Source: Nanohaloarchaea archaeon SW_7_43_1 (lineage in GTDB: Archaea; Nanohalarchaeota; Nanosalinia; Nanosalinales; Nanosalinaceae). From it: DNA of 64,000 bases. Position 1 is the stretch's first letter; each line of letters starts with the position of its first letter. The DNA lies in NCBI GenBank assembly GCA_003009795.1, contig PXPE01000001.1, positions 818,739 to 882,738 of the forward strand, read 5' to 3'. The position numbers were made by a program, and so were the translations under genes. Shown here one piece after another: positions 1 to 64,000 of this stretch. The notes below the pieces were generated by a model. That model saw nothing but the letters and a program-made list of their open reading frames with translations, was not told the DNA's origin and searched no databases.

Positions 1-1
1 T

Positions 2-400
2 AACTTCTCAATAGAAGGATCTCTGACAACATTATTTGGAGCTTTGATGAGTTTCCTAACCTCACTCCCGATTATACTGCTTTTCCCGATTTTCAACAGC
101 TTTAGTGTCGAAAGTTACGAACACTGGGGTAAATCGATCGACGCGATGTGGATCAAGAGAAAGTACTGGATAGTATCCGGCGGAATAATCAGTATGTTAA
201 CATTCTACTCTGTATTCCAGTACCTCGGGATGCCGCAGATATCAGAAGCTATCTCCCTATTCCTGATCTTCCAGCTCCTGCCCTTTAACTATTCAAACAT
301 CCCAACCGGGCCTCTAGACGGCTCAATAATTATACGGTGGAGTGGATTCATGTGGCTAATATTCATGGGCTCTGCAATCCTCACACTTCTCGCAGCTTAA
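2..400 (+). CDS. M50-type (site-2 protease-like) membrane metalloprotease, C-terminal part
   Basis: The reading frame is open from the window edge, so the 5' end of the gene is missing. The visible 132 residues are strongly hydrophobic, with about three membrane segments. Near the end is the sequence PTGPLDG followed by a Trp-Ser pair, which fits the LDG zinc-ligand motif of M50 intramembrane proteases (N/P-rich stretch, LDG, then a final membrane helix). The HExxH motif would lie upstream, outside the window, so catalytic competence cannot be judged. The family cleaves substrates within the membrane. The call rests on one motif and the topology. Confidence 0.6.
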   Translation, partial: NFSIEGSLTTLFGALMSFLTSLPIILLFPIFNSFSVESYEHWGKSIDAMWIKRKYWIVSGGIISMLTFYSVFQYLGMPQISEAISLFLIFQLLPFNYSNIPTGPLDGSIIIRWSGFMWLIFMGSAILTLLAA

Positions 401-412
401 TGCATCTGACAA

Positions 413-420
413 TTTATATT
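413..420 (+). promoter_or_regulatory. TATA box for the HerA-like ATPase gene
   Basis: The sequence TTTATATT is centred about 26 bases before the ATG at 443. That spacing predicts transcription starting at or next to the start codon, so the mRNA would be leaderless. Confidence 0.55.
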
Positions 421-442
421 CGAAGATACAGCATACAGAGTT

Positions 443-1702
443 ATGCCAAAGATCAGTGTCGGCCGGGATGATGAAGACAGGGAAGAACACGGCCTGAAAG
501 GAAGCGGGGTGATCGGAAAACATCTTGTCGGTGAAAAACAAGAAGCTCACAAGGCCAACCCGATACACTTCGATCTTGCGAGACCCCATGTTATGGGTGT
601 ATTTGGCAAACGAGGTACTGGCAAGAGCTATTCAATGGGGACTATAGCGGAGGAGATACAGGGCTCAGATATCTCACAGAACCTTTCTACAATAATAATC
701 GATTCTATGGGTATCTACTGGTCAATGGCCCGTCCAAACAACAGAGCTACAACAATGCTGGAAAGCTGGGATATGAAGCCGAAAGGCTTCGATGCCAAGG
801 TCTATATCCCGGAAGGAAAAGTAGATGAGTTTGAAAGCCAGGAAATGCCTTATGACGATACTTTCACGCTTAATCCGGCAGATTTCACTTCGCAGGAATG
901 GGGTATGGCTTTCAACATTGAGATGAACTCGAAGCAGGGTATACTTCTTGAAAGAATGATTTCCAAGTTAAAAGATAATACAGATAACTACTCGATCGAC
1001 GATATAATAGATGCGATCAGAAGCTTTGACTTTCCTAAAGATACCGAGGAAGGGCTTGTCAACCGTTTTATGACAGCACAGGAATGGGGAGTCTTCGGCG
1101 AGGAATCTTCACTTGAGAAATTCACTCAAAGAGAAGAATTATCCATAGTAGATGTATCGGCTTTCGGGGAAATCGCCTCCGGATGGTCGGTCCGATCTCT
1201 AATCGTTGGTTTGCTGGCGAAGAGAATACTTAGAAGGAGGATGACAGCAAGAAGAATTGAGGAAATCGATGAGATGCAAAACATTGCAGAGAACGAGATG
1301 CCTCTCACATGGATGCTTATAGATGAGGCACACGAATTTCTGCCAGCGGAGGGAAAAACTCCGGCTTCAGATCCCCTGCTCAGATGGGTTAAAATCGGTA
1401 GGGAGCCCGGTGTATCATTAGTTCTTGCTACACAGCAACCGGCAAAACTTCACCCAGATGCATTATCACAGTGTGATCTAGTTCTCTCACACCGGTTAAC
1501 TGCAAAACAGGATATTGATGCTCTAGGAGAAATCATGCAGACATACATGAGATACGATCTCAAACATTACATTGACTCACTTCCTGATAGAACCGGTACG
1601 GGACTGATTCTTGACGACAACTCTGAAAGAGTATACCCCATTCAGATGAGACCAAGAAAGTCATGGCACGCAGGTGGAACACCGGATGCATACGACGAAT
1701 AA
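443..1702 (+). CDS. HerA/FtsK-superfamily ATPase (DUF87-type ATP-binding protein)
   Basis: This 419-residue protein has a Walker A motif at residues 55-62 (GKRGTGKS) and a Walker B motif ending in Asp294-Glu295 (LIDEAHEF). A sensor-like stretch, VLATQQPAKL, follows, then the TGTG(L)IL region seen in HerA-like pumps. These features place it in the HerA/VirB4/FtsK group of hexameric ATPases that act on DNA or protein. It lacks the N-terminal HAS-barrel of the true HerA encoded at 20471-22330, so it is a separate paralogue. No nurA, mre11 or rad50 is adjacent. The next gene, a membrane protein, overlaps its 3' end, which suggests a coupled, membrane-associated role. The substrate is unknown. Confidence 0.75.
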   Translation: MPKISVGRDDEDREEHGLKGSGVIGKHLVGEKQEAHKANPIHFDLARPHVMGVFGKRGTGKSYSMGTIAEEIQGSDISQNLSTIIIDSMGIYWSMARPNNRATTMLESWDMKPKGFDAKVYIPEGKVDEFESQEMPYDDTFTLNPADFTSQEWGMAFNIEMNSKQGILLERMISKLKDNTDNYSIDDIIDAIRSFDFPKDTEEGLVNRFMTAQEWGVFGEESSLEKFTQREELSIVDVSAFGEIASGWSVRSLIVGLLAKRILRRRMTARRIEEIDEMQNIAENEMPLTWMLIDEAHEFLPAEGKTPASDPLLRWVKIGREPGVSLVLATQQPAKLHPDALSQCDLVLSHRLTAKQDIDALGEIMQTYMRYDLKHYIDSLPDRTGTGLILDDNSERVYPIQMRPRKSWHAGGTPDAYDE

Positions 1703-2207
1703 CGGGACCGAGATACAGCAAGTGGTCGAACAGCTTTTCTTAGCCCCTACTGAACACCCCGAGATACTTCCAACAGTATTACCTCTAATAATCGGTGCGG
1801 TCGCATTAGAACTGTACTTTGGGAAGCACCCGAAAGAAGACCTTGGATGGAACTCATCGGTCGGAAATGCAATAATATGGACTGCAACCGGTTTTAGCCT
1901 CTTGGTGACCTCAACCCTGACAGGACAGGAAAGGCAGGCAGTCTACGGATTGATACTTATGGGAGGTATTGTAAGCTACATGAATTTCTATCATAGATGG
2001 CCAGCTTCCGTGGCTTATCTGATTTCTTCCTCGGGAATTGTTTACTCCCTAGCTTACTCACTGGTGGTTGTAATCAAAACAGATCTGATCATAAATCAAA
2101 CTGTACTGGAAGCAGTTCTATTATTTGTAGTAGCGATTAATATGTTATTCAAGCTGATGAAAGGATTCGAAACACCTTCAAAAGAAAGCCGGATTTTCCG
2201 GAGCTAA
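1686..2207 (+). CDS. Small polytopic membrane protein coupled to the HerA-like ATPase
   Basis: This product of about 173 residues has a polar N-terminus followed by four or five hydrophobic helices, and I recognise no family. It starts inside the 3' end of the ATPase gene. The ATG at 1686 gives a 17-base overlap and a GTG at 1674 a longer one, so translational coupling is likely. Its only functional clue is this coupling, which suggests a membrane anchor or partner for the ATPase. Confidence 0.55.
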   Translation: MHTTNNGTEIQQVVEQLFLAPTEHPEILPTVLPLIIGAVALELYFGKHPKEDLGWNSSVGNAIIWTATGFSLLVTSTLTGQERQAVYGLILMGGIVSYMNFYHRWPASVAYLISSSGIVYSLAYSLVVVIKTDLIINQTVLEAVLLFVVAINMLFKLMKGFETPSKESRIFRS

Positions 2208-2250
2208 AATAAATCAGATTTATCAAACTCACAGATCAAACTTTTTCTAA

Positions 2251-5200
2251 ATGCCTCAGCTTCTGAAATCCGATAAAATAGAATCGAGAACATATCAGGA
2301 AGTTATTGCCGCCTCCTCAATACAGAATAACACGCTAGTGGTACTGCCGACAGGACTCGGAAAAACTGTTATCGCCGCAATGGTAGCAGCGCAGAAGGCA
2401 GAAGACGGAAAAGTGATGTTTTTGGCGCCTACAAAGCCCCTTGCCGAACAACACATCAACACTTTCCAGGAGTTCGTAGATATAGATGAAAACGATAAAG
2501 CGCTCATGACCGGTGAAACAAGGCCGGATGAGAGATATAAACTATGGGCGGAGAAGAAAATGTTTTTCGGAACGCCACAAGTAGTTGAAAACGATCTTAT
2601 ATCCAATAAAGTACCAGCAGAGGATTTCTCCCTAATAATATTTGACGAGGCTCACAGAGCAACCGGAGACTACAGCTATGTATTCATAAGCGAGAAAATG
2701 CCGAACGCTCATAAACTGGCATTGACAGCCTCACCCGGAGGAACAAAGGAGAAAATCGATGAAGTAGCAGAGAACCTAGATATAGAGAACTATGAGGTCA
2801 GAACAGAGGATGACCCGGATGTAGAGCCCTATATCGAGGAAAGAGAAGTTGACTGGGTAAGAGTCTCGCTTGACGATAGCTTTGAGGAAGCAAAGAAAAA
2901 CCTGGAGAAAGCCTACCAGAAACAGCTGGAGAAACTAAAGAAAAACGGCCAGCTGAACTCTACAAATAATGTCTACAAAGGCGAACTGCTGAAACTGAGA
3001 GGGGAGATAAGCGCCAAGTTGAGCTCGACTGATGACCCAAAGCTCTACAGGTCGATCTCTCATGTCGCATCCGCATTGAAGATCAGCCAGGCAGTAGAAC
3101 TCCTGGAAACACAGGGCGTATCCCAGTGCTACAGCTACATAAACGGGCTGAAAAATGATGATTCGAAGGCTGCGCAGAAAGCTTTGAACAACGATGATTT
3201 TCAAAGAGGAAAAAATCTTGTAGAATACCTGAAAAAGAAGGGAAAGGAGCATCCAAAGATTGACAAACTAAGGGAAATTCTAGGGGATATGGCAGAAGAT
3301 GAAAAAGCCATAGTTTTCACAGAGTACAGGGATACAACCGAGAAAATCGCAGGGGAACTCGAAACAGAAGGTCTGAACACCACTAACTTCATTGGCCAAC
3401 AAGGAGACAAAGGAATGAGCCAGACCGAACAGGCAGAAGTACTGGAAGAGTTTGAGGACGGAGAACACGATGTAATTGTCTCGACAAGTCTCCATCCCAA
3501 GGAAAATATAATATTGAGATCACCAGAAGGAGAGATCAAGGTTTGGGAGATAGAAGATTTTGTAGACAGTTTGACTGTAAAGGAAGGGGAAACAAGTAGA
3601 AAAATAAAATCTAACTGGGAGGTTTTTACAACAGATGGAGAAGAAACATTTTTCAAATCTGTATCGAACGTACATCGACACAAGAGGAAAAACAACGTAT
3701 TGAGATCAACTCAGAGAACAGCAGGAGACTTTCTGGTAACAGAAAATCATAGTATTTTCAGCTTTAACTCAGACGGAGAACATATACCTGATAAGCCCGG
3801 CGAAGATAAATTCGTAAACCTTGCTTGGGGTACACCCCAAATCGAGGAAAATAAGGAGATAGATTTAGCTAAGATGCTCCACAGGGAACTTCCTAAATGT
3901 AAAAAAGACATTTTTTTCTTTAGCTTTGAGAATCTGAATCAACCCAGAATAAGAGAGATTAACTCTGAAAGAATGTTCCTAAACAGTATAGAAGAGAGCA
4001 CTTTTATCAGGCAAATTTCAGAAGAATCAGGTCTGGACCCCAAAACAATTACTGAAGTCAGAAAACGTTTGGAAGAGAGAGATATTATAAAAAGCGAGGT
4101 GAACGGCAGGAAAAAGTTTGTAAGAACCACAAAAAAAGGGCGACAATACAAGGAATTTCTAAACTGGTTCGAATTAGAACAGGAATACTATAAAGGCAAG
4201 TATAGAATAGGTCTGGAAACTGTTGCCCAATCGCCAGAATACTACCGAGAATTCTGTAGCCTCCAACTTGAATTTTCGTACGGAAAATCAAAAGTTCCCC
4301 GATTTCTCTCAATAAAGGACACTGCCAGGTTCCTGGGGTACTTTGTTTCGGAGGGTCATGTAAGAAATCAGAAAAAAAGCGGAGAACTACTTCTCACAAG
4401 GGAATCCGATGACGATATAAAACAAAAGATGCAGGAGAGTATTGAAGAAGGTCTCTCGATGGAGACCAATACTAGATCTGCTGGCGTATTCATATCATCC
4501 AGAATACCTTATTACCTGATAAAATACGTGTTCAAATGCGGAACTTCAACAGAAGAAAAACAGGTCCCCTCACAGATTTTTTCTGGTAGTAAAGAAGCTA
4601 AATGGAGGTTTTTAGAGGCTTATTTTGAAGGCGATGGGTACTCTGATGATGGCAGAATAACTCTGAGCACGATTAGCAGAAAATTGGCAACAGGACTTCA
4701 TTTCCTATTAAGACAGCTGGGAATCAAAAAAATAGCAATCAGAAGAGAGGAAAGAGAAAAGCGCAATCATAGCGACATTTACAGAATAAAAATACATGAA
4801 CCTCTACTATTCAAACAGATAAGCGAAAAAGAAGGCAGAACAACATACTATGATCTAATCCCCGAAGCAGTAAATGACAAATCTGTCTTCAACGAAATAG
4901 GAAATAGCTTCGGAAAGGTAAGAGAAGGATGCAGAAAAAAACAACGACCGGAACAGAAAACTTGTTTTGATTACATAGAAGAAAACCAGAAATTAGAGGA
5001 ACAGCCAGAGTATGTCTACGACATTTCAGTAGAAGAAACCGAAAGATTCTTTGGCGGCACGAGCTTAGCATGTCTCCACAACAGCATCGGAGAGGAGGGA
5101 CTGGATATACCCGCTGTCGACTATGTTGTATTCTACGAGCCGGTTGCCTCAGAGATCCGGGATATACAGAGAGCTGGTAGAACAGGACGACAGGAGTCAG

Positions 5201-6012
5201 GAAAAGTATTCGTCCTGATAGCAGAGAACACCAGAGATGAAGGAAACTACTGGTCGGCTCACCATAAAAAGAAAAAAATGAATTCGGTTCTCCAGGAACT
5301 GAAAGACGAAACACGGGAGAAAGCACAGAAAACATTGGACGGATACAGTAATGAGGAAACAGAGGAAGATGAGGAGAATGATATCAAGGTCATAGCGGAT
5401 GATCGAGAAACCTCTATCTCCAAGAAACTGTCGAAGATGAACCTGACTGTGGAACAGGAAAGACTGGATGTGGCCGATTTTCTTGTTTCCGATAGAGCAG
5501 CGGTGGAGAGGAAGCAGGTATCCGATTTCGTGGACTCAATCGTAGACAACCGCTTGTTCTCCCAGATCACAGATCTCCACCAGTTCGATGTCCCTGTGAT
5601 AATAATTGAAGGAGACAACCTCTACACTCACAGAGACATTCATCCGAACGCCATCAGAGGAGCACTAGCCTCAATCAGTATGGACCACCAGATACCGATA
5701 CTCTGGACAGATGATGAGAAAGATACCGCAGAAACACTTGCATCCATGGCAAAGAGAGAGCAGGAGGAAGAGGAAAGAAACATATCAGTAAGAGGAAACA
5801 GGAGCGGGAAAACACAGAAAGAACTGCAGAAGTTTGTTACCGCCGGTTTACCTGATGTCAACAAGAAGATAGCGGAGAGACTGCTGGAGGAGTTCGGAAC
5901 AATTGAGAAAACATTTACTGCTTCAGAAGAAGAGCTCAAAAAAGTAAAAGGTATAGGCGAGAAAAAAGCCGGAAAGATAAGATCGATAATCGAAACAGAG
6001 TATAATGAATGA
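2251..6012 (+). CDS. hef: Hef-type helicase/XPF-family nuclease, interrupted by an intein
   Basis: Hef acts on stalled or branched replication forks. The host protein has a superfamily 2 helicase with motif I at residues 33-39 (PTGLGKT), DEAH at 132-135, the motif III-like LTASPGG and motif VI at 973-980 (QRAGRTGR). An XPF-type nuclease follows, with the ERKxxxD signature at 1086-1092, then a C-terminal helix-hairpin-helix region from about residue 1200. Residues 413-944 are an intein inserted within the second helicase lobe. Removing it joins DVIVST to SIGEEGLDIP and restores a continuous motif V region, giving a mature protein of about 721 residues. The ATG has a TATA-like stretch about 30 bases upstream. 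The next gene overlaps by 8 bases. Confidence 0.93.
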   Translation: MPQLLKSDKIESRTYQEVIAASSIQNNTLVVLPTGLGKTVIAAMVAAQKAEDGKVMFLAPTKPLAEQHINTFQEFVDIDENDKALMTGETRPDERYKLWAEKKMFFGTPQVVENDLISNKVPAEDFSLIIFDEAHRATGDYSYVFISEKMPNAHKLALTASPGGTKEKIDEVAENLDIENYEVRTEDDPDVEPYIEEREVDWVRVSLDDSFEEAKKNLEKAYQKQLEKLKKNGQLNSTNNVYKGELLKLRGEISAKLSSTDDPKLYRSISHVASALKISQAVELLETQGVSQCYSYINGLKNDDSKAAQKALNNDDFQRGKNLVEYLKKKGKEHPKIDKLREILGDMAEDEKAIVFTEYRDTTEKIAGELETEGLNTTNFIGQQGDKGMSQTEQAEVLEEFEDGEHDVIVSTSLHPKENIILRSPEGEIKVWEIEDFVDSLTVKEGETSRKIKSNWEVFTTDGEETFFKSVSNVHRHKRKNNVLRSTQRTAGDFLVTENHSIFSFNSDGEHIPDKPGEDKFVNLAWGTPQIEENKEIDLAKMLHRELPKCKKDIFFFSFENLNQPRIREINSERMFLNSIEESTFIRQISEESGLDPKTITEVRKRLEERDIIKSEVNGRKKFVRTTKKGRQYKEFLNWFELEQEYYKGKYRIGLETVAQSPEYYREFCSLQLEFSYGKSKVPRFLSIKDTARFLGYFVSEGHVRNQKKSGELLLTRESDDDIKQKMQESIEEGLSMETNTRSAGVFISSRIPYYLIKYVFKCGTSTEEKQVPSQIFSGSKEAKWRFLEAYFEGDGYSDDGRITLSTISRKLATGLHFLLRQLGIKKIAIRREEREKRNHSDIYRIKIHEPLLFKQISEKEGRTTYYDLIPEAVNDKSVFNEIGNSFGKVREGCRKKQRPEQKTCFDYIEENQKLEEQPEYVYDISVEETERFFGGTSLACLHNSIGEEGLDIPAVDYVVFYEPVASEIRDIQRAGRTGRQESGKVFVLIAENTRDEGNYWSAHHKKKKMNSVLQELKDETREKAQKTLDGYSNEETEEDEENDIKVIADDRETSISKKLSKMNLTVEQERLDVADFLVSDRAAVERKQVSDFVDSIVDNRLFSQITDLHQFDVPVIIIEGDNLYTHRDIHPNAIRGALASISMDHQIPILWTDDEKDTAETLASMAKREQEEEERNISVRGNRSGKTQKELQKFVTAGLPDVNKKIAERLLEEFGTIEKTFTASEEELKKVKGIGEKKAGKIRSIIETEYNE
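3487..5082 (+). mobile_element. Intein with LAGLIDADG homing endonuclease, inside hef
   Basis: This is an in-frame intein of 532 residues (host residues 413-944). It begins with Ser1 (SLHPKEN) instead of the more common Cys and ends in His-Asn followed by a Ser +1 extein residue. The block B motif VTENHSIF and a C-terminal block ending LACLHN are visible, so the splicing residues look intact. Two LAGLIDADG motifs are present, at about 695-703 (LGYFVSEGH) and 788-796 (ending YFEGDG), so the endonuclease also appears intact. Residues of about 571-640 look like an extra winged-helix segment before the endonuclease. The insertion lies in the conserved motif V region of the helicase, typical of inteins that target essential active-site sequences. 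Confidence 0.92.
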
Positions 6013-6430
6013 AAAACCGCTGATAATAGGTATAGATCCTGGAAACACTTCCGCAGTCGCAGCACTGAATCTAAACGGTGAAACCGAGTTTCTGATAAGC
6101 CGAAAAGAGTTCTCGCATCACAAAATAATAAGAACTATAGTAGAAAACGGATACCCTCTGGTGATTGCAGCTGATAGAGAGGAAATACCTTCAACAGTTG
6201 ACAAAATCGCCAGCTCGCTTGGCGCCAAAAAGTTCACACCGGAAAACGATCTTTCGAGAAAGCGAAAAGACAAACTGGGAAAAGGCGACAACTCACACGA
6301 AAAAGATGCCTATGCCTCAGCTCTCCACGCCTACAAAAGCTTAAGCAAGCAGATAAGAAAAATTAACAGCAGAGCGGAAACAGACAGTGAAAAGCTGGAT
6401 GTCGCCAGAAAACATCTGCTGAAGACCTAG
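6005..6430 (+). CDS. DUF460 N-terminal-type RNase H-fold protein
   Basis: The protein opens with IGIDPGNTSAVAALNL, the first strand and acidic turn of the RNase H/RuvC-like fold in archaeal DUF460 proteins. It continues with the family pattern of a G-x-P-x-V-I-A-A-D stretch, PSTVDKIA, and a late His-Glu-Lys-Asp-Ala segment (SHEKDAYASA). Full DUF460 proteins are several hundred residues long. This one has only 141 residues, so it is a stand-alone N-terminal domain. The start overlaps the end of hef by 8 bases, which implies co-translation and a possible link to branched-DNA processing. The biochemical activity of the family is not established. Confidence 0.7.
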   Translation: MNEKPLIIGIDPGNTSAVAALNLNGETEFLISRKEFSHHKIIRTIVENGYPLVIAADREEIPSTVDKIASSLGAKKFTPENDLSRKRKDKLGKGDNSHEKDAYASALHAYKSLSKQIRKINSRAETDSEKLDVARKHLLKT

Positions 6431-6436
6431 AAGACA

Positions 6437-7006
6437 ATGAAACTGAAGGAAAAAATAATCAAAAAAATTAATGAAACTATAGATGAGTTCAGATCAGGGT
6501 ATAGAGAAGCAATTAAAGAACATCCAAAGCTTGGAGCATTGGTACCATTTATCGGCAAAATGTTTATAGCAGGACTTATCTTCCGTGGAATAATATTGTT
6601 CAGCCCGAATACATATTTCTTGCAACAATACCTAGCCGAAATTGTATCCTACATAATGAATTTGTTCGGTGAGAGCTATCAGCTTCAAAATGCCAAGATA
6701 ATGGGTCCGAAAAGTTCCTACCTTATAACTAGAGACTGTCTTGGATGGAAATCTGTAGCTGCGTTTATAGGGCTGATATTCGCCTCCACATCAAATCTAA
6801 GAAAACATCTAAACATCGTTCTTATCGGCTCCACAGTCCTAATTATGTTAAATATTGTTAGAGTAATTACTACCATCTGGCTCAGCGAACTTGGCATAAT
6901 ATCTTTCGATATAATTCACACCTTTCTCTGGCGATGGGGTATGACAGTAGTTGTCTTCATACTCTGGTTTGTATTGCTAAGAAGATATTCTGATGCCCTG
7001 CTCTAG
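6437..7006 (+). CDS. Archaeosortase/exosortase-family transpeptidase
   Basis: This 189-residue integral membrane protein has about five membrane helices and the three invariant residues of the exosortase/archaeosortase family in order: Cys101 (in RDCLGW), Arg142 (in NIVRV) and His161 (in DIIHTF). Family members cleave C-terminal sorting signals of surface proteins and attach them to lipid. It follows the DUF460 gene by 6 bases and precedes a pilin gene by 35. No protein in the window carries an obvious PGF-CTERM-like tail, so its substrate must be encoded elsewhere or use an unfamiliar signal. Confidence 0.82.
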   Translation: MKLKEKIIKKINETIDEFRSGYREAIKEHPKLGALVPFIGKMFIAGLIFRGIILFSPNTYFLQQYLAEIVSYIMNLFGESYQLQNAKIMGPKSSYLITRDCLGWKSVAAFIGLIFASTSNLRKHLNIVLIGSTVLIMLNIVRVITTIWLSELGIISFDIIHTFLWRWGMTVVVFILWFVLLRRYSDALL

Positions 7007-7011
7007 GAATC

Positions 7012-7019
7012 TTTAAATA
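7012..7019 (+). promoter_or_regulatory. TATA box for the pilin gene
   Basis: TTTAAATA is centred 26-27 bases before the ATG at 7042, the spacing expected for leaderless transcription. It lies just after the archaeosortase stop codon, so the pilin has its own promoter. Confidence 0.6.
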
Positions 7020-7041
7020 ACAGGGAAGGGAATAATTCATT

Positions 7042-7467
7042 ATGAAGAGAAAAGGAATTTCACCATTAATCGCTGCAGTACTTCTCATAGCATTTACAAT
7101 GGCTGTAGCATCAATTTTCGCTCAGTGGGCACCACAACTAATGGAAGACGCACAAGGAGACACAACCGAAAGAGCAAACGAAATCCAAAGCTGCTCTGAT
7201 AGAACCCTAAGTTTAAGCAGTAATGATGGTGGAGGCAATGTAACTATCACTCAGACTGGAGGAACTGAGGGTATCGGAAACTTAACAGCGACCTTCTACT
7301 ATGAGGATGGGAAAGCTGACCAAGCCGAAACAGATGAAACCAGCGATATCGAAGATCCAACAGGAGTGACAACACTAGAGAACCCTCAATCCGCCAAAAC
7401 AGTGACAGAAGTACGAGTTCAGCCAACTGACTGCCAAGGAGCACCGGCGGCATCTGAGGAGTTTTAG
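7042..7467 (+). CDS. Type IV pilin-like protein
   Basis: The N-terminus is a class III (type IV pilin) signal. A short basic stretch, MKRKG, precedes an uninterrupted hydrophobic helix beginning ISPLIAAV, the pattern of haloarchaeal pilins and archaellins. Cleavage is expected ahead of the hydrophobic helix, leaving that helix for filament assembly. The rest of the 141-residue protein is polar, acidic and rich in Thr, Gly and Asp, with two Cys residues (in SCS and DCQ) that could form a disulfide. A prepilin peptidase lies nearby at 8957-9838. It could be a structural pilin or an adhesive minor pilin. Confidence 0.8.
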   Translation: MKRKGISPLIAAVLLIAFTMAVASIFAQWAPQLMEDAQGDTTERANEIQSCSDRTLSLSSNDGGGNVTITQTGGTEGIGNLTATFYYEDGKADQAETDETSDIEDPTGVTTLENPQSAKTVTEVRVQPTDCQGAPAASEEF

Positions 7468-7496
7468 TTAACCAAATTCACATATTTTTACCCCTC

Positions 7497-7507
7497 TATT
7501 TTTTTAA
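7497..7507 (+). promoter_or_regulatory. TATA-like box for the coiled-coil gene
   Basis: A T-rich box (TATTTTTTTAA) is centred 26 bases before the ATG at 7528. The preceding T-rich tract at 7484-7490 could serve as the pilin terminator. Confidence 0.45.
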
Positions 7508-7527
7508 CCCGCCTCTGCAACTATTTT

Positions 7528-8967
7528 ATGATGTCAAATGGCGTATCTGAGGATGTAAGCAGAGAGAAGCTTGAGGATGAGCTACAAGGTATAGAAGATG
7601 CAGTAAAAGAGATGGAGCAGAGAGTCTCGGACCTTGAAGATAAGGATATGATGGCTGAACTTGAATCACTTTCCATCCAGGAAGAGGTTCAAGAGGTAGA
7701 GGAAATGCTCAACCATATGGACGAGGATGAACTAGAAAAACGCCTCAACATGGTAGAGCAAATCAAAAACGAATACCAGGAAGGAAAGGTTCACGAGAAA
7801 CTTGAGTATCTCTACCAGCAGATTAAAGAAATTAGAGAAGAGACCGGTAACCCTCAAAACCCGGAACAAAAGACACGGATAGAGCAACGATTAGAAGACC
7901 TAGAGGAAAGACTAGAGAAGGCCGAAAACGGTGATCCAGGTCAGAGCTCAGGACAGGAAATGCCGGAAAAATACAGAAAAGCCGTCAAGTCAAACTACAA
8001 ACAACTTAAACACCTCAAAAAAGATATCAAAAAACTTGCATCGGAAGAATCTTCACCAAGTGGATCCGATTCAGTAGATCTAGACGAAGTAAAGGAAAGG
8101 TTGAGTAAACTAGAGGAAGAGAAGAAAAAACTTCAGGATCTGCCGGAAGACCAGAAACTAACAGTAGAAGACGAGCATCCTGACATCTCATCACTTGAGT
8201 TCGACGTTAAGTCAATAAAAACCAAGCTTAATTCTCTGGAAAGCAAGAAAATTGGTGAAAAAGAGTTCAAGAATAAAATAGATGAGCTTGACTCTGAGGT
8301 AAAAGAAGCGGTAAATGAAGGGGAAAAGAGAATACAGAAAGTAGAAGATATTGTACAGAAAGACGAGATTGAGGAATTTGAGAGCTCTCAGAACGAACTG
8401 GAGGAAAGGATAGAGACCGTTATGGATCTTATAACAGATAATCAGGAACACCTAACCCGCATAGATGAAGAGTTCCGAGAGATAGAAAGAAAAAGTCCTT
8501 CGGGCGAGAAAATTTCAGAGCTGGAGGAGAAGCTGGAGAACAAGGCTACGGAAGAGAAGATAGGTGAACTTAAGGATATTGTAGAGGAAGCAGCTCTTGA
8601 CGAAACGGAGGAAAACCAGGACCTAAGGCGGCAACTGAACAATATATCAAAGGCAGTGACCGATAATCAGGGCTATATATCAAGACTTGAACAGGAGTTA
8701 GAGAAAAAAGATGAGGCAAGTGGCAAAGGAAATGTGGAAGAGCTTAGAAACGAAGTCGATGAACTAAAACGAATGATCAAAAACCAGGAAGCCTCGAGCC
8801 CCGATGAAAAAGAAGTTATGGAACAGGAGACAGAGCTTAAGCAACTTGAAGAGAAAATAGATAATCTGGCAGAACATGTAATCAAGAATCAGGAGAAGAT
8901 CCATGAACTACGGGTAAAGACCGATTCAGCGGCTGAGCAACAGGAAGACATAACAATCATAAGCTGA
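7528..8967 (+). CDS. Long acidic coiled-coil protein
   Basis: This 479-residue protein consists almost entirely of Glu, Lys, Leu, Asp and Gln in heptad-like order, with no membrane segment or signal peptide. The sequence DNQEHLTRI/DNQGYISRL recurs near residues 310 and 380, so the rod contains internal repeats. It ends tail-to-tail with the prepilin peptidase gene, overlapping it by 11 bases. It lies in a pilus-related block and might be a cytoplasmic scaffold, but no catalytic or binding motif is visible. Homology searches would be biased by composition. Confidence 0.6.
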   Translation: MMSNGVSEDVSREKLEDELQGIEDAVKEMEQRVSDLEDKDMMAELESLSIQEEVQEVEEMLNHMDEDELEKRLNMVEQIKNEYQEGKVHEKLEYLYQQIKEIREETGNPQNPEQKTRIEQRLEDLEERLEKAENGDPGQSSGQEMPEKYRKAVKSNYKQLKHLKKDIKKLASEESSPSGSDSVDLDEVKERLSKLEEEKKKLQDLPEDQKLTVEDEHPDISSLEFDVKSIKTKLNSLESKKIGEKEFKNKIDELDSEVKEAVNEGEKRIQKVEDIVQKDEIEEFESSQNELEERIETVMDLITDNQEHLTRIDEEFREIERKSPSGEKISELEEKLENKATEEKIGELKDIVEEAALDETEENQDLRRQLNNISKAVTDNQGYISRLEQELEKKDEASGKGNVEELRNEVDELKRMIKNQEASSPDEKEVMEQETELKQLEEKIDNLAEHVIKNQEKIHELRVKTDSAAEQQEDITIIS

Positions 8968-9838
8968 AGAAAAAGAATAGCCAGGAAACCCTGAAACCTA
9001 TTACATCTACAATGAAAAGGGCTATTGGGAAGACTGGAATAAACTTTATTCCCTCTCTAACTTCGACAGATTCTTTGTCAATTGATTCAATATCCTCTTG
9101 AGTTATACCTTCTATCTTTCCACCTAGCTCTTCATCCTTTCCAAGAACTTCTCCTCCTTCAAGATCCTCAACAGCGATCTCTCTAACTAGCAGGTCATCC
9201 TGAATATTCTGGAAAAGCCGGTAAAGCAAGACCATAAACAAGAGAGATACAAAGTAAACAAATCCAAGTACAGGATCGGTGTATGCAGCAAAACTTGATA
9301 TAACAGCAGAACCTAGAATTTCCAGTGAGATCCGTTTCTCATCAGACTTAATGTCAGCCCACGTCTTGTCAACTAACTCGGGCTTATGGTAAAGCTTGAA
9401 GAACCCGAACCCGAGCGTGTAAACAAATCCGGCAACGAGTACAGCAGTAAACACGCTGATAGGGTATATTATGCCAGGTCCTGAAACCCCGTAAGGCGCT
9501 GCAAAACCGAGCACGCTCATTGCAAATGCATCAGCACCGCCCCACATACCAAGAAAGTAAAGCCCCCAACCGTAGATAGAGAAAGCTAATCCGACTCCAA
9601 TGCTCCATGCCAGAGGCTCTCCTATTGAGAAAAACCACTTTACGGGTGCCGAAACAATCAAAGAACTGAAAAACGCAGTGTAATCGATATACTGGAGTGA
9701 AGCCAGCAAATGAAGACTGATACCGGCTATAACACCTACCACATTTAAACTATCAGGTACTTCCGTAGTCTTCAGATCGAATACAGAAGCAGTGAAGAGA
9801 ATACAGAAGGCTGCAACGTGGGAGAAAAGCACTAACAT
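8957..9838 (-). CDS. pibD: Prepilin/preflagellin peptidase (A24 family, PibD/FlaK-like)
   Basis: This is an aspartic membrane protease that removes class III signal peptides from pilins. The first catalytic Asp is D21 in the FDLKTTEVPD segment after the first membrane helix. The second is D103 in GGADAF, the archaeal version of the GxGD motif. About six hydrophobic helices follow the family layout. A charged loop of about 60 residues precedes a final membrane helix. At 293 residues it is longer than FlaK, which fits PibD-like enzymes with added C-terminal helices. The pilin at 7042 is a likely substrate. Confidence 0.82.
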   Translation of the reverse strand: MLVLFSHVAAFCILFTASVFDLKTTEVPDSLNVVGVIAGISLHLLASLQYIDYTAFFSSLIVSAPVKWFFSIGEPLAWSIGVGLAFSIYGWGLYFLGMWGGADAFAMSVLGFAAPYGVSGPGIIYPISVFTAVLVAGFVYTLGFGFFKLYHKPELVDKTWADIKSDEKRISLEILGSAVISSFAAYTDPVLGFVYFVSLLFMVLLYRLFQNIQDDLLVREIAVEDLEGGEVLGKDEELGGKIEGITQEDIESIDKESVEVREGIKFIPVFPIALFIVDVIGFRVSWLFFFFSL

Positions 9839-9860
9839 GTTACTCTTTAAACCAGACGTA

Positions 9861-9870
9861 GTTAAATTTA
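9861..9870. promoter_or_regulatory. Divergent AT-rich promoter element
   Basis: GTTAAATTTA lies between the divergent prepilin peptidase and helix-turn-helix genes. It is about 27 bases from the peptidase start (9838) and 18 from the ATG at 9883. It therefore fits the minus-strand gene best; the plus-strand gene may use overlapping sequence. Confidence 0.4.
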
Positions 9871-9882
9871 TACTGTTTTGTG

Positions 9883-10617
9883 ATGAAAGACCGGAACTGG
9901 AAAGATCTCATTATAGAAACCGGAGTGGACAATCTCCTGAACCATATTGTTGAGAAGAGAGAAGCAACGATATCCCAGGCATCTGAGGAATTAGGTGTAA
10001 CAAAAGATCAAGTCAAAACCTGGGCAGAAGCACTTGAAGAGAAAGGATTTCTTGAGAAAAACCATTCCCCGCAGAACGGAATGATACTGAAATATACTGA
10101 TAACAACCGGGAGAAAGCTGATGAGAAACTTCAGGAATTGAAAGAGGAAGTAGAGAAGAAATCCAAGACGGTAAAGAAAGAACTTGAAACCAGGAAAAAA
10201 GAAATGGAAGAAGCCAAGGAAAAACTGGAAGAAGCACAAAAAGAACTTGAGGATGACCGGGAACAGGGAGAAGAAATATTTGACAAAGTAGGTGAACTCA
10301 AAGAAATAGAAAATGAGATAGATGAGACAATAGAGGAACAGAAGGAGAACCCTCAGGGACTCGAATCAGAATCCGTTAAGCTTGTGTCAAGAATAGATAA
10401 CGTCCTCGAACGGATAGATGAAGCAGAAAATCCAGCTATCTCATTCGAGAAAAAGGAACAGAACATCAGGAAAAAGATCAAGGCTCTCAAAAGATTAGAA
10501 AATCACGTGAAAAGCACCAAAGAGAAGGAAAAGCTAGATAAAAATATGAAAAATTTTTCTAAATTCAAGAGAAAGATAAAGAAAAACATCTATCGGAGAG
10601 ACAAGGAACAACAGTAA
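9883..10617 (+). CDS. Winged-helix protein with long coiled-coil tail
   Basis: Residues of about 1-75 form a winged-helix DNA-binding domain with a recognition-helix pattern (ISQASEELGVTKDQVKTWA). About 110 residues of uninterrupted Glu/Lys-rich coiled coil follow, then a second helical segment and a basic tail. The ATG at 9883 is preferred over the GTG just before it. The layout suggests a dimeric or filament-forming DNA-binding protein or a regulator, perhaps structural. It is transcribed towards pps but separated from it by about 200 bases. Confidence 0.6.
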   Translation: MKDRNWKDLIIETGVDNLLNHIVEKREATISQASEELGVTKDQVKTWAEALEEKGFLEKNHSPQNGMILKYTDNNREKADEKLQELKEEVEKKSKTVKKELETRKKEMEEAKEKLEEAQKELEDDREQGEEIFDKVGELKEIENEIDETIEEQKENPQGLESESVKLVSRIDNVLERIDEAENPAISFEKKEQNIRKKIKALKRLENHVKSTKEKEKLDKNMKNFSKFKRKIKKNIYRRDKEQQ

Positions 10618-10781
10618 GGCCGGAAGCCGAAAGGTAATATCGGATAAAAAGTAGATTAAATACCTAGCCGGGTAGACATAAGAGAAAAAGAATACCTCCT
10701 GAGAAGTTACATATACACACATTTCAGGTCATCTAAACTAGGCACTCTATATAGGATTTACACTATGGGCTCACAACGCTT

Positions 10782-10790
10782 TTTTTATAT
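10782..10790 (+). promoter_or_regulatory. TATA box for PEP synthase
   Basis: TTTTTATAT is centred 27 bases before the ATG at 10814. This supports ATG 10814 over the upstream TTG at 10808 and predicts a leaderless mRNA. Confidence 0.55.
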
Positions 10791-10813
10791 GCAGGCCGGC
10801 CGTACTCTTGTTC

Positions 10814-13339
10814 ATGAATAACGTTCTCTGGTTCGAAAATATTAGTGCAGACGATACCTCTCGTGTAGGAGGAAAGAGCGCAAATCTGGGAGAACTAAAA
10901 AACGAGGTCGAAGTACCTGTACTGCCAGGCTTTGCAACAACTTCAGATGCATATCAACAGTTTATCCACGATACAGATCTCCGCGACAAGATAGAGAATC
11001 TACTTAACGGTCTCGACACTGATGACATCACTGATTTACAGAGGAGAGGAGAGAAAATCAGGGCACATATCAAAGAGGTAAGTATGCCAGAGGACTTGAG
11101 AAAAGACTTCATCGAATCATATGAGGAACTGGAGGAGAAACTCGGCGTTGAAAACCCTGAAGTAGCTATAAGATCAAGCACTACAACCGGAGATCTGCCC
11201 GGAGCTTCTTTCACAGGTCAGCAGGAAACATACCTGAATGTTTCAGGCAAGAAAGATCTGATCAAGAGAATTAAAGACTGTTATGCCTCGCTTTTCACGA
11301 ACCGCGCTATCTCCTACAGGGAGGACAAAGGTTTCTCACATTTCAATGTGAAACTGAGTGCGGTAGTACAGAAGATGGGTCGCTCCGATACCGGCGCAGC
11401 TGGAGTAATGTTCACGCTTGACCCTGACTCAGGTTTTGACAATGTTGTAACAATCAAAGGAAGCTACGGATTGGGAGAATATGTTGTTTCAGGAGAGGCT
11501 AACCCCGACGAGTTCACAGTTTTCAAGGAGAACTTCGGTATAATCGAGAGAAAGCTCGGTGTTAAAGAAGTCAAGCTGGTGAGAAATGACGAACAAAAGG
11601 AAGGAGACGGCGAAGAGAACACTGAGAAAAAGGTTCCGAAGAACGGTAGGGAGAAATTCTGTATAACCGACAACCAAGTAAAAGAACTGGCCCGTTACGC
11701 AGTTAGAGTTGAAGAGCACTACGAGAAGCCTATGGATATTGAATGGGTGTTTGACGGTCAGACCCGTGAAATGTACATTGTGCAGGCAAGACCGGAGACT
11801 GTCCATGCTGAGAAAGATGAGAATATAATTGAAGAATACGAACTGGAGGAAGAATCAAATGTTATTCTAGAAGGGGAATCAATCGGATCGAAGATTGGAA
11901 AGGGTGAGGCACATGTGTTGAGCTCTCCAAAGGAGATCGACCAAATTGAGAAGGGCGAAGTACTTGTCGCCGATACGACAGACCCGGACTGGGAACCAAT
12001 CATGGAGAAAGCAGGCGCCATAGTGACTAACAAGGGAGGAAGAACTTCTCACACAGCTATTGTCTCGAGAGAGCTAGGAGTTCCAGCAGTAATCGGTACA
12101 GAGAACGCAACCTCAAAGCTCAGTGACGGCAAGCAAATTACCGTTGACTGTTCTTCAAGCACTGGAAAAATCTGGGACGATAAACTTGAATTCTCAGTAG
12201 AAGAACACCACCTCGATACCATACCAGATACGGAGACCAAGGTTCAGGTAAACATCGGGGAGCCCAACGAAGCCTTCCATGTAGCTCAGCTCCCCGTGGA
12301 TGGTGTCGGACTGGCGAGAGAAGAGTTCATAATCTCTTCGCACGTGGGCGAACACCCACTGAAGCTAATAGAAGAAGATCGGGAAGAAGAGTATGTTAGA
12401 GCGCTAAGATCCGGGCTTGGAAAGATCGGAGCTGCATTCTATCCTGACCAAGTAGTTGTAAGATTGAGTGACTTTAAATCGGATGAATACGCTGAGCTTG
12501 AAGGCGGAGAGGACTACGAAACTGATGAAGCTAACCCTATGCTCGGATTCAGAGGTGCATCACGTCACTATGATGAGGTTTTCTCGCAGGCCTTCGAACT
12601 TGAGTGCAAGGCGTTGAGAAAGACGATTGACGAACTCCAATTAGACAATCTTACAGTCATGGTTCCTTTCTGTAGGACAGTAAATGAAGCCAAGGACGTC
12701 AGGGCTAGGATGAAAGAATATGGACTGGATAATGGCGATGTGGAAGTATATTTAATGGCAGAGGTCCCTGCCAACATCATAAGAGTGGAGGAGTTCGCCG
12801 AAGTATTTGACGGTTTCTCAATAGGGACAAACAACCTTACACAGCTAACACTTGGGGTGGATAGGAAAAGCGACAAGTTGGGGGATTTGTCCGATGAGAG
12901 AGACCCTGCGGTTAAGGACTCAATCCAAGAACTAATCAAAGGAGCTCACGCTAGGGATCGGCATGTTGGAACATGTGGTGATGCACCTTCAACCTACGAT
13001 GGATATGTGGAGTTTCTAGTGAATAGTAACATAGATGCAATTTCAGTCTCCATTGACGTAGCGCTTGAGACCATATTTAAGGTTTCAGAAGCCGAGGATT
13101 CAGAAAAAGAACAGGGAACCTATGAGTTTAATGTTGATAACATGATTGGAACACCTGCCGGGAAAGTATATGACTGTCTTGAGAGCAATGGGAAAGCAAC
13201 AACCTCGAAGCTACTGAACTATACTTCTTCCAAAATTGACAGCGACTCGTTAAACCAGGCGTTAGGATGGTTAGCAAAAGAAGATAAGATAGAAGCTGAA
13301 AATAAAGAGAGAGAAATCGTCTACCGTTTAAAGAAGTAA
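10814..13339 (+). CDS. ppsA: Phosphoenolpyruvate synthase with C-terminal winged-helix extension
   Basis: PEP synthase converts pyruvate, ATP and water to PEP, AMP and phosphate, feeding gluconeogenesis. The N-terminal third is the PPDK-type ATP-grasp domain (GGKSANLGEL near the start, RSSTTTGDLPGASFTGQ later). The phosphorylated His is His413 in the mobile-domain motif GGRTSHTAIVSRELGVP. The PEP-binding barrel contains the catalytic Cys motif GTCGDAPS. After the normal end, at about residue 780, are roughly 60 extra residues with a helix-turn-helix-like pattern (from GTPAGKVYDCLES to the end). That makes this 841-residue protein longer than common PpsA. The extension could bind nucleic acid or a partner; this is inference. 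Confidence 0.93.
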   Translation: MNNVLWFENISADDTSRVGGKSANLGELKNEVEVPVLPGFATTSDAYQQFIHDTDLRDKIENLLNGLDTDDITDLQRRGEKIRAHIKEVSMPEDLRKDFIESYEELEEKLGVENPEVAIRSSTTTGDLPGASFTGQQETYLNVSGKKDLIKRIKDCYASLFTNRAISYREDKGFSHFNVKLSAVVQKMGRSDTGAAGVMFTLDPDSGFDNVVTIKGSYGLGEYVVSGEANPDEFTVFKENFGIIERKLGVKEVKLVRNDEQKEGDGEENTEKKVPKNGREKFCITDNQVKELARYAVRVEEHYEKPMDIEWVFDGQTREMYIVQARPETVHAEKDENIIEEYELEEESNVILEGESIGSKIGKGEAHVLSSPKEIDQIEKGEVLVADTTDPDWEPIMEKAGAIVTNKGGRTSHTAIVSRELGVPAVIGTENATSKLSDGKQITVDCSSSTGKIWDDKLEFSVEEHHLDTIPDTETKVQVNIGEPNEAFHVAQLPVDGVGLAREEFIISSHVGEHPLKLIEEDREEEYVRALRSGLGKIGAAFYPDQVVVRLSDFKSDEYAELEGGEDYETDEANPMLGFRGASRHYDEVFSQAFELECKALRKTIDELQLDNLTVMVPFCRTVNEAKDVRARMKEYGLDNGDVEVYLMAEVPANIIRVEEFAEVFDGFSIGTNNLTQLTLGVDRKSDKLGDLSDERDPAVKDSIQELIKGAHARDRHVGTCGDAPSTYDGYVEFLVNSNIDAISVSIDVALETIFKVSEAEDSEKEQGTYEFNVDNMIGTPAGKVYDCLESNGKATTSKLLNYTSSKIDSDSLNQALGWLAKEDKIEAENKEREIVYRLKK

Positions 13340-13340
13340 C

Positions 13341-13751
13341 TTAATCTATCCTAATTTTTCTTTTATCTGTTTCTTCTCCCGCATGCTTCACTGTAACCGT
13401 GTACAGCCCAGGCTCCAGTCTTTCGTTGGTGAAACCATCGTAGACTGCTACTGCGTTACATGTGTTGTAGAAGTCGGAAATAGGTGAATCATCGGATTTC
13501 TGAATATTCAAGGTAACCTCGTCGTCACTTTGACTGTAGCTGTATGAGAGATCCGTATCTGGGTTCTGTACAGGGAAATGTCCTGAGAAGTAAAATTTGT
13601 TGTGTCTGACATCCATGTTTGAGACTGTACCTCTTTCGTACTGGCACTCAGTCTCAAGGTCTGTGAAATGTACAGGATTTGATGCTCGGACTAACAGTAG
13701 TCCAAAACCAGCTGCGACAATCACTGTTACTACGGCCCAAAACTTAGTCAT
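13341..13751 (-). CDS. Small membrane-anchored extracellular protein, unknown function
   Basis: This 136-residue protein has one N-terminal hydrophobic helix (residues 4-22) acting as signal or anchor. The exported domain is predicted to be mostly beta, with Cys residues near positions 37 and 94 that could pair. It ends two bases after the pps stop on the opposite strand. The late pattern G-L-Y-T-V-T-V resembles an Ig-like or FixG-like beta sandwich, but I cannot assign a family. Confidence 0.5.
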   Translation of the reverse strand: MTKFWAVVTVIVAAGFGLLLVRASNPVHFTDLETECQYERGTVSNMDVRHNKFYFSGHFPVQNPDTDLSYSYSQSDDEVTLNIQKSDDSPISDFYNTCNAVAVYDGFTNERLEPGLYTVTVKHAGEETDKRKIRID

Positions 13752-13869
13752 AATTATCCCTACGTGGTAGTTAATATTAAATACCTGATGAGAACAATCT
13801 CCAATGACTCAAAATAAAAATTTAATTTAGTGCTGCTGTTGCTTGATCATTTTAAAGTTGCAATGAGAT

Positions 13870-14286
13870 ATGTCCTATATGCCAATTAGAGTTTGGATGG
13901 TTTTCGAGGCAGTAGCACCTGAGAAAGAAGCTGTTGAAAATTCAATGAGTGAACATATCGAGAGACTTGGATCTGATGAAGGTGTTAAAGTATCAGATAA
14001 GGAACAGGAAGAGACTAAGGAAATGGATAATCCACATCCAAGCCTTGAGAAAGGGTATTCTAAAGTGGTGGAGCTTGAGGTTGAGTTTGATGACTTCACC
14101 ACTGCATTGAAGACAGTAACTAACTATGGACCTACGTACGTACAGTTTGTAGGACCGGAGAACTTCAAAATGGGGATGAAGGAAGCTCAGGAAAGCCTTC
14201 AGACGGTCGCGGATACTATGCATCAGTATACACAGAAAGGGGTTGGGGGAGTTGTAGTGTCAAGAGAAACAGATGAAACCGCCTAA
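13870..14286 (+). CDS. Conserved-looking soluble protein, unknown function
   Basis: This 138-residue acidic protein has no membrane segment. It begins with a beta strand (PIRVWMVFEAVAP) and a helix, then a charged linker. A second beta-helix unit includes VELEVEF and YGPTYVQFVGP. The arrangement resembles a ferredoxin-like or ACT-like fold, but no motif identifies it. An AT-rich box near 13849-13857 precedes the ATG. It is followed by a gene with its own TATA box, so it is probably monocistronic. Confidence 0.45.
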   Translation: MSYMPIRVWMVFEAVAPEKEAVENSMSEHIERLGSDEGVKVSDKEQEETKEMDNPHPSLEKGYSKVVELEVEFDDFTTALKTVTNYGPTYVQFVGPENFKMGMKEAQESLQTVADTMHQYTQKGVGGVVVSRETDETA

Positions 14287-14288
14287 CC

Positions 14289-14299
14289 TATATAATTTA
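14289..14299 (+). promoter_or_regulatory. TATA box for the membrane-anchored winged-helix gene
   Basis: TATATAATTTA is centred 26 bases before ATG 14320. This favours that start over the TTG at 14311. Confidence 0.55.
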
Positions 14300-14319
14300 A
14301 GAGCCAGAAATTGGTACTC

Positions 14320-15210
14320 ATGAAATGGTTCTCGTTATTCTTACTGTTCCTGATATTAATCTCAGGAGCATCTGCAACTACTATTGAATCAGAGTCCCTA
14401 GTCATTGATCTGGAGGCCTCAAAGGCACAGGCTGAAGTAAAGGTTGAGGAACTAACCTCTTCCGACTTCACATATATCACCTCTGCCAACGTGGAAGATA
14501 TTGACGCCAAGATTGACTCAAAGGAGTTAAACTGTAAAGTTGAAACTCTGGCTCTCGGAGATGAAGTTGTGTGTGAAACAGATAGAAAAAAGAATTTTAC
14601 TGTAAAACTAAATTATCAGTTTTCAGGTCAAATGAGTGATGGCAAAGAGCTAAAGACTTTCAGATACTCTCATCCTATCTATAGGCCTACAAAAAACTTT
14701 GAGCTGAGAGTTGAGCTACCTGAAGGAGCAGGAGTTGCTCAGGAAAACGCGGACAGACCCATTTCTCCCTCTGAAGGAAAAGTTGGCAGCGATGGAAGAA
14801 CAATTTTCGTAGAATGGGAGAGAAAACCGCAGATAGGCGATACACTTAACTTTGAGATTGCCTATGAGCCTTTGAACTCTAAGAGAGGTTATGAAAGCAT
14901 TTTTATGGTAGCTGTGCTAACCGCTGTTCTGTTACTGGCCGTTCTAGGAGGTTACAAATACTGGAAAAGAATAAATAGAGACAGCGTAGAAAGCCTATAC
15001 TCTGATCTCAATCAGGACCAGCGAGATATTATTGAACTACTACGTGAAAACGAAGGCGAGATGTTGCAAAAGGATGTAGTAGATTCTTCCGAATACTCTA
15101 AAGCAAAGATATCTGGATTAGTATCCAAACTAGTGGAGAAAGATGTGATAGAGAAGAAGAAAGAAGGCAGAAGCAACAAGTTAACTATCTCATCCTCCTA
15201 CAGATACTGA
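14320..15210 (+). CDS. Membrane-anchored winged-helix regulator with extracellular domain
   Basis: The order of parts is a signal peptide (residues about 1-20), an extracellular beta-rich domain of about 170 residues, one membrane helix (near residues 190-212), a basic stop-transfer stretch (YKYWKR) and a C-terminal winged helix. The last contains DQRDIIELLRENEGEMLQKDVV and a recognition helix SKAKISGLVSKLVEK. This topology is common for haloarchaeal transmembrane HTH proteins thought to pass envelope signals directly to DNA. The ligand and target genes are not visible. It converges on the envelope cluster at 15212-18710. Confidence 0.68.
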   Translation: MKWFSLFLLFLILISGASATTIESESLVIDLEASKAQAEVKVEELTSSDFTYITSANVEDIDAKIDSKELNCKVETLALGDEVVCETDRKKNFTVKLNYQFSGQMSDGKELKTFRYSHPIYRPTKNFELRVELPEGAGVAQENADRPISPSEGKVGSDGRTIFVEWERKPQIGDTLNFEIAYEPLNSKRGYESIFMVAVLTAVLLLAVLGGYKYWKRINRDSVESLYSDLNQDQRDIIELLRENEGEMLQKDVVDSSEYSKAKISGLVSKLVEKDVIEKKKEGRSNKLTISSSYRY

Positions 15211-15211
15211 T

Positions 15212-15499
15212 TTATTTAGAAACAGCAACAGGGACAATCCGTGTACCTGAACTACTGATAATTCTGCATACACACCTGAGGTCTGTATTCTTATCCACTT
15301 TATCGGAGATATTAACATCTATAACTCCAGGAGGATAGCAAGCGGCTGACCCATCAAAGCTTTGATTGGACTTTATCTGTTGTTGAAGTGAATCACAGTA
15401 CCTACTGTCCGGTTCATCATTCAAGTGGAATGAACCAACCAGCCCGATCAGGAGGCCTAAAATGGCTGCACCTACAACAATCAGGTTTCGTTTCTTCAT
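15212..15499 (-). CDS. Small single-pass membrane protein, unknown
   Basis: This 95-residue protein has an N-terminal anchor (residues 5-23) and an exported tail with four Cys residues in a C-x18-C...CVC arrangement, consistent with disulfides. It lies 4 bases after the membrane thioredoxin-fold gene on the same strand. It may therefore be a client or partner of that oxidoreductase, which is inference from position only. Confidence 0.5.
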   Translation of the reverse strand: MKKRNLIVVGAAILGLLIGLVGSFHLNDEPDSRYCDSLQQQIKSNQSFDGSAACYPPGVIDVNISDKVDKNTDLRCVCRIISSSGTRIVPVAVSK

Positions 15500-15503
15500 G
15501 GTT

Positions 15504-16190
15504 TTACTGGCTCTCTGAGGTCGAGTTAGTTGAGTTTAAACTGGTTTCAATGTCTTGCTCAAGAGAATCTATTGACTGGAAACCTTGCTTGACTTCACCA
15601 TTGATCACCAAAGTCGGATACTCTTCTACATCGTAGTAATTAAGCAGGAAGTTTATTGGCTGCATATCTAGCTCTGTATCCAAGGGATAGACAACTACAT
15701 CTTTTCCGTACCGCTGTCTTACCTCGGTCAGGACTGTAGCTTGATCGTTACAGGCATCACAGCCATCGCTGTAGAAATAAACTATATCGACTACTTCTCT
15801 ATTGCAGGCATCATCGAAGTTTCTTATCTGCACAAGATTCTGCAACAGTAAGTTCATGTATCTCTTCTTGACAGTTGTATATTCTCTGTTGTCTATCTTG
15901 TTTGAGTCCTCATATGCGGCAACTTCCAGTCTAAGATTTCTTATATCATCTACTGTGGTATTCACCCATCCTTTGACCGCTCTGCAGTCATTTTTCTCCA
16001 AGTTCTCTGATAGCTGTAATCCTACAAGCCTCGATCTCTGCTCTACCTCAACCTCCTCAATCTGAGATTTCAGGTTGTTCACCTTATAATCGTTCAATGA
16101 GAGTGCTGTGTAAAAAATTCCTGAAAATATTGCTGCCGTCAAAAGCACTGCGAACAATGGGTACTTCCATTCTATTTCTCTTTCTACCAT
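15504..16190 (-). CDS. Membrane-anchored thioredoxin-fold protein
   Basis: The ATG at 16190 gives a 228-residue protein beginning MVEREIEWKYP and a 7-base overlap with the upstream glycosyltransferase gene. An earlier in-frame start at 16295 would run deep into that gene and is less likely. The protein has one N-terminal membrane helix, a helical region, then a thioredoxin fold. The latter contains the redox motif Cys144-x-x-Cys147 (DGCDACN) and a cis-Pro-like YPTLVINGE. It probably forms or reduces disulfides outside the membrane. The adjacent exported protein has four cysteines. The tail is Ser/Thr/Asn-rich. Confidence 0.72.
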   Translation of the reverse strand: MVEREIEWKYPLFAVLLTAAIFSGIFYTALSLNDYKVNNLKSQIEEVEVEQRSRLVGLQLSENLEKNDCRAVKGWVNTTVDDIRNLRLEVAAYEDSNKIDNREYTTVKKRYMNLLLQNLVQIRNFDDACNREVVDIVYFYSDGCDACNDQATVLTEVRQRYGKDVVVYPLDTELDMQPINFLLNYYDVEEYPTLVINGEVKQGFQSIDSLEQDIETSLNSTNSTSESQ

Positions 16191-17398
16191 GATCTTTCGC
16201 CTCTCAACTGTGAGATGACCGCTGCAACCCAGAAAAGAGCGAACAGCAGGCCATATACTGTCAGGAAAAGTATGTAATGAACTTTTCTTTCCCAAAGACT
16301 TAAATCCTCCTCCGCCGTCCTCAAACTTAAAACCAACATAACAATACCTGCAAAACCGAGAATGCTGTAGAAAACATGGAAGATCGAAATACTCTGTAAG
16401 GTTAGATGGAACTGTGTTGGTAGGGATCCGGTCAGCATGTAAACACTGAACAGTTGGAAAATCCCATCTATAACTCTGTAAATCATATGGAAGAGCATGA
16501 AAACTACGGTCACCACCCAGATAACATTGAACGGTATTATTATGACACCAAGATTCCCATACCGTGGATTAAACCAGAACTCCTTGTATTTTATTGCATT
16601 CTTTATGTAGCCTCCATACCATCTTGTTCTCTGATCTATCAATCCTCTGAAAGTGGCGGGAGACTCCGTGTCAACATACGCATTTGTACTATTTTTGATA
16701 ACTGCACCGTCTTTGAACATCCGGAAGGCTATCTCCATATCCTCCGTCAGTGTTTCCTCATCCCAACCACCCAATTCTTTAAGATATTCGGCATCATACA
16801 GACTTCCCGGTCCCGGCATCACCCACTGAGCGTCAAATATAGCGAAGAGCTTTCTCAGGAATAAATTATAGATATATTCAGCCCACATAACTTTTTGGGC
16901 CCAGGTTTCCGGGTTTCTGACCTTCATAGCAGTTGTAACACCTTTCACGTCATTCTGTTCCATGTGACCTACCATCGATTTCAGCATGTCTTTCTCCGCA
17001 AATGAATCTGCATCCATACAGGCAACCAATTCGGTCTCAACCCTCCCAAGTGCCTTATTAAGCGAATTTGGCTTTCCGCTGTTTTCTTTATCAATTATCT
17101 CTATCCTATCACTGAACTCCTGCATCCTTTCCAGAGTAGAGTCAACTGAACCATCATTGATCGCTATTATCTCCAGTTTATCCATTGGATAATCCATGTC
17201 TAACAGAGAACGAATACAGTTCTGAATATGCTCTTCTTCATTGTAAGCCGGTACGAGAAATGTTACCGATGGAAATCTTGTAGGTTCAGGATCTTTCTGT
17301 ATCTTGCCTCGGTTGAAATAATACACGAGCAACCACATTGAGGCCGAAAATATCATTACTCCGAATATACCTAAATAGAGGATTTCAACCGGTTCCAT
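16184..17398 (-). CDS. Family 2 glycosyltransferase, membrane-bound, processive-type
   Basis: This 404-residue protein has an N-terminal membrane helix, a cytosolic GT-A domain and four C-terminal membrane helices. Visible GT2 motifs are PAYNEEEHI, NDGSVDST, MDADSF (the DxD metal site), TEDMEIAFRM (catalytic Asp) and DQRTRWYGG (the Q/RxxRW motif of processive enzymes). The layout matches enzymes that polymerise beta-linked polysaccharide or add sugars to lipid carriers. It overlaps the thioredoxin-fold gene and lies 61 bases from a GT-C gene, suggesting an envelope glycan operon. The sugar substrate is unknown. Confidence 0.85.
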   Translation of the reverse strand: MEPVEILYLGIFGVMIFSASMWLLVYYFNRGKIQKDPEPTRFPSVTFLVPAYNEEEHIQNCIRSLLDMDYPMDKLEIIAINDGSVDSTLERMQEFSDRIEIIDKENSGKPNSLNKALGRVETELVACMDADSFAEKDMLKSMVGHMEQNDVKGVTTAMKVRNPETWAQKVMWAEYIYNLFLRKLFAIFDAQWVMPGPGSLYDAEYLKELGGWDEETLTEDMEIAFRMFKDGAVIKNSTNAYVDTESPATFRGLIDQRTRWYGGYIKNAIKYKEFWFNPRYGNLGVIIIPFNVIWVVTVVFMLFHMIYRVIDGIFQLFSVYMLTGSLPTQFHLTLQSISIFHVFYSILGFAGIVMLVLSLRTAEEDLSLWERKVHYILFLTVYGLLFALFWVAAVISQLRGERSW

Positions 17399-17459
17399 TC
17401 TGCTTTACCTCATCAAAAAAATCAGTCCCAGACTAATAAATAGGGTCGGTGGATACCGG

Positions 17460-18710
17460 TTAAGCTTTTGGCCTCTCTAGATCGTAGACATAATAATTCC
17501 TGCAGTTATTGGAGAAGGATTTCATTATCTCGTAGGGTTCATCCGAGGATAGGACAGCGTACTTTACATCCTCCTCATCTCTTAGTTCAGAAAGACTCTT
17601 CCATGGAGACATCACAGGCTTATCAAGTCTGTATCCGGCTATCGCCCAGCTATCGGAGACAAACTTTCCCTCTAGATCTGAGGAGTAGTCCAAGGCATTT
17701 TCAAGCGGCTCTTCACATCTCTGATGATTCATCCCATCCGTCACAACTCCAAAACCTGAGGTAATCAGCATGATAGCAGAAGCAAGGTAGAAAAACTTTC
17801 TATCTAGGCCTCTATATGCTACGAGTAGAAGAAAGGGTAGAATAGCGAGCCAGTACCGAGGGTAGGAGTTACCTGAAATAAATATAATAAATATCGTATA
17901 TGCAGTAATCATCGATTTCTCAGTTAATCCGGTATCTTTCCAGCCCGGGTACAGCGCCGGTATTAGTCCTGAAAGTGTGAATAGACCTGATTTTACACCT
18001 GGTACAACTGAGGCCACGAATCCGGAATCCGACCAGTGTGAGACCCGTGTCAGATACATTATGATACGGGCGAAAAATCCTTCGTAGTAAATCTTGCTGT
18101 ACAGAAGAAACGGTGCGGAACCCATCAAACCACCTAATATTGGCTGTGAAATCCTGTTTCTTCTCTCTAGAATATAGCCTACTCCCATCCCTATAGCAAG
18201 GACTAAGAACACGTACCTAACAGTGCCGGCGATCGAAATTAGTATTCCCGCTAAGAAATGTCTGTCTCTTTGAAACATATAGAATGATCCGAGTAGGAAA
18301 AGTAGGGCTGGAACATCCGTGTAGATATGAGCGGACCAGTACAACAGAAGAGGTGAGAAAGCAAAAACTGCGGTTATCCGAAGTGGTTCATCAAATTCTT
18401 CCAGCGCTATTCTGTGAAAAACTACGATACAGCCAATTCCAGCAAGAACAACGATAAAACGTGCCGAGAATGTGCTTTCTCCGGTTAAAAGCCATATTCC
18501 CGAAACTGCATATGATACTGCTGCGGGTCTACTTTCCTCAAAGTTGGAACTGTCACCAGAGAAGTATTCAGCGTTCGTCAAAAACGAGCCTTCGTCCCAC
18601 TCAAGAGCAGCTGTGTAAGCGATAGATGAAGTGAAAAGGAGAAAGAGCACCAGTAAAAGTCTGATATCGAATAATTTTTCCAGCTTAGTACTTTTGTCTG
18701 GAATATTCAT
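17460..18710 (-). CDS. GT-C (PMT/ArnT-like) membrane glycosyltransferase
   Basis: This 416-residue polytopic protein has about nine or ten hydrophobic helices. After the first helix is the acidic motif WDEGSFLTNAEYF, the catalytic-loop signature of dolichyl-phosphate-sugar-dependent PMT/ArnT enzymes. A second polar loop and a soluble C-terminal tail follow. Such proteins transfer a sugar from a lipid carrier to an acceptor on the outer face. Its position beside a GT2 gene fits a pathway in which one enzyme makes or extends the lipid-linked sugar and the other transfers it. Confidence 0.72.
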   Translation of the reverse strand: MNIPDKSTKLEKLFDIRLLLVLFLLFTSSIAYTAALEWDEGSFLTNAEYFSGDSSNFEESRPAAVSYAVSGIWLLTGESTFSARFIVVLAGIGCIVVFHRIALEEFDEPLRITAVFAFSPLLLYWSAHIYTDVPALLFLLGSFYMFQRDRHFLAGILISIAGTVRYVFLVLAIGMGVGYILERRNRISQPILGGLMGSAPFLLYSKIYYEGFFARIIMYLTRVSHWSDSGFVASVVPGVKSGLFTLSGLIPALYPGWKDTGLTEKSMITAYTIFIIFISGNSYPRYWLAILPFLLLVAYRGLDRKFFYLASAIMLITSGFGVVTDGMNHQRCEEPLENALDYSSDLEGKFVSDSWAIAGYRLDKPVMSPWKSLSELRDEEDVKYAVLSSDEPYEIMKSFSNNCRNYYVYDLERPKA

Positions 18711-18720
18711 TGTGGTAGAT

Positions 18721-19878
18721 TCAGTCGTTCTTCATTATCTCTCTCAGGAAAACGGTTGCGTAAGCTCCCTTAGGAAGGTCGAACTTGACTGTCATTTTGT
18801 TCATGTTCATATTGAGATTATCTTCTCCAATCTCGAGAACATCAAAGTTCCTGAAATCGGCGAATGCCCTTCTGTAGGTCCCTTCGCTTCTGAGATCTGG
18901 GAAGTTCTGTAGTCTGAAATCTTCCTGTGAGACGTTTTCTTCCTCAAGAACTTTCTCAATTAAGTTTTCAGGCTTTCCGTCTTTGAGATCGGTTTTGTAC
19001 CCTACCAGAGGAATTTCATACTCGGGCTCATACCAACCGTTTTCAACCAACTGTGAAAGCGCACGGTTGAATACCCATGACTGATAAGCATGTACGAAAA
19101 GCTGCTGTAGACCATCCGGAAGCCGTTTGATAGCTCCTTTATAGTCGCCAGGATTCTTGGTCAAGTGATAAAGAAGTGCTTTCTCGTACCTGTACTGTTC
19201 CGGGAATTTCTCTGCTGCATCCTCTACCTCACGTGTCTCCCAGAGCTCATCCCTTATTTTTCTTATACTCTTGTACTCTTGATCATATGGTTTGGCTATA
19301 TATGTCCATACCGCCTCCTCATATTTTTCCTGTAGAATAAGTCGTCCGACCTGATGTGTGATAGGTCTTGCGGATCCAAATCTTTGTTTCCCGAAATAGT
19401 TGGGGAACTTGCTGTCCATTTCTTCAACTATCTTCAGCGCACGGCTTCTGAGATCCTCCATAGGAAGTTTTAACTGCCTCAAAGCTATCTCAAATCTGTT
19501 TGCATCAAGGTTTCCCAAACCGACATGTCCGTTTCTACCTACTACCTCAAGTTCAAACTCATCTGTAAATATCTGGTTAACATCCTCCTGTGATACTCCC
19601 TGTATCGAGATATGCTGTTCAGTTACAGCTCTCTTGTCTTTGTTTCCTGCATATCCTATCCTATTCTTTGAAATATGGAGCATGTTGGATAGCTTGGAAA
19701 CAGCCTCCATAGTGGTCATGTTCTGTTTTCTCAGCTTCACTATTAGATGATCTCCGTCTACATCTGTCTGATGCGAGGCTAGTTCTTCTACTATAAAATC
19801 GTTTACCTGTTCCTTTATCTCACCCTCTATTCCAGGCATTTCCGTGTTATACTCCCATTCCATCAACTTTTCCATCAT
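18721..19878 (-). CDS. truD: tRNA pseudouridine synthase D
   Basis: TruD converts uridine 13 in tRNA to pseudouridine. The 385-residue length is normal for the archaeal family. The diagnostic motif GYAGNKDKRAVTEQ contains the catalytic Asp. Other hallmarks are NRFEIALR near the end of the first catalytic segment and NYFGKQRFG. A central insertion typical of TruD lies between about residues 195 and 330. The gene follows pth2 with a 4-base gap, a known archaeal neighbourhood. Two adjacent ATG codons at 19878 and 19875 make the exact start uncertain by one residue. Confidence 0.94.
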   Translation of the reverse strand: MMEKLMEWEYNTEMPGIEGEIKEQVNDFIVEELASHQTDVDGDHLIVKLRKQNMTTMEAVSKLSNMLHISKNRIGYAGNKDKRAVTEQHISIQGVSQEDVNQIFTDEFELEVVGRNGHVGLGNLDANRFEIALRQLKLPMEDLRSRALKIVEEMDSKFPNYFGKQRFGSARPITHQVGRLILQEKYEEAVWTYIAKPYDQEYKSIRKIRDELWETREVEDAAEKFPEQYRYEKALLYHLTKNPGDYKGAIKRLPDGLQQLFVHAYQSWVFNRALSQLVENGWYEPEYEIPLVGYKTDLKDGKPENLIEKVLEEENVSQEDFRLQNFPDLRSEGTYRRAFADFRNFDVLEIGEDNLNMNMNKMTVKFDLPKGAYATVFLREIMKND

Positions 19879-19882
19879 TTTT

Positions 19883-20233
19883 TTAACCTACAAGCTCCAG
19901 TTCTCCCGTCATACTATCTATTTTGTTTTCCTTATCAGGACCAATTCCAAGTGCTGTCACAGTACCAGGTTCAACTTCTGTCAAGCCTGCATCATTCACT
20001 AAACAAGCAGGTATATCTTTACTCTTAGTCTCTGCATATAAATCTTCCAGCTTTCTTTCTCCAGATGAAACCACCACTTTCTTCCCACCTCCAGATTCCC
20101 AATCGGAAATAATATTAGAATCCGCTTTTCTATAGGCTCCAACCGATGCGTGACATGATTGTGAAATCTGTTTTCCTCGGCTTATGTCTAGATCATCTCT
20201 GATTACTATTACTTGTTTTAGTTGATTGGACAT
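19883..20233 (-). CDS. pth2: Peptidyl-tRNA hydrolase 2
   Basis: Pth2 frees tRNA from peptidyl-tRNA released by stalled ribosomes. The 116-residue protein shows the family pattern: a first strand QVIVIRDDL, the GK-x-x-x-Q-x-x-HA segment (GKQISQSCHAS), a central lysine-rich strand (KKVVVSS) and the C-terminal stretch DAGLTEVEPGTVTALGIGP. The length is normal. It is the first gene of a pair with truD. Confidence 0.95.
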   Translation of the reverse strand: MSNQLKQVIVIRDDLDISRGKQISQSCHASVGAYRKADSNIISDWESGGGKKVVVSSGERKLEDLYAETKSKDIPACLVNDAGLTEVEPGTVTALGIGPDKENKIDSMTGELELVG

Positions 20234-20312
20234 ATCTAGTTGTAGCTCCTGAAAGTTTAAGTACTTGGTGGTGACAACAGTTCATGGTTTTCGTCTGGAT
20301 GTCAAAGACAAA

Positions 20313-20417
20313 TGGGTTCGCCCAGATTCGAACTGGGGATCTTCGCCTTGTAAGGGCGACGTCTTAGTCCAAAGATAGCCGAGCTAAACCTTGGATAACC
20401 AACTAGACCACGAACCC
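20313..20417 (-). tRNA. tRNA-Val (anticodon UAC) with a D-arm intron
   Basis: Read on the minus strand, the acceptor stem is GGGTTCG/CGAACCC with discriminator A. The anticodon stem TCGCC/GGCGA encloses CTTACAA, giving anticodon TAC. The T-arm is CCCAG-TTCGAAT-CTGGG. The gene is 105 bases long because about 31 bases (near 20364-20394) interrupt the D-arm, between positions 22 and 23. Removing them leaves GTCTAGTTGGTTATGAC, a normal archaeal tRNA-Val D-arm. Within the intron CAAGG pairs with CTTTG. GGTT in the exon can pair with GACT, giving a relaxed bulge-helix-bulge. The boundary could shift by one base, to 21/22. No CCA is encoded. Confidence 0.85.
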
Positions 20418-20470
20418 AATAAGCGTCACAAAACGTTAGCTCAGGCAATTCTTTTAATTGAACTGGTAGA

Positions 20471-22330
20471 TCAGACCTCTTTCTCCAGAACCGGATCATA
20501 GACATTTTCACCACTCGAATAATAAGGATAATAGACAATCTCTGCTTCATTAAGCCCAACCTCTTCCGGCTCTTTATCTACATCTATCAGTTTTTCTTTC
20601 TCCACCCTTTCCTCTACAATGGCGTTTTCAAATATACTTTCCATCGGCTCCAGCTGTCCATTTTTCACTCTCTCTTTCTTTCTGAGAGATTTGATAATTG
20701 AGGTTGTCTTTGACAATGTTACATCAAGTTCCTCCATAATCTCACTTTTATTCATTCCATCTTGAATATGCTCGAGTACCTTTCTTTCCTTATCCGATAC
20801 CTTATTCATTTCGGCCTTTTCTTCCCCGCTTACAGCATCATACAGAATTTTTTCATTGACTGTTTCTTGAAGGTAAAGAGGATAATAGGTTTTATTGTAT
20901 TTCTGGCCTTTCTCAGTTTCGACTTCCTGCAACGATTTCTCAGTCTCGAACATTGTTACTTTCTCCTTCTGTTCATAGTTCTCAGTTGTCTGAGTTGTCC
21001 CTCCATGTTTCGAATTCCTTAACCTGATATCTGTCATAACAGGGTACTCGTTCCCCAGAACAAAGGCAACACCTGGCGGTAGCGATTTGATCATTGATTC
21101 GACCTCGCTGGTAATACCTTCAAACGACTTAGAAATAGCTTTGAGATCGTTTGGATTTGTAACCCTGAGGATGAACTGAGTATTACACTGACTGAGAACA
21201 TTCTTATCGATTCTTGCCGGTCTCTGAGAGATAACTCCGATTCCAAGACCAAACTTTCTGCCCTCTGAGGCGATCTTCCTGAGTATCTTGTTGCTTAAAG
21301 CCTGTTCAAATCCTTTTTCCGGAGCAAAATTATGTGCTTCTTCTATTACCATTATGAATGGCGGAATCTTGTTCTCCTTTCTCAGCTGGAACATACGCTT
21401 AGCGATCATGAACATCGTCATTTCAGCATTTTCAGGCTCTACAGCTTTCAGGTTAATTATAGTTGCCTCGCCCGGCTCCAGTAAATCCTTGAGATCTATC
21501 GCATCCTCGGAGAAAAGCCCGGATCTCTCCAACTGCTCCAGCGAGTTCAAAAGATTCCATTTGGCGGTTGAGTCCTCATTAGAGACCTCATCCATTATAT
21601 CATTCAGATTATAATACTCATCTTTATCTCTGAGCCTCTTCAAAGCATTATAGAGCACACCCATCTGGGAATTGGTCAATGAATCAGGTATTACGTCCAG
21701 AAGCTCCTTTTTCTCCATATTAATCGAGGAAAAAGACAGAGGCAGTGCTTCCTGATTTATGTCAGTATTTGGCGAGTACTCATTTACATCATAGCCTTTT
21801 CTCTGACTTTCATCCTCATTATCTAGGTTAGGGCGGGAAAGAGAATTGAACTCACCATGAGGATCAACCACCATAACCGGTAAATTCTTTTCTAGCATTT
21901 CCTCAATCAGGACAGCAACCGAGTACGACTTTCCGGCTCCGGTTTGAGCTAATACAGCAAAATGCTTGTAGAAATCGTCCTTATTCACGTGAATATCAAT
22001 ATTTGGGTTTGTCTCAAGATTTCCAATCTTCAAGCCGTTCTCCTCAAGACCGAGAGTATCAGAGATCAGTTCCTGATCTGCCGCGTAGACTATAGAATCA
22101 GGCTCAATCACTCTTCTCGGCGCCTTCGTAAGGCCTTTGTTCCGATATCCGATTATACTTGCTTTTGCTATCGTTTCTCCATCCGGTTTCTTCTCCACTT
22201 CTTCTACTTGGGCCAGTATCCATTTGTCATCGCTCTTAACCGAAACGAAATCAAATTTCTTCACTTCCTCTGTGGCCCGAAAATTGAATGTAGAAGTGTT
22301 AACCTTTCCCTCTATTGTTCCTAACTGCAT
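20471..22330 (-). CDS. herA: HerA DNA helicase/translocase
   Basis: HerA is the hexameric translocase that works with NurA, Mre11 and Rad50 in DNA end resection. The N-terminal HAS-barrel (GTIEGKVNTSTFNF and following) precedes the RecA-like core. The core has Walker A LAQTGAGKSYS, an early MVVDPHGEF strand, Walker B MVIEEAHNFAPE and the sensor VISQRPARI. A C-terminal region carries a helix-turn-helix-like segment. ATG 22330 (MQLGTIEG) gives 619 residues. An upstream TTG at 22384 would add 18 residues but lies only a few bases from the TATA box, so it is rejected. No nurA is nearby. Confidence 0.9.
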   Translation of the reverse strand: MQLGTIEGKVNTSTFNFRATEEVKKFDFVSVKSDDKWILAQVEEVEKKPDGETIAKASIIGYRNKGLTKAPRRVIEPDSIVYAADQELISDTLGLEENGLKIGNLETNPNIDIHVNKDDFYKHFAVLAQTGAGKSYSVAVLIEEMLEKNLPVMVVDPHGEFNSLSRPNLDNEDESQRKGYDVNEYSPNTDINQEALPLSFSSINMEKKELLDVIPDSLTNSQMGVLYNALKRLRDKDEYYNLNDIMDEVSNEDSTAKWNLLNSLEQLERSGLFSEDAIDLKDLLEPGEATIINLKAVEPENAEMTMFMIAKRMFQLRKENKIPPFIMVIEEAHNFAPEKGFEQALSNKILRKIASEGRKFGLGIGVISQRPARIDKNVLSQCNTQFILRVTNPNDLKAISKSFEGITSEVESMIKSLPPGVAFVLGNEYPVMTDIRLRNSKHGGTTQTTENYEQKEKVTMFETEKSLQEVETEKGQKYNKTYYPLYLQETVNEKILYDAVSGEEKAEMNKVSDKERKVLEHIQDGMNKSEIMEELDVTLSKTTSIIKSLRKKERVKNGQLEPMESIFENAIVEERVEKEKLIDVDKEPEEVGLNEAEIVYYPYYSSGENVYDPVLEKEV

Positions 22331-22386
22331 CCCTGTTTTCAACTTCTCTGTGAAGATTGATAAATTGACTCCTAGGTAAAACACAA

Positions 22387-22392
22387 TTTAAA
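22387..22392. promoter_or_regulatory. Palindromic TTTAAA box in the herA divergent promoter region
   Basis: TTTAAA is its own reverse complement. It sits 27 bases before the plus-strand ATG at 22417, giving a leaderless transcript. On the minus strand it predicts a herA transcript starting near 22363, with a leader of about 33 bases before ATG 22330. One box may serve both genes. Confidence 0.5.
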
Positions 22393-22416
22393 AGATACCT
22401 AACTAAATTTGTAATC

Positions 22417-22857
22417 ATGAATACGGATCTTTCCGAGGGACTGGAAAAAAATCTGTTTTTCATCGGTATAAGTATTCTGATTATCGTGACCGCGGCGGGG
22501 ATAAAAAATTCTACGGTCCCCAGCGAACCGGTCAAAGTTGGATATACCGAAGTCAAGACGGAATGTGTTGGGATAGGGACGGGTGTCTGTCTTGGACTGG
22601 AAAAGAGATCACATACCACTTACAACTATGATAGCTATGAGAATCCTGAGCCAGGTACAGAGAATTATTATCGAAAAGTTGAATCCGAGCTGATGCTTCG
22701 AGCATACAGAACTTGTGATTCCTCTATGTCCGGCATGGAATGGACTGAAGTGGTAGAGTACCAGAATCAGACGGCTTCGGAATGGGTTGAGAACGATAAA
22801 ATTGATGTTCTACCGTGTGAGAAAACTTTCTACCGCAGTTTAAACGCCAAAAGCTAA
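22417..22857 (+). CDS. Small membrane-anchored exported protein, unknown
   Basis: This 146-residue protein has one N-terminal membrane helix (about residues 13-30) after a short polar segment. The outside domain has four Cys residues (in TECVG, GVCLG, RTCDS and LPCEK) that could form two disulfides, and it is Tyr-rich. I do not recognise the family. It is divergent from herA and upstream of ndk, which has its own promoter. Confidence 0.5.
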   Translation: MNTDLSEGLEKNLFFIGISILIIVTAAGIKNSTVPSEPVKVGYTEVKTECVGIGTGVCLGLEKRSHTTYNYDSYENPEPGTENYYRKVESELMLRAYRTCDSSMSGMEWTEVVEYQNQTASEWVENDKIDVLPCEKTFYRSLNAKS

Positions 22858-22909
22858 TTTAGTTTAAAAAGCTTGCAGAAGCCATCTTATTCACAAGAGA
22901 TGATCAAAA

Positions 22910-23401
22910 ATGGTAGACGCAAAATATGTTGAAAGGACATTTGTCGCGCTTAAACCTGATGCTGTAAAGAGGGGTATTGTAGGAGAGGTCATTGAGCATT
23001 TTGAGACCGCCGGGTTCAAGATCTCTGGCATAAAAATGGTTCAGGCGACCGACCAGCTACTTGAGAAACACTACGAAGAACATGTCGACAAACCTTTCTA
23101 CGAAGGACTTGCAGAGTACATGCAGGAAGGGCCTATCATAGCTATAGTCCTTGAAGGAGTGCATGCAGCAGAAAACGTTAGAAAAATTGTGGGAGACACC
23201 TCTAATAGAGAGGCACATCCATCGACAATCAGAGGCAAGTTCGGACATATGTCAATGGATCACGCAGATGAGGAAGGAAAACATTACAAGAATATAATCC
23301 ACGCTTCAGAACCAGGCGAAGCAGAAAGAGAAATTGAGATCTGGTTTGAAGAAGACGAGCTTCATGACTATCAAGTCGCTTATGGGGAAGAGACCAAATA
23401 A
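22910..23401 (+). CDS. ndk: Nucleoside diphosphate kinase
   Basis: NDK transfers the gamma-phosphate from NTPs to NDPs through a phosphohistidine. The first strand is RTFVALKPDAVKRG, with the Lys-Pro-Asp-Ala hallmark. The P-loop-like region RKIVGDTSNREAHPSTIRGKFG is present, and the catalytic His is in NIIHASEPGEAEREI. At 163 residues it is slightly long because of insertions before the catalytic segment. A TATA-like GTTTAAAAA near 22862-22871 lies about 43 bases upstream, so this mRNA has a short leader. The leader contains GAGATGATC, which partly matches a Shine-Dalgarno sequence. Confidence 0.93.
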   Translation: MVDAKYVERTFVALKPDAVKRGIVGEVIEHFETAGFKISGIKMVQATDQLLEKHYEEHVDKPFYEGLAEYMQEGPIIAIVLEGVHAAENVRKIVGDTSNREAHPSTIRGKFGHMSMDHADEEGKHYKNIIHASEPGEAEREIEIWFEEDELHDYQVAYGEETK

Positions 23402-23463
23402 ATTCTCTTACCTTTTCTCGTTTCTACCATTACTCTAAAAAACTCAATTAATAATAATTGTTT

Positions 23464-23664
23464 ATGGCAGAAAACAGAATTTATCGATCCGAATCCGATA
23501 AAATGCTAGGAGGAGTTTGCGGTGGAATCGCTGAAGTATACGACGTTGATCCAACACTAGTAAGACTGGTTACACTGTTTATAGTCCTCACAACAGGCGC
23601 AGGAGCACTAGCTTATCTTGTAGCATGGCTAATTATGCCGGTAGAATCAGAGATCAAAGGATGA
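23464..23664 (+). CDS. PspC-domain membrane protein
   Basis: This 66-residue protein is a single PspC domain. It has RIYRSESDKMLGGVCGG-I-A, then DVDPTLVRL and a membrane helix ending in the conserved LAYLVAWLIMP. PspC proteins are linked to envelope stress responses in bacteria and occur widely in archaea without a full Psp system. No pspA-like gene is present here. ATG 23464 is chosen over the TTG at 23458. Confidence 0.85.
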   Translation: MAENRIYRSESDKMLGGVCGGIAEVYDVDPTLVRLVTLFIVLTTGAGALAYLVAWLIMPVESEIKG

Positions 23665-23760
23665 TAAATCAAGTGTAGCGGATGACGAGCCCTGCGGGAC
23701 TCGACAAATCGAAGATTTAAGTTTAGAGAGTCCTCGACAATCGAATTTTGAGTACCGACG
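23665..23760. repeat. Structured intergenic segment with hairpins and a short internal repeat
   Basis: The gap between the convergent pspC and pheT genes contains GAGCCC-TGC-GGGACTC (a hairpin with one unpaired A) and AAATC-GAA-GATTT. CTCGACAA(A)TCGAA occurs twice, about 33 bases apart. GTAGCG near 23677 can also pair with CGCTAC at 23758-23763, just inside pheT. The region could be a bidirectional terminator, a dispersed repeat unit or a small RNA. Confidence 0.4.
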
Positions 23761-25404
23761 CTACCTTTCCTCTCTAATTTTCTCCAGGTCAAGTTCGAAG
23801 CCAGCAGTTTCCATCTCCAGTTCCCAGTTTTCCAAGACCTTATGCGAAAACTCTCCAATAAAACCAATTTCCTCACTGTCTAAGATCAGTCTACCCGAAC
23901 GACCTGCTCTAAAGAATGGCTTATTATCTTCCTTCACTTCAATTTCGATACCGAGATCTCTCTCAAGAACCTGAAGCTTTTTTCTCACATCTGTAAAGCC
24001 GATGTCGGAACCGGATTCGACATAACCCAATTTTCTTTTTTCGGAAGCACCTATATCAGAATCATCTGTTTCCACCACATCACTGGTTTCAAAGAAATTC
24101 TGTGGATAGCCGTTGTGCCTGTTTTGTTTCAGGACCTGGAGCAGTGAGGGAAACATTAGATGTCGGACAGCTGAGTACTCCTCTGAGAGCGGGTTCTCTA
24201 TCTTTACGTAATTACCGTCATCTTCTTTCTGGATCATCGAGGTGAGATTCTTTTCGTTCTCATGTAAGTATGTCAATGCCTCGAGCGCGCCTGTTCCAAC
24301 CATCGAATCTCTAATTATCTTTGACAGATTTTCTATCCTTTGTTTATCCCCGATCTGGTCGATGTTCGGGATTTCTGGTTTTATATTTGTATAGCGATGT
24401 GCAATAATCACATCTTCGATCAGGTCATACTGATGCATTATGTCCGCTCTGTAGCAAGGAACTTTCACCTTGATTTCACTCCCTGCCTTTGCGCCAAACT
24501 TCATCTTCTTCAGTCGGTTGATGATCTCTGTCTTAGAAAGATCAAGTCCTGATACTTCCCTCAAGTACTCTGGATCAAGCTCGAATTCTTCAGGGGATAG
24601 ATCCGGCATTCTCTCATCATTAACTTTCACAGAATCAATCCGGGCGTTTCTCTCCGCCAGCGCTGTAACTATTATATTCAAAGCTTTCTGCACTTTGTCT
24701 CTGTCCTTACCCGTAACATCGATGAATAAATCTGTTGTTCCGCTGTGAACCTCTGTCAGCTGGTTGTTAATTATCGGTGGGAAGCTGAGTACCTGATCCT
24801 CTGAATCAACAATGATGGGGTATTTGTCCTCATCCTCAAGTACCCAGCTGTATTCTCGGCCTTTTTCGTGTTCATCCAGAATCTCTCCGAGCTGCATTTC
24901 TTTCTCATGTTCCAGAGGCGTAAAGGAAACTGTTTCAGCCTCAACTGCTTTGTATTCGAAAGGTGGTTCGATTGCAGAGAGATCGTGGAGTCCGATCGCC
25001 AGCTTCTCTCTTCTTCTTCCCATCGTTTCATGCAATTTCTCCTGCAGCTGTATCAGACCGTTTATCATTCTTTCAGTTAGATCAAGATCACGTACAACTG
25101 CACATCCAATATGAGGTCTTACATTTTCAACGGATCCATCTACTTCGATGTGGATATCTCCTTTATTCACATTGTAGCCTTCCAATCCTGTATCTATCCC
25201 GAAGAAACCTCTATATGCTCTGGAAAGACCTTCTACGGAGAGAAGATCGGGCCGGTTAGGGTATACTTCTACATCCCATTTGTCTCCCTCAACATGATTC
25301 CAGTGTGATCCGAGGAAAGATGCCTCCTCATCCAGTTTTTGATCTGAAAACTCCTGACCAACCAGTTCTGTAAACTCCTTCTTGTTGATCTTGATATTGC
25401 TCAT
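23761..25404 (-). CDS. pheT: Phenylalanyl-tRNA synthetase beta subunit
   Basis: This is the beta chain of the alpha2-beta2 PheRS, in the archaeal form of about 550 residues without the bacterial N-terminal tRNA-binding extension. Visible family segments include WDVEVYPNRPDLLSVEGL early, the B3/B4 region (RPHIGCAVVRDLDL), the B5 stretch around VKVPCYRADIMHQYDLIEDV and the catalytic-like module with NPLSEEYSAVRHLMFPSLL. It is encoded 58 bases downstream of pheS on the same strand, the usual archaeal order. Confidence 0.95.
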   Translation of the reverse strand: MSNIKINKKEFTELVGQEFSDQKLDEEASFLGSHWNHVEGDKWDVEVYPNRPDLLSVEGLSRAYRGFFGIDTGLEGYNVNKGDIHIEVDGSVENVRPHIGCAVVRDLDLTERMINGLIQLQEKLHETMGRRREKLAIGLHDLSAIEPPFEYKAVEAETVSFTPLEHEKEMQLGEILDEHEKGREYSWVLEDEDKYPIIVDSEDQVLSFPPIINNQLTEVHSGTTDLFIDVTGKDRDKVQKALNIIVTALAERNARIDSVKVNDERMPDLSPEEFELDPEYLREVSGLDLSKTEIINRLKKMKFGAKAGSEIKVKVPCYRADIMHQYDLIEDVIIAHRYTNIKPEIPNIDQIGDKQRIENLSKIIRDSMVGTGALEALTYLHENEKNLTSMIQKEDDGNYVKIENPLSEEYSAVRHLMFPSLLQVLKQNRHNGYPQNFFETSDVVETDDSDIGASEKRKLGYVESGSDIGFTDVRKKLQVLERDLGIEIEVKEDNKPFFRAGRSGRLILDSEEIGFIGEFSHKVLENWELEMETAGFELDLEKIREER

Positions 25405-25462
25405 TATTTGAAAACCTCCGGTTTTCTGCTATTCGAAACAATTGACGAGATTTTTGTTTTCA

Positions 25463-26854
25463 TCATTTTTCGACCTCCGGCCTCCAGACCGGTGTTTCAT
25501 TGATTGTATTGATGTCGTTTCTGTAGAGCTCTCTGATATCTGATAATCCTGCTGCCTTGAAGGCAATTCTCGGAATTCCTAGTCCCCAAGCCAGAACTTT
25601 TGCCTCGAAGCCTAGCATCGGTTTCACTACTTCTGGACGGAACATTCCGGCTCCTCCCATTCCAAGCCATTCCTCGTCTTCTTCATCCCATACCTGTACT
25701 TCCACACTCATCTCAGTGTAGGGATAGTAAGCCGGAATTAAACGGAACTCATCGTAACCCATTTTCTCGAAGAACTCTGAGATATATCCTTTCAGATTCG
25801 CAAAGTTGAGATTCTTCCCTACGACGATTCCATCGGTTTGATAAAACTCTGCGAGATGGGTTCGATCAACAGTCTCGTTTCTAAAGTTTCTGCCAATTAT
25901 GAAGAATTTTTTCGGCAGTTCTTCTTCATTAATATCTATCTGGTGGAGTCGCTGGGCGGAGATTGCGGTTGTATGGGTTCTGAGCAAGTTTTTCTTTGCT
26001 TCTTCTTTATTCCAGTCGTAACCGAAACCGTGGCTGCCCGTCTCCCAGCCATCTTCATGAGTCTGCTTTATGTGGTTGACTTTGTCTCCATACTCCGATA
26101 GATCGGATTTGCCAGGCCTCTCCACAAAGAAAGTGTCATGGAGTTCTCTGGCTGGATGATCCTGGGGTGTGTAGAGAGCGTCAAAGTTCAGTAAACCTGG
26201 TACTATGTAGTTTCCCTTCATCTCCTGAAACCCCATTTCCAGCCAGGTCTGCCTTGCATAAGAGATAATCTCTCTATAGTAATGCTTTTTACCTGTTCTC
26301 GGAGTCTTCGTTCTCGCCTTGACATTGAAATCTTCTTCTATCTCATCAAGGTCAGTTTCAGAGCCTTTTTCAGTTATCAACAGTTCTCTACGAGTAGTAA
26401 TATCTGCCCTTACCAGCCCTCTCTCCTCGTCTTCATTCGTGAAATCGTCTTCCTCAAGTCTCTTTTTTGTCTCATCTTCGTATTCTTCCCCTATCTCGGT
26501 CAGTTCTACCACTCCCTGATTTATCTCCACCAGATTTTTATCCCGAGCTTTTCCGAGAGCCAAATCCAGATCTATGTCCTGTAGCTCAGAGAACCGGTTC
26601 TCCCCTTTCCTTACTTTTTCAACAAGCTGGTATTCTGGAGACCCTTTTTCGATTATTTTTTCTCCCTCTTCAGTGAGATCATAACCGAGAATTTCATCTT
26701 TCTCCACCTCTATCAGTTCTTTTTCCTCAAGCTCTATTGCAGCTCTATTAACCATGCTCTGGTCATAGCCTTCATCTTCCAAATCTTCAACCGTTAGTTC
26801 CGAATGCTGTTTAAGCTGTTCTAGAATTTCTTTTGCCTGAGGAGATAATCTCAC
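25463..26854 (-). CDS. pheS: Phenylalanyl-tRNA synthetase alpha subunit
   Basis: This is the catalytic class II subunit that attaches phenylalanine to tRNA-Phe. The N-terminal 170 or so residues are winged-helix modules (ELTVEDLEDEGYDQSMVNRA and repeats), as in archaeal and eukaryotic PheS. The catalytic core shows QDHPARELHDTFFV (motif 2 region), FYQTDGIVVG and the motif 3 glycine-rich helix LAWGLGIPRIA. The length of 463 residues is normal. The gene probably starts the pheS-pheT operon. Confidence 0.95.
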   Translation of the reverse strand: MRLSPQAKEILEQLKQHSELTVEDLEDEGYDQSMVNRAAIELEEKELIEVEKDEILGYDLTEEGEKIIEKGSPEYQLVEKVRKGENRFSELQDIDLDLALGKARDKNLVEINQGVVELTEIGEEYEDETKKRLEEDDFTNEDEERGLVRADITTRRELLITEKGSETDLDEIEEDFNVKARTKTPRTGKKHYYREIISYARQTWLEMGFQEMKGNYIVPGLLNFDALYTPQDHPARELHDTFFVERPGKSDLSEYGDKVNHIKQTHEDGWETGSHGFGYDWNKEEAKKNLLRTHTTAISAQRLHQIDINEEELPKKFFIIGRNFRNETVDRTHLAEFYQTDGIVVGKNLNFANLKGYISEFFEKMGYDEFRLIPAYYPYTEMSVEVQVWDEEDEEWLGMGGAGMFRPEVVKPMLGFEAKVLAWGLGIPRIAFKAAGLSDIRELYRNDINTINETPVWRPEVEK

Positions 26855-26886
26855 ATCGAACCAGTTTGGGCTTCAAGCTTTAATAT

Positions 26887-27672
26887 TTACGCAGTTTCCA
26901 GTGCTGCAGCCACGAGAATCAGAGTAACTCCTACAGCAATTAGTTTTCCATAATCTATCCATGTATCCTGATCGAAATGTTCGCGGTAGATAGCGGCCGA
27001 GATTAGAGATCCTGTTATACCAGCGACTATAAAACCTGCCATCTCAAGCGATGCATGCGGAATATATGCTAGAGGTGGGGGAACATCTCCTGCACCGATT
27101 AGGATTTCCAGGCCGTTGAGTTTCTTCGCCAAGATCCCCATGAATACTCCGAGAACTGAAGCGTTCCAAGTGAGGATAAATGCTCCTGAGGAGCTCACGA
27201 GAGCTGATACAACCAATATCACGGTAAAAACCGCCAGGTTGTGCAGAAGTATAGAGATAAACTGTGCCTCCGCTGCAACCATACCTGTGATTTCTTTCAG
27301 GCTTGATCCTCCAAGATTCTGAATACCCATCATCTCAAGATCAGCTGCAAACTGTGTTATCTGAACGCTAAAGTTTTCCGGCGCCACAAAAAATGCGAGT
27401 AAAAAGAATGCCAGAGTTTCCCCAATAAAGAGCGAACCATATTGCAACCCTTCGTCAAGATGTGGTCTTCCGTTCTCCTCATCCTCTAAAAAGCTCCTAG
27501 TAAGTGGGTACAAAAGCGGTATAGCCGCAAATACAACGGCCAGAACTGATACATTTTCAGGAAGTAGGAAGTTTGCGACAGAGAACCCGAGAAGTCCAGA
27601 GGTCAACCCTAAGGCGGAAAGAAGTAGATAGTTATCATGCTGTTCCTCCCTGTAGATCAGTTCCGGCAGCAT
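26887..27672 (-). CDS. SpoIIM/DUF95-family integral membrane protein
   Basis: This protein of about 261 residues has six or so hydrophobic helices. The SpoIIM/DUF95 signature is visible: a helix with N-A-S-V-L-G-V-F-M-G, a loop, then PHASLEMAGFIVAGITG. In bacteria SpoIIM is part of a peptidoglycan hydrolase machine. Archaeal members have no assigned role, although DUF95 genes often sit near RDD or MoxR genes. The ATG at 27672 is preferred over a TTG nine bases upstream. It follows trpS by about 36 bases. Confidence 0.75.
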   Translation of the reverse strand: MLPELIYREEQHDNYLLLSALGLTSGLLGFSVANFLLPENVSVLAVVFAAIPLLYPLTRSFLEDEENGRPHLDEGLQYGSLFIGETLAFFLLAFFVAPENFSVQITQFAADLEMMGIQNLGGSSLKEITGMVAAEAQFISILLHNLAVFTVILVVSALVSSSGAFILTWNASVLGVFMGILAKKLNGLEILIGAGDVPPPLAYIPHASLEMAGFIVAGITGSLISAAIYREHFDQDTWIDYGKLIAVGVTLILVAAALETA

Positions 27673-27708
27673 ACTAGTCAATGGCGATAGCTGGTTTAAA
27701 GTTGTTTT

Positions 27709-28812
27709 CTAGATTTCAAAGTCGAAGTTCTGATCAACATACTGCTCAACCTTTGGACCTGCCTCTTCTCTTTTCCTGTGGTGTTCAGTTAGGAACTCCT
27801 CAATCTTGTCTTTCGCTATCTGTTTCAGTTCTCCTGAAAGCATTTCTCCTGAAGAGTATTCGTCTCTAATCCTCTGCAGTTCGGAGTCATCCTTGATCAG
27901 ATGGAAAGTCAACAGTTCGAATACCATATCTTCATCAAGCTTCGCGCCTTTCTCTCGATGTTCTTCAAGTGTATCTCTTCCTCCGGTCTTCGCCTGATCG
28001 ATTTTCTGCTTGGCGTCTTCAATAGTATCAGTTAATGCGATATAACTCTTTGGATCTGAGGAACTCATTTTTCCTCCTTGGAGACCTCTCATGAACTTGT
28101 TATAAGTAGAAGATGGTTTGATAAAATCCTGATCACGGTACTTAGATGCTACATCTCGAGTAAGCCTGATATGTGGATCTTGATCTAGTCCAATCGGTAC
28201 AACCGTTGGTTTCTCACCGCCGTTCTCTTTAAATTGAGGTCTAAGAATATCGGCGTACTGCATCGTGGAAGATGCAATCTTTGCGGGTTCGGCGTCACCG
28301 TAAGTCGCCTCGACTTGATTCTGGGTAAGATACTTCGAGAACATCTTGGATCTGGCAAAATGGTTGTTACCTGCCTGGCTCTGGAAGTAGAAATCGACCT
28401 TCTCCAGATCTATACCCAGTGCAACATAATTTTTCAGATACTCCTCTACAACTAGTTTTCGAGATTCTTCCAGACTCATATCTCTAGTATTGTACGCCTC
28501 AATATCCGCTGCAGCGATCGTGATCTGAGCACCCATTTCTTGATACATCTTTATCTGGTCAACTACGCATTTGTGGCCGAAATGGAAGATCCCGGAAGGC
28601 ATTATACCAGTCATCATTGCGAACTCTTCTCCTTCATCTCTGGCGTCCAGCAGCACATCTAGATCTCTGTGGCCGAAAACAATATTTCTGCGGATAAATC
28701 TGTGATCCGGAAGCCGATCCTCAACCTCTCCAATCGGCTCTATTCCAAACTTCTCCATCTTTTCGTTGTAGTTTCCTATCTCGACGTCTCCCCATGGATC
28801 TATATCAGGCAT
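27709..28812 (-). CDS. trpS: Tryptophanyl-tRNA synthetase
   Basis: This is a class I synthetase of the archaeal/eukaryal type, 367 residues. The HIGH-equivalent motif is in MPSGIFHFGHK and the KMSKS-equivalent is GKMSSSDP. The N-terminal DPWG and RNIVFGHRD segments are typical of archaeal TrpRS. The C-terminal anticodon-binding region is Glu/Lys-rich and normal in length. Its start is 3 bases after the stop of the enolase-superfamily gene, so the M20, epimerase and trpS genes form one operon. Confidence 0.95.
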   Translation of the reverse strand: MPDIDPWGDVEIGNYNEKMEKFGIEPIGEVEDRLPDHRFIRRNIVFGHRDLDVLLDARDEGEEFAMMTGIMPSGIFHFGHKCVVDQIKMYQEMGAQITIAAADIEAYNTRDMSLEESRKLVVEEYLKNYVALGIDLEKVDFYFQSQAGNNHFARSKMFSKYLTQNQVEATYGDAEPAKIASSTMQYADILRPQFKENGGEKPTVVPIGLDQDPHIRLTRDVASKYRDQDFIKPSSTYNKFMRGLQGGKMSSSDPKSYIALTDTIEDAKQKIDQAKTGGRDTLEEHREKGAKLDEDMVFELLTFHLIKDDSELQRIRDEYSSGEMLSGELKQIAKDKIEEFLTEHHRKREEAGPKVEQYVDQNFDFEI

Positions 28813-28815
28813 GTT

Positions 28816-29919
28816 TTATTCATCCTCTATACTGACCTTCTTTTCTGTAAATTTTTCAAGCTTCGCTCTATCTACACTGGAATAGAGACCCGGTTTTCCT
28901 GGTATATCTATAGATCCGCCTTTCATTTCGATACCGGACTCGATTACATCTTCCTCAAAGTAGCGTGAAGACGGAGAAATATCATTCCTCATATTTACCT
29001 CACTCAAAGACGCCGATGCAAGAGCAAATGAAGCACCTATACCTGTTTCGACTAGACCCCCAATCCAAAGATTAAGTCCTCCCTCTCTCGCAATTCTATT
29101 GATTCTCTGAGATTCCATCAAACCGCCAACTCTCTGAGGCTTCAGATTAATTATACTGCATGAACCTAATTTCACAGCTTTTCTTGCTTCTTCAGCACTC
29201 CTTATAGACTCATCAAGGCATATTGGAGTTTCAAGGACATCTGCCAGATTGGAATGATTATGCAAATCTCTGTGATGCAACGGCTGTTCAATCATTTCCA
29301 GATCAAATCTATCTAATGCCTTCAAGTCGTCAAAATTATCTTTGCTGTAAGAAGCATTTGCATCTACAGATATATCTGCATCCGGAAATCTGTCCCTAGC
29401 TTTCTCTAAAAAATCAATATCCTTTCCCTTATTTATTTTTATCTTGAAGCGGTTGTAGCCTTCTGAATCTCTTTGCTCCATCTCCTCAATAAGCTTTTCC
29501 ACCGAACTTTTGATCCCTATACTTACTCCTACTTCAGCGGTTTTCTTTGATCCATCCATTAAGTCAGCGAGACCTTTTCCCTCCCGCAGTGATCTCTCAT
29601 GATAAAGAAGAAACTCTCCAGCTGATTTTGCCATTTCGTTGCCCTTGTATTTCTCAACTCTCCTGTTGTAGTCCTGAATATCTGTAGCCTTCTTAATTTC
29701 AGGTACAATAAAATCCTTGACTAATTCAAAGGCGGATCCGGTTGTTTCATGACTGTAAAAGGGCGCGAACTGTGGTGATGCCTCACCATAGAATCTCAGA
29801 TCATCTCTTTTAGCCTCCAGCACCACTACATTTCTATCCTCTACTGTACCAGAGCTTATTTCAAACGGCTCCCGGAGAGGTAACCTGACCTTTCTAACCG
29901 TTATAGAATCAAAATTCAT
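28816..29919 (-). CDS. Enolase-superfamily enzyme (dipeptide epimerase / NSAR-OSBS-like, MLE subgroup)
   Basis: The protein has 367 residues with the two-domain enolase layout. The catalytic barrel shows the Lys-x-Lys pair in FKIKINKG, then metal ligands in DANAS, EMIEQPL and CLDES, and the second-side Lys in INLKPQRVGG. This arrangement belongs to the muconate-lactonising-enzyme subgroup, which includes o-succinylbenzoate synthases, N-succinylamino acid racemases and dipeptide epimerases. It overlaps by 4 bases with an M20 hydrolase gene. In some bacteria an NSAR works with an M20 desuccinylase, so amino-acid racemisation is a reasonable hypothesis. No menaquinone genes are in view. Confidence 0.8.
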   Translation of the reverse strand: MNFDSITVRKVRLPLREPFEISSGTVEDRNVVVLEAKRDDLRFYGEASPQFAPFYSHETTGSAFELVKDFIVPEIKKATDIQDYNRRVEKYKGNEMAKSAGEFLLYHERSLREGKGLADLMDGSKKTAEVGVSIGIKSSVEKLIEEMEQRDSEGYNRFKIKINKGKDIDFLEKARDRFPDADISVDANASYSKDNFDDLKALDRFDLEMIEQPLHHRDLHNHSNLADVLETPICLDESIRSAEEARKAVKLGSCSIINLKPQRVGGLMESQRINRIAREGGLNLWIGGLVETGIGASFALASASLSEVNMRNDISPSSRYFEEDVIESGIEMKGGSIDIPGKPGLYSSVDRAKLEKFTEKKVSIEDE

Positions 29920-31037
29920 GATTCTGCCTCCATTATAAATCTCTCAATTATCTCCACATATTCGTCCATGCTATCAAGTTCCACATACTCTTTTTCACTA
30001 TGTGAATGATATCCTTCAGGACCAAAACAGACTGCTGGAATATCTCGAGACGTAAAAAATCGCATATCGCTGGCATAATCTTCCTTTCTCAGTTCCACCT
30101 CATTACCGGAAATTTGTCCTGCTGCTTTCGCCAGCTCTCTCACCTTACTGTCTTCAGGCGAAACTTCCATCATCGGAGCCCGAGCCGTAATTTCTACATT
30201 AATACCCTTGATGGATCTAATATCTTTGAGGACTTCATCAGCAGTGTACTGCCGGGAGCACCTCACATCTAGATTCATCTGAGCTTCTTCCGGAACTTTA
30301 TTTACCTCATTCCCTGCTTCAAGCTTCCCAAGATTTATTGTAGTTGGAAAATCTCCATCAGAGAAAAGATCCTTTATTTCCTGATATTTGTCTATCAGAA
30401 TTTCTGCCGCATTCACTCCTTTCTCAGGCTTTGAAGCGTGAGCAGACTCTCCCTCTGTAACTACCTTTAGCTGGAGGACTCCTTTTTGCCTTGTTACTAT
30501 ACTCGGGAAGTTCCCAGAATCATCCGGCTCAGCTGATATAACAAATCCCGGCTTCAAGCCCCGATCGACCAAATAACCTGTACCATTGAAACCTCCTAAC
30601 TCCTCATCAGTGGTGAGCAGAATCGCTACGTTGTACGAAGAAGATTTCTCATTTATTTTCTTCATCGTCTTGATTACACAGGCCACACCTCCCTTCATAT
30701 CAGCGGTCCCTCTACCGTATAGCTTACCATTCTTTTCCTCAGGCTCAAACAGCCTTTTATCTGCGCTGACAACATCAAGATGACCATGGAGCAAGATATC
30801 TGGCTTCATAGTATCGTGTGTCGAAATCAAAAGAGACGGTTTCTTTCCGCTCTCAAACTCTTTAACGTACAAATTTTCTGATTCAAATAACGCTTTAACA
30901 AAACTTGTAGATTCCTCAAGTTCGTTGGAGTTATCCTCTACAGTTCGGAATTTCACCAGCTTTCTTGTCAGTTCTTCAAGATTTTGATCTCCAAAAGCAT
31001 CCACCCTGTGAAACTTCAGCTTCGTTCTTTCTATCAT
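29916..31037 (-). CDS. M20-family metallopeptidase/deacylase (ArgE/DapE-like)
   Basis: This zinc-dependent hydrolase has 373 residues. Metal-site motifs are HGHLDVV (His-x-Asp), GRGTADMKGG (bridging Asp), TTDEELGG (catalytic Glu and Glu ligand), ISAEPDD and a late His in GYHSHSEKEYV. Members remove acyl groups from amino acids or cut dipeptides. Its first 17 residues are an unusual extension before the typical LEELTRKLVKFRTV opening. The gene heads an operon with the enolase-superfamily epimerase (4-base overlap) and trpS. Confidence 0.85.
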   Translation of the reverse strand: MIERTKLKFHRVDAFGDQNLEELTRKLVKFRTVEDNSNELEESTSFVKALFESENLYVKEFESGKKPSLLISTHDTMKPDILLHGHLDVVSADKRLFEPEEKNGKLYGRGTADMKGGVACVIKTMKKINEKSSSYNVAILLTTDEELGGFNGTGYLVDRGLKPGFVISAEPDDSGNFPSIVTRQKGVLQLKVVTEGESAHASKPEKGVNAAEILIDKYQEIKDLFSDGDFPTTINLGKLEAGNEVNKVPEEAQMNLDVRCSRQYTADEVLKDIRSIKGINVEITARAPMMEVSPEDSKVRELAKAAGQISGNEVELRKEDYASDMRFFTSRDIPAVCFGPEGYHSHSEKEYVELDSMDEYVEIIERFIMEAES

Positions 31038-31456
31038 CTTTCGAATCGTTTCTCATCTTATCGACCAATCTCTAATTGTAAGAAAAGATTTAAAAAGCTT
31101 TAAGACCTTCTTTAGGCTTCTAGAGCTATAGCTAAGGCTAATAAAATCTAAAGCGATCTGAAAAGTTACCTTAATCAAAGAGACAATAATTTGCGCCAGG
31201 AAATATTCAGAGCTGGAGAAATAAGCATAAAGCTGGGGCTGGAAAATCTATTCAGATACTGGATTCCAAAAGCATCCACCTTTCAACCGCATATTACTAC
31301 AAACACAGTTTACTCTTAAATCAATTTTGCAATACTTCTACCGCCAAAAGTTCTTCACCGGAGAGATCACGGACAAATGCTCCGCCCGCAATTTGATATA
31401 TGGAGGAAATCTTCTAGGTCCTAGCTATAAAAATTTCTCTCGGAAAATGAATCTTT
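31038..31456. other. Long intergenic region upstream of glyS and the M20 operon
   Basis: This 419-base gap between divergent genes holds no convincing reading frame. Near 31086-31095 is an AT-rich element (ATTTAAAAAG) that could be a minus-strand promoter for the M20 operon. At 31265-31280 are 16 bases identical to part of the M20 gene start (30990-31005), in the same orientation. The glyS TATA box is at the right end. No tRNA, clear C/D-box or other RNA signature was found by eye. Confidence 0.4.
31425..31435 (+). promoter_or_regulatory. TATA box for glyS
   Basis: CTATAAAAATT is centred about 27 bases before the ATG at 31457, predicting a leaderless transcript. Confidence 0.55.
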
Positions 31457-33175
31457 ATGACTAATTTAAGCAGAAAAATAACTGAACTATCGAAACGCAG
31501 AGGTTTCTATTCGCAGACAGCCGAGGCCTACGGAGGAGTCGCCGGCTTCCAGACATTCGGTCCGGAAGGAGCCGAGTTAAAAAGAAACATTGAGAACTCC
31601 TGGAGAAAAAAGTTCTCGGACTCCCTCGGACACCGTGAAATCGAGGCTCCAACAGTAATGCCTGAAGCAGTTTTCGAGGCTTCAGGACATCTGGATACAT
31701 TTGACGATATGATTATAAAATGTCCCGAATGTGGAACCTCAAGCAGAGCAGACCATATAAGAGAGGATCAAACCGGTATCGACGAGGCGGAAGGTCTGTC
31801 AATAGAGAAGATTGAACAGCTTTTCGAGGAGCATAACCTTGAATGTCCTGAATGTAGCGAGAACCTTGCCAGTGAAAAGGTTGAGGACTTCAACCTGATG
31901 TTTGAGACATCAATCGGTCCAGGAGATTCACAGAGAGGTTTCCTAAGACCTGAGACAGCTCAGGGAATATTCGTGGACTTCCCAAGATTCAAGGAGTACA
32001 TGAGGAACGAGCTTCCATTCGGCATAACACAGATTGGTAAATCCTACAGGAACGAAATCTCGCCACGGCAGGGTCTGGTCAGGGTAAGAGAGCTGACACA
32101 GGCAGAGCTTGAACATTTTATTGACCCTGAGGAAGATGAACCCTCAATTGAGGATGTAGAAAACGTAAAGCTCAAGCTTTACTCCCAAGAAGAACAGGAG
32201 AAAGAAGATGGAAAAGTCAGAAAGATGACCGTCAGAGAAGCTGTCGATGAGGAAATAGTTGAATCCGAATGGATCGCCTACTACCTTGGTTTAGCCAAAC
32301 AATGGTATGACTATATCGGTGTTGATATGGAACGATTCAGGTTCAGACAGCACCAGAACGATGAACTATCCCATTATGCCAGTGACTGCTGGGACGCCGA
32401 AAGCAAGGTAGATGACAAATGGATCGAGATAACCGGTTTCGCATACAGAGGGTGTTACGATCTGAAGAAACACCAAGAGCACTCAGAAGAAGACTATACA
32501 ATCTTCAAGAAGTACGACGAACCTGTGAAGGAAGAAGTCACAGAAATATCACCCAATATGGGCTACCTAGGCCCGGAATACGGTGACGAAGCCGGTAAAA
32601 TCAAGGATAGAATTCAGGAAAAAGCAGAGACGGATCCGGAAGCTTTCGAAGAGACAGAGATAGAGGTGGAAGTCAACGGACAGAACTACAGTATTCCTGA
32701 AGACAAATGTAGTTTAGAGAGAAAAACAGTTACCCGGAACGGCGAGCATATCCTGCCTCACATAGTGGAGCCGTCCTTCGGTATCGATAGAATAGTTTAT
32801 ACCGTTCTGGCACATTCTTATGATGAGGATGAAATAGATGGTGAAAAGAGAAAACTGTTACATCTTGAGGAAGAGGTTGCTCCCACCAAGGTCGCTGTAT
32901 TCCCGATGATGGATAAGGATGGAATGGGGCAGAAAGCCAAAGAAGTGGCTGATCATTTGAGAGAGGCAGGTTTTTCGGTAAAGTATGATGACACAGGAAA
33001 CATCGGCAAACGTTACCGAAGACAGGACGAGGTCGGCACGCCTCACTGTGTAACAATTGACTACGAAACTCTAGAAGATAAACCTCAGACTGTGACTATC
33101 AGGGACCGAGACAGTACGAGGCAGGAAAGAGTACAAATAAGTAACTTGAGGGATGAACTCTCCTCTCGGCTCTAA
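31457..33175 (+). CDS. glyS: Glycyl-tRNA synthetase (archaeal/eukaryal alpha2 type)
   Basis: This class II synthetase has 572 residues. The start RGFYSQTAEAYGGVAGF and the motif 2 segment FGITQIGKSYRNEISPRQGLVRVRE are typical. Two CxxC pairs (KCPECGTSS and ECPECSENL) form a zinc site in the N-terminal insertion. Motif 3 lies in EPSFGIDRIVYTVLAHSY. The C-terminal anticodon-binding domain contains GNIGKRYRRQDEVGTPHCVTID. The length is normal. Confidence 0.95.
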   Translation: MTNLSRKITELSKRRGFYSQTAEAYGGVAGFQTFGPEGAELKRNIENSWRKKFSDSLGHREIEAPTVMPEAVFEASGHLDTFDDMIIKCPECGTSSRADHIREDQTGIDEAEGLSIEKIEQLFEEHNLECPECSENLASEKVEDFNLMFETSIGPGDSQRGFLRPETAQGIFVDFPRFKEYMRNELPFGITQIGKSYRNEISPRQGLVRVRELTQAELEHFIDPEEDEPSIEDVENVKLKLYSQEEQEKEDGKVRKMTVREAVDEEIVESEWIAYYLGLAKQWYDYIGVDMERFRFRQHQNDELSHYASDCWDAESKVDDKWIEITGFAYRGCYDLKKHQEHSEEDYTIFKKYDEPVKEEVTEISPNMGYLGPEYGDEAGKIKDRIQEKAETDPEAFEETEIEVEVNGQNYSIPEDKCSLERKTVTRNGEHILPHIVEPSFGIDRIVYTVLAHSYDEDEIDGEKRKLLHLEEEVAPTKVAVFPMMDKDGMGQKAKEVADHLREAGFSVKYDDTGNIGKRYRRQDEVGTPHCVTIDYETLEDKPQTVTIRDRDSTRQERVQISNLRDELSSRL

Positions 33176-33300
33176 GTTTTTCTTAAATGGACTAGTTCTT
33201 CGAGCCGTACGATGGCAGACTGAAGTTGCTCTCTCATAGATTACAGTAAATTTGCCTGTCAATGGACGGTTTCATAAAAACAGGTCGCGCAGACAATGAC

Positions 33301-34242
33301 ATGGCTAAATGCTCTGAATGCGGAAAGCAATCAATGAGTTTCACATGCAAATACTGTGGAGATAAGTTCTGCTCAGAGCACCGTCTACCGGAGAAACATG
33401 ACTGCTCCAAGATGGATGAAAAGATTGAAGAGGAAAAAGAAGAGACTGATTCATGGTTCCAAGAAGAAAAAGTCAAGAAACCGGCGCCAAGCCAAAAGAA
33501 ATCCAATTACAGGAAAAGAAACTGGAGAAATGAGTTAAAGAGAATTTTCAGCACCAACTACACAGTCACGATAATTGCCTTCACATCTCTAATGTATCTT
33601 ATACAGAGTGCCTTGGTCGGAGTATCGGCTTCAAACTCTTTCTACGATCTACTGATACTGAAACCTGCTCTTGCTGATATTCTATCACAGCCCTGGACGC
33701 TTGTAACCGTTATGTTTCTGCATGGAGGGATGTTTCATCTTTTCGCCAATATGGTGACCTTCTATTTCTTTGGAACTCCTCTCGAAAAATTAATTGGAGG
33801 AAAAGACCTTCTGAAATTCTATATAGGATCAGGTATAATAGCTAGCCTGGGATTTGTGGTGGTAAGAAACATTTTGCTTGCGTTACACGGCACAGCTCTT
33901 CAATGCATAGTTCCAGGGGCATGTGGATCGCTCAGTATCCTAGGACCTGCAGTAGGAGCATCTGGAGCGGTAATAGCTACCTTTGCAGCGGTATCTATGG
34001 TTTATCCGGACGCCGAAGTTCTTCTCTATTTCGTCTTCCCGATGAAAATAAAGACAGCTCTCTACGCTTTCGGTGGAATGGAAACAATACTGATAATTCT
34101 GAAATTGATCGGATATCAAGTCCCAATATTTGGCGCTTTCGCATCTTCAGCACATCTTGCAGGGCTTTTTATCGGCGTATGGTATGGCCGTAGACTCAGA
34201 GATAGAATTGGAACCCGAAATACCGTCTTAGAGCTCATGTGA
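33301..34242 (+). CDS. Rhomboid intramembrane protease with N-terminal AN1-type zinc finger
   Basis: From ATG 33301 the first 40 residues carry a Cys/His pattern C-x2-C-x8-C-x2-C-x4-C-x2-H-x5-H-x-C, matching an AN1 zinc finger. A charged linker follows, then a six-helix rhomboid domain with the catalytic serine in VGASGAV, the catalytic His in SSAHLAGLFIG and an HGGMFHLFANM helix. Rhomboids cut membrane proteins within the bilayer. An AN1 finger may recruit ubiquitin-like or misfolded substrates on the cytosolic side, which is inference. An earlier in-frame ATG at 33262 is possible but lies before the finger. Confidence 0.85.
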   Translation: MAKCSECGKQSMSFTCKYCGDKFCSEHRLPEKHDCSKMDEKIEEEKEETDSWFQEEKVKKPAPSQKKSNYRKRNWRNELKRIFSTNYTVTIIAFTSLMYLIQSALVGVSASNSFYDLLILKPALADILSQPWTLVTVMFLHGGMFHLFANMVTFYFFGTPLEKLIGGKDLLKFYIGSGIIASLGFVVVRNILLALHGTALQCIVPGACGSLSILGPAVGASGAVIATFAAVSMVYPDAEVLLYFVFPMKIKTALYAFGGMETILIILKLIGYQVPIFGAFASSAHLAGLFIGVWYGRRLRDRIGTRNTVLELM

Positions 34243-34274
34243 CGCAAGGATTTTTAAATCCTCAACGTAAATTT

Positions 34275-34736
34275 GTGGGAAGAAGGGATACAAACTTGAT
34301 CTACGATAACGGCGAAAAACTATATATGCAGAAGAGTGGAAAAGGTTTCTCAGGTAATAAAATTGTTGAAATGCTTGAATCACCTGTATCTCTAATTTCA
34401 GGGACAGATCAGCGTTACGAAGCAATTATTGATTATACAGTTCGAGAAGAGCTTGACTCGACTACGCCTAGAACCGAGTTAAAGGTTAATCCTGGAGCAT
34501 TGGATTATTATCTTGAACCAGGACAGACCGCCGAAATGAGAAAAACAATTTCAGGAGAGCTGAGGAAAAACGGCGAGAAGATACCTATCGAAGTCAGAAT
34601 GGAACCTGAACTCTATAGAGAGAATCACGATACAGTACTTGGCTTTAATTACAGCGATCCTAAAGTGAAGGCATTAGCAGAGGACAGTGCAACTTTGACT
34701 CTGAATAACCATCCGTTTATAGAAAGAGCGACTTAG
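34275..34736 (+). CDS. Conserved-looking small protein, unknown function
   Basis: The frame opens at 34239, overlapping the rhomboid stop. A TATA-like TTTTTAAAT at 34249-34257 sits 22-26 bases before GTG 34275, making that the likelier start (a TTG at 34296 is an alternative). The product of about 153 residues is beta-rich, soluble and Glu/Thr-rich, with no motif I recognise. It ends 4 bases into the oppositely oriented endA gene. Confidence 0.4.
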   Translation: MGRRDTNLIYDNGEKLYMQKSGKGFSGNKIVEMLESPVSLISGTDQRYEAIIDYTVREELDSTTPRTELKVNPGALDYYLEPGQTAEMRKTISGELRKNGEKIPIEVRMEPELYRENHDTVLGFNYSDPKVKALAEDSATLTLNNHPFIERAT

Positions 34737-35278
34737 GGAGTAACTCTTTCAACTTCATAGTAGGTTACCTGTCTCTCGGAATCGGCTATCGCCCATAACA
34801 TCTTGGCTCTGATATTGTGAGCCAATCTCACCGCGCGGGACATCTTTTCGTAGCTCTGGTTGTAATCTTCAGGTACAGCGTGTACAATCCACTTTGTATG
34901 TTCTCTTTCTTCCTTCGGTCCTTCCTTGTAGGGATTAACTCCACGAGGATAAACCCTGAAATGAGTGCCGAACTTGAAACCGGTCTTCACTATAAAACCT
35001 CTTTCACGGAGATCAGAGTAAGCCGCATATTTCTGGTCAAACTCATCGTCTTCCTCGCTGAATCTCTGGAAAAGTTCCTCCCTGTCGAGAACTTCATCAT
35101 CCTCAACTATCTCCAGTTCATCACGGTCAACAAGGTGAAGCGCTTCAACAAGTGAAAGCTCCAAGTAACCTTCCTCCTCAATTATCTTTCCATAATAGAA
35201 GTTGCTGTGAACCTCTTCGGCTTCTTCCTCATCCCATACCTTGGCTTTGGTACCGGAAATTTTACCTGTAGCTACCAT
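34733..35278 (-). CDS. endA: tRNA-splicing endonuclease
   Basis: EndA cuts both ends of introns at bulge-helix-bulge RNA motifs. The 181-residue length is that of the single-unit type that forms homotetramers. The catalytic triad is visible as Tyr in HFRVYPRG, His in REHTKWIVH and Lys in IRAKMLWAI. The N-terminal domain (GKISGTKAKVWDEEEA) is also typical. Introns in tRNA-Val and tRNA-iMet in this window are expected substrates. Homotetrameric enzymes are known to prefer strict bulge-helix-bulge structures. Confidence 0.93.
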   Translation of the reverse strand: MVATGKISGTKAKVWDEEEAEEVHSNFYYGKIIEEEGYLELSLVEALHLVDRDELEIVEDDEVLDREELFQRFSEEDDEFDQKYAAYSDLRERGFIVKTGFKFGTHFRVYPRGVNPYKEGPKEEREHTKWIVHAVPEDYNQSYEKMSRAVRLAHNIRAKMLWAIADSERQVTYYEVERVTP

Positions 35279-35310
35279 AAGTCAAATAGCTGGAACAACT
35301 TTTAAATCGG

Positions 35311-35973
35311 TCAGAAATCTTCTAATCCTTTCTGCCCTGCTTCCTTCAGAATTTTCTCTGCCGTACTCCAGGATTTCCTTGTCTCAATAGGAAACCTGCC
35401 TTTCTCCTCCAAGTATTTCTCCAGAAAACTGATAGTCGGTGAATCATGAGGATAACCTGACTTAAAATCATAACCGTACTTTGAATGGAGTTCCTCAATA
35501 TGTTTCTCCCTAGCCGACTTCGCAATAATCGATGCAGCAGAAACAATCGGATAAGTGTCATCTGCACCATGTTCCGCAACAAAATCTCTTTCTCTGAACC
35601 GGGCTGGCAACTCTCTCTTCATCTTGTTGATGAACCGGTCACCGTCTGGTTCTGGAAGATCAACAAGTATCTTATCCGCATCCGATCGCTCAATAACATC
35701 ACAGAAACCTTGGATCTCAATCTCATTCAGACTCATCACTTCACGAAGCTCATCTATTTCAGAAGCCTCAATTTCTTTCAGGAACGGCTCTCCTATCTCC
35801 TTGAGTTCTTTCGCAAGTCTTTCTCTTTTCTTGTCGCTCAGCTTCTTTGAATCCTTGACACCAAGATCCTTAATCTCATCTAGCTTCTCCTCTTCGACCA
35901 TGAAGCCACCTATAAACATAGAACCTATCACAGGTCCTCTAGCCGCCTCATCAAGCCCTAAAATCTCTCGCAT
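35311..35973 (-). CDS. rnhB: Ribonuclease HII
   Basis: RNase HII cuts RNA in RNA-DNA hybrids and removes single ribonucleotides. The protein starts GLDEAARGPVIGSM, holding the first Asp-Glu of the active site. It continues with GVKDSKKLSDKKRE, VDLPEPDGD (third acidic residue region), HGADDTYPIVSAASIIAKSARE and a C-terminal helical tail. The 220-residue length is normal for the archaeal enzyme. It lies 32 bases upstream of endA on the same strand, forming an RNA-processing pair. Confidence 0.95.
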   Translation of the reverse strand: MREILGLDEAARGPVIGSMFIGGFMVEEEKLDEIKDLGVKDSKKLSDKKRERLAKELKEIGEPFLKEIEASEIDELREVMSLNEIEIQGFCDVIERSDADKILVDLPEPDGDRFINKMKRELPARFRERDFVAEHGADDTYPIVSAASIIAKSAREKHIEELHSKYGYDFKSGYPHDSPTISFLEKYLEEKGRFPIETRKSWSTAEKILKEAGQKGLEDF

Positions 35974-36044
35974 TAATACGTCATATGGAACTTAGATTCT
36001 TTAATGTGTTTTTCCTACCGGAACTACTGGAATAGTCAAACTAG

Positions 36045-36055
36045 GTTTAAAAACC
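36045..36055 (+). promoter_or_regulatory. TATA box for the upstream LAGLIDADG gene
   Basis: GTTTAAAAACC is centred 26 bases before ATG 36076. The endonuclease gene therefore has its own promoter, and its product would be made from a leaderless message independent of the tRNA. Confidence 0.55.
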
Positions 36056-36075
36056 AAATAAACAAGTTTTAACCT

Positions 36076-36483
36076 ATGAAAAGCAAATCGGTCAGTTCTA
36101 AAGACTCATGTAGAAAAATAACAGATGAATACCTAGTAGGACTTATTGATGGAGAAGGAACGATTAATTTAACAAAGTACCCGGATGGCAGAGAAAGACC
36201 TCAGGTTCTTATCTTCAATACATGCAAGAAAATTCTTGACGAAATTAAAAGACAAAGATCACTTACTGCGCCAGTAATGAAAGTCTCAAGAGTCGGAGAT
36301 AACTTGGATAGAAAGAAAAACTGCTACAGAATTCAAATGCGATCAAGATCAGATATCAGGAAAATGTTCGAGCTAATGAAAGAACATAAACCAATAATTA
36401 AGAAACAAGAATTTGAGGAACTATTTGAAAGCACCAAAAACTGGGTATATCACCAAGATAAGCAGCAAGATAGTATAGATTAG
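36076..36483 (+). CDS. Single-motif LAGLIDADG homing endonuclease, free-standing
   Basis: This 135-residue protein has one LAGLIDADG motif near residues 20-31 (YLVGLIDGEGTI), followed by the typical strand pattern and a helical tail. One-motif enzymes act as homodimers on near-palindromic DNA sites. The gene is not inside an intron or intein. It ends 41 bases before the start of the intron-containing initiator tRNA and points in the same direction. The active-site Asp/Glu of the motif and the rest of the domain look intact. It may act on an intron-free allele of the tRNA gene or on a nearby site; this is inference from position. Confidence 0.85.
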   Translation: MKSKSVSSKDSCRKITDEYLVGLIDGEGTINLTKYPDGRERPQVLIFNTCKKILDEIKRQRSLTAPVMKVSRVGDNLDRKKNCYRIQMRSRSDIRKMFELMKEHKPIIKKQEFEELFESTKNWVYHQDKQQDSID

Positions 36484-36490
36484 TTTAAAA
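36484..36490 (+). promoter_or_regulatory. TATA box for the initiator tRNA gene
   Basis: TTTAAAA lies 38 bases before the tRNA 5' end, predicting transcription from about 36513 and a short 5' leader removed by RNase P. It starts immediately after the endonuclease stop codon. A second AT-rich element (CTTAAATG) is closer to the tRNA. Confidence 0.45.
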
Positions 36491-36547
36491 GAATGAGTCA
36501 ACATCTTAAATGATACAATATCATAGCGGGGTGGAGCAGCCAGGAGA

Positions 36548-36590
36548 AGGTAAGTCTTCTGACTTGCTCGGAATGGCTCACCTCCTAATT
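36548..36590 (+). other. Intron 1 of initiator tRNA (D-loop, about position 21/22)
   Basis: Exon AGGA (36542-36545) pairs with intron TCCT (36583-36586), next to a 3-base bulge GAA and an inner stem (GGT/ACC, then AAGTC-TTCT-GACTT). The D-stem GAGC/GCTC serves as outer helix. The 3' bulge is four bases instead of three, so this is a slightly relaxed bulge-helix-bulge and the 3' cut is less certain. Confidence 0.75.
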
Positions 36591-36598
36591 GCTCGTCG

Positions 36599-36628
36599 AA
36601 ATGTTCCGATTGTCGGCACATTGCGAAC
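36599..36628 (+). other. Intron 2 of initiator tRNA (anticodon stem, position 29/30)
   Basis: This is a strict bulge-helix-bulge. Exon TCGT (36593-36596) pairs with intron GCGA (36623-36626). The 5' bulge is CGA and the 3' bulge ACG, each of three bases. The inner stem is AATGT/ACATT capped by CCGA/TCGG. Cutting after the second base of each bulge gives exactly the exon ends that rebuild the anticodon stem. After intron 1 is removed, the outer helix becomes GAGC/GCTC. Confidence 0.88.
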
Positions 36629-36674
36629 GGCTCATAACCCGGAGGTCGAAGGTTCAAATCCTTCCCCCGCTATT

Positions 36675-37322
36675 TCACTTTCGAGTTATTTCTTGCGCCT
36701 TTAGCACATGCTTATTATTCTTAAACCCTATCTCATCTCTAAATTTAGCTAACTGACCCTTGCCGTTCATTTGTATTCTGATTTTGCCTTTACCAATTCC
36801 GTAAGCTCCAAAATTAAATCCTTGACTCTCTAGGATCTTAGTCAACTGATTCTGCATTGGCGAAGGACATATCTTTGTTTCCAATCTGGGATAGAGCGTT
36901 CCGTTATTGTCGGTGAGAACAACAGATCCATCAGTATCAAAATAACCTCTGAACACATATTTCTCCAGAGAATTGTCCATATATCTTTCTGGTATAGTAG
37001 CTCTTTACCATTTCGGCGATTCCTTAAGCCCTATCTCTTCTGTAACAAATTCAAATATCTCTTTCTTAAAGCATCTTATGTCATATGTATTCTCATTCTT
37101 TCTTTTGGCCCCTTCTACTTCGATACTGAAGAGTTCGGAGAACATCTTTTCAACGTAACCTGCATAATATGGTTCATTGCTTGAGAGTGTGACCTTGACA
37201 CAGTGTTGAATAGATTTGCTACCATCACCGCGATCACACCGATACCTTCCTATTGATCCGTCACCAAGCATGATACCGACAAATTCTGCTAGTTCCTCAG
37301 ATCTTAAATCTGGTTTTTTCAT
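36675..37322 (-). pseudogene. Two-motif LAGLIDADG homing endonuclease interrupted by one stop codon
   Basis: Two consecutive pieces in the same minus-strand frame make one LAGLIDADG endonuclease. The N-terminal half has LAEFVGIMLGDGSIGRY (motif 1). The C-terminal half has YVFRGYFDTDGSVVL (motif 2). They are separated by a single TAA at 37005-37007. The codons after it read R-A-T-I-P-E-R-Y before the next ATG at 36980, a plausible linker. Without the stop the protein would be about 215 residues. ATG 37322 has AT-rich promoter-like sequence about 26 bases upstream. The 3' end of the gene is two bases from the tRNA 3' end. The two halves could still be made separately. Confidence 0.85.
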
Positions 37323-37627
37323 GTGATATGATTTTAATTCACCACACTTTAAAGACAAATTTACGGCTTTCCGATAGTTCCGCTAGAATTTAGATGCTTT
37401 TAATGCTTAAAAAGCTCTAAAATAGAGTTTTCATTTAACTTAATGCTTCATAACTGCTTTCTTACCTATAAAGATTATTTCAAGATAAATCAATGGACAA
37501 AAAGACCGCATAAACTTTCCAGAGTTCGCACCCAGCGATCCGTTAGTTTAAATAAGGTTTATTTCGACTATTGTATTATAGTCGGGGAGAGATTACTGAA
37601 GGGGAGACAATCATGGTAAGATAACAA

Positions 37628-37984
37628 ATGAAGAAACTAGGAAATGTCCTGATTGAAGTGATGCAGGAACTCTCAAGCGTATCGACTAATGGCTCCGCTC
37701 ACATCAAGATCAACAATCATCTTTGTGAGCCCGAACTTTTCGAGAAGCTTTTCAACTACTTCTCTAAGGGAACCCTTCTTGAGAGAATTGATCTAGATGT
37801 AGATTCCATGAACCCACAGTTGGAATGTGCATGTGGTTACAACGAGATAATTGACGATGTTAAACACAATGGCTACGATAGGTGTCCTTCATGTGGAAGA
37901 TTTGCGGATATAAAGGATCACGAGTATAAACTTCTGGAACCTAATGTGGAAAAGGCGGCACCAAGAAAAAGTATCCGGTTCTAA
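37628..37984 (+). CDS. HypA-like zinc protein
   Basis: This 118-residue protein resembles HypA in order and length: helical N-terminal half, then a zinc ribbon with CAC-G (ECACGY) and CPSCG, ending in an acidic strand (LLEPNVE). The N-terminal Met-His-Glu nickel site of true HypA is absent (it starts MKKLGN), so nickel delivery to hydrogenase is unlikely. No hydrogenase genes are nearby. A TATA-like GTTTAAATAAGG near 37548-37558 suggests a leader of about 50 bases, in contrast to most neighbours. Confidence 0.55.
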   Translation: MKKLGNVLIEVMQELSSVSTNGSAHIKINNHLCEPELFEKLFNYFSKGTLLERIDLDVDSMNPQLECACGYNEIIDDVKHNGYDRCPSCGRFADIKDHEYKLLEPNVEKAAPRKSIRF

Positions 37985-38015
37985 ATTGCGTCGATTATCC
38001 GGACAGTTTTTCACC

Positions 38016-38025
38016 GATTTAAATT
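38016..38025 (+). promoter_or_regulatory. TATA box for tRNA-Lys
   Basis: GATTTAAATT lies about 32 bases before the tRNA start, a usual spacing for archaeal tRNA genes with a short leader. Confidence 0.5.
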
Positions 38026-38052
38026 TACTGCCAGAATAGCCGGTTACGCGTT

Positions 38053-38126
38053 GGGCCGGTAGCTCAGTCTGGCAGAGCACTAGGCTCTTAACCTAGACGT
38101 CGCGGGTTCGAATCCCGTCCGGCCCA
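38053..38126 (+). tRNA. tRNA-Lys (anticodon CUU), no intron
   Basis: The cloverleaf is complete: acceptor GGGCCGG/CCGGCCC with discriminator A, D-arm GCTC...GAGC, anticodon stem CTAGG/CCTAG around CTCTTAA (anticodon CTT), T-arm GCGGG-TTCGAAT-CCCGT. The gene is uninterrupted and does not encode CCA. Confidence 0.95.
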
Positions 38127-38197
38127 TTTTCATCATTTCGGGTAAGACTGTTTCGGTTTTGTGACCGGTAAACAAGATAGTAGTCTCATTTCACTCT

Positions 38198-39031
38198 TCA
38201 TTCTTCGTTATTCATGTAAACTGTTCTGATCGGGTATGGTATGTCGATTCCGGATTCGTCGTATTTTTCCTTGACAATCTGAGTTACCTCGGATGCAGAC
38301 TTCAACATATTAGCTTTGGAAGGTTTCGACCATCCTCTCAGTTTCAGATTGACGGATGATCCTCCGAGCTCGTTTACAAGCACTTGAGGTTCTGGCCTGG
38401 ATTTAACTGTCGAGGCCTCTTCCAGTGTCTGAATCGCAAGCTCCTTCGCTTCCTGAATATCTTCATCGTATCCTATTCCAACTATTACGTCAAAACGGCG
38501 ACAGTTGTAGGCAGTGTTGTTGATAACTTTGCCATTGTACAGAGTTGAGTTGGGTACAATTACCTGTCTACCATCGTAAGTCTTGATCTCGGTTGCCCGG
38601 ATGTTTATGTCCCGAACTGTTCCTGATTCTCCTGATACCTGTATCTGATCGCCGATTTTGAATGGTTTGTTGATCATTATGAAGAGACCGGAGATAAAGT
38701 TAGAGATCATATCTTTCAAAGCAAATGAAAGCCCTAAACCTATCAGACCTACCGCTGCACCTAGAGATGCAAGCGGAAAACCAAAAACTCCAAGAATTAC
38801 TGCAAAGGTAACCGGATAGATAACATATGAGGTAAGTTTCTTGCTGGTCTTGGATACATGTTTATCTCCTCCTCTTTTTTCGATGGCTCTCTCAACTAGA
38901 ATGTTGCTGATCTGGTCTGCGATAAATCCGGCTACCAAAAGAAATCCTGCTACCGCAACCATCAGCCCCGTAATTTCTATTCCCAGGAATGTGACTGATG
39001 TTTTCAGAACTTCTATTATCATTGATATCAT
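38198..39031 (-). CDS. mscS: Small-conductance mechanosensitive channel (MscS family)
   Basis: This 277-residue channel has three N-terminal membrane helices. The pore helix is Gly/Ala-rich (LGAAVGLIGLGLSFALKDMI). The beta domain follows with PFKIGDQIQVSGESGTVRDINIRATEI and DGRQVIVPNSTLYNGKVINN, and a C-terminal alpha/beta domain closes the protein. MscS channels release solutes when osmotic pressure drops, a relevant function for a halophile. It is divergent from the ThiF-like gene, with an AT-rich box between them. Confidence 0.92.
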   Translation of the reverse strand: MISMIIEVLKTSVTFLGIEITGLMVAVAGFLLVAGFIADQISNILVERAIEKRGGDKHVSKTSKKLTSYVIYPVTFAVILGVFGFPLASLGAAVGLIGLGLSFALKDMISNFISGLFIMINKPFKIGDQIQVSGESGTVRDINIRATEIKTYDGRQVIVPNSTLYNGKVINNTAYNCRRFDVIVGIGYDEDIQEAKELAIQTLEEASTVKSRPEPQVLVNELGGSSVNLKLRGWSKPSKANMLKSASEVTQIVKEKYDESGIDIPYPIRTVYMNNEE

Positions 39032-39063
39032 TTCCTAGTCCACAGTTAAGATAGACTGTACAG

Positions 39064-39074
39064 TTTTAATAAAA
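39064..39074 (+). promoter_or_regulatory. TATA box for the ThiF-like gene
   Basis: TTTTAATAAAA is centred 26 bases before ATG 39095. It also lies 37 bases from the mscS start on the other strand and could contribute to both promoters. Confidence 0.5.
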
Positions 39075-39094
39075 TCGGTCCCCGGAAAAAAGCC

Positions 39095-40030
39095 ATGTTC
39101 AGCCGATTCAAGGCTTTGGAGAACTATTCTGAAGAAGAAATTGAAAAACTAGATAATTCAAAAGTAGCTATTGTAGGGCTAGGAGCTACAGGATCAGTTA
39201 TAGCCGAGAACCTTGCCCGACACGGAACCAATTTACTGCTAATTGACCGTGATTACCTGGAGCCGAACGACTGCTACTCATCGAACATTTACACACCTGA
39301 TCAATGCGAAAAATCGCTGCCGAAAGCGAAGGCTGCTGAAAGAGAACTCTCAAAGTTTACCGATGTAAAGTCAGTAGTTGAAAGTCTGCACCCTGAGAAT
39401 ACCGATATTCTGGAAGGCGTAGATTTGGTGATGGATGGTACAGACAACCTCAAGACTCGCCATCTGATCTCCGAGTACTGTCAAAAAGAGGGAAAACCGT
39501 GGATCTATACTTCCGCACTTGGAGAAAAAGGTTACTCAATGTTCTTCAGGCAGAAATGCTTCAACTGTATATTTGAGGGTACGAACACCTGGAAACTCGA
39601 AACATGTGAAACTTCAGGGATAATGAGAGAAACATCTACAATAGCCGCTGCAAAATCCTCTTTAAAAGCCGTAGAATACCTTTCAAATAGGGGAGTTGCT
39701 GAGAAACTGGAGACTGTATCAGGGGAAGAGTTTGACATTGATGACGGAGGATGCGGGGTCTGTGATGGAAAAGACTACCTCCGGTTGAACTCAAACAGAC
39801 AGACAATAGCAGTTTGTGGAGAGAAGAAGTATCAGGTAGAGAAACAGGTCTCAAAATCAGGACCTGGGAAACTGAAGAGGGTAGCTGACAGTTTTACTGA
39901 AAACGAATACTTGGTAAGAGCAAAAGTGGAAGGCAGATCATTCACACTTTTCAACGACGGAAGAGCTATAATTGAAGCTGAAGATAAAGGTCACGCAGAA
40001 GCGATTTATTCCGAAACTCTCGGAATTTAA
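39095..40030 (+). CDS. ThiF/MoeB/UbaA-type E1-like adenylyltransferase
   Basis: This 311-residue protein is of the family that adenylates the C-terminus of ubiquitin-like sulfur carriers. The Rossmann motif VGLGATGSVIAENLARHG, the acidic LLIDRDYLEPND and the Arg/Asn of the adenylation site are present. Cys pairs CFNC and CGVC may form the zinc site. A Cys in LETCETSGI is positioned like the catalytic thioester Cys. The C-terminal strand FTLFNDGRAIIEAEDKGHAEAIY is typical of haloarchaeal homologues. Targets may include SAMP-like proteins for protein tagging or tRNA thiolation; no such partner is in the window. Confidence 0.82.
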   Translation: MFSRFKALENYSEEEIEKLDNSKVAIVGLGATGSVIAENLARHGTNLLLIDRDYLEPNDCYSSNIYTPDQCEKSLPKAKAAERELSKFTDVKSVVESLHPENTDILEGVDLVMDGTDNLKTRHLISEYCQKEGKPWIYTSALGEKGYSMFFRQKCFNCIFEGTNTWKLETCETSGIMRETSTIAAAKSSLKAVEYLSNRGVAEKLETVSGEEFDIDDGGCGVCDGKDYLRLNSNRQTIAVCGEKKYQVEKQVSKSGPGKLKRVADSFTENEYLVRAKVEGRSFTLFNDGRAIIEAEDKGHAEAIYSETLGI

Positions 40031-40055
40031 AAACATAGAACAAGTAGTTGAATTT

Positions 40056-40889
40056 ATGGATCTCGACGAGGATTACATAGAATATGTAGGGCAGTCATCT
40101 CTTGCATTACTTGCGATTTCAGCCGCATACTTCGTCGACCTAGATAATCTCATCACCTTACTAGCTCTTCTACCAATAACTGTTCTCTACGGATACACAG
40201 CATATATTTCAAGAGATAGATTCAAGACAGCATCAATGCTGAGCTTCGTAACACTGATATTTATACCTATAAGCGCGCTGATGGGCTTTATAGCAGTCTT
40301 TATAGCTTTCAGCAATACCCTTGTCTCGCTCTTCTCAAAAGGAAAAGGTTTCAGGAACTACAGCAGTTCAACATTTATGCCTATGATTTTCACAGGGCTA
40401 ATACTAGGTTCAATAGTATTCGGAGCCGCACAGACACAGCCGGACATAAAACAAAATGTTGTATCAACTATCTCAGAAGTATCTGAGAAACAGACATCCA
40501 TAATAATGGATCAGACCGATCTAGCAGATATTCAGCAAGAAGCCGGAACCCAAATTGTGAGAAAGACGAGCCAAAACACTGTAGTACTAACAAGATCATA
40601 CGTGCTCAGCGAAACCAATTTCGATCAGGAAAAAGACTCAGAGCTTAATCAAGCATTTACTGGAGCGCAGGAAGAAATACCAGAAAAACTTGCAAACCGA
40701 ACTGCAGAAAACGCGGAGTCAATTAATGTGGAAGAAAAAGCTGGAGAAGCCACCAGAAATCTAATAGAAGCCAATCTAGGGCTCATAATAGTTATGCTCT
40801 CATTAGTGCTATACACCATTAATCCTCTAATAAGCATTCTAACAGGCTTAACAGGTTTTCTCTTTCAGAAGCTAGCAAAACATTTGTAA
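40056..40889 (+). CDS. Polytopic membrane protein with large exported loop, unknown
   Basis: ATG 40056 (MDLDEDYIEY) gives a 277-residue protein. The longer frame from 39972 overlaps the previous gene by 59 bases and adds no conserved sequence. It has about four N-terminal helices, an exported Gln/Thr/Ser-rich region of roughly 100 residues, then one or two membrane helices at the C-terminus. I recognise no family. It shares a strand with the ThiF-like gene, 25 bases downstream. Confidence 0.5.
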   Translation: MDLDEDYIEYVGQSSLALLAISAAYFVDLDNLITLLALLPITVLYGYTAYISRDRFKTASMLSFVTLIFIPISALMGFIAVFIAFSNTLVSLFSKGKGFRNYSSSTFMPMIFTGLILGSIVFGAAQTQPDIKQNVVSTISEVSEKQTSIIMDQTDLADIQQEAGTQIVRKTSQNTVVLTRSYVLSETNFDQEKDSELNQAFTGAQEEIPEKLANRTAENAESINVEEKAGEATRNLIEANLGLIIVMLSLVLYTINPLISILTGLTGFLFQKLAKHL

Positions 40890-40920
40890 TAACTTAAAGT
40901 TTGTATAACCAGGTTCATAC

Positions 40921-43614
40921 ATGACTGAGATATCATTTGTAGGAAATGATAAAGCATCCCAAACTCTTCCAGATAGCTTCGAACCGTATGTCAAAAAATG
41001 GTTTAACGACCAATTTCCCTCTCTAAGTAAACCTCAGCAGTATTCTTTTGAACTCATCCACAACAATGAAAACTCCCTGATATGTGCGCCGACCGGATCG
41101 GGGAAGACGGTTTCAGCATTTATGTCAGCTCTCAACGAACTTTTCTTACTAGGTGATAAAGGAGAACTTGAGAATGAAGTATACGTTCTATATATCTCTC
41201 CACTAAGAGCTCTTGGAAACGATATTGAGAGAAACCTTGAAGACCCTCTGAATGGAATAAAAGAAAAGGCTGAAGAAATGGGTTACGATGTTCCTGAGGT
41301 CAGGAGCGCAGTTAGGACAGGAGACACCACCGATGCAGAGAAAGCAAAGATGAGAGACAAGCCTCCTCACATAATGATAACTACGCCTGAATCACTTGGA
41401 ATACTTCTCTCCTCCCCAAAGTTCCGAGAGAAGATGAGAAATATCAAGTACACGATCGTAGACGAAATTCATTCTCTTTCCGAGAACAAGAGAGGTGTAC
41501 ATCTCTCAATGTCACTTGAAAGACTTGAGGATTTAACTTATGAATCACCCACCAGAATCGGGTTATCAGCGACACAGGCACCGATCGATGAGATAGCGAA
41601 GTATCTGGTAGGATATAATGTAGAAGAAGAAACCTGGACAGACGAGACAGAATACGGGGAAGAGATAACTGCCGCGGAGAAAGCTGATTCCGAGGAATAT
41701 GAAACAAGAGGATGTAAGATCGTAGATACTGCAGCTTCGAAAGAAATTGATCTAGAAACAGTCTCACCGGTTCGGGATCTAATTCATACACCTCCACAGG
41801 AGATCAATGAGGCAATGTACGATCAGATGCACAACCTGGTACAGGACCACGAATCCACGATCATCTTCACGAATACTCGTTCTGCAACTGAAAGAGTTGT
41901 CAACAATTTGAAAGATCGTTTCCCGGATTTCTACGACGAAAATATAGGGGCTCACCATTCTTCAATGAGCCGGGAGAAACGACTGGAAGTCGAGGAGAAC
42001 CTGAAGAAAGGTAATATGAGAGTTGGAGTAACATCGACCTCGCTCGAACTGGGAGTAGACATCGGTTCGGTTGATCTTGTGCTACAGCTTGGATCACCAA
42101 AAGGTGTCGCCAGAGGAATTCAGAGAATCGGGAGAAGCGGACACCAAATTGGAGAAAAAGCCAAAGGTAAAATGATAGTGGTCGACAGAGACGATGCGGT
42201 AGAATGCTCGGTTCTGACTAAATGTGCGAAAGAAGACGAACTAGATCGTATACAGATACCCACAGAATGCCTTGATGTCTTAGCCCAACACATTGTCGGA
42301 ATGGCATGCGACCATAAATGGAACATTGATCACGCATTCAATATTATCAAAAGAAGCTACTGCTACAACGATCTTTCTCGGGAAGACTTTGACCAAGTTA
42401 TGAAATATCTCGGCGGAGAATATGAGCTGGAGGATCAAAACGTTTACCGTAAAGTCTGGATTGACCGGGACGAGAAAAGATTCGGCAGGAGCGGTAAGAT
42501 GACCCGGGTAATCTATATGACAAACATCGGCACAATACCTGATGAATCCGGCTACGATGTCAAGACCCGTGGTGAAGGAAGCTATGTTGGATCGCTGGAC
42601 GAAGAATTCCTGGACCGGTTAACTAAAGGAGACATCTTCACACTCGGTGGATCAACCTACAAGTTCAGCTATACAAAAGGAATGAACGTATTTGTTGATC
42701 CAAAACCGAACGCTTCACCAACTGTCCCATCATGGTACTCTGAAAGACTTCCTCTTTCCTATGATTTGGGAGTGAAAATCGGCAAGTTCAGAAAACAAGT
42801 CGCAAGGCAGACGGAGATGGGTGCAGCAGATGATGATATCATCCAATGGATCATGCACAACTACTACCTTGATGAGAATACAGCAGAGGCAATATATAGA
42901 TACATCAAAGAACAGAAGGATTTTCTTGGAACAGTATCCACTCATGAAAGCATCACAGTGGAGAAATACATTGACGATGATAACCGGCAGAACTTTATCT
43001 TTCACACGATTTATGGAAGAAGGGCGCATGATGCGATGGCGAGAATACTGGCACATCTTCTCCAGAAGAGAATCGGTTCCAATGTAGGGATGGTGATCGA
43101 CGACAATGGTTTCATACTGATCACTCCAAGAAGACCCATAGATATTGACCGATTAATCAACCAGCTGGCAGAATGCGATCTGAAAAAGGAGCTGAAGAAT
43201 GCGGTCGCGAAGACAGAACTGATGAAAAGAAGATTCAGGCATGTAGCTGGTAGATCATTAATGATACTGAGAAACTACGGCGGTAATTCAAAGACAGTTG
43301 GCCAGCAACAGATGAAAGGTCATTTCTTGATCTCCACTTTGAGAAACGAGTATGGAGAAGATTTCTCTATGATCAATGAGACCTACAGGGAGATCATGGA
43401 AGACGCGATGGATATCAGACATACGAAAGAGGTCGTGGAGAAAATCGAGGAAGAAGAGATAGAAATCGAGATGCGTGAATCGGATATACCTTCACCATTC
43501 AGCCATAATCTTCTGCTGCAGGGAAGCACAGATGTAGTCAAGATGGAAGATAAAAAAGAGCGCCTACAAAAGTTACATAGTAAGGTAATGGAAAGGATTG
43601 AACAGAAGCAGTAG
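40921..43614 (+). CDS. lhr: Lhr-type superfamily 2 ATP-dependent helicase
   Basis: This 897-residue protein has the standard Lhr-core order: motif I APTGSGKT, motif II VDEIHSL (DEIH box), motif III LSATQAP, motif IV-V region HHSSMSREKR and SLELGVDIGSV, motif VI QRIGRSGHQ, then a winged-helix and Lhr-specific domain. Lhr unwinds DNA and DNA-RNA hybrids and is linked to repair. The phosphoesterase at 50717 belongs to a family often found beside lhr in archaea, though here about 7 kb away. The gene has a GTATAACC element upstream of its ATG. Confidence 0.93.
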   Translation: MTEISFVGNDKASQTLPDSFEPYVKKWFNDQFPSLSKPQQYSFELIHNNENSLICAPTGSGKTVSAFMSALNELFLLGDKGELENEVYVLYISPLRALGNDIERNLEDPLNGIKEKAEEMGYDVPEVRSAVRTGDTTDAEKAKMRDKPPHIMITTPESLGILLSSPKFREKMRNIKYTIVDEIHSLSENKRGVHLSMSLERLEDLTYESPTRIGLSATQAPIDEIAKYLVGYNVEEETWTDETEYGEEITAAEKADSEEYETRGCKIVDTAASKEIDLETVSPVRDLIHTPPQEINEAMYDQMHNLVQDHESTIIFTNTRSATERVVNNLKDRFPDFYDENIGAHHSSMSREKRLEVEENLKKGNMRVGVTSTSLELGVDIGSVDLVLQLGSPKGVARGIQRIGRSGHQIGEKAKGKMIVVDRDDAVECSVLTKCAKEDELDRIQIPTECLDVLAQHIVGMACDHKWNIDHAFNIIKRSYCYNDLSREDFDQVMKYLGGEYELEDQNVYRKVWIDRDEKRFGRSGKMTRVIYMTNIGTIPDESGYDVKTRGEGSYVGSLDEEFLDRLTKGDIFTLGGSTYKFSYTKGMNVFVDPKPNASPTVPSWYSERLPLSYDLGVKIGKFRKQVARQTEMGAADDDIIQWIMHNYYLDENTAEAIYRYIKEQKDFLGTVSTHESITVEKYIDDDNRQNFIFHTIYGRRAHDAMARILAHLLQKRIGSNVGMVIDDNGFILITPRRPIDIDRLINQLAECDLKKELKNAVAKTELMKRRFRHVAGRSLMILRNYGGNSKTVGQQQMKGHFLISTLRNEYGEDFSMINETYREIMEDAMDIRHTKEVVEKIEEEEIEIEMRESDIPSPFSHNLLLQGSTDVVKMEDKKERLQKLHSKVMERIEQKQ

Positions 43615-43653
43615 AACAAAATTCAGTAGATAGAAAGTCAGAAGACACATATA

Positions 43654-45375
43654 ATGGTACTCGAAACAATTCAACCAGTTCTCAGCAACTACTTCCTGAA
43701 TCCAGCAGGATTAATCGCACTGTCGGCTCTACTGCCAGTTATAATTTTCTACCTGATTAAGAAAGATCCTGAGAAAGAAGTGATGCCCTCATTCATGTTC
43801 TTCCAAAATAGCGGGGAATCAGAATCAACGAGTCATGCATTCAGAATGATCTCCCGAAACCTTCTGCTCCTACTCCATATACTGATAATTACCGGATTCG
43901 CCCTCGCATTTGCAGAGCCTTTCATGGAAGGCGCAGGAGAACCAGAGAACTCAGTGTTGATACTTGACAGATCAGGGAGCATGCCAGAACTTGAAGAGGC
44001 AAAAAGCTTTCTTCTGGACAAAACAGGAGAGCAAAACACAGTTATAGTGGTTGAAGACGAGGCAAGAATAGTTGCAGAGAAAGTTTCCGAATATCGGGCA
44101 GAGACCTTGATCCGAAATGTTGAACCGGCACAGACGGAGACCGATATAGTTTCAGGACTTGAAACCGCCAGAAGATTCCAGGGAAGCGTATTTATTGCCA
44201 GTGACCTAGATCAGACCGTGGACAACAGAGACCCGGAAAAAATCCTTGACAGGTTCAGATCCGCCGGAAAAAGATTCCAAGTAATTGAAACTGAAAGAAG
44301 AAACCGTCATGGAATAGTTGATATAGATGTCGGAGAACGAAACACTTCAATCGATGTGAAGAATTTCGAAGACAGAACCAAAACACTTGAAGTCAGCTCG
44401 GAGAATCAAAGAAAAAATATAGAGATAAACGGTAAGAGTGTTGAAACCGTACAGTTCGAAAGCCGGACAGGAAGAAATACTGTGACCATCGAGGAAGATA
44501 GGTTCCAAACAGATAATACCGCTTACTTCTACATACCTGAAGATAAGAATACTGAGGTCGCTTTCATCTCAGATAAGGAAAACCGTTATCTCGCCAAAGC
44601 GTTTGAAATTATAGACTTCACCTCAATGACTCACTACGATACTCCGGTTGATGAGGAGATCAATGCCGATATGTATATTATAGGTGATAGCGAGGGAATG
44701 CTTTCCCAAACTGTAAGAAATATTCAAAAGGATGTAAGAGAGGGAAAAGCTGATCTTGTCTTATTTGGAAAACCCGGTTTCTCAAGTCTTGAATTCCAAG
44801 ATCTGCCAGTAAGGGATAACGGAAACACTGTGAATCAGACAGTAACCATCAAGAAGCCAGTGGAAACCAGTCTTGGCGAAATGGAAATTAGAAACGTAGA
44901 AAAGATATCAGGGGAAAGATACTCAGCCGGTTCGAACGCTGTGATCCGCTCAAAATATGGCAGCGGTGAGTTTCTTCTTTACAACATTGAGGATCAGAGT
45001 TTCAGGAACAACTTTCTTTATCCTGTATTCTGGAAAGAGACAACAATGGAAATGACCGATAATCCCTCTGTATCCGATCTGAACCTGATGATGGGAGCGG
45101 AAATAAGTCGGGAATCCATAACTTCTCCCGAAGGTACAAAATACTCGGGACGAACCAAACTCGCTCAAAACGGATTCTACGAAACTTCGAAAGGAACAAT
45201 CGCGGCAAACATGCTTAGCGAAGACGAATCCTTAAGGGACCCGACAGAGACAGAAGAACTATCAGGTACCGGAGAGATGACTGAGTTATCTCTTCAAAAA
45301 TACTTTGTAATTATGATACTGGTAATGACATTACTTGAATTCGGATATCTCTACAGACTGGGTGAGCTACGGTGA
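43654..45375 (+). CDS. BatA-like VWA-domain membrane protein
   Basis: This 573-residue protein opens with the BatA N-terminal unit: membrane helix, charged loop (KKDPEKEVMPSFMFF), a second helix. A von Willebrand A domain with a good metal site (LDRSGSMPE, DxSxS) follows, then beta-rich domains and a final membrane helix near 550-570. Such proteins are partners of MoxR ATPases and DUF58 proteins in envelope or cofactor maturation. Its stop overlaps the start of the next VWA gene by four bases. It heads a five-to-six-gene same-strand cluster reaching 50710. Confidence 0.78.
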   Translation: MVLETIQPVLSNYFLNPAGLIALSALLPVIIFYLIKKDPEKEVMPSFMFFQNSGESESTSHAFRMISRNLLLLLHILIITGFALAFAEPFMEGAGEPENSVLILDRSGSMPELEEAKSFLLDKTGEQNTVIVVEDEARIVAEKVSEYRAETLIRNVEPAQTETDIVSGLETARRFQGSVFIASDLDQTVDNRDPEKILDRFRSAGKRFQVIETERRNRHGIVDIDVGERNTSIDVKNFEDRTKTLEVSSENQRKNIEINGKSVETVQFESRTGRNTVTIEEDRFQTDNTAYFYIPEDKNTEVAFISDKENRYLAKAFEIIDFTSMTHYDTPVDEEINADMYIIGDSEGMLSQTVRNIQKDVREGKADLVLFGKPGFSSLEFQDLPVRDNGNTVNQTVTIKKPVETSLGEMEIRNVEKISGERYSAGSNAVIRSKYGSGEFLLYNIEDQSFRNNFLYPVFWKETTMEMTDNPSVSDLNLMMGAEISRESITSPEGTKYSGRTKLAQNGFYETSKGTIAANMLSEDESLRDPTETEELSGTGEMTELSLQKYFVIMILVMTLLEFGYLYRLGELR

Positions 45376-47612
45376 TAACCTTCAGTCAGCCTTACTTCCT
45401 CTTAATAGGGATACTTGCTCTCCCAGCGCTCTATCTAGCAATCACAAGAGAACCAAATTTCAAGAAAATCACGGCTTTCACCAAAGCACTTACAGTCTTA
45501 CTTATCGCATTTGCGCTTGCCTCTCCCTCACTAACTGTTTCGGAGGAGAGAAACTCCAAGGACAGACTAGTTATACTTGAGGATAACTCTCGCTCCACAG
45601 AAATAATGCATAATCCCAACCTCGAGTTTGAGGATATAGAAGTAGAGAGAAGAAGTATAGCCTCAGGGAACATCTCCGATTTATCTTCAGGAATTCTGCA
45701 AAATATAGATAATGATAAAACATACCTGCTGATCTCCGATCTGCAGTCCTCAATCCCGCTCAACAAGGTATCTAGTAGAGTGAATCAGAGAAACTCAACA
45801 GTAAATATCTTGAAACCTGAGTTCGATCCAGAATCAGCTGTAAAAATTGAAGGTCCTGAAACAACTTACACCGGAGCAGGGAGCACATTCAACGTGAAAG
45901 TTAGCTCAACAGAGGAAAAAATCCCAGAACCACAGGTAAAGCTTAACGACGAGATGGTTGAACTACAGAAAACCGGGATTAAGGGCGAATGGCGATTCAC
46001 AGAAACATTTGACCAGGAAGGATACAAAACTATTGAAGCATCAATATCATCAAGAGATAAATTCAGAGATAACAATAACTACTATAAAACCATTAAAGTG
46101 GCGGAAAAACCCGAAATACTGGTACTAGGAGACAAAGGCCGTATAAGCCAAGAGTTCAGTGATTTCTACTCTTTCGAACAACGAGACCAGCTACCTGATG
46201 ATCTTAGCCCTTACTACGCTGTAATCGCTAAGAAAAACTTTAACGAGGCAGATCTGGCAAGTTACACTGCTAAAGGAAACGGATTAATTTATACAGGGGA
46301 ACTAGAAGAGGAAAACTCTGTACTCCCCATAAGAAAATCCGAATACGAAGATCAAGGAATCAAGATGATGCTTCTGATAGATGCTTCACAGGGAAGTGGA
46401 GGAGAATGTATTGAAGGTGCGGAATCCTTCTGTTTCGAGAGAAAAGATGAAGGCGGGGCACTAGAAAGAACACAGAAAATCTCATACTTATTACTGGATT
46501 CAAACACTCTTCCTGCAGGATCAAAAGTTGGTGCTCTATACTACAACAACGAACCCCACCTTATCAGCAAGCCAAAACCTCTTGGAGAAAACAAACACCG
46601 AGAAAAACTCCAGGGAGGGATAACGAACATTCCTACCGGAGGAAACAACCTTCATTACCGAGCTATAAAGGCTGGTCAGGAAGTTATGGATGGAGAAGGC
46701 AATCTAATGCTGATCAGTGATGGGAAGGTAACCGCTTTAGGAGACTTCTACAACGACACTCGGAACTCTAGAGAACTGGCAGAACAATCGGAACAAAAAA
46801 TTATATCTGTAATGGTAGGCCAGAATCCTAGTGAATTCATGACTGAAATATCAAGTCTGTCCGGCGGTTACTCTATCAGCGATGTTAAATCACAGGAAAT
46901 TCAGTTCCAGGGCGGAGACAGTTCAAGCAGAGCTGTTTCTCTGATAAAAAACGATAACAATCATTTCATAACTCGAGAAGTGAAAGTAGATGGATCAACC
47001 TCAGGCTTCTACGGAGCAGAGCCCAAGCCAGGAGCTCGACAGCTTGTTTCAGGAACAAACAGCGAGCCGTTCCTAACCACATGGAGATATGGAATTGGAA
47101 GAGTGGCTGCATTTTCAGGCGGGGAAAAAGATTTGGGGGCGACAATGTACCGGAACTCCGAGCTTGTCTCAAGAACACTTAGCTGGACGGTTGGAGAACC
47201 ACAAAGAAAGGAAAACCGGACAATAACAATTGAGGGGGGACAAATAGGGGAGAAAGTCCGAGTTACGGCCAATTATCCTGTTGAAGGCCTTAACAGGCAA
47301 GGAGAGAATCTTTATACTGGAGAGCTGGAGACAGAAAATACAGGTTTCCACAGTTTCAACGACGCAGTCTACAGCTATAACTACAATGATGAAGTTGAGG
47401 AGATAGGTTACTCAGAAAACAAGAACCTAGCACAGGAGACTGGAGGAAAAGTCTTTACGCTGGATCAGAAAGATGAGATCAAAGAATCTGTAAAGCAGTT
47501 TAACAGTACAGAGGTAGAGAAACAGAAAGATGTATCTGTGTTCTTCCTTGCCGCAGCACTTTTAGTCTTCCTGTCAGAAATCGGTTACAGAAAGAGAAGA
47601 GGTAAGAAATAG
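45372..47612 (+). CDS. Second, larger VWA/BatA-like membrane protein
   Basis: GTG 45372 overlaps the previous stop by four bases. The 746-residue protein has two N-terminal helices, a beta-rich exported region, then a VWA-like domain with a modified metal site (LLIDASQGSGG instead of DxSxS). It ends in a single helix and a basic tail (RKRRGKK). The layout resembles BatB/BatE-like or GATase-type proteins in haloarchaeal MoxR clusters. The altered metal site suggests the second domain may bind partners without a metal ion; this is inference. Confidence 0.65.
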   Translation: MITFSQPYFLLIGILALPALYLAITREPNFKKITAFTKALTVLLIAFALASPSLTVSEERNSKDRLVILEDNSRSTEIMHNPNLEFEDIEVERRSIASGNISDLSSGILQNIDNDKTYLLISDLQSSIPLNKVSSRVNQRNSTVNILKPEFDPESAVKIEGPETTYTGAGSTFNVKVSSTEEKIPEPQVKLNDEMVELQKTGIKGEWRFTETFDQEGYKTIEASISSRDKFRDNNNYYKTIKVAEKPEILVLGDKGRISQEFSDFYSFEQRDQLPDDLSPYYAVIAKKNFNEADLASYTAKGNGLIYTGELEEENSVLPIRKSEYEDQGIKMMLLIDASQGSGGECIEGAESFCFERKDEGGALERTQKISYLLLDSNTLPAGSKVGALYYNNEPHLISKPKPLGENKHREKLQGGITNIPTGGNNLHYRAIKAGQEVMDGEGNLMLISDGKVTALGDFYNDTRNSRELAEQSEQKIISVMVGQNPSEFMTEISSLSGGYSISDVKSQEIQFQGGDSSSRAVSLIKNDNNHFITREVKVDGSTSGFYGAEPKPGARQLVSGTNSEPFLTTWRYGIGRVAAFSGGEKDLGATMYRNSELVSRTLSWTVGEPQRKENRTITIEGGQIGEKVRVTANYPVEGLNRQGENLYTGELETENTGFHSFNDAVYSYNYNDEVEEIGYSENKNLAQETGGKVFTLDQKDEIKESVKQFNSTEVEKQKDVSVFFLAAALLVFLSEIGYRKRRGKK

Positions 47613-47613
47613 G

Positions 47614-48081
47614 ATGAAAACACCAATGCTGAAAAGAAGATTGAACCCGTTCCTGTTGGCCACGACTATACTTGTACTTTCAATTCTTGCCAGTCTTTCA
47701 GTTCTCTATCAGGGCCAACTCAGTAATATTTTACAGGAAAAAAACGATATTAGGCAAACACTTGAGGAAAGAAATCAGAAAATACAGGAGATGGAAAGCA
47801 AGAATGAAAACTTATCCGAAAAAGTTTCCTCACAAAAAGAAGATATACAGACCTACATAGACGACAACAGACTCCTGGAATCACAGATAGACAGTCTTAA
47901 CTCTACCCTAAATTCGGTTGAATCACAGCTCAGGGAAGTGAAAGATGAGAGAAATGGAGCTCAGGATAAACTAGAAAGCATTAACGGAACCTTGGAACTT
48001 ATTTGCAGTAATGAGAACAACACGGTAGAAGGGGGAGAAGCAAAGTGCGGGAGATGGGATCAAAGTTACGAGGGTTCATAG
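47614..48081 (+). CDS. Single-pass membrane protein with exported coiled coil
   Basis: This 155-residue protein has a basic N-terminus, one membrane helix (about 13-32), then a coiled coil of about 95 residues rich in Glu, Gln, Lys and Leu. It ends in a Cys-containing tail (LICSN...AKCGRW). It starts one base after the previous stop codon and abuts the next gene directly, so it belongs to the VWA/MoxR cluster. It may act as a spacer or oligomerisation element between the two VWA proteins and the next membrane protein. Confidence 0.55.
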   Translation: MKTPMLKRRLNPFLLATTILVLSILASLSVLYQGQLSNILQEKNDIRQTLEERNQKIQEMESKNENLSEKVSSQKEDIQTYIDDNRLLESQIDSLNSTLNSVESQLREVKDERNGAQDKLESINGTLELICSNENNTVEGGEAKCGRWDQSYEGS

Positions 48082-48837
48082 ATGAGAGTTGAAAAGCTCT
48101 TTAACAGGCTTAAAAGAGAATTTCTAAAGGTTAACTTTCTACAAGCGTGTCTGGACTCCATTCTTTTCTTTCTTTCCGCTAATCTTGTACTGTTTCTGTT
48201 CTCTCTGCGATTTACCAGCGCCGGAAGAAACCTGGAGTATTTGATTCCTCTTGCAATTTTGATCTTTGCCTTTGATTTCTATTACCGTTCACATAAATAC
48301 AACATCGAGATCTACGAGCAAAAAAATCCTGAACTCAGGGAGAGACTGAGAACAGCTAGAGACAATCTCGAGTCTAATAATATAGTTTCGCAAGCTCTTT
48401 TCGATGAAATACTCAATATCTCCCGATCTGTCAGCTCTGAAAGCATTATCCCCAGCAAGAGAATAATACAGAAAATGCTTGCAATCGGCATAATAAGTTT
48501 CATAACCGTTCTATCAGGTATTCTCAACTTCCAGATAATGGATCAAGGCGGAGAGATACTACCGGAGAACACTGATGAAATAATCAACCAGATAACACAG
48601 GAAGAGGATTCTTTTGAGATCAAAAACAGCTCGGAAGTATATGGTGAAGAACCTGATGTCAATGTAGATGGACTTATCAACTACAGCATAAAGGGAAGCG
48701 GAAGAGTAGAAGACACTGAAACAGGTTCAAGAGAAAGAGAGGGAGAAAACATCGTGATAGGAGAAACCTACTCAGGAATGGAAAGAAACCTAGAGCTAGC
48801 TAAAGAATACAGTCTTGCGGTAAAAGAATACCGATAG
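48082..48837 (+). CDS. Membrane protein of the MoxR-VWA cluster (haloarchaeal DUF7502-like)
   Basis: This 251-residue protein has two N-terminal helices, a charged cytosolic helix region (NPELRERLRTARDN), a third membrane helix (about 130-150) and an exported acidic tail with several Asn-x-Ser/Thr sites. The position beside MoxR and DUF58 resembles haloarchaeal clusters in which an unnamed family with this topology occurs. The family label is from memory and tentative. Its function is unknown. Confidence 0.5.
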   Translation: MRVEKLFNRLKREFLKVNFLQACLDSILFFLSANLVLFLFSLRFTSAGRNLEYLIPLAILIFAFDFYYRSHKYNIEIYEQKNPELRERLRTARDNLESNNIVSQALFDEILNISRSVSSESIIPSKRIIQKMLAIGIISFITVLSGILNFQIMDQGGEILPENTDEIINQITQEEDSFEIKNSSEVYGEEPDVNVDGLINYSIKGSGRVEDTETGSREREGENIVIGETYSGMERNLELAKEYSLAVKEYR

Positions 48838-48844
48838 ATTAACG

Positions 48845-48853
48845 GATTTAAAC
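48845..48853 (+). promoter_or_regulatory. TATA box for moxR
   Basis: GGATTTAAA is centred about 27 bases before ATG 48876. The MoxR-DUF58 pair can therefore be transcribed apart from the upstream VWA genes. Confidence 0.5.
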
Positions 48854-48875
48854 ATCAAACATCCATTGAATAAAT

Positions 48876-49844
48876 ATGAAAATTCAGGCCAGTGATGATA
48901 CCGGGAAGTACGAGAAAGCCAGTCAGAGACTCATCAAAGTAACGGAGGAAACCAGCGAAGTCATAGTTGGACAAGAAAATGTAATAGAAAATATTTTGAT
49001 ATCCATAATCTGTGATGGAAACGTTTTGCTTGAATCATATCCTGGACTGGGAAAAACCAAGACAGTAAGAACACTTTCCCACGTTCTCGGACTTAACTTC
49101 TCCAGGATTCAAAACACACCTGACCTGATGCCTTCAGACATAACAGGTACACACATCATCAACGAAAATGAGAAAGGAGAGAAAGAATTCGTATTCCAGG
49201 AAGGACCAATCTTCGCAAACATGATTCTAGCTGACGAGATCAACAGAGCAACACCAAAGACACAGTCAGCGCTTCTTGAAGCAATGGAAGAAACACAGGT
49301 TACAGTTGGAAACGAATCCTACCAGCTGGAAAAACCGTTCTTCCTGATGGCCACACAAAACCCTATAGACCAGGAAGGAACCTACCCCCTTCCAGAGGCA
49401 CAGAAAGACCGGTTCATGATGAAACTGAAATTTGACTATCCAGAAAAAGGCAACGAAGAAAAAATTGTTGAAAGATTCACCTCGGAACTGGAATTTACTC
49501 CGCAACTTGAGAAGGTACTTTCCGAGTCTTCCCTCATCAAGCTTCAGGAGTTCGTTAGACAGGTACCGATTGCAGATGACATACAGGAGAGAGCTGTAAA
49601 AATTGTCTCGGAGACCCGAGACCATGAAGCATTAAACTACGGCGCCTCCCCAAGGGCTTCAATTGATCTTGTTCTAGCAGGGAAAGGTAGGGCACTGATA
49701 CAAGGAAGAAACTATGTTTCCGCCCGAGACATAAACGAAATGGCGGCACCAATACTAAGACACCGAATGGGGTTAAATTTCAAGGCTGAGAAAGAGGGCA
49801 AAAATTCGGAAGACATTATTGAAGAGATAGTCGATAACGTCTAG
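48876..49844 (+). CDS. MoxR-family AAA+ ATPase
   Basis: This 322-residue AAA+ protein has Walker A YPGLGKTKTV, Walker B ILADEINRATPKTQSALLEAMEE (the MoxR pattern), and sensor 1 MATQNPIDQEGTYPLPEAQKDRF. A sensor 2 Arg is in ASPRASIDLVLAGKG. MoxR proteins act as chaperone-like motors with VWA and DUF58 partners, all present here. It is followed 5 bases later by the DUF58 gene. Confidence 0.92.
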   Translation: MKIQASDDTGKYEKASQRLIKVTEETSEVIVGQENVIENILISIICDGNVLLESYPGLGKTKTVRTLSHVLGLNFSRIQNTPDLMPSDITGTHIINENEKGEKEFVFQEGPIFANMILADEINRATPKTQSALLEAMEETQVTVGNESYQLEKPFFLMATQNPIDQEGTYPLPEAQKDRFMMKLKFDYPEKGNEEKIVERFTSELEFTPQLEKVLSESSLIKLQEFVRQVPIADDIQERAVKIVSETRDHEALNYGASPRASIDLVLAGKGRALIQGRNYVSARDINEMAAPILRHRMGLNFKAEKEGKNSEDIIEEIVDNV

Positions 49845-49849
49845 GAACA

Positions 49850-50710
49850 ATGATCGAAATCAATTTCATAGATGAACTTGACCGGTTCAACCTTGCTTTG
49901 AAGAAAAACTCAACGGAGATAAGAGAAGGGGAGCAATCGTCTAATTCAACAGGTCAAGGAATGATATTTGAGGAACACAAAAAATACCTGCCTGGTGACG
50001 ACATCAGGAGAATAGACTGGAAAGCATACGCCCGGACGGACAACCTCTACGTTAAACGTTTTGAAGAAGAGAAAAACATAACGGTTCACATACTCATTGA
50101 CCGAAGCAGCTCTATGAACTTCGGAAAAGAAGAAAAAAAATATGACTACGCATCAAAGATCGGTCTGGCGATGGCTTACATGGTAGCGAATACAAACGAC
50201 CGATTCCGATTCTCTGTCTTCTCTGAGACAATTACAGACATTTCCTCAGCTAGAAAGAACCCGGATATGGGAGGCATGGTTGAAACACTGAATCAGCTTA
50301 GAAAAACACCTGAAAGCAAGGTTGAGAAATGCTTAACTGAATACAGCTCCCGGATAAAGAATAAATCCGTAGTCGTAGTAATATCTGATTTCCTGACCGA
50401 GTTAGATGAGATAGAATCGGGCCTAAACAGGTTAGAAAACAGCGACGTAATCCTTGTGAACACACTAGATATCGAGGAAATTAACCCAAGTATTGAAGGA
50501 GATAAAATCCTGAAGGACCCTGAATCGGACTCAGAGCTAAGAACCTATGTATCCAGAAAAACCAGGAGCAACTACAAGCAACAACTTCAACAACACATGC
50601 ATAAGATAGAGGAAAAAACGGAAAAATACGGTGCAGAGTATATCCTGGCCTCAACCCAGGAAGATGTTTTCGAATCATTTCTAAAAGTATGGGGCGCCTT
50701 AAACGAATAA
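49850..50710 (+). CDS. DUF58-family protein (MoxR partner)
   Basis: This 286-residue protein has the DUF58 signature YLPGDDIRRIDWKAYARTDNLYVKRFEEE, followed by a VWA-like core with ILIDRSSSMNFG (DxSxS metal site). It lacks membrane helices, so it is likely cytosolic. DUF58 proteins are the usual partner of MoxR. Gene order VWA-VWA-coiled coil-membrane-MoxR-DUF58 is a complete set. Confidence 0.88.
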   Translation: MIEINFIDELDRFNLALKKNSTEIREGEQSSNSTGQGMIFEEHKKYLPGDDIRRIDWKAYARTDNLYVKRFEEEKNITVHILIDRSSSMNFGKEEKKYDYASKIGLAMAYMVANTNDRFRFSVFSETITDISSARKNPDMGGMVETLNQLRKTPESKVEKCLTEYSSRIKNKSVVVVISDFLTELDEIESGLNRLENSDVILVNTLDIEEINPSIEGDKILKDPESDSELRTYVSRKTRSNYKQQLQQHMHKIEEKTEKYGAEYILASTQEDVFESFLKVWGALNE

Positions 50711-50716
50711 CTGCCG

Positions 50717-51457
50717 ATGAAAGTATTCAAATTTCAGATAGTTGATAGCCTCCCAGCAATTTACGACGAGAGAACGGATCTACTGGTAATATCTGATCTA
50801 CATCTAGGTTTGGAAAAAACTATGACTGCTAAAGGCAACTACATTCCACAGAACCAGCTGGATATGATGAAAGAGGATATTAAAAAGGCAAAAGACGAGG
50901 AAGGAGCGGAAAGAATACTGATAAACGGAGACCTGAAAAACCAGTTCAAGACCTCTTACAGTGAGAATGAGGAGATAAAAGAACTTCTGAATTTCCTTGC
51001 CTTCAACTTCGAGGAAATAATAGTTGTAAAAGGAAATCACGATACATTCATGGATTCTGCACTGAAAGACAACGGTATAGAAATGAAAGAATACCATCTT
51101 GAAGACGGAATCTTATTCGTCCATGGGGACAGAGAGCTAGAAGATATTGGCGTAGAAGATGAGAAAAGTGTAGACGCTGTAGTTATCGGTCACGAACATC
51201 CAGCAATAACTTTGAAGGATGACATAGGCGTGAAGGAGAAGATACCGGCACTGCTTCATGGGAACCTAAATGAGGAGAGAAAACTAGTGGTTCTACCAGC
51301 TTTCTCCCGGATAGCGAACGGTACTAGTGTAAACGAGGTTCCGAAGAGAGAGTTGCTCTCCCCTGTACTAAAAAACTCTGATAAAAATGGGATGAAAGCT
51401 GTAGGAATCTCCCGTGAAGCCGGTTTACTTAAATTCCCGGAAATCTCAAAGCTGTAG
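50717..51457 (+). CDS. ICC-like metallophosphoesterase (COG1407/MJ0037 type)
   Basis: This 246-residue protein shows the calcineurin-like motifs in order: ISDLHLGLE, ILINGDLKNQF, VVKGNHDTF, LFVHGDRELE and VIGHEHPAITL. This set of Asp, His and Asn ligands builds a two-metal site. The family often neighbours lhr in archaea and may act on nucleic-acid ends or nucleotides. It follows DUF58 by 6 bases, so it is read as part of the same transcript. It converges on the MFS gene with a 4-base gap. Confidence 0.82.
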   Translation: MKVFKFQIVDSLPAIYDERTDLLVISDLHLGLEKTMTAKGNYIPQNQLDMMKEDIKKAKDEEGAERILINGDLKNQFKTSYSENEEIKELLNFLAFNFEEIIVVKGNHDTFMDSALKDNGIEMKEYHLEDGILFVHGDRELEDIGVEDEKSVDAVVIGHEHPAITLKDDIGVKEKIPALLHGNLNEERKLVVLPAFSRIANGTSVNEVPKRELLSPVLKNSDKNGMKAVGISREAGLLKFPEISKL

Positions 51458-51461
51458 ATCA

Positions 51462-52631
51462 CTACTGGAACCGGTAGCTAACAGCGAACAAAAGAAAGGC
51501 TACAAAAGCTGCTATCTGAAAGGAAAAAGCTATACCGCCGACAGAAGCCGCTGCTCCCGCCATTGTAGGACCTATTGCCTGTCCTGTATGCTTCGAGAAC
51601 TCGAGGAATCCCGTCATCTCGCCCTCAACTTCATCAGGTACCTGAGAATCATAGAATGCATGGATAAGAGGTGAGATACCTGCCGCAAAAAGCCTTGCGA
51701 TAAGAAAGAGTGCTCCAATCAGGTAAATACTGGATGTGAAACTCATCATAACAAGTATCGGAGCTAGCAGTACAGCAAGAGCAGAGACAACTTTAAGATC
51801 CCCAAGTTTATCTCCCAGATTTCCAAAGAATACCTGAAAAAGCTTTGGAAACGCAGCGACACCGAATATTATGCCCATCATCTCGTAGCTGGCGTTCAAG
51901 TCCTCCAAGAGGAATGGTACGGCCAGCCAGAAAAATGAGAAAATTATGGAATAAAGTAGTATCAAGACGAATGGTTTCTTTAAATCGTGCCAGTTCTCTT
52001 TGAGATGATGTTTTTCATCTCCATAAGTTTTCCTATAGAACAGCCCCTCTATAGATTCTATGAACCCTTTCCGGCCCTCAAGACCTATATACAGATAGAA
52101 AACAAGTGCGCCTAGCCAAGCTGAGAAAACCCAGAGAGCAAAGGTAAGACCGAATCCATGTGAAGCGATCAGGAAGCCTCCTAAAATCGGTCCTACAATC
52201 GCTGCAAGATTTACACCTAGAAGAAAAACAGAGTTCGATTCAGCCTCCGCATCAGTATCAGCGCTTTTCAGGGAAAGAGTCCAACCGCCGTTCCAGACCA
52301 TTGATTTGACAAAACCCTCAAATACCTTACCAAAAACCAAAAATAGGGGAATGCCTGTAACATAAAGAAGACCAGGCATCAGATTCAGCAAAAGCCCGAT
52401 GAAAATAACTATTTTCTCACCTGCTCTTTGAACAAGATTTCCTACCGGTATATCCATTAAAACCGGCACCGCCGCCGTTATAGAAGTCATTATACCGATT
52501 AAAAACACGCTGTCAATATGCATCTTGAAAAATAATGGCAGGAAAAACCAGACAGTGTTACTGCCGAAACGGCTCAGCAGGAAGATTACTGAAAGATACT
52601 TGGCCATATCTGGAACTCTGTCAAATCTCAT
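51462..52631 (-). CDS. Major facilitator superfamily transporter
   Basis: This 389-residue protein has about 12 hydrophobic helices. The MFS pattern is visible: PVLMDIPVGNLVQRAGEKIV (loop 2-3 motif) and, after the central charged loop (about 185-225), a second half with GNLGDKLGDLKV. Helix 5 contains GPILGGFL, common in efflux-type drug/H+ antiporters. The substrate cannot be told from sequence. Confidence 0.82.
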   Translation of the reverse strand: MRFDRVPDMAKYLSVIFLLSRFGSNTVWFFLPLFFKMHIDSVFLIGIMTSITAAVPVLMDIPVGNLVQRAGEKIVIFIGLLLNLMPGLLYVTGIPLFLVFGKVFEGFVKSMVWNGGWTLSLKSADTDAEAESNSVFLLGVNLAAIVGPILGGFLIASHGFGLTFALWVFSAWLGALVFYLYIGLEGRKGFIESIEGLFYRKTYGDEKHHLKENWHDLKKPFVLILLYSIIFSFFWLAVPFLLEDLNASYEMMGIIFGVAAFPKLFQVFFGNLGDKLGDLKVVSALAVLLAPILVMMSFTSSIYLIGALFLIARLFAAGISPLIHAFYDSQVPDEVEGEMTGFLEFSKHTGQAIGPTMAGAAASVGGIAFSFQIAAFVAFLLFAVSYRFQ

Positions 52632-52663
52632 AGCAGATAAAGCTGTCAGCTAGAATTTAAATC

Positions 52664-52909
52664 TCAGTAAGTCACAAATCCATCATTATCAGAACTGTTA
52701 TCTTCGTTTTCTTCTTCCTCTTCTTCCTGCTCCTGCTTTCTTTCCTTTTCCGCAAACTCTTTCTTAGCCTTCTCCTTCAGTTCTTCATATCTCTTCTTGG
52801 CCATATCCTTGTCTTCGGTTCCAGCCTTCTCTTTCTTCAGCTTTCTATATCTTTTACCACTGTTGTCATCGGAACTATCCTTGGCAGCTTCCAGGAACTC
52901 ATTTGCCAT
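52664..52909 (-). CDS. Small highly charged protein
   Basis: ATG 52909 gives about 81 residues composed mostly of Glu, Lys, Asp, Asn and Ser, probably helical in the middle and disordered at the acidic end. Its start overlaps the end of the upstream small membrane protein by 11 bases, so the two are probably made together. No function can be inferred. Confidence 0.5.
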   Translation of the reverse strand: MANEFLEAAKDSSDDNSGKRYRKLKKEKAGTEDKDMAKKRYEELKEKAKKEFAEKERKQEQEEEEEENEDNSSDNDGFVTY

Positions 52910-53126
52910 TCTTTCTTCCACCTCCAACAAAAGGAATATTTCTCATGACAGCAACCACGTCCTCAACGGTCTCAGCCGACCTCTCCATTGATCCAAGCGA
53001 GCTTTCTAGTTTCTGGATGGCCTCGTCAAGGTTTCTTAGCAACAGAAACGCGAACATCAGCAGCGCTATAAATATCAACTTCAAAACTACATCAAGTACC
53101 AAATCTAAGGTTTCAAGGCTTAACAT
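52899..53126 (-). CDS. Small membrane protein with charged helical tail
   Basis: This 75-residue protein has one membrane helix (about 8-28) followed by an amphipathic helical segment and a Gly/Lys end (GGGRKNGK). It resembles bacterial DUF948-like small membrane proteins in outline only. It overlaps the following charged protein by 11 bases. Confidence 0.5.
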   Translation of the reverse strand: MLSLETLDLVLDVVLKLIFIALLMFAFLLLRNLDEAIQKLESSLGSMERSAETVEDVVAVMRNIPFVGGGRKNGK

Positions 53127-53176
53127 GTGAAAACTTTGTCAGTGAACGATTTTATAATTAACTAAGATTTTGGAAA

Positions 53177-53187
53177 CCATTATAAGC
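53177..53187 (+). promoter_or_regulatory. TATA box for the histone-fold gene
   Basis: CATTATAAGCT lies about 35 bases before ATG 53217. The few bases before the start include GTGATATAG, a weak Shine-Dalgarno-like sequence, so this mRNA probably has a very short leader. Confidence 0.45.
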
Positions 53188-53216
53188 TTCTACAACCAAG
53201 AATTTACGTGATATAG

Positions 53217-53558
53217 ATGGTAAAAGTACCAGAAGACACCGAAGTTTCAGACCTTCCTTTTACACACGCAAGAATCAAAAGAATGATCAGAAACCAGGCC
53301 AGCGAAGGACAGTACGTACGATCAGAAGTCTACTGCGGTCTAAACCTTCTACTGGGAGAGATAGCGGACGAGATAATCGACAGGATGATGAACACAGAAT
53401 CCGCTTACGTTGAGAAATACGACCTGGACAGATCAGCCAGAAAATACGAGAGAGTGGAAAACATCATAAAGGAAAAAGAGAGAGCCTCGAGGAAACTCGA
53501 TGCACTTGCATCAGACATAGAACACCTTTCCCGGGAAATCAACCAGGCGGACGAGTAA
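53217..53558 (+). CDS. Histone-fold protein with C-terminal coiled coil (candidate archaeal coiled-coil histone)
   Basis: This 113-residue protein opens with LPFTHARIKRMIRNQA, matching helix 1 of archaeal histones (LPIAPIGRIIK-type). A long central helix follows (YVRSEVYCGLNLLLGEIADEI), then a short third-helix stretch with VEKYDLDRSARKY, similar to the IKAEDIELAVRRF end of HMf-type histones. The last 40 residues form a Glu/Lys/Arg coiled coil absent from classical archaeal histones. Such tailed forms have been described as coiled-coil histones, which may bridge DNA. The Arg-Thr pair of classical histones is not evident, so DNA contacts may differ. Confidence 0.6.
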   Translation: MVKVPEDTEVSDLPFTHARIKRMIRNQASEGQYVRSEVYCGLNLLLGEIADEIIDRMMNTESAYVEKYDLDRSARKYERVENIIKEKERASRKLDALASDIEHLSREINQADE

Positions 53559-53747
53559 AAAAAGCCTAAACATTATTCCTCTCTATTTTTATTTTACAAC
53601 CACATTCACAGAAATTTCACAAACTTAAATCCTGTCACTGAATTCAACTCTAAACTTTCCAAATAGGGACTGAGTGATGAACAACTACTGAATATCAGGA
53701 TCGTAAAACCAAAGTAATTATAACGGTGTGATAATCCTTGTTTCAAC

Positions 53748-54098
53748 ATGAGGTTCGAATCCGAAGTAATCAGCGAGGAAATTATTCCTGCGGTAAGGAA
53801 GATTATTGCAGAAGAACTTCACCAGAGCTATGGTCATACACAAGAGGAGATCGCTGAAACAATGGGTTTGACACAACCAGCCGTCTCACAGTATTTGAAA
53901 GCAAAGAGAGCAGATTCATCCCTCGTCAAAGATCTGAAAGAAGACCCACAGACACAGCTATTGATCGAGGAAGCCGTCTCAAAAGCTGCAAGGAACAAAG
54001 ATTTTGTCGATGAAATGGCTGAGGTAATTAAAACCGGTCGAGATAAAGGACTCTTTCAGGAGAAATTTGAGGGCGTTGAAAGAGTTTCTAATCCTTGA
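53748..54098 (+). CDS. HTH transcriptional regulator (COG2522-like)
   Basis: This 116-residue protein has a helix-turn-helix with the recognition region YGHTQEEIAETMGLTQPAVSQYLKAKRAD, the pattern of small archaeal XRE-type regulators. The C-terminal half is helical and acidic. It has a TATA-like AATTATAACGG at 53714-53724, giving a leader of a few bases at most. Its 3' end overlaps the surface-protein gene by 11 bases on the opposite strand. Confidence 0.75.
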   Translation: MRFESEVISEEIIPAVRKIIAEELHQSYGHTQEEIAETMGLTQPAVSQYLKAKRADSSLVKDLKEDPQTQLLIEEAVSKAARNKDFVDEMAEVIKTGRDKGLFQEKFEGVERVSNP

Positions 54099-56127
54099 AT
54101 CCATCCCACTCAAACTCTTCAGCATCCGGATCATTATTTAGAATCTCAGACAATTTCTCTTTAATAGCTCCTAAATCAATGCCTTCCGCATCAGTGTCGT
54201 CTGCAGTTTCCTCCAGTTTCTCTATATGTTCATCTACATCTATTATATCCTCTCTGTTCAAAACGAATATCGACCCAAGACCTACAAAAATCAAAGCTGC
54301 AAACCCTCCGAGAATCATCTTGAGTCTACGGCTTGACTGGTAATCATCCCTAACATTTTCATAGGTAGTCTTCGCCTTTGAGAAATCAGAATCAACACTA
54401 CTCAAGTCCGAATTCGCTTTATAATACTCTCCAGCTTCAACTGCTTCTCTAGCCCCTTCAACATTTGATTTAAAGTCCGACATGTTCGAGGAGAGCTCTT
54501 TAGACTGTTCTTCCGAAATAGATCCTTCAAGCTCGGAGACATTAGCCTGAAGCGATTCAAGTTTCTCTTCATACTCGCTTAGAGTGGATTCAATATCCTG
54601 CTGTTGATCCTCGTTTGCCTCCACCCGGAGATCAAAGTCCTCTGAAGATTCAGGGCCCTTAGTTGAGACATCGACAGAATACTCTCCTATATCTTCTTCA
54701 GATGTCTCGACCTCAAAACCTTTAGTTATAGAGTCTCCTGGCTCTAATCCCGATACTGTTTCATTCTCTGAGATAAGATCAGATTCAATATTGAGGTTAA
54801 CTGCCTCAATGTAGAAATCTCCTGTATTTTCCAAACTTACATCGAATTCGGTTGATTCTCCCGAGGTAACGTTAACTGACGTAGGAACGGTTAAAGAAAC
54901 CTCAGGATCTCTATCGGGATAGTATTCAAAATTAAAGGTTTCTGTACTACTCCATCTGCTCGCTTCGTCCTGCGCTCTAATGTAAAGAGTGTGACTTCCT
55001 GATTCAAGATCACTAAGATCAGCAGTGAAATCTCCATCCGATACAGAGGTACCATCTCCAGTATTTGTGCCAACATCAAAGTAGTACTCAGCTCCATCTA
55101 CCGAGGAAGCATCATCAAAGGCCGAATATTCCACATCAAAATTATCATTAAACGTGTTCAGACCTGTAGAGGAATCTAGTTCTGAGACTGTCGGCTTCTC
55201 AGCATCAAAAGCCACATCTCCGTACTCATAGGTCTTTGAGTTACCTGCCTCGTCCTCAATCTCTACCTTTACAGTTGCTGTGGTATCATAGTAATCATCG
55301 TCGCTGTCATCTAATGTACATGTCAACTCATTACTTCCGCTGCTAGCAGAATTAAACGTATTCGAATCAATATCATCGCCACCTACCACACAGGTTGCAG
55401 TTGTATCAGAAGTGGAGTCAGCACTTCCAAAATCAACATCTATATCAGTATCCTCATCGTAATCGACTACACTATTATCTTCCCCTTCAATATCTACCGA
55501 TGGATTCTCATCACCATCATAAGAAGTATCCACTGTAAATGACCAAGAACCGGATTCAGTGTTCCCAGCATTGTCGACGATTGTGTAGTCAACTGTATAA
55601 TCTCCCGAATTAAGACCCGAAAGACTTAGACTAGTTCCTTTCTTGCTGTCAACATCGTTCCCACCTGGGTCTGTGACGTTTATGTAGCTGTAATTTACTC
55701 CAGAATCACCAGTGTCCGACACCTGAATATCCACAGTGGGACTATCACCTGTAATCCCGGTCGGAGAATTATCATCCAGATTAGGTGTCTGACTATCGAA
55801 AATTATTCCTGTCCTATTTTCCTCATTTGCCGAGTTATTCGCCAGAATATCATATGTTCCATCTCCTTCCTCATCTAGGGTATAATTATAGTAACCTTTG
55901 TATTCATCTGTCACATTGTCTCCTAAAGTATAATTGGCTTCCTGTTCCCCCTTCACCCAGAAATCCACATAACTGTCATCACCTTCTGATACATTGAGTA
56001 TAATATTGTTTGAATCAAAAATTTCTCCATCTTCAGAAGGATTCTCCCACGTCAGTCCTGCCGCGGTTCCCATTATAACCGTCAAGAGAATGAGTAATGT
56101 CCAAGGTTTGAGTCGGCCACGATTAAT
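54088..56127 (-). CDS. Large secreted, membrane-anchored surface protein with Ig-like modules
   Basis: The frame gives 665 residues from TTG 56085, or 680 from ATT 56127. Only the latter supplies a basic N-region (NRGRLKPW) before the hydrophobic TLLILLTVIMGTAAG, a convincing signal peptide. The ectodomain has several Ig-like units: repeated DNAGNTESGSW, DEAGNSKTYEYG and a third DEASRWSSTETF. It is very acidic, with many Asn-x-Ser/Thr glycosylation sites. A helical coiled-coil region (about 520-590) precedes one membrane helix (RLKMILGGFAALIFVGLGSI) and a cytosolic acidic tail of about 60 residues. It could be an S-layer-like or adhesion/host-contact protein. Confidence 0.7.
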   Translation of the reverse strand: MNRGRLKPWTLLILLTVIMGTAAGLTWENPSEDGEIFDSNNIILNVSEGDDSYVDFWVKGEQEANYTLGDNVTDEYKGYYNYTLDEEGDGTYDILANNSANEENRTGIIFDSQTPNLDDNSPTGITGDSPTVDIQVSDTGDSGVNYSYINVTDPGGNDVDSKKGTSLSLSGLNSGDYTVDYTIVDNAGNTESGSWSFTVDTSYDGDENPSVDIEGEDNSVVDYDEDTDIDVDFGSADSTSDTTATCVVGGDDIDSNTFNSASSGSNELTCTLDDSDDDYYDTTATVKVEIEDEAGNSKTYEYGDVAFDAEKPTVSELDSSTGLNTFNDNFDVEYSAFDDASSVDGAEYYFDVGTNTGDGTSVSDGDFTADLSDLESGSHTLYIRAQDEASRWSSTETFNFEYYPDRDPEVSLTVPTSVNVTSGESTEFDVSLENTGDFYIEAVNLNIESDLISENETVSGLEPGDSITKGFEVETSEEDIGEYSVDVSTKGPESSEDFDLRVEANEDQQQDIESTLSEYEEKLESLQANVSELEGSISEEQSKELSSNMSDFKSNVEGAREAVEAGEYYKANSDLSSVDSDFSKAKTTYENVRDDYQSSRRLKMILGGFAALIFVGLGSIFVLNREDIIDVDEHIEKLEETADDTDAEGIDLGAIKEKLSEILNNDPDAEEFEWDGFKD

Positions 56128-56276
56128 TGCTTATCACTATCAATCTATTCTCAGTGAGTGTTTAAGTAAATTTTTAGCTGAAAGCATAGAAAGTACTTCT
56201 ACAGATAATCTTCATTGCTACCGTTATACCTGCTCTATCATCTTCTAATTCGATTTTTAGGGCCGTTAGAATAGAG

Positions 56277-56286
56277 CATTTAAATC
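56277..56286 (+). promoter_or_regulatory. TATA box for the PAP2 gene
   Basis: CATTTAAATC is centred about 31 bases before ATG 56313, giving at most a leader of a few bases. Confidence 0.5.
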
Positions 56287-56312
56287 TGTTTCAGTCATAC
56301 GGTTTCTATAGG

Positions 56313-57143
56313 ATGTATAGTGAAAACGTATTATTGTTTGCAAGCGGTCTTGTTGGAGCTATAATGGCCAGCCTAGTTTTATCGTTTTTCGTTGCCTTGA
56401 AAGAGCCTTTGAGGGAACTTCGTAATCATTTCAGCTTTAAAAATCTCAAAGTTATCGGTTATGCACTTATCGTGTCTAACATAGTGAACGTTTTCTCCTT
56501 TTTCCAGCCTATGCCGACGTTCACACCAATAATTTATTGGATTGAAGGTAGTTCTGTAGCTGTTTTCCAGTACTTCACTCATCCATTGCTTACCGTTTTC
56601 TTCATCTTCACATATCTGGTAGTTTACCCTGTTCTAATGGTTTTAACGTATTTCAAGCTGCATTCGCTTGATAATGGTTCTGAAATGAAGTATGTAGGTT
56701 CTTACATTTTACTAATCATTATATCCGCACCTTTCTTCTACCTTCTACCGGTCGAGGTCACGGGTTACTATCTCGCTGGAGTGGAACCTCTTCTCTATGA
56801 ATTCCACCCTATTATCTATCAGGGAATCACAATCATTGATCCTCTAACGAAAGCTCTTCCTTCACTTCATACAGGTATGTCGGTTCTTGCAGCCATCTAT
56901 GCGTTCAAATACACTAAAAACTACAGATGGCCGATCCTGGGAGCTACTTTAGCCGTTATAGTCTCTACTTTCTACTTAGGGGTTCATTGGTTTTCTGATG
57001 CATTGCTTGGATCTGTAATGGCATTCATGACATTCTACTTAGTTGACAGAGGTATAGTGACTTCGAAAAGAGTTCCAGACATAATTGTAGATAAGGTAAA
57101 AGAATTTGAAGAAAACACTCCGGTTCTTGATAGGAAAAATTAG
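56313..57143 (+). CDS. PAP2-superfamily membrane phosphatase/phosphotransferase
   Basis: This 276-residue protein has about six membrane helices. The catalytic motifs near the end are ALPSLHTG (motif 2 His) and STFYLGVHWFSD (motif 3, with the nucleophilic His and the Asp). This arrangement is closest to the PAP2_3 group that includes inositol-phosphate lipid synthases. Likely substrates are lipid phosphates. It faces the photolyase gene tail to tail, 7 bases apart. Confidence 0.78.
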   Translation: MYSENVLLFASGLVGAIMASLVLSFFVALKEPLRELRNHFSFKNLKVIGYALIVSNIVNVFSFFQPMPTFTPIIYWIEGSSVAVFQYFTHPLLTVFFIFTYLVVYPVLMVLTYFKLHSLDNGSEMKYVGSYILLIIISAPFFYLLPVEVTGYYLAGVEPLLYEFHPIIYQGITIIDPLTKALPSLHTGMSVLAAIYAFKYTKNYRWPILGATLAVIVSTFYLGVHWFSDALLGSVMAFMTFYLVDRGIVTSKRVPDIIVDKVKEFEENTPVLDRKN

Positions 57144-57150
57144 AGAAAAT

Positions 57151-58563
57151 TTAATCCCTTGCCTGTTCAAATCTCTCAGTTGATTTCTCCCTCATCTCAT
57201 CGTGATCCACTATCGAATTAGGATAATCTTCACCTACCTCAACCCCAGAATCTTCTTGCTGCAGTTTATTCATCTTATGTGGCTCATGGATATGTTCGTC
57301 AGGAACATCCTGAAGCTCAGGAACCCATTTCCGTATATATTCCCCTTCTGGATCGTATTTCTCTCCCTGTGTCCAGGGATTGAAAACCCTGAAGTAAGGC
57401 TGTGAATCAGTCCCGATTGAGTAGGCCCATTGTATCCCACCGATCATTGATGAGAGTTCGGCATCAACGAACATCCTGGAGAAGTAATCGTGTAGATCTC
57501 TCCAATCAAGCCAGAGATCCTTGCATGCAAAAGATGTTACAACCATTCTCAGCCGGTTATGCATCCATCCGGTTTTTTTCAATTGTCTCATACCAGCATC
57601 AACAAATGGAAAACCTGTTCTTCCGTTGATAAACCGTTCCCAGTCTTCTTCAGCCTCTTCCTTTGATCTCCATTCAATACTTCTGAACTGTTCCTGCAGC
57701 GCTTTTTCTCCTGATTCAGGAAAGTTCCAAAGCATCTGAAAGTAAAAGTCTCGCCACGCTAGTTCCTCCTGCCAGGCCTCTATCCCTGAACCATCAGAGT
57801 CCGAGTCTCTGGCCTTAACCCTTTCAGTTTCCCAGAAAACTTCTCTTACAGAAACTGTTCCGAACTTGAGATGTGGCGAAAGCTTTGAGGTGGAGTCTTT
57901 CCAGGCATAGTCTCTGTTCTCATCATAACTCCAAATCTTTTCCTTGAATTCTTCAAGTCTCTGCTTTCCTCCCTCTCTGCCCGGATCCCATATCCATTTG
58001 GTTTGATCCGGCTTTTCAAATCCAAGATCTTCCAGAGAAGGAATTTTTTCCGACTCAATGTCCGGAACCGAGTATTCTTCAGGTTCCTGCGGTCTAGGTT
58101 TCTCACTGTCGAACCACTTATTCTTGTAATATGTATAGACTTTGTAGGGAGTTCCGGAGTTTGTTAGTATCTCCTCTTTCTCGAACATTACGATGTCCTT
58201 GAAGCTCTCTACTTCTAGGTCAAGTTCCCTAACTTCTTTACCTCTCTCCTTAGAATAGGGAGAGTAGTCCCTGTTAAAATATAGCTTATCAGCTGATTTT
58301 TCTTCAATTATTTTTTCTAGCTGTTCTAATGGAACTCCATTCCGGATTACGAGGTCTTTGCCATCGTTTTTCAGATTCTGTTTCAGCTTCTCCAGTGACT
58401 TGCGCCAGAACCGTACCCTAGGATAACCAAGTTCAGTTTCATCAAAATAATTTTTATCTACCACATAACACGGTATAATTTCATCGTGATGTTTCGAGGC
58501 TTCGACAAGAGCGGTGTTATCATACTCTCTCAGCGACCTTCTTAGCCATACGATAGCTGTCAT
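57151..58563 (-). CDS. phr: Cryptochrome/photolyase-family protein with altered FAD site
   Basis: This 470-residue protein has the N-terminal antenna-domain start TAIVWLRRSLREYDN and the C-terminal FAD domain (GRTGFPFVDAGMRQL, WMHNRLRMVVTSF). DNA photolyases use light and FADH to repair pyrimidine dimers. In the FAD-contact loop this protein reads D-A-E-L-S-S-M-I-G-G-I-Q-W. By comparison with E. coli PhrB (DGDLAANNGGWQW), the FAD-contacting Asn378 becomes Met and the proximal electron-transfer Trp382 becomes Ile. The residue matching is mine by eye. It may work by another electron route or have lost repair activity. Confidence 0.88.
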   Translation of the reverse strand: MTAIVWLRRSLREYDNTALVEASKHHDEIIPCYVVDKNYFDETELGYPRVRFWRKSLEKLKQNLKNDGKDLVIRNGVPLEQLEKIIEEKSADKLYFNRDYSPYSKERGKEVRELDLEVESFKDIVMFEKEEILTNSGTPYKVYTYYKNKWFDSEKPRPQEPEEYSVPDIESEKIPSLEDLGFEKPDQTKWIWDPGREGGKQRLEEFKEKIWSYDENRDYAWKDSTSKLSPHLKFGTVSVREVFWETERVKARDSDSDGSGIEAWQEELAWRDFYFQMLWNFPESGEKALQEQFRSIEWRSKEEAEEDWERFINGRTGFPFVDAGMRQLKKTGWMHNRLRMVVTSFACKDLWLDWRDLHDYFSRMFVDAELSSMIGGIQWAYSIGTDSQPYFRVFNPWTQGEKYDPEGEYIRKWVPELQDVPDEHIHEPHKMNKLQQEDSGVEVGEDYPNSIVDHDEMREKSTERFEQARD

Positions 58564-58633
58564 ACATTTACTATTATCTAAAGGTTTAAAGTGGTTTATT
58601 CCTCAAGCAGAACCAGGAAAAATTAGTGTCAGA

Positions 58634-59293
58634 TTATTGGTTCTGAAAGTAATTGTCAAGTTTCTTTTTCTGGCCTTCCGGGCCTATAAGAACAAGTTCG
58701 TCTCCTTCATCAAGCTGAATGTTTACATCCTTGGAGATTGTCTTATCTCCCTGCATAACGGTAACAATCTTGTACCTGTCCGGGAATGATTTATCATCTC
58801 GGAGTTCTTTAGCAGTTCTTTCAGATAGAGATGAATCCTCCTCAATTTTAGCCTTCAAGATTTTCCTGCCTTCTGATATGTTGGCAAGTTTAACCAAGTA
58901 AGGATGCTCAACAGCACTCAAAAACTCTGATAAAAGCAAGTCGGTGTGTGCAACTGTCTCAGCCCCTATTATATCGAAAGCCTCAAGATATTCATCATCT
59001 TCAACCCGGGTAACTACCTTGGAAACACCAAATTTCTTTGAAAGGGAACATACAACCATGTTTTCATTGTCGTCCGGTAATGCAGATATTACGACATCAG
59101 CTTTGCTTATACCAGCGTCCTCAAGCGCTCTTATTGTTCCTGGTGATTTATTGATTACTGTTGCACCGGAAGATGCATAAAGCCTCTCGCATTCGCTCTC
59201 GTCTTCATCAATAACCACTACATCATGCCTGTCTTCTAGAGACTTGACCAGTTTTCTTCCAATAGTGGTGATCCCTGCTACAACTACGTACAT
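58634..59293 (-). CDS. trkA: TrkA-type potassium-uptake regulatory subunit
   Basis: This 219-residue protein is one RCK unit: an NAD-binding Rossmann domain (VVVAGITTIGRKLVKSL then VVIDEDESECERL and ATVINKSPG) and an RCK-C ligand-binding domain near 140-219 (LDEGDELVLIGPEG). It gates the TrkH channel encoded 2 bases upstream in the same transcript. Potassium uptake is central for a salt-in osmotic strategy. Confidence 0.93.
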   Translation of the reverse strand: MYVVVAGITTIGRKLVKSLEDRHDVVVIDEDESECERLYASSGATVINKSPGTIRALEDAGISKADVVISALPDDNENMVVCSLSKKFGVSKVVTRVEDDEYLEAFDIIGAETVAHTDLLLSEFLSAVEHPYLVKLANISEGRKILKAKIEEDSSLSERTAKELRDDKSFPDRYKIVTVMQGDKTISKDVNIQLDEGDELVLIGPEGQKKKLDNYFQNQ

Positions 59294-59295
59294 AA

Positions 59296-60726
59296 TTATG
59301 AGTCTTTGAAAAGCTCCGTATTAAAAATTGCGAGCACCGGAAGCATCTCAAGTCTTCCAGCCAACATCACCACAATCCACAGAATTTTTGTAGCAGGTTC
59401 AAGAGCCATCATACTTTGCTGCATGTAAACCGGACCCATATTACCGGCAGCAGAGACCGTACCCGACAACCCAGCCATCAATCCAACATCCTCAACGAAA
59501 ATAACTACAAGTGTTGAAATAAATACTACTGAAACCCACGTGAAAAATAGTACAGATATAGTCCGGACAGCAGAATCCTCCAAAAGCTCCCCATCAATTT
59601 TAACCTCATTAATAGCAGACTCAGGTAAACTGAAGGCACGGAGCCGGGTTTTAAGAAGTTCAATCATGGTTTTCAATCTGAAGATTTTCCATCCTCCAGC
59701 AGTTGAACCTAATGACCCACCAACAAACATCAAACCTATGAAAACAACCTGTAGAAGTATTGATAACGACATTATACCCATTGTCGAATAACCGGTAGAT
59801 GATATTACAGCAGCGGACTGGAAAAATCCATCAATCAGCGATCTCTGGAATCCGATCCCACTGAAAACAAGTTCTAAAGCCGTCATAGCTCCAATAAGAG
59901 CGAAAATAAGTGCATACAAACGGAACTCTGAGCTCCTTATCATAGGTCCAAGATCGGATCTCAAGAACCGGTACAGAAGAACGAAGTTTATACCGCCGAT
60001 AAACATGAGCAGTATCGTCATCATTTGAATTGTGTTTCCATATGCAGCTAGACTTGATCCCTGAATCGAGAACCCTCCGGTTGATATACCTGAGAATGCA
60101 TGTAGAAACGAATCAAAGACCGGCATGCCAAGACCAATGTAGACAGCAACAAATACCGCTGTCAGAAAACCATAAACTCTCCAAAGGTCTATTATCGATT
60201 TCTCAAGAGATGGGCGAATAGACCCCGAATCGGTTTTGTGAGCTTCTGCAGAGTAAAGCCTTCTGGCTACACCCCCTGACTCTCTAATAACCGCTATAAA
60301 GAAAGTCAGGATACCAAGACCTCCTAACCACTGCATGAAAGACCTCCAGAAAAGAATAGAATGGGAAAGATTCTGGGGCTTAGAAAACATTGAAATCCCT
60401 GTAGTTGTCAGACCAGCTGTCGCCTCAAAAAGTGCATCAATAATACTTACGTCAAACACTAGGAATGGTATCGCCCCATAACATAGAGCCAGAAACCATC
60501 CAAGAACAGTTGAGAACATCGCCTCTTTTACGGAAGGTGATTCGCGTAAACCTATCCTCTCCAGTACAGCTCCTGTCGTAACACACATTATAGCTGAGAA
60601 GATAAAACCAGACAGCATAAAGAGACTTTCATCGTAGTAAAGGCCGACAAAGACAGGGGCTATGAGCAAGTAGCCAAATATCTGGAGAAAGCTTCCTATA
60701 AGCTGGAAAGATACCCTGGTTCTCAT
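59296..60726 (-). CDS. trkH: TrkH-type potassium-uptake membrane subunit
   Basis: This 476-residue protein has four repeats of the membrane-pore-membrane unit. Pore loops are visible as ATAGLTTTGISMF, SGISTGGFSI, SSTGYSTMG and SAAGNMGPVYM, matching the selectivity-filter glycines of TrkH/KtrB. It forms an operon with trkA (3-base gap). A minus-strand TATA-like TTTTTTATTC near 60747-60760 sits about 27 bases before the start. Confidence 0.94.
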   Translation of the reverse strand: MRTRVSFQLIGSFLQIFGYLLIAPVFVGLYYDESLFMLSGFIFSAIMCVTTGAVLERIGLRESPSVKEAMFSTVLGWFLALCYGAIPFLVFDVSIIDALFEATAGLTTTGISMFSKPQNLSHSILFWRSFMQWLGGLGILTFFIAVIRESGGVARRLYSAEAHKTDSGSIRPSLEKSIIDLWRVYGFLTAVFVAVYIGLGMPVFDSFLHAFSGISTGGFSIQGSSLAAYGNTIQMMTILLMFIGGINFVLLYRFLRSDLGPMIRSSEFRLYALIFALIGAMTALELVFSGIGFQRSLIDGFFQSAAVISSTGYSTMGIMSLSILLQVVFIGLMFVGGSLGSTAGGWKIFRLKTMIELLKTRLRAFSLPESAINEVKIDGELLEDSAVRTISVLFFTWVSVVFISTLVVIFVEDVGLMAGLSGTVSAAGNMGPVYMQQSMMALEPATKILWIVVMLAGRLEMLPVLAIFNTELFKDS

Positions 60727-60774
60727 GTAACCGGGTTGCCTATGATTGAATAAAAAATCTCGTAGAATGTGGAA

Positions 60775-60790
60775 CCGGTTTTAAAACTTG
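60775..60790 (+). promoter_or_regulatory. TATA box and leader for rps6e
   Basis: GGTTTTAAAACTTGG contains a palindromic TTTTAAAA and lies about 70 bases before ATG 60856. The transcript therefore has a leader of roughly 45 bases. Confidence 0.5.
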
Positions 60791-60841
60791 GACACGGTTA
60801 TGGTAATGCTCGGAACCCTGTCGGTTAACCATCAGGCGACT

Positions 60842-60848
60842 GAGGTGA
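60842..60848 (+). promoter_or_regulatory. Shine-Dalgarno sequence for rps6e
   Basis: GAGGTGA, the exact complement of the archaeal 16S 3' end, lies 7 bases before ATG 60856. It is the clearest ribosome-binding site in the window and contrasts with the leaderless neighbours. Confidence 0.7.
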
Positions 60849-60855
60849 CTAAATT

Positions 60856-61230
60856 ATGAAAATTACAGTTGGAGACTCAAACGGACAAACACATCAGATC
60901 GAGACAGAGGAAAAACCACAGCTATATGGAGACCAGATTGGGGAAGAATTCGACGGCGGCATCGTCGGTCTGGAAGGATACACACTAGAGATTACAGGAG
61001 GAACTGACAGACAGGGATTCCCTATGAGAGAATCCATCGAAGGCACAGAAAGACAGAGAATTCTACTTGAAAACGGTTCAGGGATTAGAGAGGACGAAGA
61101 CGGAGTCAGGAGAAGAAAATCTGTCCGAGGTAATACTGTAAGCGGAGAGATCGAACAATTGAACACCATTGTGATTGAAGAAGGCTCCAAATCAGTTGAT
61201 GAACTTCTAAATGAAGAAGACGAAGAATAA
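60856..61230 (+). CDS. rps6e: 30S ribosomal protein S6e
   Basis: This 124-residue protein matches the archaeal S6e core: GLEGYTLEITGGTDRQGFPM, RILLENGSGIRE, VRRRKSVRGNTVSGEIEQLNTIV. It lacks the long phosphorylated tail of eukaryotic S6, as expected, and ends in an acidic stretch. It is followed 6 bases later by the eIF2-gamma gene, a widespread archaeal pairing that points to joint control of translation. Confidence 0.95.
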   Translation: MKITVGDSNGQTHQIETEEKPQLYGDQIGEEFDGGIVGLEGYTLEITGGTDRQGFPMRESIEGTERQRILLENGSGIREDEDGVRRRKSVRGNTVSGEIEQLNTIVIEEGSKSVDELLNEEDEE

Positions 61231-61236
61231 ACTGTT

Positions 61237-62421
61237 ATGACAGAAGAAATACCAGAAGTCAACATAGGTCTTGTAGGTCACGTAGACCACGGAAAGACCA
61301 CGCTGACCAACGCTCTCACAGGTAAGTGGACTGACAAACATTCCGAAGAGTTGAAGAAAGGTATTACCATCAAGCTTGGATATGCAGATGTATCCTATTA
61401 TCAGGACGAAGACGGTTTCAATGTGGACGGGAAAGGTGAGCATGTTAGAACTATCTCACTTGTAGATTCTCCAGGCCACGAAACACTAATGGCTAATGTT
61501 CTCTCCGGAGCAGCTATAATGGATGGCGCCATTCTTCTTGTAGCAGCTGACGAGGAAGTACCACAACCCCAGACCCGAGAACATCTTGCAGCACTTGACA
61601 TAATCGGGATAGAAAACATTGTCGTTGTACAGAACAAGATTGACAAAGTCTCAAAAGAGGAGTCAAAAGAAAATTACCGTCAGATCAAAGAATTTCTGGA
61701 AGGGTCTGTAGCTGAAGATGCGCCAATAATACCTATCTCAGCACAGCAAGAAGTAAACATTGACGCACTCACCAAAACCGTAGAAGAAGAAATTCCGACA
61801 CCAGAAAGAGATACAGAATCAGAACCGAAAATGCTTATAGCAAGATCATTCGATATCAACAAGCCCGGCACCGATATAAACAAAATAAAGGGAAGTGTTT
61901 TAGGTGGAAGCCTGGTAAAAGGAAAGCTGAAGGAAGGAGAGAAAATAGAGATAAGACCCGGTGTGAGAGAAGACGGTAAATGGAACAGCGTTGAGACAGA
62001 AATAGAGACAATTCTCCACGGAGGAGAACCTGTAGAAGAAGGAACACCTGGAGGACTTCTCGCAGTTGAGACCTCACTCGATCCAGCGCTATCGAAATCA
62101 GATGGGTTAGCAGGAAACGTTTTAGGAAAGAAAGGAGAAGTACCGGAAACCACCAGCAAAGTTAAGATAGATGTAGAGCTTATGGAGGAACTCGTCGGCT
62201 CAGATGAAGGAGAGGAAATCGAAAACATAAAGAAGGGTGAGCCACTGATGATCAATGTTGGTACAGGAAAATCAGCCGGAGCCGTCACAGGTCTTGGAAA
62301 AACTGTTGAGATAGATCTTAAGATGCCGATCTGTGCCGAGGAAGGCGACCGTGTTGCACTTTCCCGGCAGATAGGCTCTCGTTGGCGGCTAATCGGACAC
62401 GGCAAGGTTACATCAACCTAA
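61237..62421 (+). CDS. eif2g: Translation initiation factor 2 gamma subunit, zinc knuckle lost
   Basis: This GTPase brings initiator tRNA to the small ribosomal subunit. The 394 residues contain G1 GHVDHGKTTL, G3 VDSPGHE, G4 QNKIDK, switch 1 around ELKKGITIKLGYAD, and domains II and III (PGTDINKIKGSVLGGSL). After IKLGYAD most archaeal homologues carry a Cys-x2-Cys zinc knuckle of about 25 residues. Here the segment reads VSYYQDEDGFNVDGKGEHVR, with no cysteine, so the knuckle has been replaced by an acidic loop. It is adjacent to rps6e, and the window also encodes its tRNA partner. Confidence 0.93.
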   Translation: MTEEIPEVNIGLVGHVDHGKTTLTNALTGKWTDKHSEELKKGITIKLGYADVSYYQDEDGFNVDGKGEHVRTISLVDSPGHETLMANVLSGAAIMDGAILLVAADEEVPQPQTREHLAALDIIGIENIVVVQNKIDKVSKEESKENYRQIKEFLEGSVAEDAPIIPISAQQEVNIDALTKTVEEEIPTPERDTESEPKMLIARSFDINKPGTDINKIKGSVLGGSLVKGKLKEGEKIEIRPGVREDGKWNSVETEIETILHGGEPVEEGTPGGLLAVETSLDPALSKSDGLAGNVLGKKGEVPETTSKVKIDVELMEELVGSDEGEEIENIKKGEPLMINVGTGKSAGAVTGLGKTVEIDLKMPICAEEGDRVALSRQIGSRWRLIGHGKVTST

Positions 62422-62433
62422 AACCTTCAAGCA

Positions 62434-62443
62434 GTCTTTTAAA
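62434..62443 (+). promoter_or_regulatory. TATA-like box for the MscS-C39 gene
   Basis: CTTTTAAACC lies about 60 bases before ATG 62498, predicting a leader of roughly 33 bases that includes the ATG at 62478. Confidence 0.4.
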
Positions 62444-62497
62444 CCGAGAACTCAAAATAAGACATTATAGAGGGGAAATGTTCTGGTACTAGATCTG

Positions 62498-63973
62498 ATG
62501 AACTCGGGGGATCCACTCGTAAGTGTGGGATTAGCACTTTTAGTACTGGTATTCGGTCATCTAGGAGTAAAAGTACTCAGCATGGCGGTTAGAAGATTCT
62601 GGACTCTCCGTGAGGAAGAACTTACACAGAAGGAAATAGAACAAAGAAATGAGGCTCTAAGATATTCAACTTATGCACTTGACGCCGGTATAATTATAGT
62701 AGCACTTCTATATCTCAACACAGGAGTAAAGACAGGAATAGTGCAGTCACTGATAGATTTTGTACCACAGATGATATCGGCCATTTTAATAGTGATACTC
62801 GGATTCTTGGCCATTAACATTACAACCAAAGCCGGCTCTGACTTCATCAAAAAGGTCGGAGTACATATGTATTTCCGGGAAATAGGGCTTTCGAAAAGCG
62901 CCTTAAAACTTTTCGCAGGAATTTTCAAGGCTTTCTTATACCTGCTTCTACTGCAGATATCCTTTACTCAGCTTGGAATAGGAACCGCATTTGTTGACGA
63001 ACTTATTAGGGCTTCTTCATGGGCAGCAGCATTCCTAATCGCAGGATTACTTTTCTACGGCTTCAAGGATTTATTCCAGAACTATGCATCAGGAATATAT
63101 CTGAAAAACTCCAGAGTCGCTAACCCTGGCGAAGAGATAGACCTTGACGGTGAGAAAGCAAAAATACGTAACGTATCACTTTTCAGCACTGTGATGGATA
63201 CACAATCAGGTCGAACAGTTCTATCGCCAAACAACAAACTCATGAAATCAAACATGTCCGTCAAAAGGACTCAGAGCGATATCGAAACTCTTGAAGACAT
63301 TAAAAACTACTTTATAGCTGAGAAACCTAAACTAGCCAGCGCAGCATCAGTTGTGATGGCCCTGGAAATATTTGGCTTCCGAGCCCAGCAGGAGGATATA
63401 GCAGATGAAAACAAAACGGACTCCCACGAAGATATCGGAGAAGCAGTGGAAAAACTGACAGATAACGAGGTCAAGACCGGTTTTATAGAGCATGATAACG
63501 TGACAGATCTCGGAGCCGAGCTAAAAACCTGGTTCAACGATAACGGCCTGGTAATTGCAGAGGTAAACAGAGAAAAACTTCTTTCAAACTCTGAAAGCTC
63601 CCATCAAGTTCTCTGCCTTGGTGTTGAAGAAAACGAGATACTGATCGCAGATCCTGCAGCCAAAGACGGAGGCGTATATTATGTGGATAAAGAAAAAATG
63701 TATGAAGCAATGAAAAATACCGGACAACCCGGTTATACTGTAATAGCACCTGAAGGAACGACGGCTTTCTGGAGGATCGAAAATGATCTCATCTACTCCG
63801 ACAGAAGCTATTATGATGAACTATCAAAGACCCTTGAATCACGTCTTACAAGGATAATGAGACAAGGAAGAGTTCTGAAAAACAGTATGCCGGAACCTGT
63901 CTCAGACTATATGGAAAAATGGGAAAAGGAAGGTGACGTGACACGCCTTTGGTCCCCTGAAGAGGAGGAATGA
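62498..63973 (+). CDS. MscS-like channel fused to a C39 peptidase-like domain
   Basis: The 491-residue protein has about five N-terminal helices, then an MscS beta domain (YLKNSRVANPGEEIDLDGEKAKI...TVLSPNNKLM). From about residue 265 a soluble domain follows the layout of C39-like (papain-fold) domains. The expected catalytic Cys position is Ala280 (LASAASVVMAL in place of CGPAS), while a late His (SHQVLCLGV, His369) and an Asp-Pro (IADPA) remain. The domain is therefore probably non-catalytic, perhaps a peptide or ligand sensor regulating the channel. The leader contains a four-codon frame (ATG at 62478, MFWY) before ATG 62498, preceded by GAGGGG. Confidence 0.72.
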   Translation: MNSGDPLVSVGLALLVLVFGHLGVKVLSMAVRRFWTLREEELTQKEIEQRNEALRYSTYALDAGIIIVALLYLNTGVKTGIVQSLIDFVPQMISAILIVILGFLAINITTKAGSDFIKKVGVHMYFREIGLSKSALKLFAGIFKAFLYLLLLQISFTQLGIGTAFVDELIRASSWAAAFLIAGLLFYGFKDLFQNYASGIYLKNSRVANPGEEIDLDGEKAKIRNVSLFSTVMDTQSGRTVLSPNNKLMKSNMSVKRTQSDIETLEDIKNYFIAEKPKLASAASVVMALEIFGFRAQQEDIADENKTDSHEDIGEAVEKLTDNEVKTGFIEHDNVTDLGAELKTWFNDNGLVIAEVNREKLLSNSESSHQVLCLGVEENEILIADPAAKDGGVYYVDKEKMYEAMKNTGQPGYTVIAPEGTTAFWRIENDLIYSDRSYYDELSKTLESRLTRIMRQGRVLKNSMPEPVSDYMEKWEKEGDVTRLWSPEEEE

Positions 63974-64000
63974 TAGCTATCCGGTTACTCACCATTTCTC

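Follow-up and report, generated by a model that had tools for sequence, protein, structure and literature searches.

Our analysis points to a class 1 intein that belongs to the PI-TkoII group, is mobile and carries a LAGLIDADG homing endonuclease, inserted in helicase motif V of the archaeal helicase/nuclease Hef. To this reading we assign a probability of about 0.88. The element lies in a 64,000-nucleotide stretch of contig PXPE01000001.1 from Nanohaloarchaea archaeon SW_7_43_1 (hereafter the window), with the following features in window coordinates:

2251-6012, + strand: Hef helicase/nuclease ORF with the intein inside, 1253 residues (NF010337, 1.7e-253; ERCC4, HHH and helicase domains)
2251-3486, + strand: N-extein, 412 residues, with VST at its end; 397/412 residues identical to the same-genus Hef
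3487-5082, + strand: intein, 532 residues, from Ser1 to His531-Asn532 (sequence, alignment)
3487-3840, + strand: N-terminal splicing (Hint) part, about residues 1-118 (Pfam, AlphaFold2 model, structure match)
3676-3681, + strand: Arg64-His65, candidate motif NX of Ser1 inteins (His65 invariant in 13/13; motif as given in PMC10189870)
3739-3750, + strand: block B TxxH (Thr85...His88; both invariant in 13/13)
3856-4272, + strand: counterpart of PI-TkoII domain IV, residues 124-262 (Pfam of 2cw7, profile comparison, isolated model, structure match)
3940-4179, + strand: winged-helix core, residues 152-231, with three helices, a two-strand wing and a fourth helix (AlphaFold2, profile, structure match)
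4273-4806, + strand: LAGLIDADG homing endonuclease domain, about residues 263-440 (Pfam, profile, model)
4312-4356, + strand: first LAGLIDADG helix with the acid Glu289 (E289 in 12/13; Asp in the viral intein L148)
4591-4638, + strand: second LAGLIDADG helix with the acid Asp383 (invariant in 13/13)
4954-5082, + strand: C-terminal splicing (Hint) part, VYDISV...LHN (TIGR01443, 0.017, just under its cut-off; alignment; model)
5083-6012, + strand: C-extein, starting with Ser+1 and IGEEGLDIP; 299/308 residues identical to the same-genus Hef

The model NF010337 identifies the host ORF as a Hef nuclease in which the helicase, the ERCC4 nuclease and the helix-hairpin-helix modules are all present. 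The intein occupies ORF residues 413-944 and enters exactly between the Thr and the Ser of motif V (VST↓SLHPKENI...SLACLHN↓SIGEEGLDIP, with arrows at the junctions); the codon for Ser1 stands at 3487, a His-Asn pair closes the element and the codon for Ser+1 follows at 5083. Joined without the intein, the flanks rebuild motif V, which is found as an uninterrupted Hef site, (V/I)STS(I/V)GEEGLDIP, in 26 of the 28 genomes of the phylum. One of the remaining two is the window's own genome, with the filled site, and in the other (G003) Hef was not found, the search there returning a weak helicase match. Further inteins were observed in the 956 kb genome G000, in the DNA polymerase II large subunit, the topoisomerase VI subunit B, PolB and an archaellum-type ATPase (loci L003, L004, L005 and L006), with the ATPase apparently bearing two.

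The residues diagnostic of splicing are retained throughout the family: S1, T85, H88, H531 and N532 are invariant in the 13 aligned inteins, and the +1 residue is Ser in 12 of them and Cys in one (L074). In addition, Arg64-His65, a column assigned by position, fits motif NX, which PMC10189870 describes for Ser1 inteins as a histidine after Arg or Lys. Among the Pfam models matched by the window protein, LAGLIDADG_3 (PF14528; 1.6e-11) is over its cut-off; the two modelled LAGLIDADG helices span intein residues 276-289 and 369-383. The Intein_splicing model reaches 2.6e-8, yet its 34.2 bits lie under the curated cut-off of 35.8, as do the intein terminus models and all the helix-turn-helix (HTH) families under theirs (HTH_24, 0.0017). 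Judged by its residues, the element is best classed as a class 1 intein of the Ser1/Ser+1 subgroup with a two-motif LAGLIDADG endonuclease. A preliminary description, made from the letters of the window, had named Hef as the host, motif V as the insertion point and 3487-5082 as the bounds of the intein, and had noted its Ser1 start, Ser+1, two LAGLIDADG motifs and intact key residues. The bounds prove to be exact; the NF010337 match (1.7e-253) bears out the host, and the restoration of a motif seen uninterrupted across the phylum bears out the site. The remaining points likewise hold, with S1 invariant across the family and both LAGLIDADG acids present alongside the class 1 splicing residues.

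We also uncovered the same allele in other archaea. A scan of the genomes of 84,980 species with the pattern Asn-(Ser/Thr/Cys)-(Ile/Val)-(Gly/Ala)-EEGLD-(Ile/Val)-Pro returned five stretches, all five of which are Hef inteins at the identical site (two were incomplete and later completed). Two of their records are assigned to Micrarchaeota, two to Pacearchaeota and one to Falkowbacteria. Searching 301, 371 and 87 genomes by profile added at least one further Hef intein (L129, in genome G701), bringing the Hef inteins at this site to seven with that of the window, in DPANN-type archaea of at least three groups beyond the window's own. Further members can have been missed, because the profile surveys scored the 3, 4 or 16 top-ranked candidates of each genome and the species scan was bound to a pattern that passes over sites of different residue composition (the G701 intein escaped it). 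The six other Hef inteins are 36-41% identical to that of the window; Ser1 is common to all seven, and the +1 position holds Ser in every case but one, which has Cys. Together they form one clade with a support of 100/99 in a tree of 39 inteins built with the winged-helix columns omitted (of the 70 inteins extracted, it excludes 32 and takes in PI-TkoII; five more rows were dropped before a second tree). The record named Falkowbacteria, a bacterium (L069, contig JAFCBY010000036.1), carries an archaeal-type Hef with its intein; the label is a doubtful one for a Hef gene, the more so because another genome of its group has the same kind of Hef intein. In one Pacearchaeota record the same Hef gene holds a second intein (L066:155-1678; FSTPQ↓C...HN↓CIAND) of a different intein group. 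No earlier description of a Hef intein was found in the literature searched on inteins in archaea and helicases.

The same-genus genome G027 has an empty hef site without a scar, the insertion being seamless, and its DNA beside the site matches the window at 567/600 and 564/597 positions (about 94.5% on both sides). Such a pair of genomes records a recent gain or loss of the element, for which gain by horizontal transfer would be the simplest reading, the alternative being a loss in G027. The G+C content of the intein is 38.4% versus 45.0 and 45.4% for the exteins, and at third codon positions 36.7% versus 48.8 and 49.2%. The phylogenies of the inteins and of their hosts are in conflict: in the Hef tree L069 (G032) and L129 (G701) have sister hosts (99/92), and so do L065 and L070 (94/89), while among the inteins L069 groups with L070 (100/99) and the window's own intein with L129 (92/94). 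Trees that constrain the inteins to the host groupings are rejected (AU p 0.009 for L069+L129 and 0.006 for L065+L070, for groups picked after the host tree, which has long branches, was known). Hence, the element has probably travelled independently of its host gene, as expected from homing; and, taken together with the empty site in the same genus, the conflict marks it as a recently mobile element.

These observations bear on two other accounts of its presence. That the seven Hef inteins, scattered over several archaeal groups, form one clade could be taken to mean that the intein is old, having been passed down vertically within Hef, and that most relatives have lost it; the 26 empty sites against the single filled one among the 28 genomes of the phylum, the tree conflict and the low G+C content of the intein relative to its exteins all speak against this, and we regard such a history as improbable. 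A distinct account would have the intein kept as a regulator of Hef, whose stress-responsive splicing switches the helicase on. In its favor, the sequence implies that motif V cannot form before splicing, and stress-dependent splicing is discussed for helicase inteins in PMC8301817. We nevertheless consider a regulatory role very unlikely, as the intein is absent from the same-genus genome and from the 26 phylum genomes with uninterrupted sites, and no conserved regulatory feature was seen.

Beyond Hef, the mobile intein proposed here has relatives in two further types of host. Three PolB inteins (L085, which came from the Micrarchaeota search, L130 and L009), all at the junction AN↓SFYGY, group with the Hef inteins. 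A second set is found on viral contigs (L148:5001-6500, L161:4965-6413 and L179:1762-3219) in helicases of the PHROG 16 type, where the inteins occupy the same motif V junction as in Hef, (A/G)T↓S...HN↓S(L/I)xDEG. The branch joining the Hef, PolB and viral inteins has a support of 92/95 in one tree, in which the viral intein L154 also falls inside it, and of 81/90 in another; the order among the three groups allows both Hef with viral (p 0.44) and Hef with PolB (58/23). A first viral scan with the single window protein found nothing, and two site patterns applied to the viral contigs then returned five and one stretches, covering two known contigs and one new helicase intein (L179); the matches L175, L177 and L180 were rejected by eye as unrelated proteins. 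In isolated phage records no relatives of the window intein were found, and the viral intein L148 gave one partial match there (26%). The L179 helicase seemingly bears a second intein, ending VTHN↓TCIASS near the Walker A motif, before position 1762.

The domain IV region, with its winged helix, follows the N-terminal splicing part and precedes the endonuclease, the same position as in PI-TkoII. AlphaFold2 models the whole intein, from the 13 aligned inteins, with a mean pLDDT of 87.8 and a pTM of 0.89, and the segment 124-262 alone with a pLDDT of 92.7 and a pTM of 0.84. The preliminary description had proposed an extra winged helix of about 70 residues (ORF 571-640), an uncommon addition that might sharpen target choice. 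The fold and its placement are real, and both models return a confident winged helix for this region, its extent being about 80 residues (intein 152-231, ORF 564-643); its supposed status as an uncommon, added module is not supported. The assignment of the winged helix to an ordinary LAGLIDADG fold was rejected, as it precedes that domain and folds alone in the AlphaFold2 model. Its presence in 7/7 Hef inteins excludes a chance resemblance. The segment profile matches MarR/SlyA-type regulators (best 1.8e-4), and the isolated domain matches the Sso10a, AspA, MarR and PadR proteins in fold with Z 8.4-10.3, values that are common among winged helices. Of the 139 residues of its model, 123 also align with PI-TkoII (2cw7, chain 134-261; Z 8.6, rmsd 3.7), in an alignment that, among the 50 structure matches listed, runs from the first to the last residue of the model. 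Residues 124-272 of 2cw7 constitute the named Pfam domain PF18714 ("PI-TkoII_IV"); scanning the window protein against Pfam gave no direct match to PF18714 up to an E of 1, and the PolB intein L085 reaches its cut-off (25.9 bits versus 25). A comparison by hhalign of the PolB domain IV segments with those of Hef gives a probability of 94.5 (E 8e-8), and the winged helix is also present in three PolB inteins. Thus, the module is common to the Hef inteins and to PolB inteins including PI-TkoII, and is therefore older than this insertion rather than added in Hef. HTH-type Pfam matches (E up to 0.1) were also obtained among 57 other inteins (e.g., HTH_3 in 3/57 and MarR_2 in 3/57). The position of the match was examined in one of these, L104:1501-3054 with a GyrB-like host, where HTH_19 falls at 158-214, between the splicing and endonuclease parts, so that a different type of HTH arm occupies the corresponding place.

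Across the seven Hef inteins the mean pairwise identity is 31.8% for the winged helix, versus 45.9% for the endonuclease and 42.4% for the N-terminal splicing part. As the least conserved part of the intein, the winged helix may have a changing DNA contact or be under weak constraint; its low conservation would not favor a shared, sequence-specific and strictly kept role. All three viral inteins lack the winged-helix core: they keep both ends of the domain IV region, with 48-50 residues in place of the 79-87 seen in the ten archaeal members. Small free-standing winged-helix proteins of the phylum (L023, L182-L185) match the winged helix of the intein, with a best value of 4.4e-7.

Two accounts of this domain compete or combine with the ordinary homing intein favored here. 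The likeness to MarR in sequence and fold, along with the matches to the free-standing proteins of the phylum, could suggest that a host transcription factor was the recent source of the winged helix, which would then sharpen target choice. Recent capture by the window intein was rejected given the region's presence in the seven Hef inteins and their PolB relatives, PI-TkoII among them; moreover, the winged helix evolves fast, and the effect of a published accessory domain was to relax cutting, not to sharpen it (PMC8966425), so that this scenario appears highly improbable. According to the same source, the enzyme of the Thermococcus litoralis VMA intein cut an additional site by virtue of its accessory domain, which is described there as a way of reaching new sites. 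With the winged helix of our family also its least conserved part, a gain in specificity is not the favored guess. The opposite role is possible, and we entertain it tentatively: an accessory domain that relaxes or redirects the endonuclease, thereby letting the lineage move between PolB, Hef and viral helicase sites, would be compatible with the homing intein. A hypothesis of this kind was proposed for archaeal VMA inteins (PMC8966425). It agrees with the occurrence of one restricted intein group at PolB and at motif V of both Hef and a viral helicase, and with a domain that varies most and is without its core in all three viral members. The two groupings allowed by the trees leave no single order of jumps, and the viral members without the core still sit at motif V, which count against it.

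The picture favored here is of an ordinary homing intein whose host site is new and whose PI-TkoII-type group is already known. The precursor Hef would lack a usable motif V for as long as the intein stays in place. In its removal, Ser1, aided by His65 and His88, would attack the Thr-Ser1 bond, the N-extein would pass to Ser+1, and cyclization of Asn532 would restore VSTSIGEEGLDIP. The endonuclease, with Glu289 and Asp383, is predicted to cut hef alleles that lack the intein, at that very codon junction, and the element would then spread as the break is repaired from the filled copy. The winged helix of the domain IV type would most likely provide an extra DNA contact for the endonuclease beside the cut site. 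It is conceivable, albeit rather doubtful, that a single lineage with an exchangeable winged-helix arm moved among PolB, archaeal Hef and viral superfamily 2 helicases, at motif V in both helicase types, and that the changing arm enabled these moves; if true, it would be a natural test case for the model in which accessory domains aid spreading. Our findings add Hef motif V as a host gene and site, for which no report was found in the literature searched, and point to recent movement among tiny archaea. Furthermore, the seven filled Hef sites, the near-identical empty one, and the relatives in PolB and in viral helicases, some having the winged-helix core and others lacking it, form a matched set for direct tests of accessory domains.

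Among known systems, the best match in both sequence and structure is PI-TkoII, the PolB intein of Thermococcus kodakarensis (PDB 2cw7/2cw8; PDB chain name PI-PkoII), with a profile E of 6.4e-50, a Foldseek value of 1.8e-32, and 489 residues of the whole model aligned to 2cw7 (Z 39.8, rmsd 6.5). The two share Ser1, the His-Asn end, the LAGLIDADG domain and a winged-helix-type domain IV before the endonuclease. They differ in that PI-TkoII resides in PolB and is about 22% identical over the structural alignment, and its domain IV, as aligned by hhalign, lacks part of the HTH; with Hef rather than PolB as host, the intein described here is kin to PI-TkoII and not an allele of it. The TliVMA and PhoVMA inteins (7qss and 7qst) likewise combine splicing, LAGLIDADG and accessory domains. 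In them, however, the accessory domain comes after the endonuclease and before the C-terminal splicing part, and they start with Cys1 (the structures are labelled C1A); PMC8966425 describes two intein accessory domains, that of TliVMA included, as HTH-like. The archaeal aLhr2 inteins of the RecA2 domain, described in PMC8301817, are homing inteins in another superfamily 2 helicase, a likeness drawn from their description. Finally, the winged helices of the MarR/SlyA, PadR and Sso10a types resemble the isolated domain in fold; these are free DNA-binding proteins, and the likeness extends to sequence profile and fold only.

Follow-up and report, generated by a model that had tools for sequence, protein, structure and literature searches.

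A family of LAGLIDADG proteins encoded beside tRNA genes in archaea and bacteria, with a possible part in the spread of short archaeal tRNA introns

Why should the initiator tRNA gene of an archaeon be interrupted by two short introns and, at the same time, lie between two genes that resemble those for LAGLIDADG homing endonucleases? This arrangement was noticed in a stretch of 64,000 nucleotides (hereafter, the window) of the genome of Nanohaloarchaea archaeon SW_7_43_1, which consists of a single contig of 956,550 bp. The question reaches beyond this locus, as the gain and movement of archaeal tRNA introns are an acknowledged open question (PMC4090602, PMC4496867) and the mechanism of their transposition has been called unknown (PMC4090602). 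The features of the locus, in window coordinates, are as follows.

35311–35973, minus strand: RNase HII gene, in conserved synteny with iMet within the family; our yardstick of host divergence
36076–36483, plus strand: HE1, an orphan candidate endonuclease gene; 135-aa ORF with stop TAG and one LAGLIDADG-like motif (LVGLIDGEG)
36525–36672, plus strand: tRNA-iMet gene (CAT anticodon), 148 nt including two introns; mature tRNA, 75 nt
36547–36589, plus strand: intron 1, 43 nt, at D-loop position 20a/21; absent from the same-genus genome G001
36599–36628, plus strand: intron 2, 30 nt, at position 29/30 with a BHB-type junction; position common to nearly all loci of the HE2 clade
36675–37322, minus strand: HE2, a two-motif LAGLIDADG endonuclease gene of 216 codons including the terminal stop, with one in-frame stop
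37005–37007, minus strand: premature TAA of HE2, between the two LAGLIDADG halves
37628–37984, plus strand: 118-aa ORF; its syntenic counterpart is retained in G001, which lacks HE2
38052–38127, plus strand: tRNA-Lys(CTT), intronless and syntenic in G001

Rfam reports a tRNA at 36525–36672, introns included, with a score of 31.1 bits, and its identity as tRNA-iMet was read by alignment to intronless relatives. Removal of 36547–36589 and 36599–36628 yields a 75-nt initiator tRNA that is accepted by ARAGORN and whose joined exons equal those of G001. Excision of both introns thus restores a canonical tRNA, which confirms the two short introns described in the sequence-only reading. The same reading had considered the introns too short to hold the endonucleases, and this is correct: at 43 and 30 nt they contain neither gene, and both genes flank the tRNA. 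At the 29/30 intron, as read from the sequence and from folds, the exon sequence UCGU pairs with intron GCGA, so that two bulges of 3 nt flank a helix of 4 bp where exons and intron meet, the form of a BHB junction. BHB introns are excised by the tRNA-splicing endonuclease. The exon and intron tetramers covary in most relatives (UCGU-GCGA, CCGU-GCGG, and CCGA-UCGG), with some exceptions. Across all phyla, the 29/30 introns mostly have a GCGGAA- or GCGAAM-like 3' end followed by GGCYCATA; because splicing dictates the same bases, this likeness alone is no evidence of common descent.

HE2 ends with a TGA (36675–36677, minus strand) located 2 bases past the discriminator base of tRNA-iMet, and its 216-codon frame is intact apart from the TAA at 37005–37007. 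The position and family previously assigned to this gene therefore hold, whereas the gene is not open, and the disrupted HE2 is either a pseudogene or an assembly error. HE2 scores over the Pfam cut-off for LAGLIDADG_3. The structural model of an intact homologue (L101) contains two LAGLIDADG helices with two αββαββ repeats (pLDDT 96.7), and both motifs are retained in the window copy, with the stop between them. The top fold matches of the clade I model (clade I being the enzyme clade that includes HE2; see below) are I-Tsp061I, inteins, and I-DmoI, with I-AniI and bI3 maturase also near. Each motif of the clade I alignment retains an acidic residue (GDG and DTDG), with the exception of AR20 (GNG in the first motif), and these residues are kept in nearly all family members. 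For close pairs drawn from clade I and the wider family, dN/dS is 0.10–0.15, which indicates purifying selection. HE2 is thus firmly a LAGLIDADG protein by family and fold, with a predicted endonuclease activity. A search of the window genome with PF00961 gave no match. A phage reservoir for HE2 was considered and rejected; viral contigs hold only LAGLIDADG relatives of ~30% identity.

For HE1, which had been described as a one-motif LAGLIDADG gene ending 41 bases upstream of the tRNA, the position is as given, and the family assignment is weak. Its match to Pfam LAGLIDADG is below the cut-off (E = 0.086), its best match among solved structures is I-AabMI (E = 0.0027), and its structure model is of low confidence (pLDDT 49.8). 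No relatives of HE1 were found in 60 genomes, viral contigs, or phages. HE1 is therefore treated as a weak LAGLIDADG candidate. It is possible, from this single case, that HE1 is linked to the D-loop intron that separates the window genome from its congener G001. D-loop introns also occur without HE1, in G702, L103, G322, and G355.

The family of Nanohaloarchaea that contains the window genome (G000) also includes 'Nanohaloarchaea archaeon PL-Br10_U2g16' (G014, the source of L101), and 19 genomes of this family (f1) were compared. Intron-bearing iMet genes are present in only four of them (G000, G001, G010, and G014), and HE2 homologues only in G010 and G014, sharing 58–59% identity with HE2 and matching it in location, next to RNase HII, and in orientation. 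In genus g7, the introns and HE2 are both present in G014 and both absent from its congener G007; an intronless relative that also lacks the endonuclease, the support that had been hoped for, is thus on hand. G001, which belongs to the genus of the window genome and is perfectly syntenic with it, carries iMet introns at 29/30 and 37/38, and neither HE1 or HE2 nor any remnant was found in its syntenic locus. These comparisons indicate that enzyme and introns are linked and yet that the introns can persist alone. Introns in relatives without an endonuclease, which had been named in advance as counter-evidence, are thus partly seen, in G001 as well as in G101 and G244 (see below). Such intron-only relics are expected of homing cycles, yet show that introns outlast enzymes.

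Host relationships were taken from an RNase HII tree; a 16S tree was given up, as the 16S gene was located in no more than half of the genomes. The four intron-bearing genomes fall into one group with G005 and G007 (92/94), so a single gain followed by losses within f1 is possible and is inseparable from several gains. In G005, an intact, very divergent LAGLIDADG-like ORF (P0002; L032:2432–2982) lies 7 bp from an intronless iMet gene, antisense to it as HE2 is. HE2-like paralogues in f1 also adjoin tRNAs, namely a tRNA-Leu in G010 and an intron-bearing tRNA in G015. The proposal that endonuclease, tRNA, and endonuclease move together as a single cassette is not supported by the comparison, as HE1 is private to the window genome, HE2 is broken there, and the relatives have one flanking enzyme, on either side. 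Outside the window, a frame-broken, degenerate HE2-family copy is located directly upstream of an intronless tRNA-Cys (G000:C1:814280–814642; L181:2691–3442). Four other intron-bearing tRNAs checked in the window genome have no enzyme nearby.

A search of 84,980 genomes with a four-row HE2 alignment, in which the presence of a tRNA was not a criterion, identified 80 loci, mostly in DPANN archaea but also in candidate-phyla bacteria. A tRNA was found ≤300 bp from the ORF at 49 of the 80 loci with a strict finder and at 72 of the 80 when hand-read multi-intron tRNAs were added; the strict finder reported a tRNA in 54 of 612 shifted control windows (8.8%; p ~ 2e-31 vs 49/80). The adjacency of the HE2 family to tRNA genes is far beyond chance. 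On the enzyme tree, 22 rows beside iMet form clade I (support 96) and six rows form a second iMet clade, clade II (100); these are joined by a clade of 10 rows centred on tRNA-Pro (100), eight of which were read as Pro, and by a bacterial clade beside tRNA-Ser-type genes. The tRNA isotype changes 5 times on this tree, compared with 32–42 times in shuffles. Members of HE2's clade lie beside tRNA-iMet in Nanohaloarchaea, Woesearchaeota, Pacearchaeota, and Altiarchaeota. A free-standing endonuclease-like gene that adjoins an intron-bearing gene is the arrangement of collaborative homing, and the association with an intron-bearing essential tRNA suspected at one locus is seen again in numerous genomes and phyla, the enzyme clades being specific to tRNA isotypes.

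Within Nanohaloarchaea, the identities of the enzyme and RNase HII are 56 and 76%, respectively, whereas between Nanohaloarchaea and other phyla they are 46 and 38%. This inversion suggests, as far as such sequence comparison goes, that the enzyme was transferred between phyla; unequal rates could contribute. The RNase HII–tRNA-iMet pair is frequent across DPANN phyla (L031–L039, L091–L093, L241, L102, L114, and others), and this conserved pair may help to place the unit.

Several further arrangements were observed among the family loci. In the tRNA-Pro clade (L121, L123–L125, L134, L138, L166, and L180), the neighbouring tRNA-Pro genes mostly have insertions in the D-arm region. In AR20 (L113:5870–6840, minus strand view), a second family enzyme is located between a complete intron-bearing type II tRNA gene and a truncated copy of its 5' portion, an arrangement reminiscent of an insertion that duplicated some of the tRNA gene. 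In G244 (L228:3016–3090), part of the iMet 5' end (GTTGAGCAGCCAGG) recurs 70 bp upstream of the gene itself, which is intact and intron-bearing; the extra copy is possibly a repair footprint. Some DPANN iMet genes contain four or five introns (D-loop, 29/30, 37/38, variable region, and 53/54 or T-loop), as found at L103:4608–4797, L113 (AR20), L241 (G332), L243 (G161), and L285 (G487).

Wherever a tRNA was visible next to a clade I member, the neighbouring iMet was read. The enzyme is intact in 20 of these cases, and in each of them the iMet is interrupted by an intron between positions 20 and 30 (at 29/30 in 19 cases and, in G702, at 20a/21 only). Broken or truncated clade I enzymes accompany an intron in the window, G133, L114, L116, and G380, and the sole intronless iMet beside a clade I enzyme, that of G061 (L126), has a frameshifted one. 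HE2 of the window is probably a decaying local copy. In clade II, the iMet introns are in the 3' half of the gene (53/54 or variable region), and three genes have the 53/54 intron alone. Altiarchaeales by themselves display all stages: enzyme and intron in G039 and G227, intron only in G101 and G244, a broken enzyme and no intron in G061, and neither in G157 and G295. By a strict pattern, an iMet intron unaccompanied by a clade I enzyme was found in about 17 genomes out of 359, of which three possess a clade II enzyme and several have the locus at a contig edge; in a 371-genome sample, about 14 intron-bearing iMets have no enzyme nearby, some of them at contig edges.

Enzyme and intron are associated in family f1 (intron in 3/3 genomes with HE2 vs 1/16 without, p = 0.004), in a sample of a Nanoarchaeota-type phylum with one strict pattern applied to both groups (5/12 vs 17/359, p = 0.0003), and in a sample of 394 archaea (p ~ 3e-7), the genomes in all three tests being phylogenetically non-independent. 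When intron-size tRNAs were compared within the same loci, no significant excess was found in enzyme-adjacent over other tRNAs (archaea, non-iMet: 14/21 vs 6/18, p = 0.056). The intron asymmetry and the decay states are predicted by a homing cycle if the intron destroys the target; as the host lineages are intron-rich, causation is here proposed rather than observed.

We therefore favour, with a probability of about 0.58, the reading that the HE2 family comprises homing endonucleases of the monomeric, two-motif LAGLIDADG type that are free-standing and specialised for tRNA genes, the HE2 clade being specialised for tRNA-iMet, that these are encoded outside short BHB introns that destroy their targets, and that the window copy is decaying. 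The enzyme would cut an intronless iMet gene roughly within positions 15–40, near 29/30, and the break would be repaired from an intron-bearing allele, by which the intron is copied. Given its distance of only a few to ~250 bases from the tRNA, the enzyme gene would be co-converted along with the intron. The carrier of a short BHB intron (at 29/30 or 20a/21) would be protected, as its recognition site would be destroyed, and the tRNA-splicing endonuclease would take the intron out of the RNA. After fixation, the enzyme would decay, as may be the case in the window and G133, and would then be lost while the intron stays (G001, G101, and G244); the intron could also be lost afterwards (G061).

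The strongest competing explanation, to which we give perhaps one chance in four, is that the family homes intronlessly into the flanks of tRNA genes, which are conserved and essential safe havens, and that the introns are incidental in lineages rich in them. In candidate-phyla bacteria (L148, L151–L154, L157, L160, L161, L164, L170, L174, and L177), the enzyme is mostly located 2–70 bp upstream of intact intronless tRNA-Ser-type genes, and intronless homing at tRNA-Ser is possible for these members. Several archaeal members lie beside tRNAs of 71–74 nt, tRNAs of intron size are common in the same loci, and the enzyme-like ORF of G005 adjoins an intronless iMet. Against this, every one of the 20 intact clade I enzymes is accompanied by an intron in the 20–30 zone, and the lone intronless case has a broken enzyme; the congener pair G014/G007 and the tie between the second iMet clade and 3'-half introns likewise weigh against incidental introns.

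It is also conceivable, though improbable, that the introns are a form of host resistance, selected independently of any co-homing because they destroy the sites of this enzyme or of other elements that target tRNA genes. This extends to the enzyme an idea of Randau and Soell that PMC3293823 cites for integrative elements. It would fit the finding that introns without an enzyme are common and intact enzymes without an intron are not; however, the intact enzyme sits beside the intron-bearing gene and not elsewhere in the genome, and enzyme and intron are jointly absent in G007 and jointly present in its congener. That HE2-type proteins are instead LAGLIDADG maturases or splicing helpers for the adjoining pre-tRNA is very unlikely: the fold does match I-AniI and bI3 maturase and the genes do adjoin multi-intron tRNAs, but the same introns occur without the gene in G001, G101, G244, and others, bacterial members lie beside intronless tRNAs, the acidic residues of the motifs are conserved in nearly all members, and BHB introns are already removed by the tRNA-splicing endonuclease.

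If the homing cycle operates as proposed, a tRNA-dedicated endonuclease family of DPANN archaea and CPR bacteria, divided into isotype-specific clades, would drive the gain and spread of short archaeal tRNA introns from outside the introns and would supply the missing mechanism of intron gain; for this broader claim, we consider the odds to be even. Its interest is high, since the origin of archaeal tRNA introns would become accessible to experiment: enzymes in isotype-matched clades, found intact only at presumed targets that carry an intron, provide a concrete mechanism open to enzyme assays. It would also account for the iMet genes with four or five introns, carry collaborative homing from phages over to cellular tRNA genes, and supply new LAGLIDADG enzymes with a natural specificity for tRNA genes.

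Free-standing homing endonucleases, collaborative homing, and BHB introns are each already known (PMC2988022, PMC4090602, PMC4496867). In the openly accessible, published literature that was searched, no account was found of LAGLIDADG enzymes that are devoted to tRNA genes or associated with archaeal tRNA introns. The tRNA intron transposition of Thermoproteales (Fujishima 2010, in PMC4090602) likewise involves BHB introns that were gained and spread at non-canonical positions, but no endonuclease is known for it and that source states the mechanism as unknown. LAGLIDADG proteins, including LAGLIDADG_3, occur in the same bacterial groups in CPR rRNA insertions (PMC11270868); those proteins reside inside 16S/23S rRNA insertions, and the text of that paper never mentions tRNA. 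I-DmoI and I-Tsp061I of archaeal rRNA introns are the nearest to HE2 in solved fold and sequence, and their BHB introns are also spliced by the tRNA endonuclease; they are encoded inside the rRNA intron, whereas HE2 lies outside tRNA introns of 30–43 nt. T4 SegB (PMC2988022) is similarly a free-standing homing endonuclease encoded amid tRNA genes, which it targets, but it is a GIY-YIG enzyme of a phage with an intergenic target and no introns. A close parallel is the free-standing mobE beside nrdA/nrdB, a case of collaborative homing in T-even-like phages (reviewed in PMC2988022). The phage systems involve HNH or GIY-YIG enzymes and group I introns, in contrast to the LAGLIDADG proteins, tRNA BHB introns, cellular archaeal genomes, and predicted cleavage described here; in both, a free-standing endonuclease that is not intron-encoded lies by a conserved gene, with the intron/exon junction as its presumed target.

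Follow-up and report, generated by a model that had tools for sequence, protein, structure and literature searches.

A bulge-helix-bulge intron in the anticodon stem of a nanohaloarchaeal initiator tRNA belongs to a patchy, apparently mobile set beside homing-endonuclease genes

RESULTS AND DISCUSSION

The initiator tRNA gene is interrupted at position 29/30

The window, i.e. the whole stretch of 64 000 nucleotides that was analysed, carries an initiator tRNA (iMet) gene in which the 30 nt at 36599-36628, judged from their sequence, are a real bulge-helix-bulge (BHB) intron at position 29/30, ordinary in mechanism (a BHB cut by the splicing endonuclease EndA). What is new and of interest is that it belongs to a patchily distributed and apparently mobile set of introns beside homing-endonuclease genes. 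The intron-bearing tRNA was matched at 36525-36672 (Rfam, 31.1 bits) and is the sole iMet of the complete genome of 956,550 bp, since searches with its 5' part and with its anticodon arm each led to one place. The features of the locus are the following.

34733..35278, minus strand: endA, tRNA splicing endonuclease, 181 aa, single copy (PF01974 4.7e-25, PF02778 2.3e-16)
35311..35973, minus strand: a gene that we take, from its sequence, to be rnhB, coding for RNase HII; next to iMet in conserved synteny, with a tree in conflict with the endA tree
36076..36483, plus strand: single-motif LAGLIDADG-like ORF, 135 aa, LVGLIDGEG; 41 nt 5' of iMet, with rnhB on one side and the promoter of the tRNA on the other
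36484..36493, plus strand: TATA-like TTAAAAGAAT 5' of iMet, read directly and similar in most relatives
36525..36546, plus strand: exon 1 of tRNA-iMet, positions 1-20a, same as the 5' part of the iMet of intronless relatives
36547..36589, plus strand: 43-nt intron 1 at 20a/21 in the D-loop; boundary moved by one base, GGAGTGCYC restored, BHB with 3 of 4 central pairs
36590..36598, plus strand: exon 2 of tRNA-iMet, TGCTCGTCG, positions 21-29, from comparison with other iMets
36593..36596, plus strand: central BHB helix, 5' strand UCGU
36599..36628, plus strand: intron 2, 30 nt, site 29/30; mature sequence restored, BHB, homologues in genomes G018, G016 and G008
36623..36626, plus strand: central BHB helix, 3' strand GCGA, invariant across four genomes
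36629..36672, plus strand: exon 3 of tRNA-iMet, positions 30-73, up to the end of the Rfam match
36675..37322, minus strand: two-motif LAGLIDADG gene (PF14528), tail-to-tail with iMet, like a gene of G008; TAA in frame at 37005-37007

Joining 36598 to 36629 brings GTCG next to GGCTCATAACCCGG, the same as in the iMet of intronless relatives. Nearly all of the 22 intronless Nanohaloarchaeota iMets read ...CCAGGAGTGCYCGTCGGGCTCATAACCCGGAGG..., and the iMet of the window, freed of 36599-36628 and of 36547-36589, reads exactly ...CCAGGAGTGCYCGTCGGGCTCATAACCCGGAGG... as well. Due to this exact match, the boundaries of intron 2 and its site are those given in the preliminary description. The motif described there also stands: bulges of 3 nt (CG-A and AC-G, cut after the second base) flank the 4-bp helix UCGU/GCGA, which consists of three Watson-Crick pairs and one U-G, and splicing rebuilds the anticodon stem UCGGG/CCCGG with its three G-C pairs. 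The intron itself contains a 5-bp internal helix, AAUGU/ACAUU, and the outer helix is GC/GC, 2 bp followed by U.U. When the letters of the intron were shuffled with the cuts fixed, all four central pairs arose in 2.9% of shuffles, and four central pairs together with an intron helix of at least 5 pairs in 0.015% (joint chance 1.5e-4).

ViennaRNA locally favoured a shifted pairing, UCG(27-29)/CGA, over the BHB by 0.9 kcal/mol in the window and by 1.5-1.7 kcal/mol in the 29/30 introns of relatives. Because the canonical 37/38 introns of these relatives lie even further from the minimum (4-6.5 kcal/mol) than the 29/30 intron, this preference does not by itself argue against the 29/30 motif; the BHB of intron 2, with its outer helix of only 2 bp, is compatible with the sequence, though it is other than the predicted energy minimum.

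The intron is patchily distributed across Nanohaloarchaeota

The sample comprised 28 genomes of the phylum (G000 being that of the window), counts of tRNA genes referring to those listed, and an iMet was obtained from 27 of them. The 29/30 intron was found in four, G000, G018, G016 and G008, always with the same central helix; the intron helices differ in sequence, including A-U in the window where the others have G-C. The preliminary description had called an intron at this site rare, which holds in part only, given that 4 of the 27 iMets carry it. G018, G016 and G008 have a second iMet intron, at 37/38, with the strict central helix CUCA/UGAG. This intron is absent from the window, where it was either lost or never present, and the window has the D-loop intron 36547-36589, beside the endonuclease-like ORF upstream. 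Another iMet intron lies at about 53/54, in the T-arm, in G019, so that initiator introns occur at four sites within the phylum. In the two species of the genus to which the window belongs, the iMet T-stem (window 36650-36665) reads GAAGG/CCTTC, a compensated replacement of the CGTGG/CCACG seen in most of the family.

The 37/38 introns of G018 and G008, which belong to different genera, are identical at 36 of 39 positions (92%, three differences), compared with protein identities of 61% for EndA and 76% for RnhB, and the intron of G016, closer by tree, differs more than this pair does. In the EndA tree G008 stands with G009-G011 and its grouping with genera g1/g11 is rejected (AU p=0.032), while in the RnhB tree it stands near g1/g11 (84% identical to G017) and the G009-G011 grouping is rejected (p=0.041); both AU tests give modest p-values, for comparisons that were picked after the first trees had been seen. 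The tree conflict and the 92% identity of the 37/38 introns suggest that the rnhB-iMet-endonuclease stretch moved between lineages. Taken together, a patchy occurrence of the intron combined with movement from lineage to lineage, as expected of a mobile intron, has moderate support.

Endonuclease genes at the iMet locus

The gene at 36675..37322 is 59% identical over 212 aa to its intact counterpart in the corresponding position of G008, in which the two LAGLIDADG motifs read FVGIMLGDG and LRGLFDTDG; PF14528 matched the G008 gene at 1.4e-5 and half of the window gene at 7.6e-5. The frame is broken by one TAA in the window and intact in G008 (212 aa) and G016. This endonuclease, family A, occurs in 3 of the 28 genomes (window, G008, G016), in all of them tail-to-tail behind an iMet with the 29/30 intron; it is absent beside the other 24 iMets, and nothing of comparable similarity was found elsewhere in the phylum. 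Among these 24 iMets the 29/30 intron is present in G018 alone (exact count 4/2925 = 0.0014). The downstream flank of G018 is that of the window, 92% identical, minus the endonuclease gene, of which no significant remnant was found there.

A second endonuclease, family B, occupies the same slot behind intronless iMets in G009 (intact, 184 aa) and G017 (broken). Pooling the two families weakens the link to the 29/30 intron (2 x 2 table 3, 2 / 1, 21; 225/17550 = 0.013), and due to the relatedness of the genomes both exact tests overstate independence, with one or two independent pairs on the tree. Searches for relatives of the downstream endonuclease gave none in viral contigs and, in GTDB contigs, the Nanohaloarchaeota record LKMV01000027.1 only. 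In the upstream ORF 36076-36483, the translation contains LVGLIDGEG and the Pfam match is weak (E=0.086); among the 27 other genomes it has no close relative and two weak matches (E=0.006-0.009). The AlphaFold models of both endonucleases, made from single-sequence input, were of poor quality, that of the upstream ORF being of low confidence.

Endonuclease genes beside other tRNA genes

In the phylum, LAGLIDADG_3 was scanned for and the surroundings of the free-standing matches were read. This gave 19 free-standing PF14528 genes, of which 12 adjoin a tRNA gene, compared with about 1% for random placement (the binomial was computed on 12/20). Besides iMet, the pairs, roughly 100 bp or less apart, are the following.

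G011: endonuclease beside tRNA-Gln-CTG, which has a D-loop intron
G010: endonuclease, gene broken, beside tRNA-Gln-TTG, which has a D-loop intron
G008: endonuclease beside tRNA-Leu, which has a D-loop intron
G008: endonuclease beside tRNA-Asp, which has a 37/38 intron
G017 and G003: endonuclease behind tRNA-Asp, intronless
G019: endonuclease beside tRNA-Val-GAC, which has an intron near 45/46
G000: broken LAGLIDADG gene directly upstream of tRNA-Cys, intronless

In total, introns are present in 8 of 13 endonuclease-adjacent tRNA genes. That every such tRNA has an intron was considered and rejected, 5 of the 13 being without one: the iMets of G009 and G017, the Asp genes of G017 and G003, and the Cys gene of G000. 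Conversely, non-canonical introns without an adjoining endonuclease are found in iMet and both Gln genes of G018, in Gln-TTG of G000 and in Gln-CTG of G007, the Gln introns in these three genomes being D-loop introns. From these sequences the association of endonucleases is strong for tRNA genes and suggestive for introns.

The tRNA-Cys of G000 and its broken endonuclease lie at G000:C1 about 814100-814940 (L105 5188-5939, 5124-5197), and in G019 the 3' end of the 322-aa LAGLIDADG gene overlaps tRNA-Val(GAC) (L158 1482-2509). The tRNA-Gln(TTG) of G000 (L021 about 1322-1480, minus strand) has apparent D-loop and 37/38 introns, and no endonuclease was found adjoining it. G000 has about 20 LAGLIDADG_3 matches, one of them in the window (G000:C1:823344-823526); most lie within long frames and are probably inteins. 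In G015 (L156), a match of 38 bits, short of the gathering threshold, points to something like a group I intron in the 16S rRNA gene, with a LAGLIDADG ORF within it.

Proposed spread of the introns and alternative explanations

Starting from what is observed (the introns, their homology, their neighbourhood and the tree conflict), we lean somewhat towards a mobile set of BHB introns at iMet that spread with a neighbouring LAGLIDADG endonuclease, which later decayed. The starting point was probably an iMet with an intron pair at 29/30 and 37/38 and with a LAGLIDADG gene ending a few bases behind the tRNA. The endonuclease would cleave an intronless iMet locus, and repair would copy from the donor not only the iMet and its introns but also the endonuclease gene and part of the flank, leading to intron-bearing iMet genes that should escape further cutting. 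The endonuclease would then decay, as the single stop in the window and the missing gene in G018 suggest, while the introns would persist because EndA removes them: as the structure and the restored sequence indicate, EndA would cut both bulges of 36599-36628 and ligation of the exons would give a normal iMet. Thus the endonuclease neighbours, as these patterns suggest, may spread tRNA introns between species.

More tentatively, and at rather less than even confidence, the whole set could be read as collaborative homing, in which free-standing LAGLIDADG enzymes at the side of tRNA genes would cut intronless alleles at the intron site and in this way spread, along with their own genes, small BHB introns that lack an ORF. 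As parts of the same tentative reading, the endonuclease gene would follow the tRNA where the intron is in the anticodon arm or the variable arm (iMet, Asp, Val) and would precede it where the intron is in the D-loop (Gln, Leu and perhaps intron 1 of iMet).

Endonucleases also lie beside intronless tRNAs, and hence they may home to a target in the tRNA flank that needs no intron, with the introns hitch-hiking. On this explanation the target would be at the 3' end or flank of the tRNA and would be destroyed by the endonuclease gene itself, the introns moving by co-conversion only. Family B, placed in the same slot behind intronless iMets, and the endonucleases behind the intronless tRNA-Asp of G017 and G003 speak for it; the constant adjacency of introns to family A (3/3) and to the Gln/Leu family (3/3, D-loop introns) is left unexplained by it, and we hold it to be unlikely, although a serious competitor.

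Still less probable, in our estimate, is vertical inheritance, by which ancestral 29/30 and 37/38 introns were mostly lost and the endonuclease beside iMet would parasitize a conserved locus independently of them. In its favour, archaea may plausibly lose tRNA introns, and endonucleases also adjoin intronless tRNAs. However, inheritance by descent would have to accommodate the 92% identity of the G018 and G008 introns against the much lower identity of their EndA and RnhB, the more different intron of the more closely related G016, the conflict of the rnhB and endA trees, and the fact that family A never adjoins an intronless iMet.

Relation to known systems

According to reviews (PMC3218864, PMC8450103), non-canonical introns are almost confined to Crenarchaeota and Thaumarchaeota. 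The tRNA-Ala of Caldivirga is known to be split at 29/30 (PMC4090602). The BHB introns of Thermoproteales, other Crenarchaeota and Thaumarchaeota (PMC8450103, PMC4090602, PMC3218864) are, like those described here, small hairpins outside 37/38, at least two per tRNA, in which EndA cuts a pair of 3-nt bulges that flank a 4-bp helix; unlike them, the present introns occur in Nanohaloarchaeota and interrupt the initiator, in a setting with a single short EndA gene and endonuclease neighbours. In Nanoarchaeum equitans the iMet is split at 37/38 and in Thermofilum pendens it is permuted (PMC3218864); there, as here, a broken initiator is restored by BHB cuts, whereas here the interruptions are cis introns at 20a/21 and 29/30.

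Among the BHB introns in the 16S rRNA of Pyrobaculum oguniense (Pog.S1213/Pog.S1205), one is spread by its own LAGLIDADG enzyme, and a short hairpin intron 8 nt away is co-converted with it (PMC4496867). The same distance of eight nucleotides separates the 29/30 site from the 37/38 site; the Pyrobaculum enzyme is encoded within the intron, whereas the present endonuclease genes are external to the tRNA gene. Collaborative homing by free-standing phage endonucleases (Zeng et al. 2009), as far as the description in PMC3984707 goes, likewise combines a free-standing endonuclease gene with an ORF-less intron whose insertion site is maybe targeted; it concerns a self-splicing group I intron in phage genes, whereas here BHB introns in tRNA genes are concerned and cleavage would be an assumption of the model. 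The known homing system at an initiator tRNA has the same target gene, the enzyme there being encoded within a group I intron.

In the literature covered, which excludes subscription journals, no report of endonucleases beside archaeal tRNA introns was found. For the gain and movement of ORF-less tRNA introns, transposition of intron sequence and integrating elements have been proposed (PMC4033280, PMC3293823). Endonuclease genes beside intron-bearing tRNAs would offer a concrete and testable agent for the gain and movement of small introns in archaea, with the initiator tRNA as an essential single-copy target.

The splicing endonuclease

Removal of intron 2 is almost certainly carried out by the single EndA of the genome, which has one PF01974 match and in which no second EndA subunit was found. 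The enzyme follows the alpha-type pattern, a single 181-aa gene with one N domain and one catalytic C domain. In an alignment to solved structures, whose chains we take to be the enzymes named here, its N-domain loop exceeds those of M. jannaschii and A. fulgidus by only 2-3 residues, and a C-domain insertion, NPYKEGPKEE, resembles that in the enzymes of Nanoarchaeum and ARMAN-2. With a loop lengthened by so little, compared with the 11-18 residues and conserved lysine that define CSL/ASL loops in the N domain, the EndA of the window appears on this alignment to be without a broad-specificity loop. ASL/CSL loops have been linked to broad EndA specificity (PMC12397907), and alpha4/alpha2 EndA has been tied to canonical introns (PMC4090602). 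Non-canonical and multiple introns together with a sole EndA that apparently has no CSL/ASL loop would call the broad-specificity rule into question. In G015, EndA is encoded twice, by almost identical genes separated by 4 kb (G015:C1 5089-5370 and 9528-9809), a duplication that may be an assembly artefact (contamination 7%).

Intron 1 and the order of splicing

For intron 1 the preliminary description had given the join 36547/36591, which is off by one base. GGAGTGCYC, present in all 26 other iMets, arises in the window only with the join 36546/36590, and thus intron 1 is 36547-36589. The first-stated join gives GGAGAGCTC and a BHB site with one of four central pairs; with the corrected boundary the bulges are AG-A and AT-T, three of four central pairs form beside a C.A mismatch, and the intron helix and outer helix have 4 and 3 bp. 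A strict BHB for intron 1 at 36547/36589 was also tried; it has four of four central pairs and was rejected for two extra D-loop bases seen in no relative.

The outer helix GAGC/GCTC, said to form for intron 2 once intron 1 is removed, is an artefact of the shifted boundary because its A36547 is an intron base, and with it falls the splicing order that was predicted: the outer helix GC/GC is there before and after removal of intron 1. Moreover, the claimed dependence on intron 1 does not hold in G018, G008 and G016, which have the 29/30 intron and lack intron 1. The two BHBs overlap at 36591-36593, so they probably form successively, the order not being given by the sequence. An obligatory order, with intron 1 out before the 29/30 BHB can form, would find a basis in these shared exon bases and in close introns of which one must go first, as reported by the authors of tRNAscan-SE 2.0 (PMC8450103); deprived of the off-by-one boundary on which it depended, and set against three relatives that have the 29/30 intron alone of the two, it is very improbable. 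That the inserts stay unspliced and the gene is a pseudogene, as the failure of ARAGORN without introns to find it might hint, is extremely improbable: the genome, 98.95% complete, has no other iMet, the exons are intact and the promoter-like TTAAAAG is kept.

Intron 1 (window 36564-36580) contains TGCTCG and GGCTCA, both also present in the mature iMet, and has TGCTCGGARTGGC in common with the D-loop intron of tRNA-Gln in G011; a common origin with that intron, or derivation from a tRNA, is possible.
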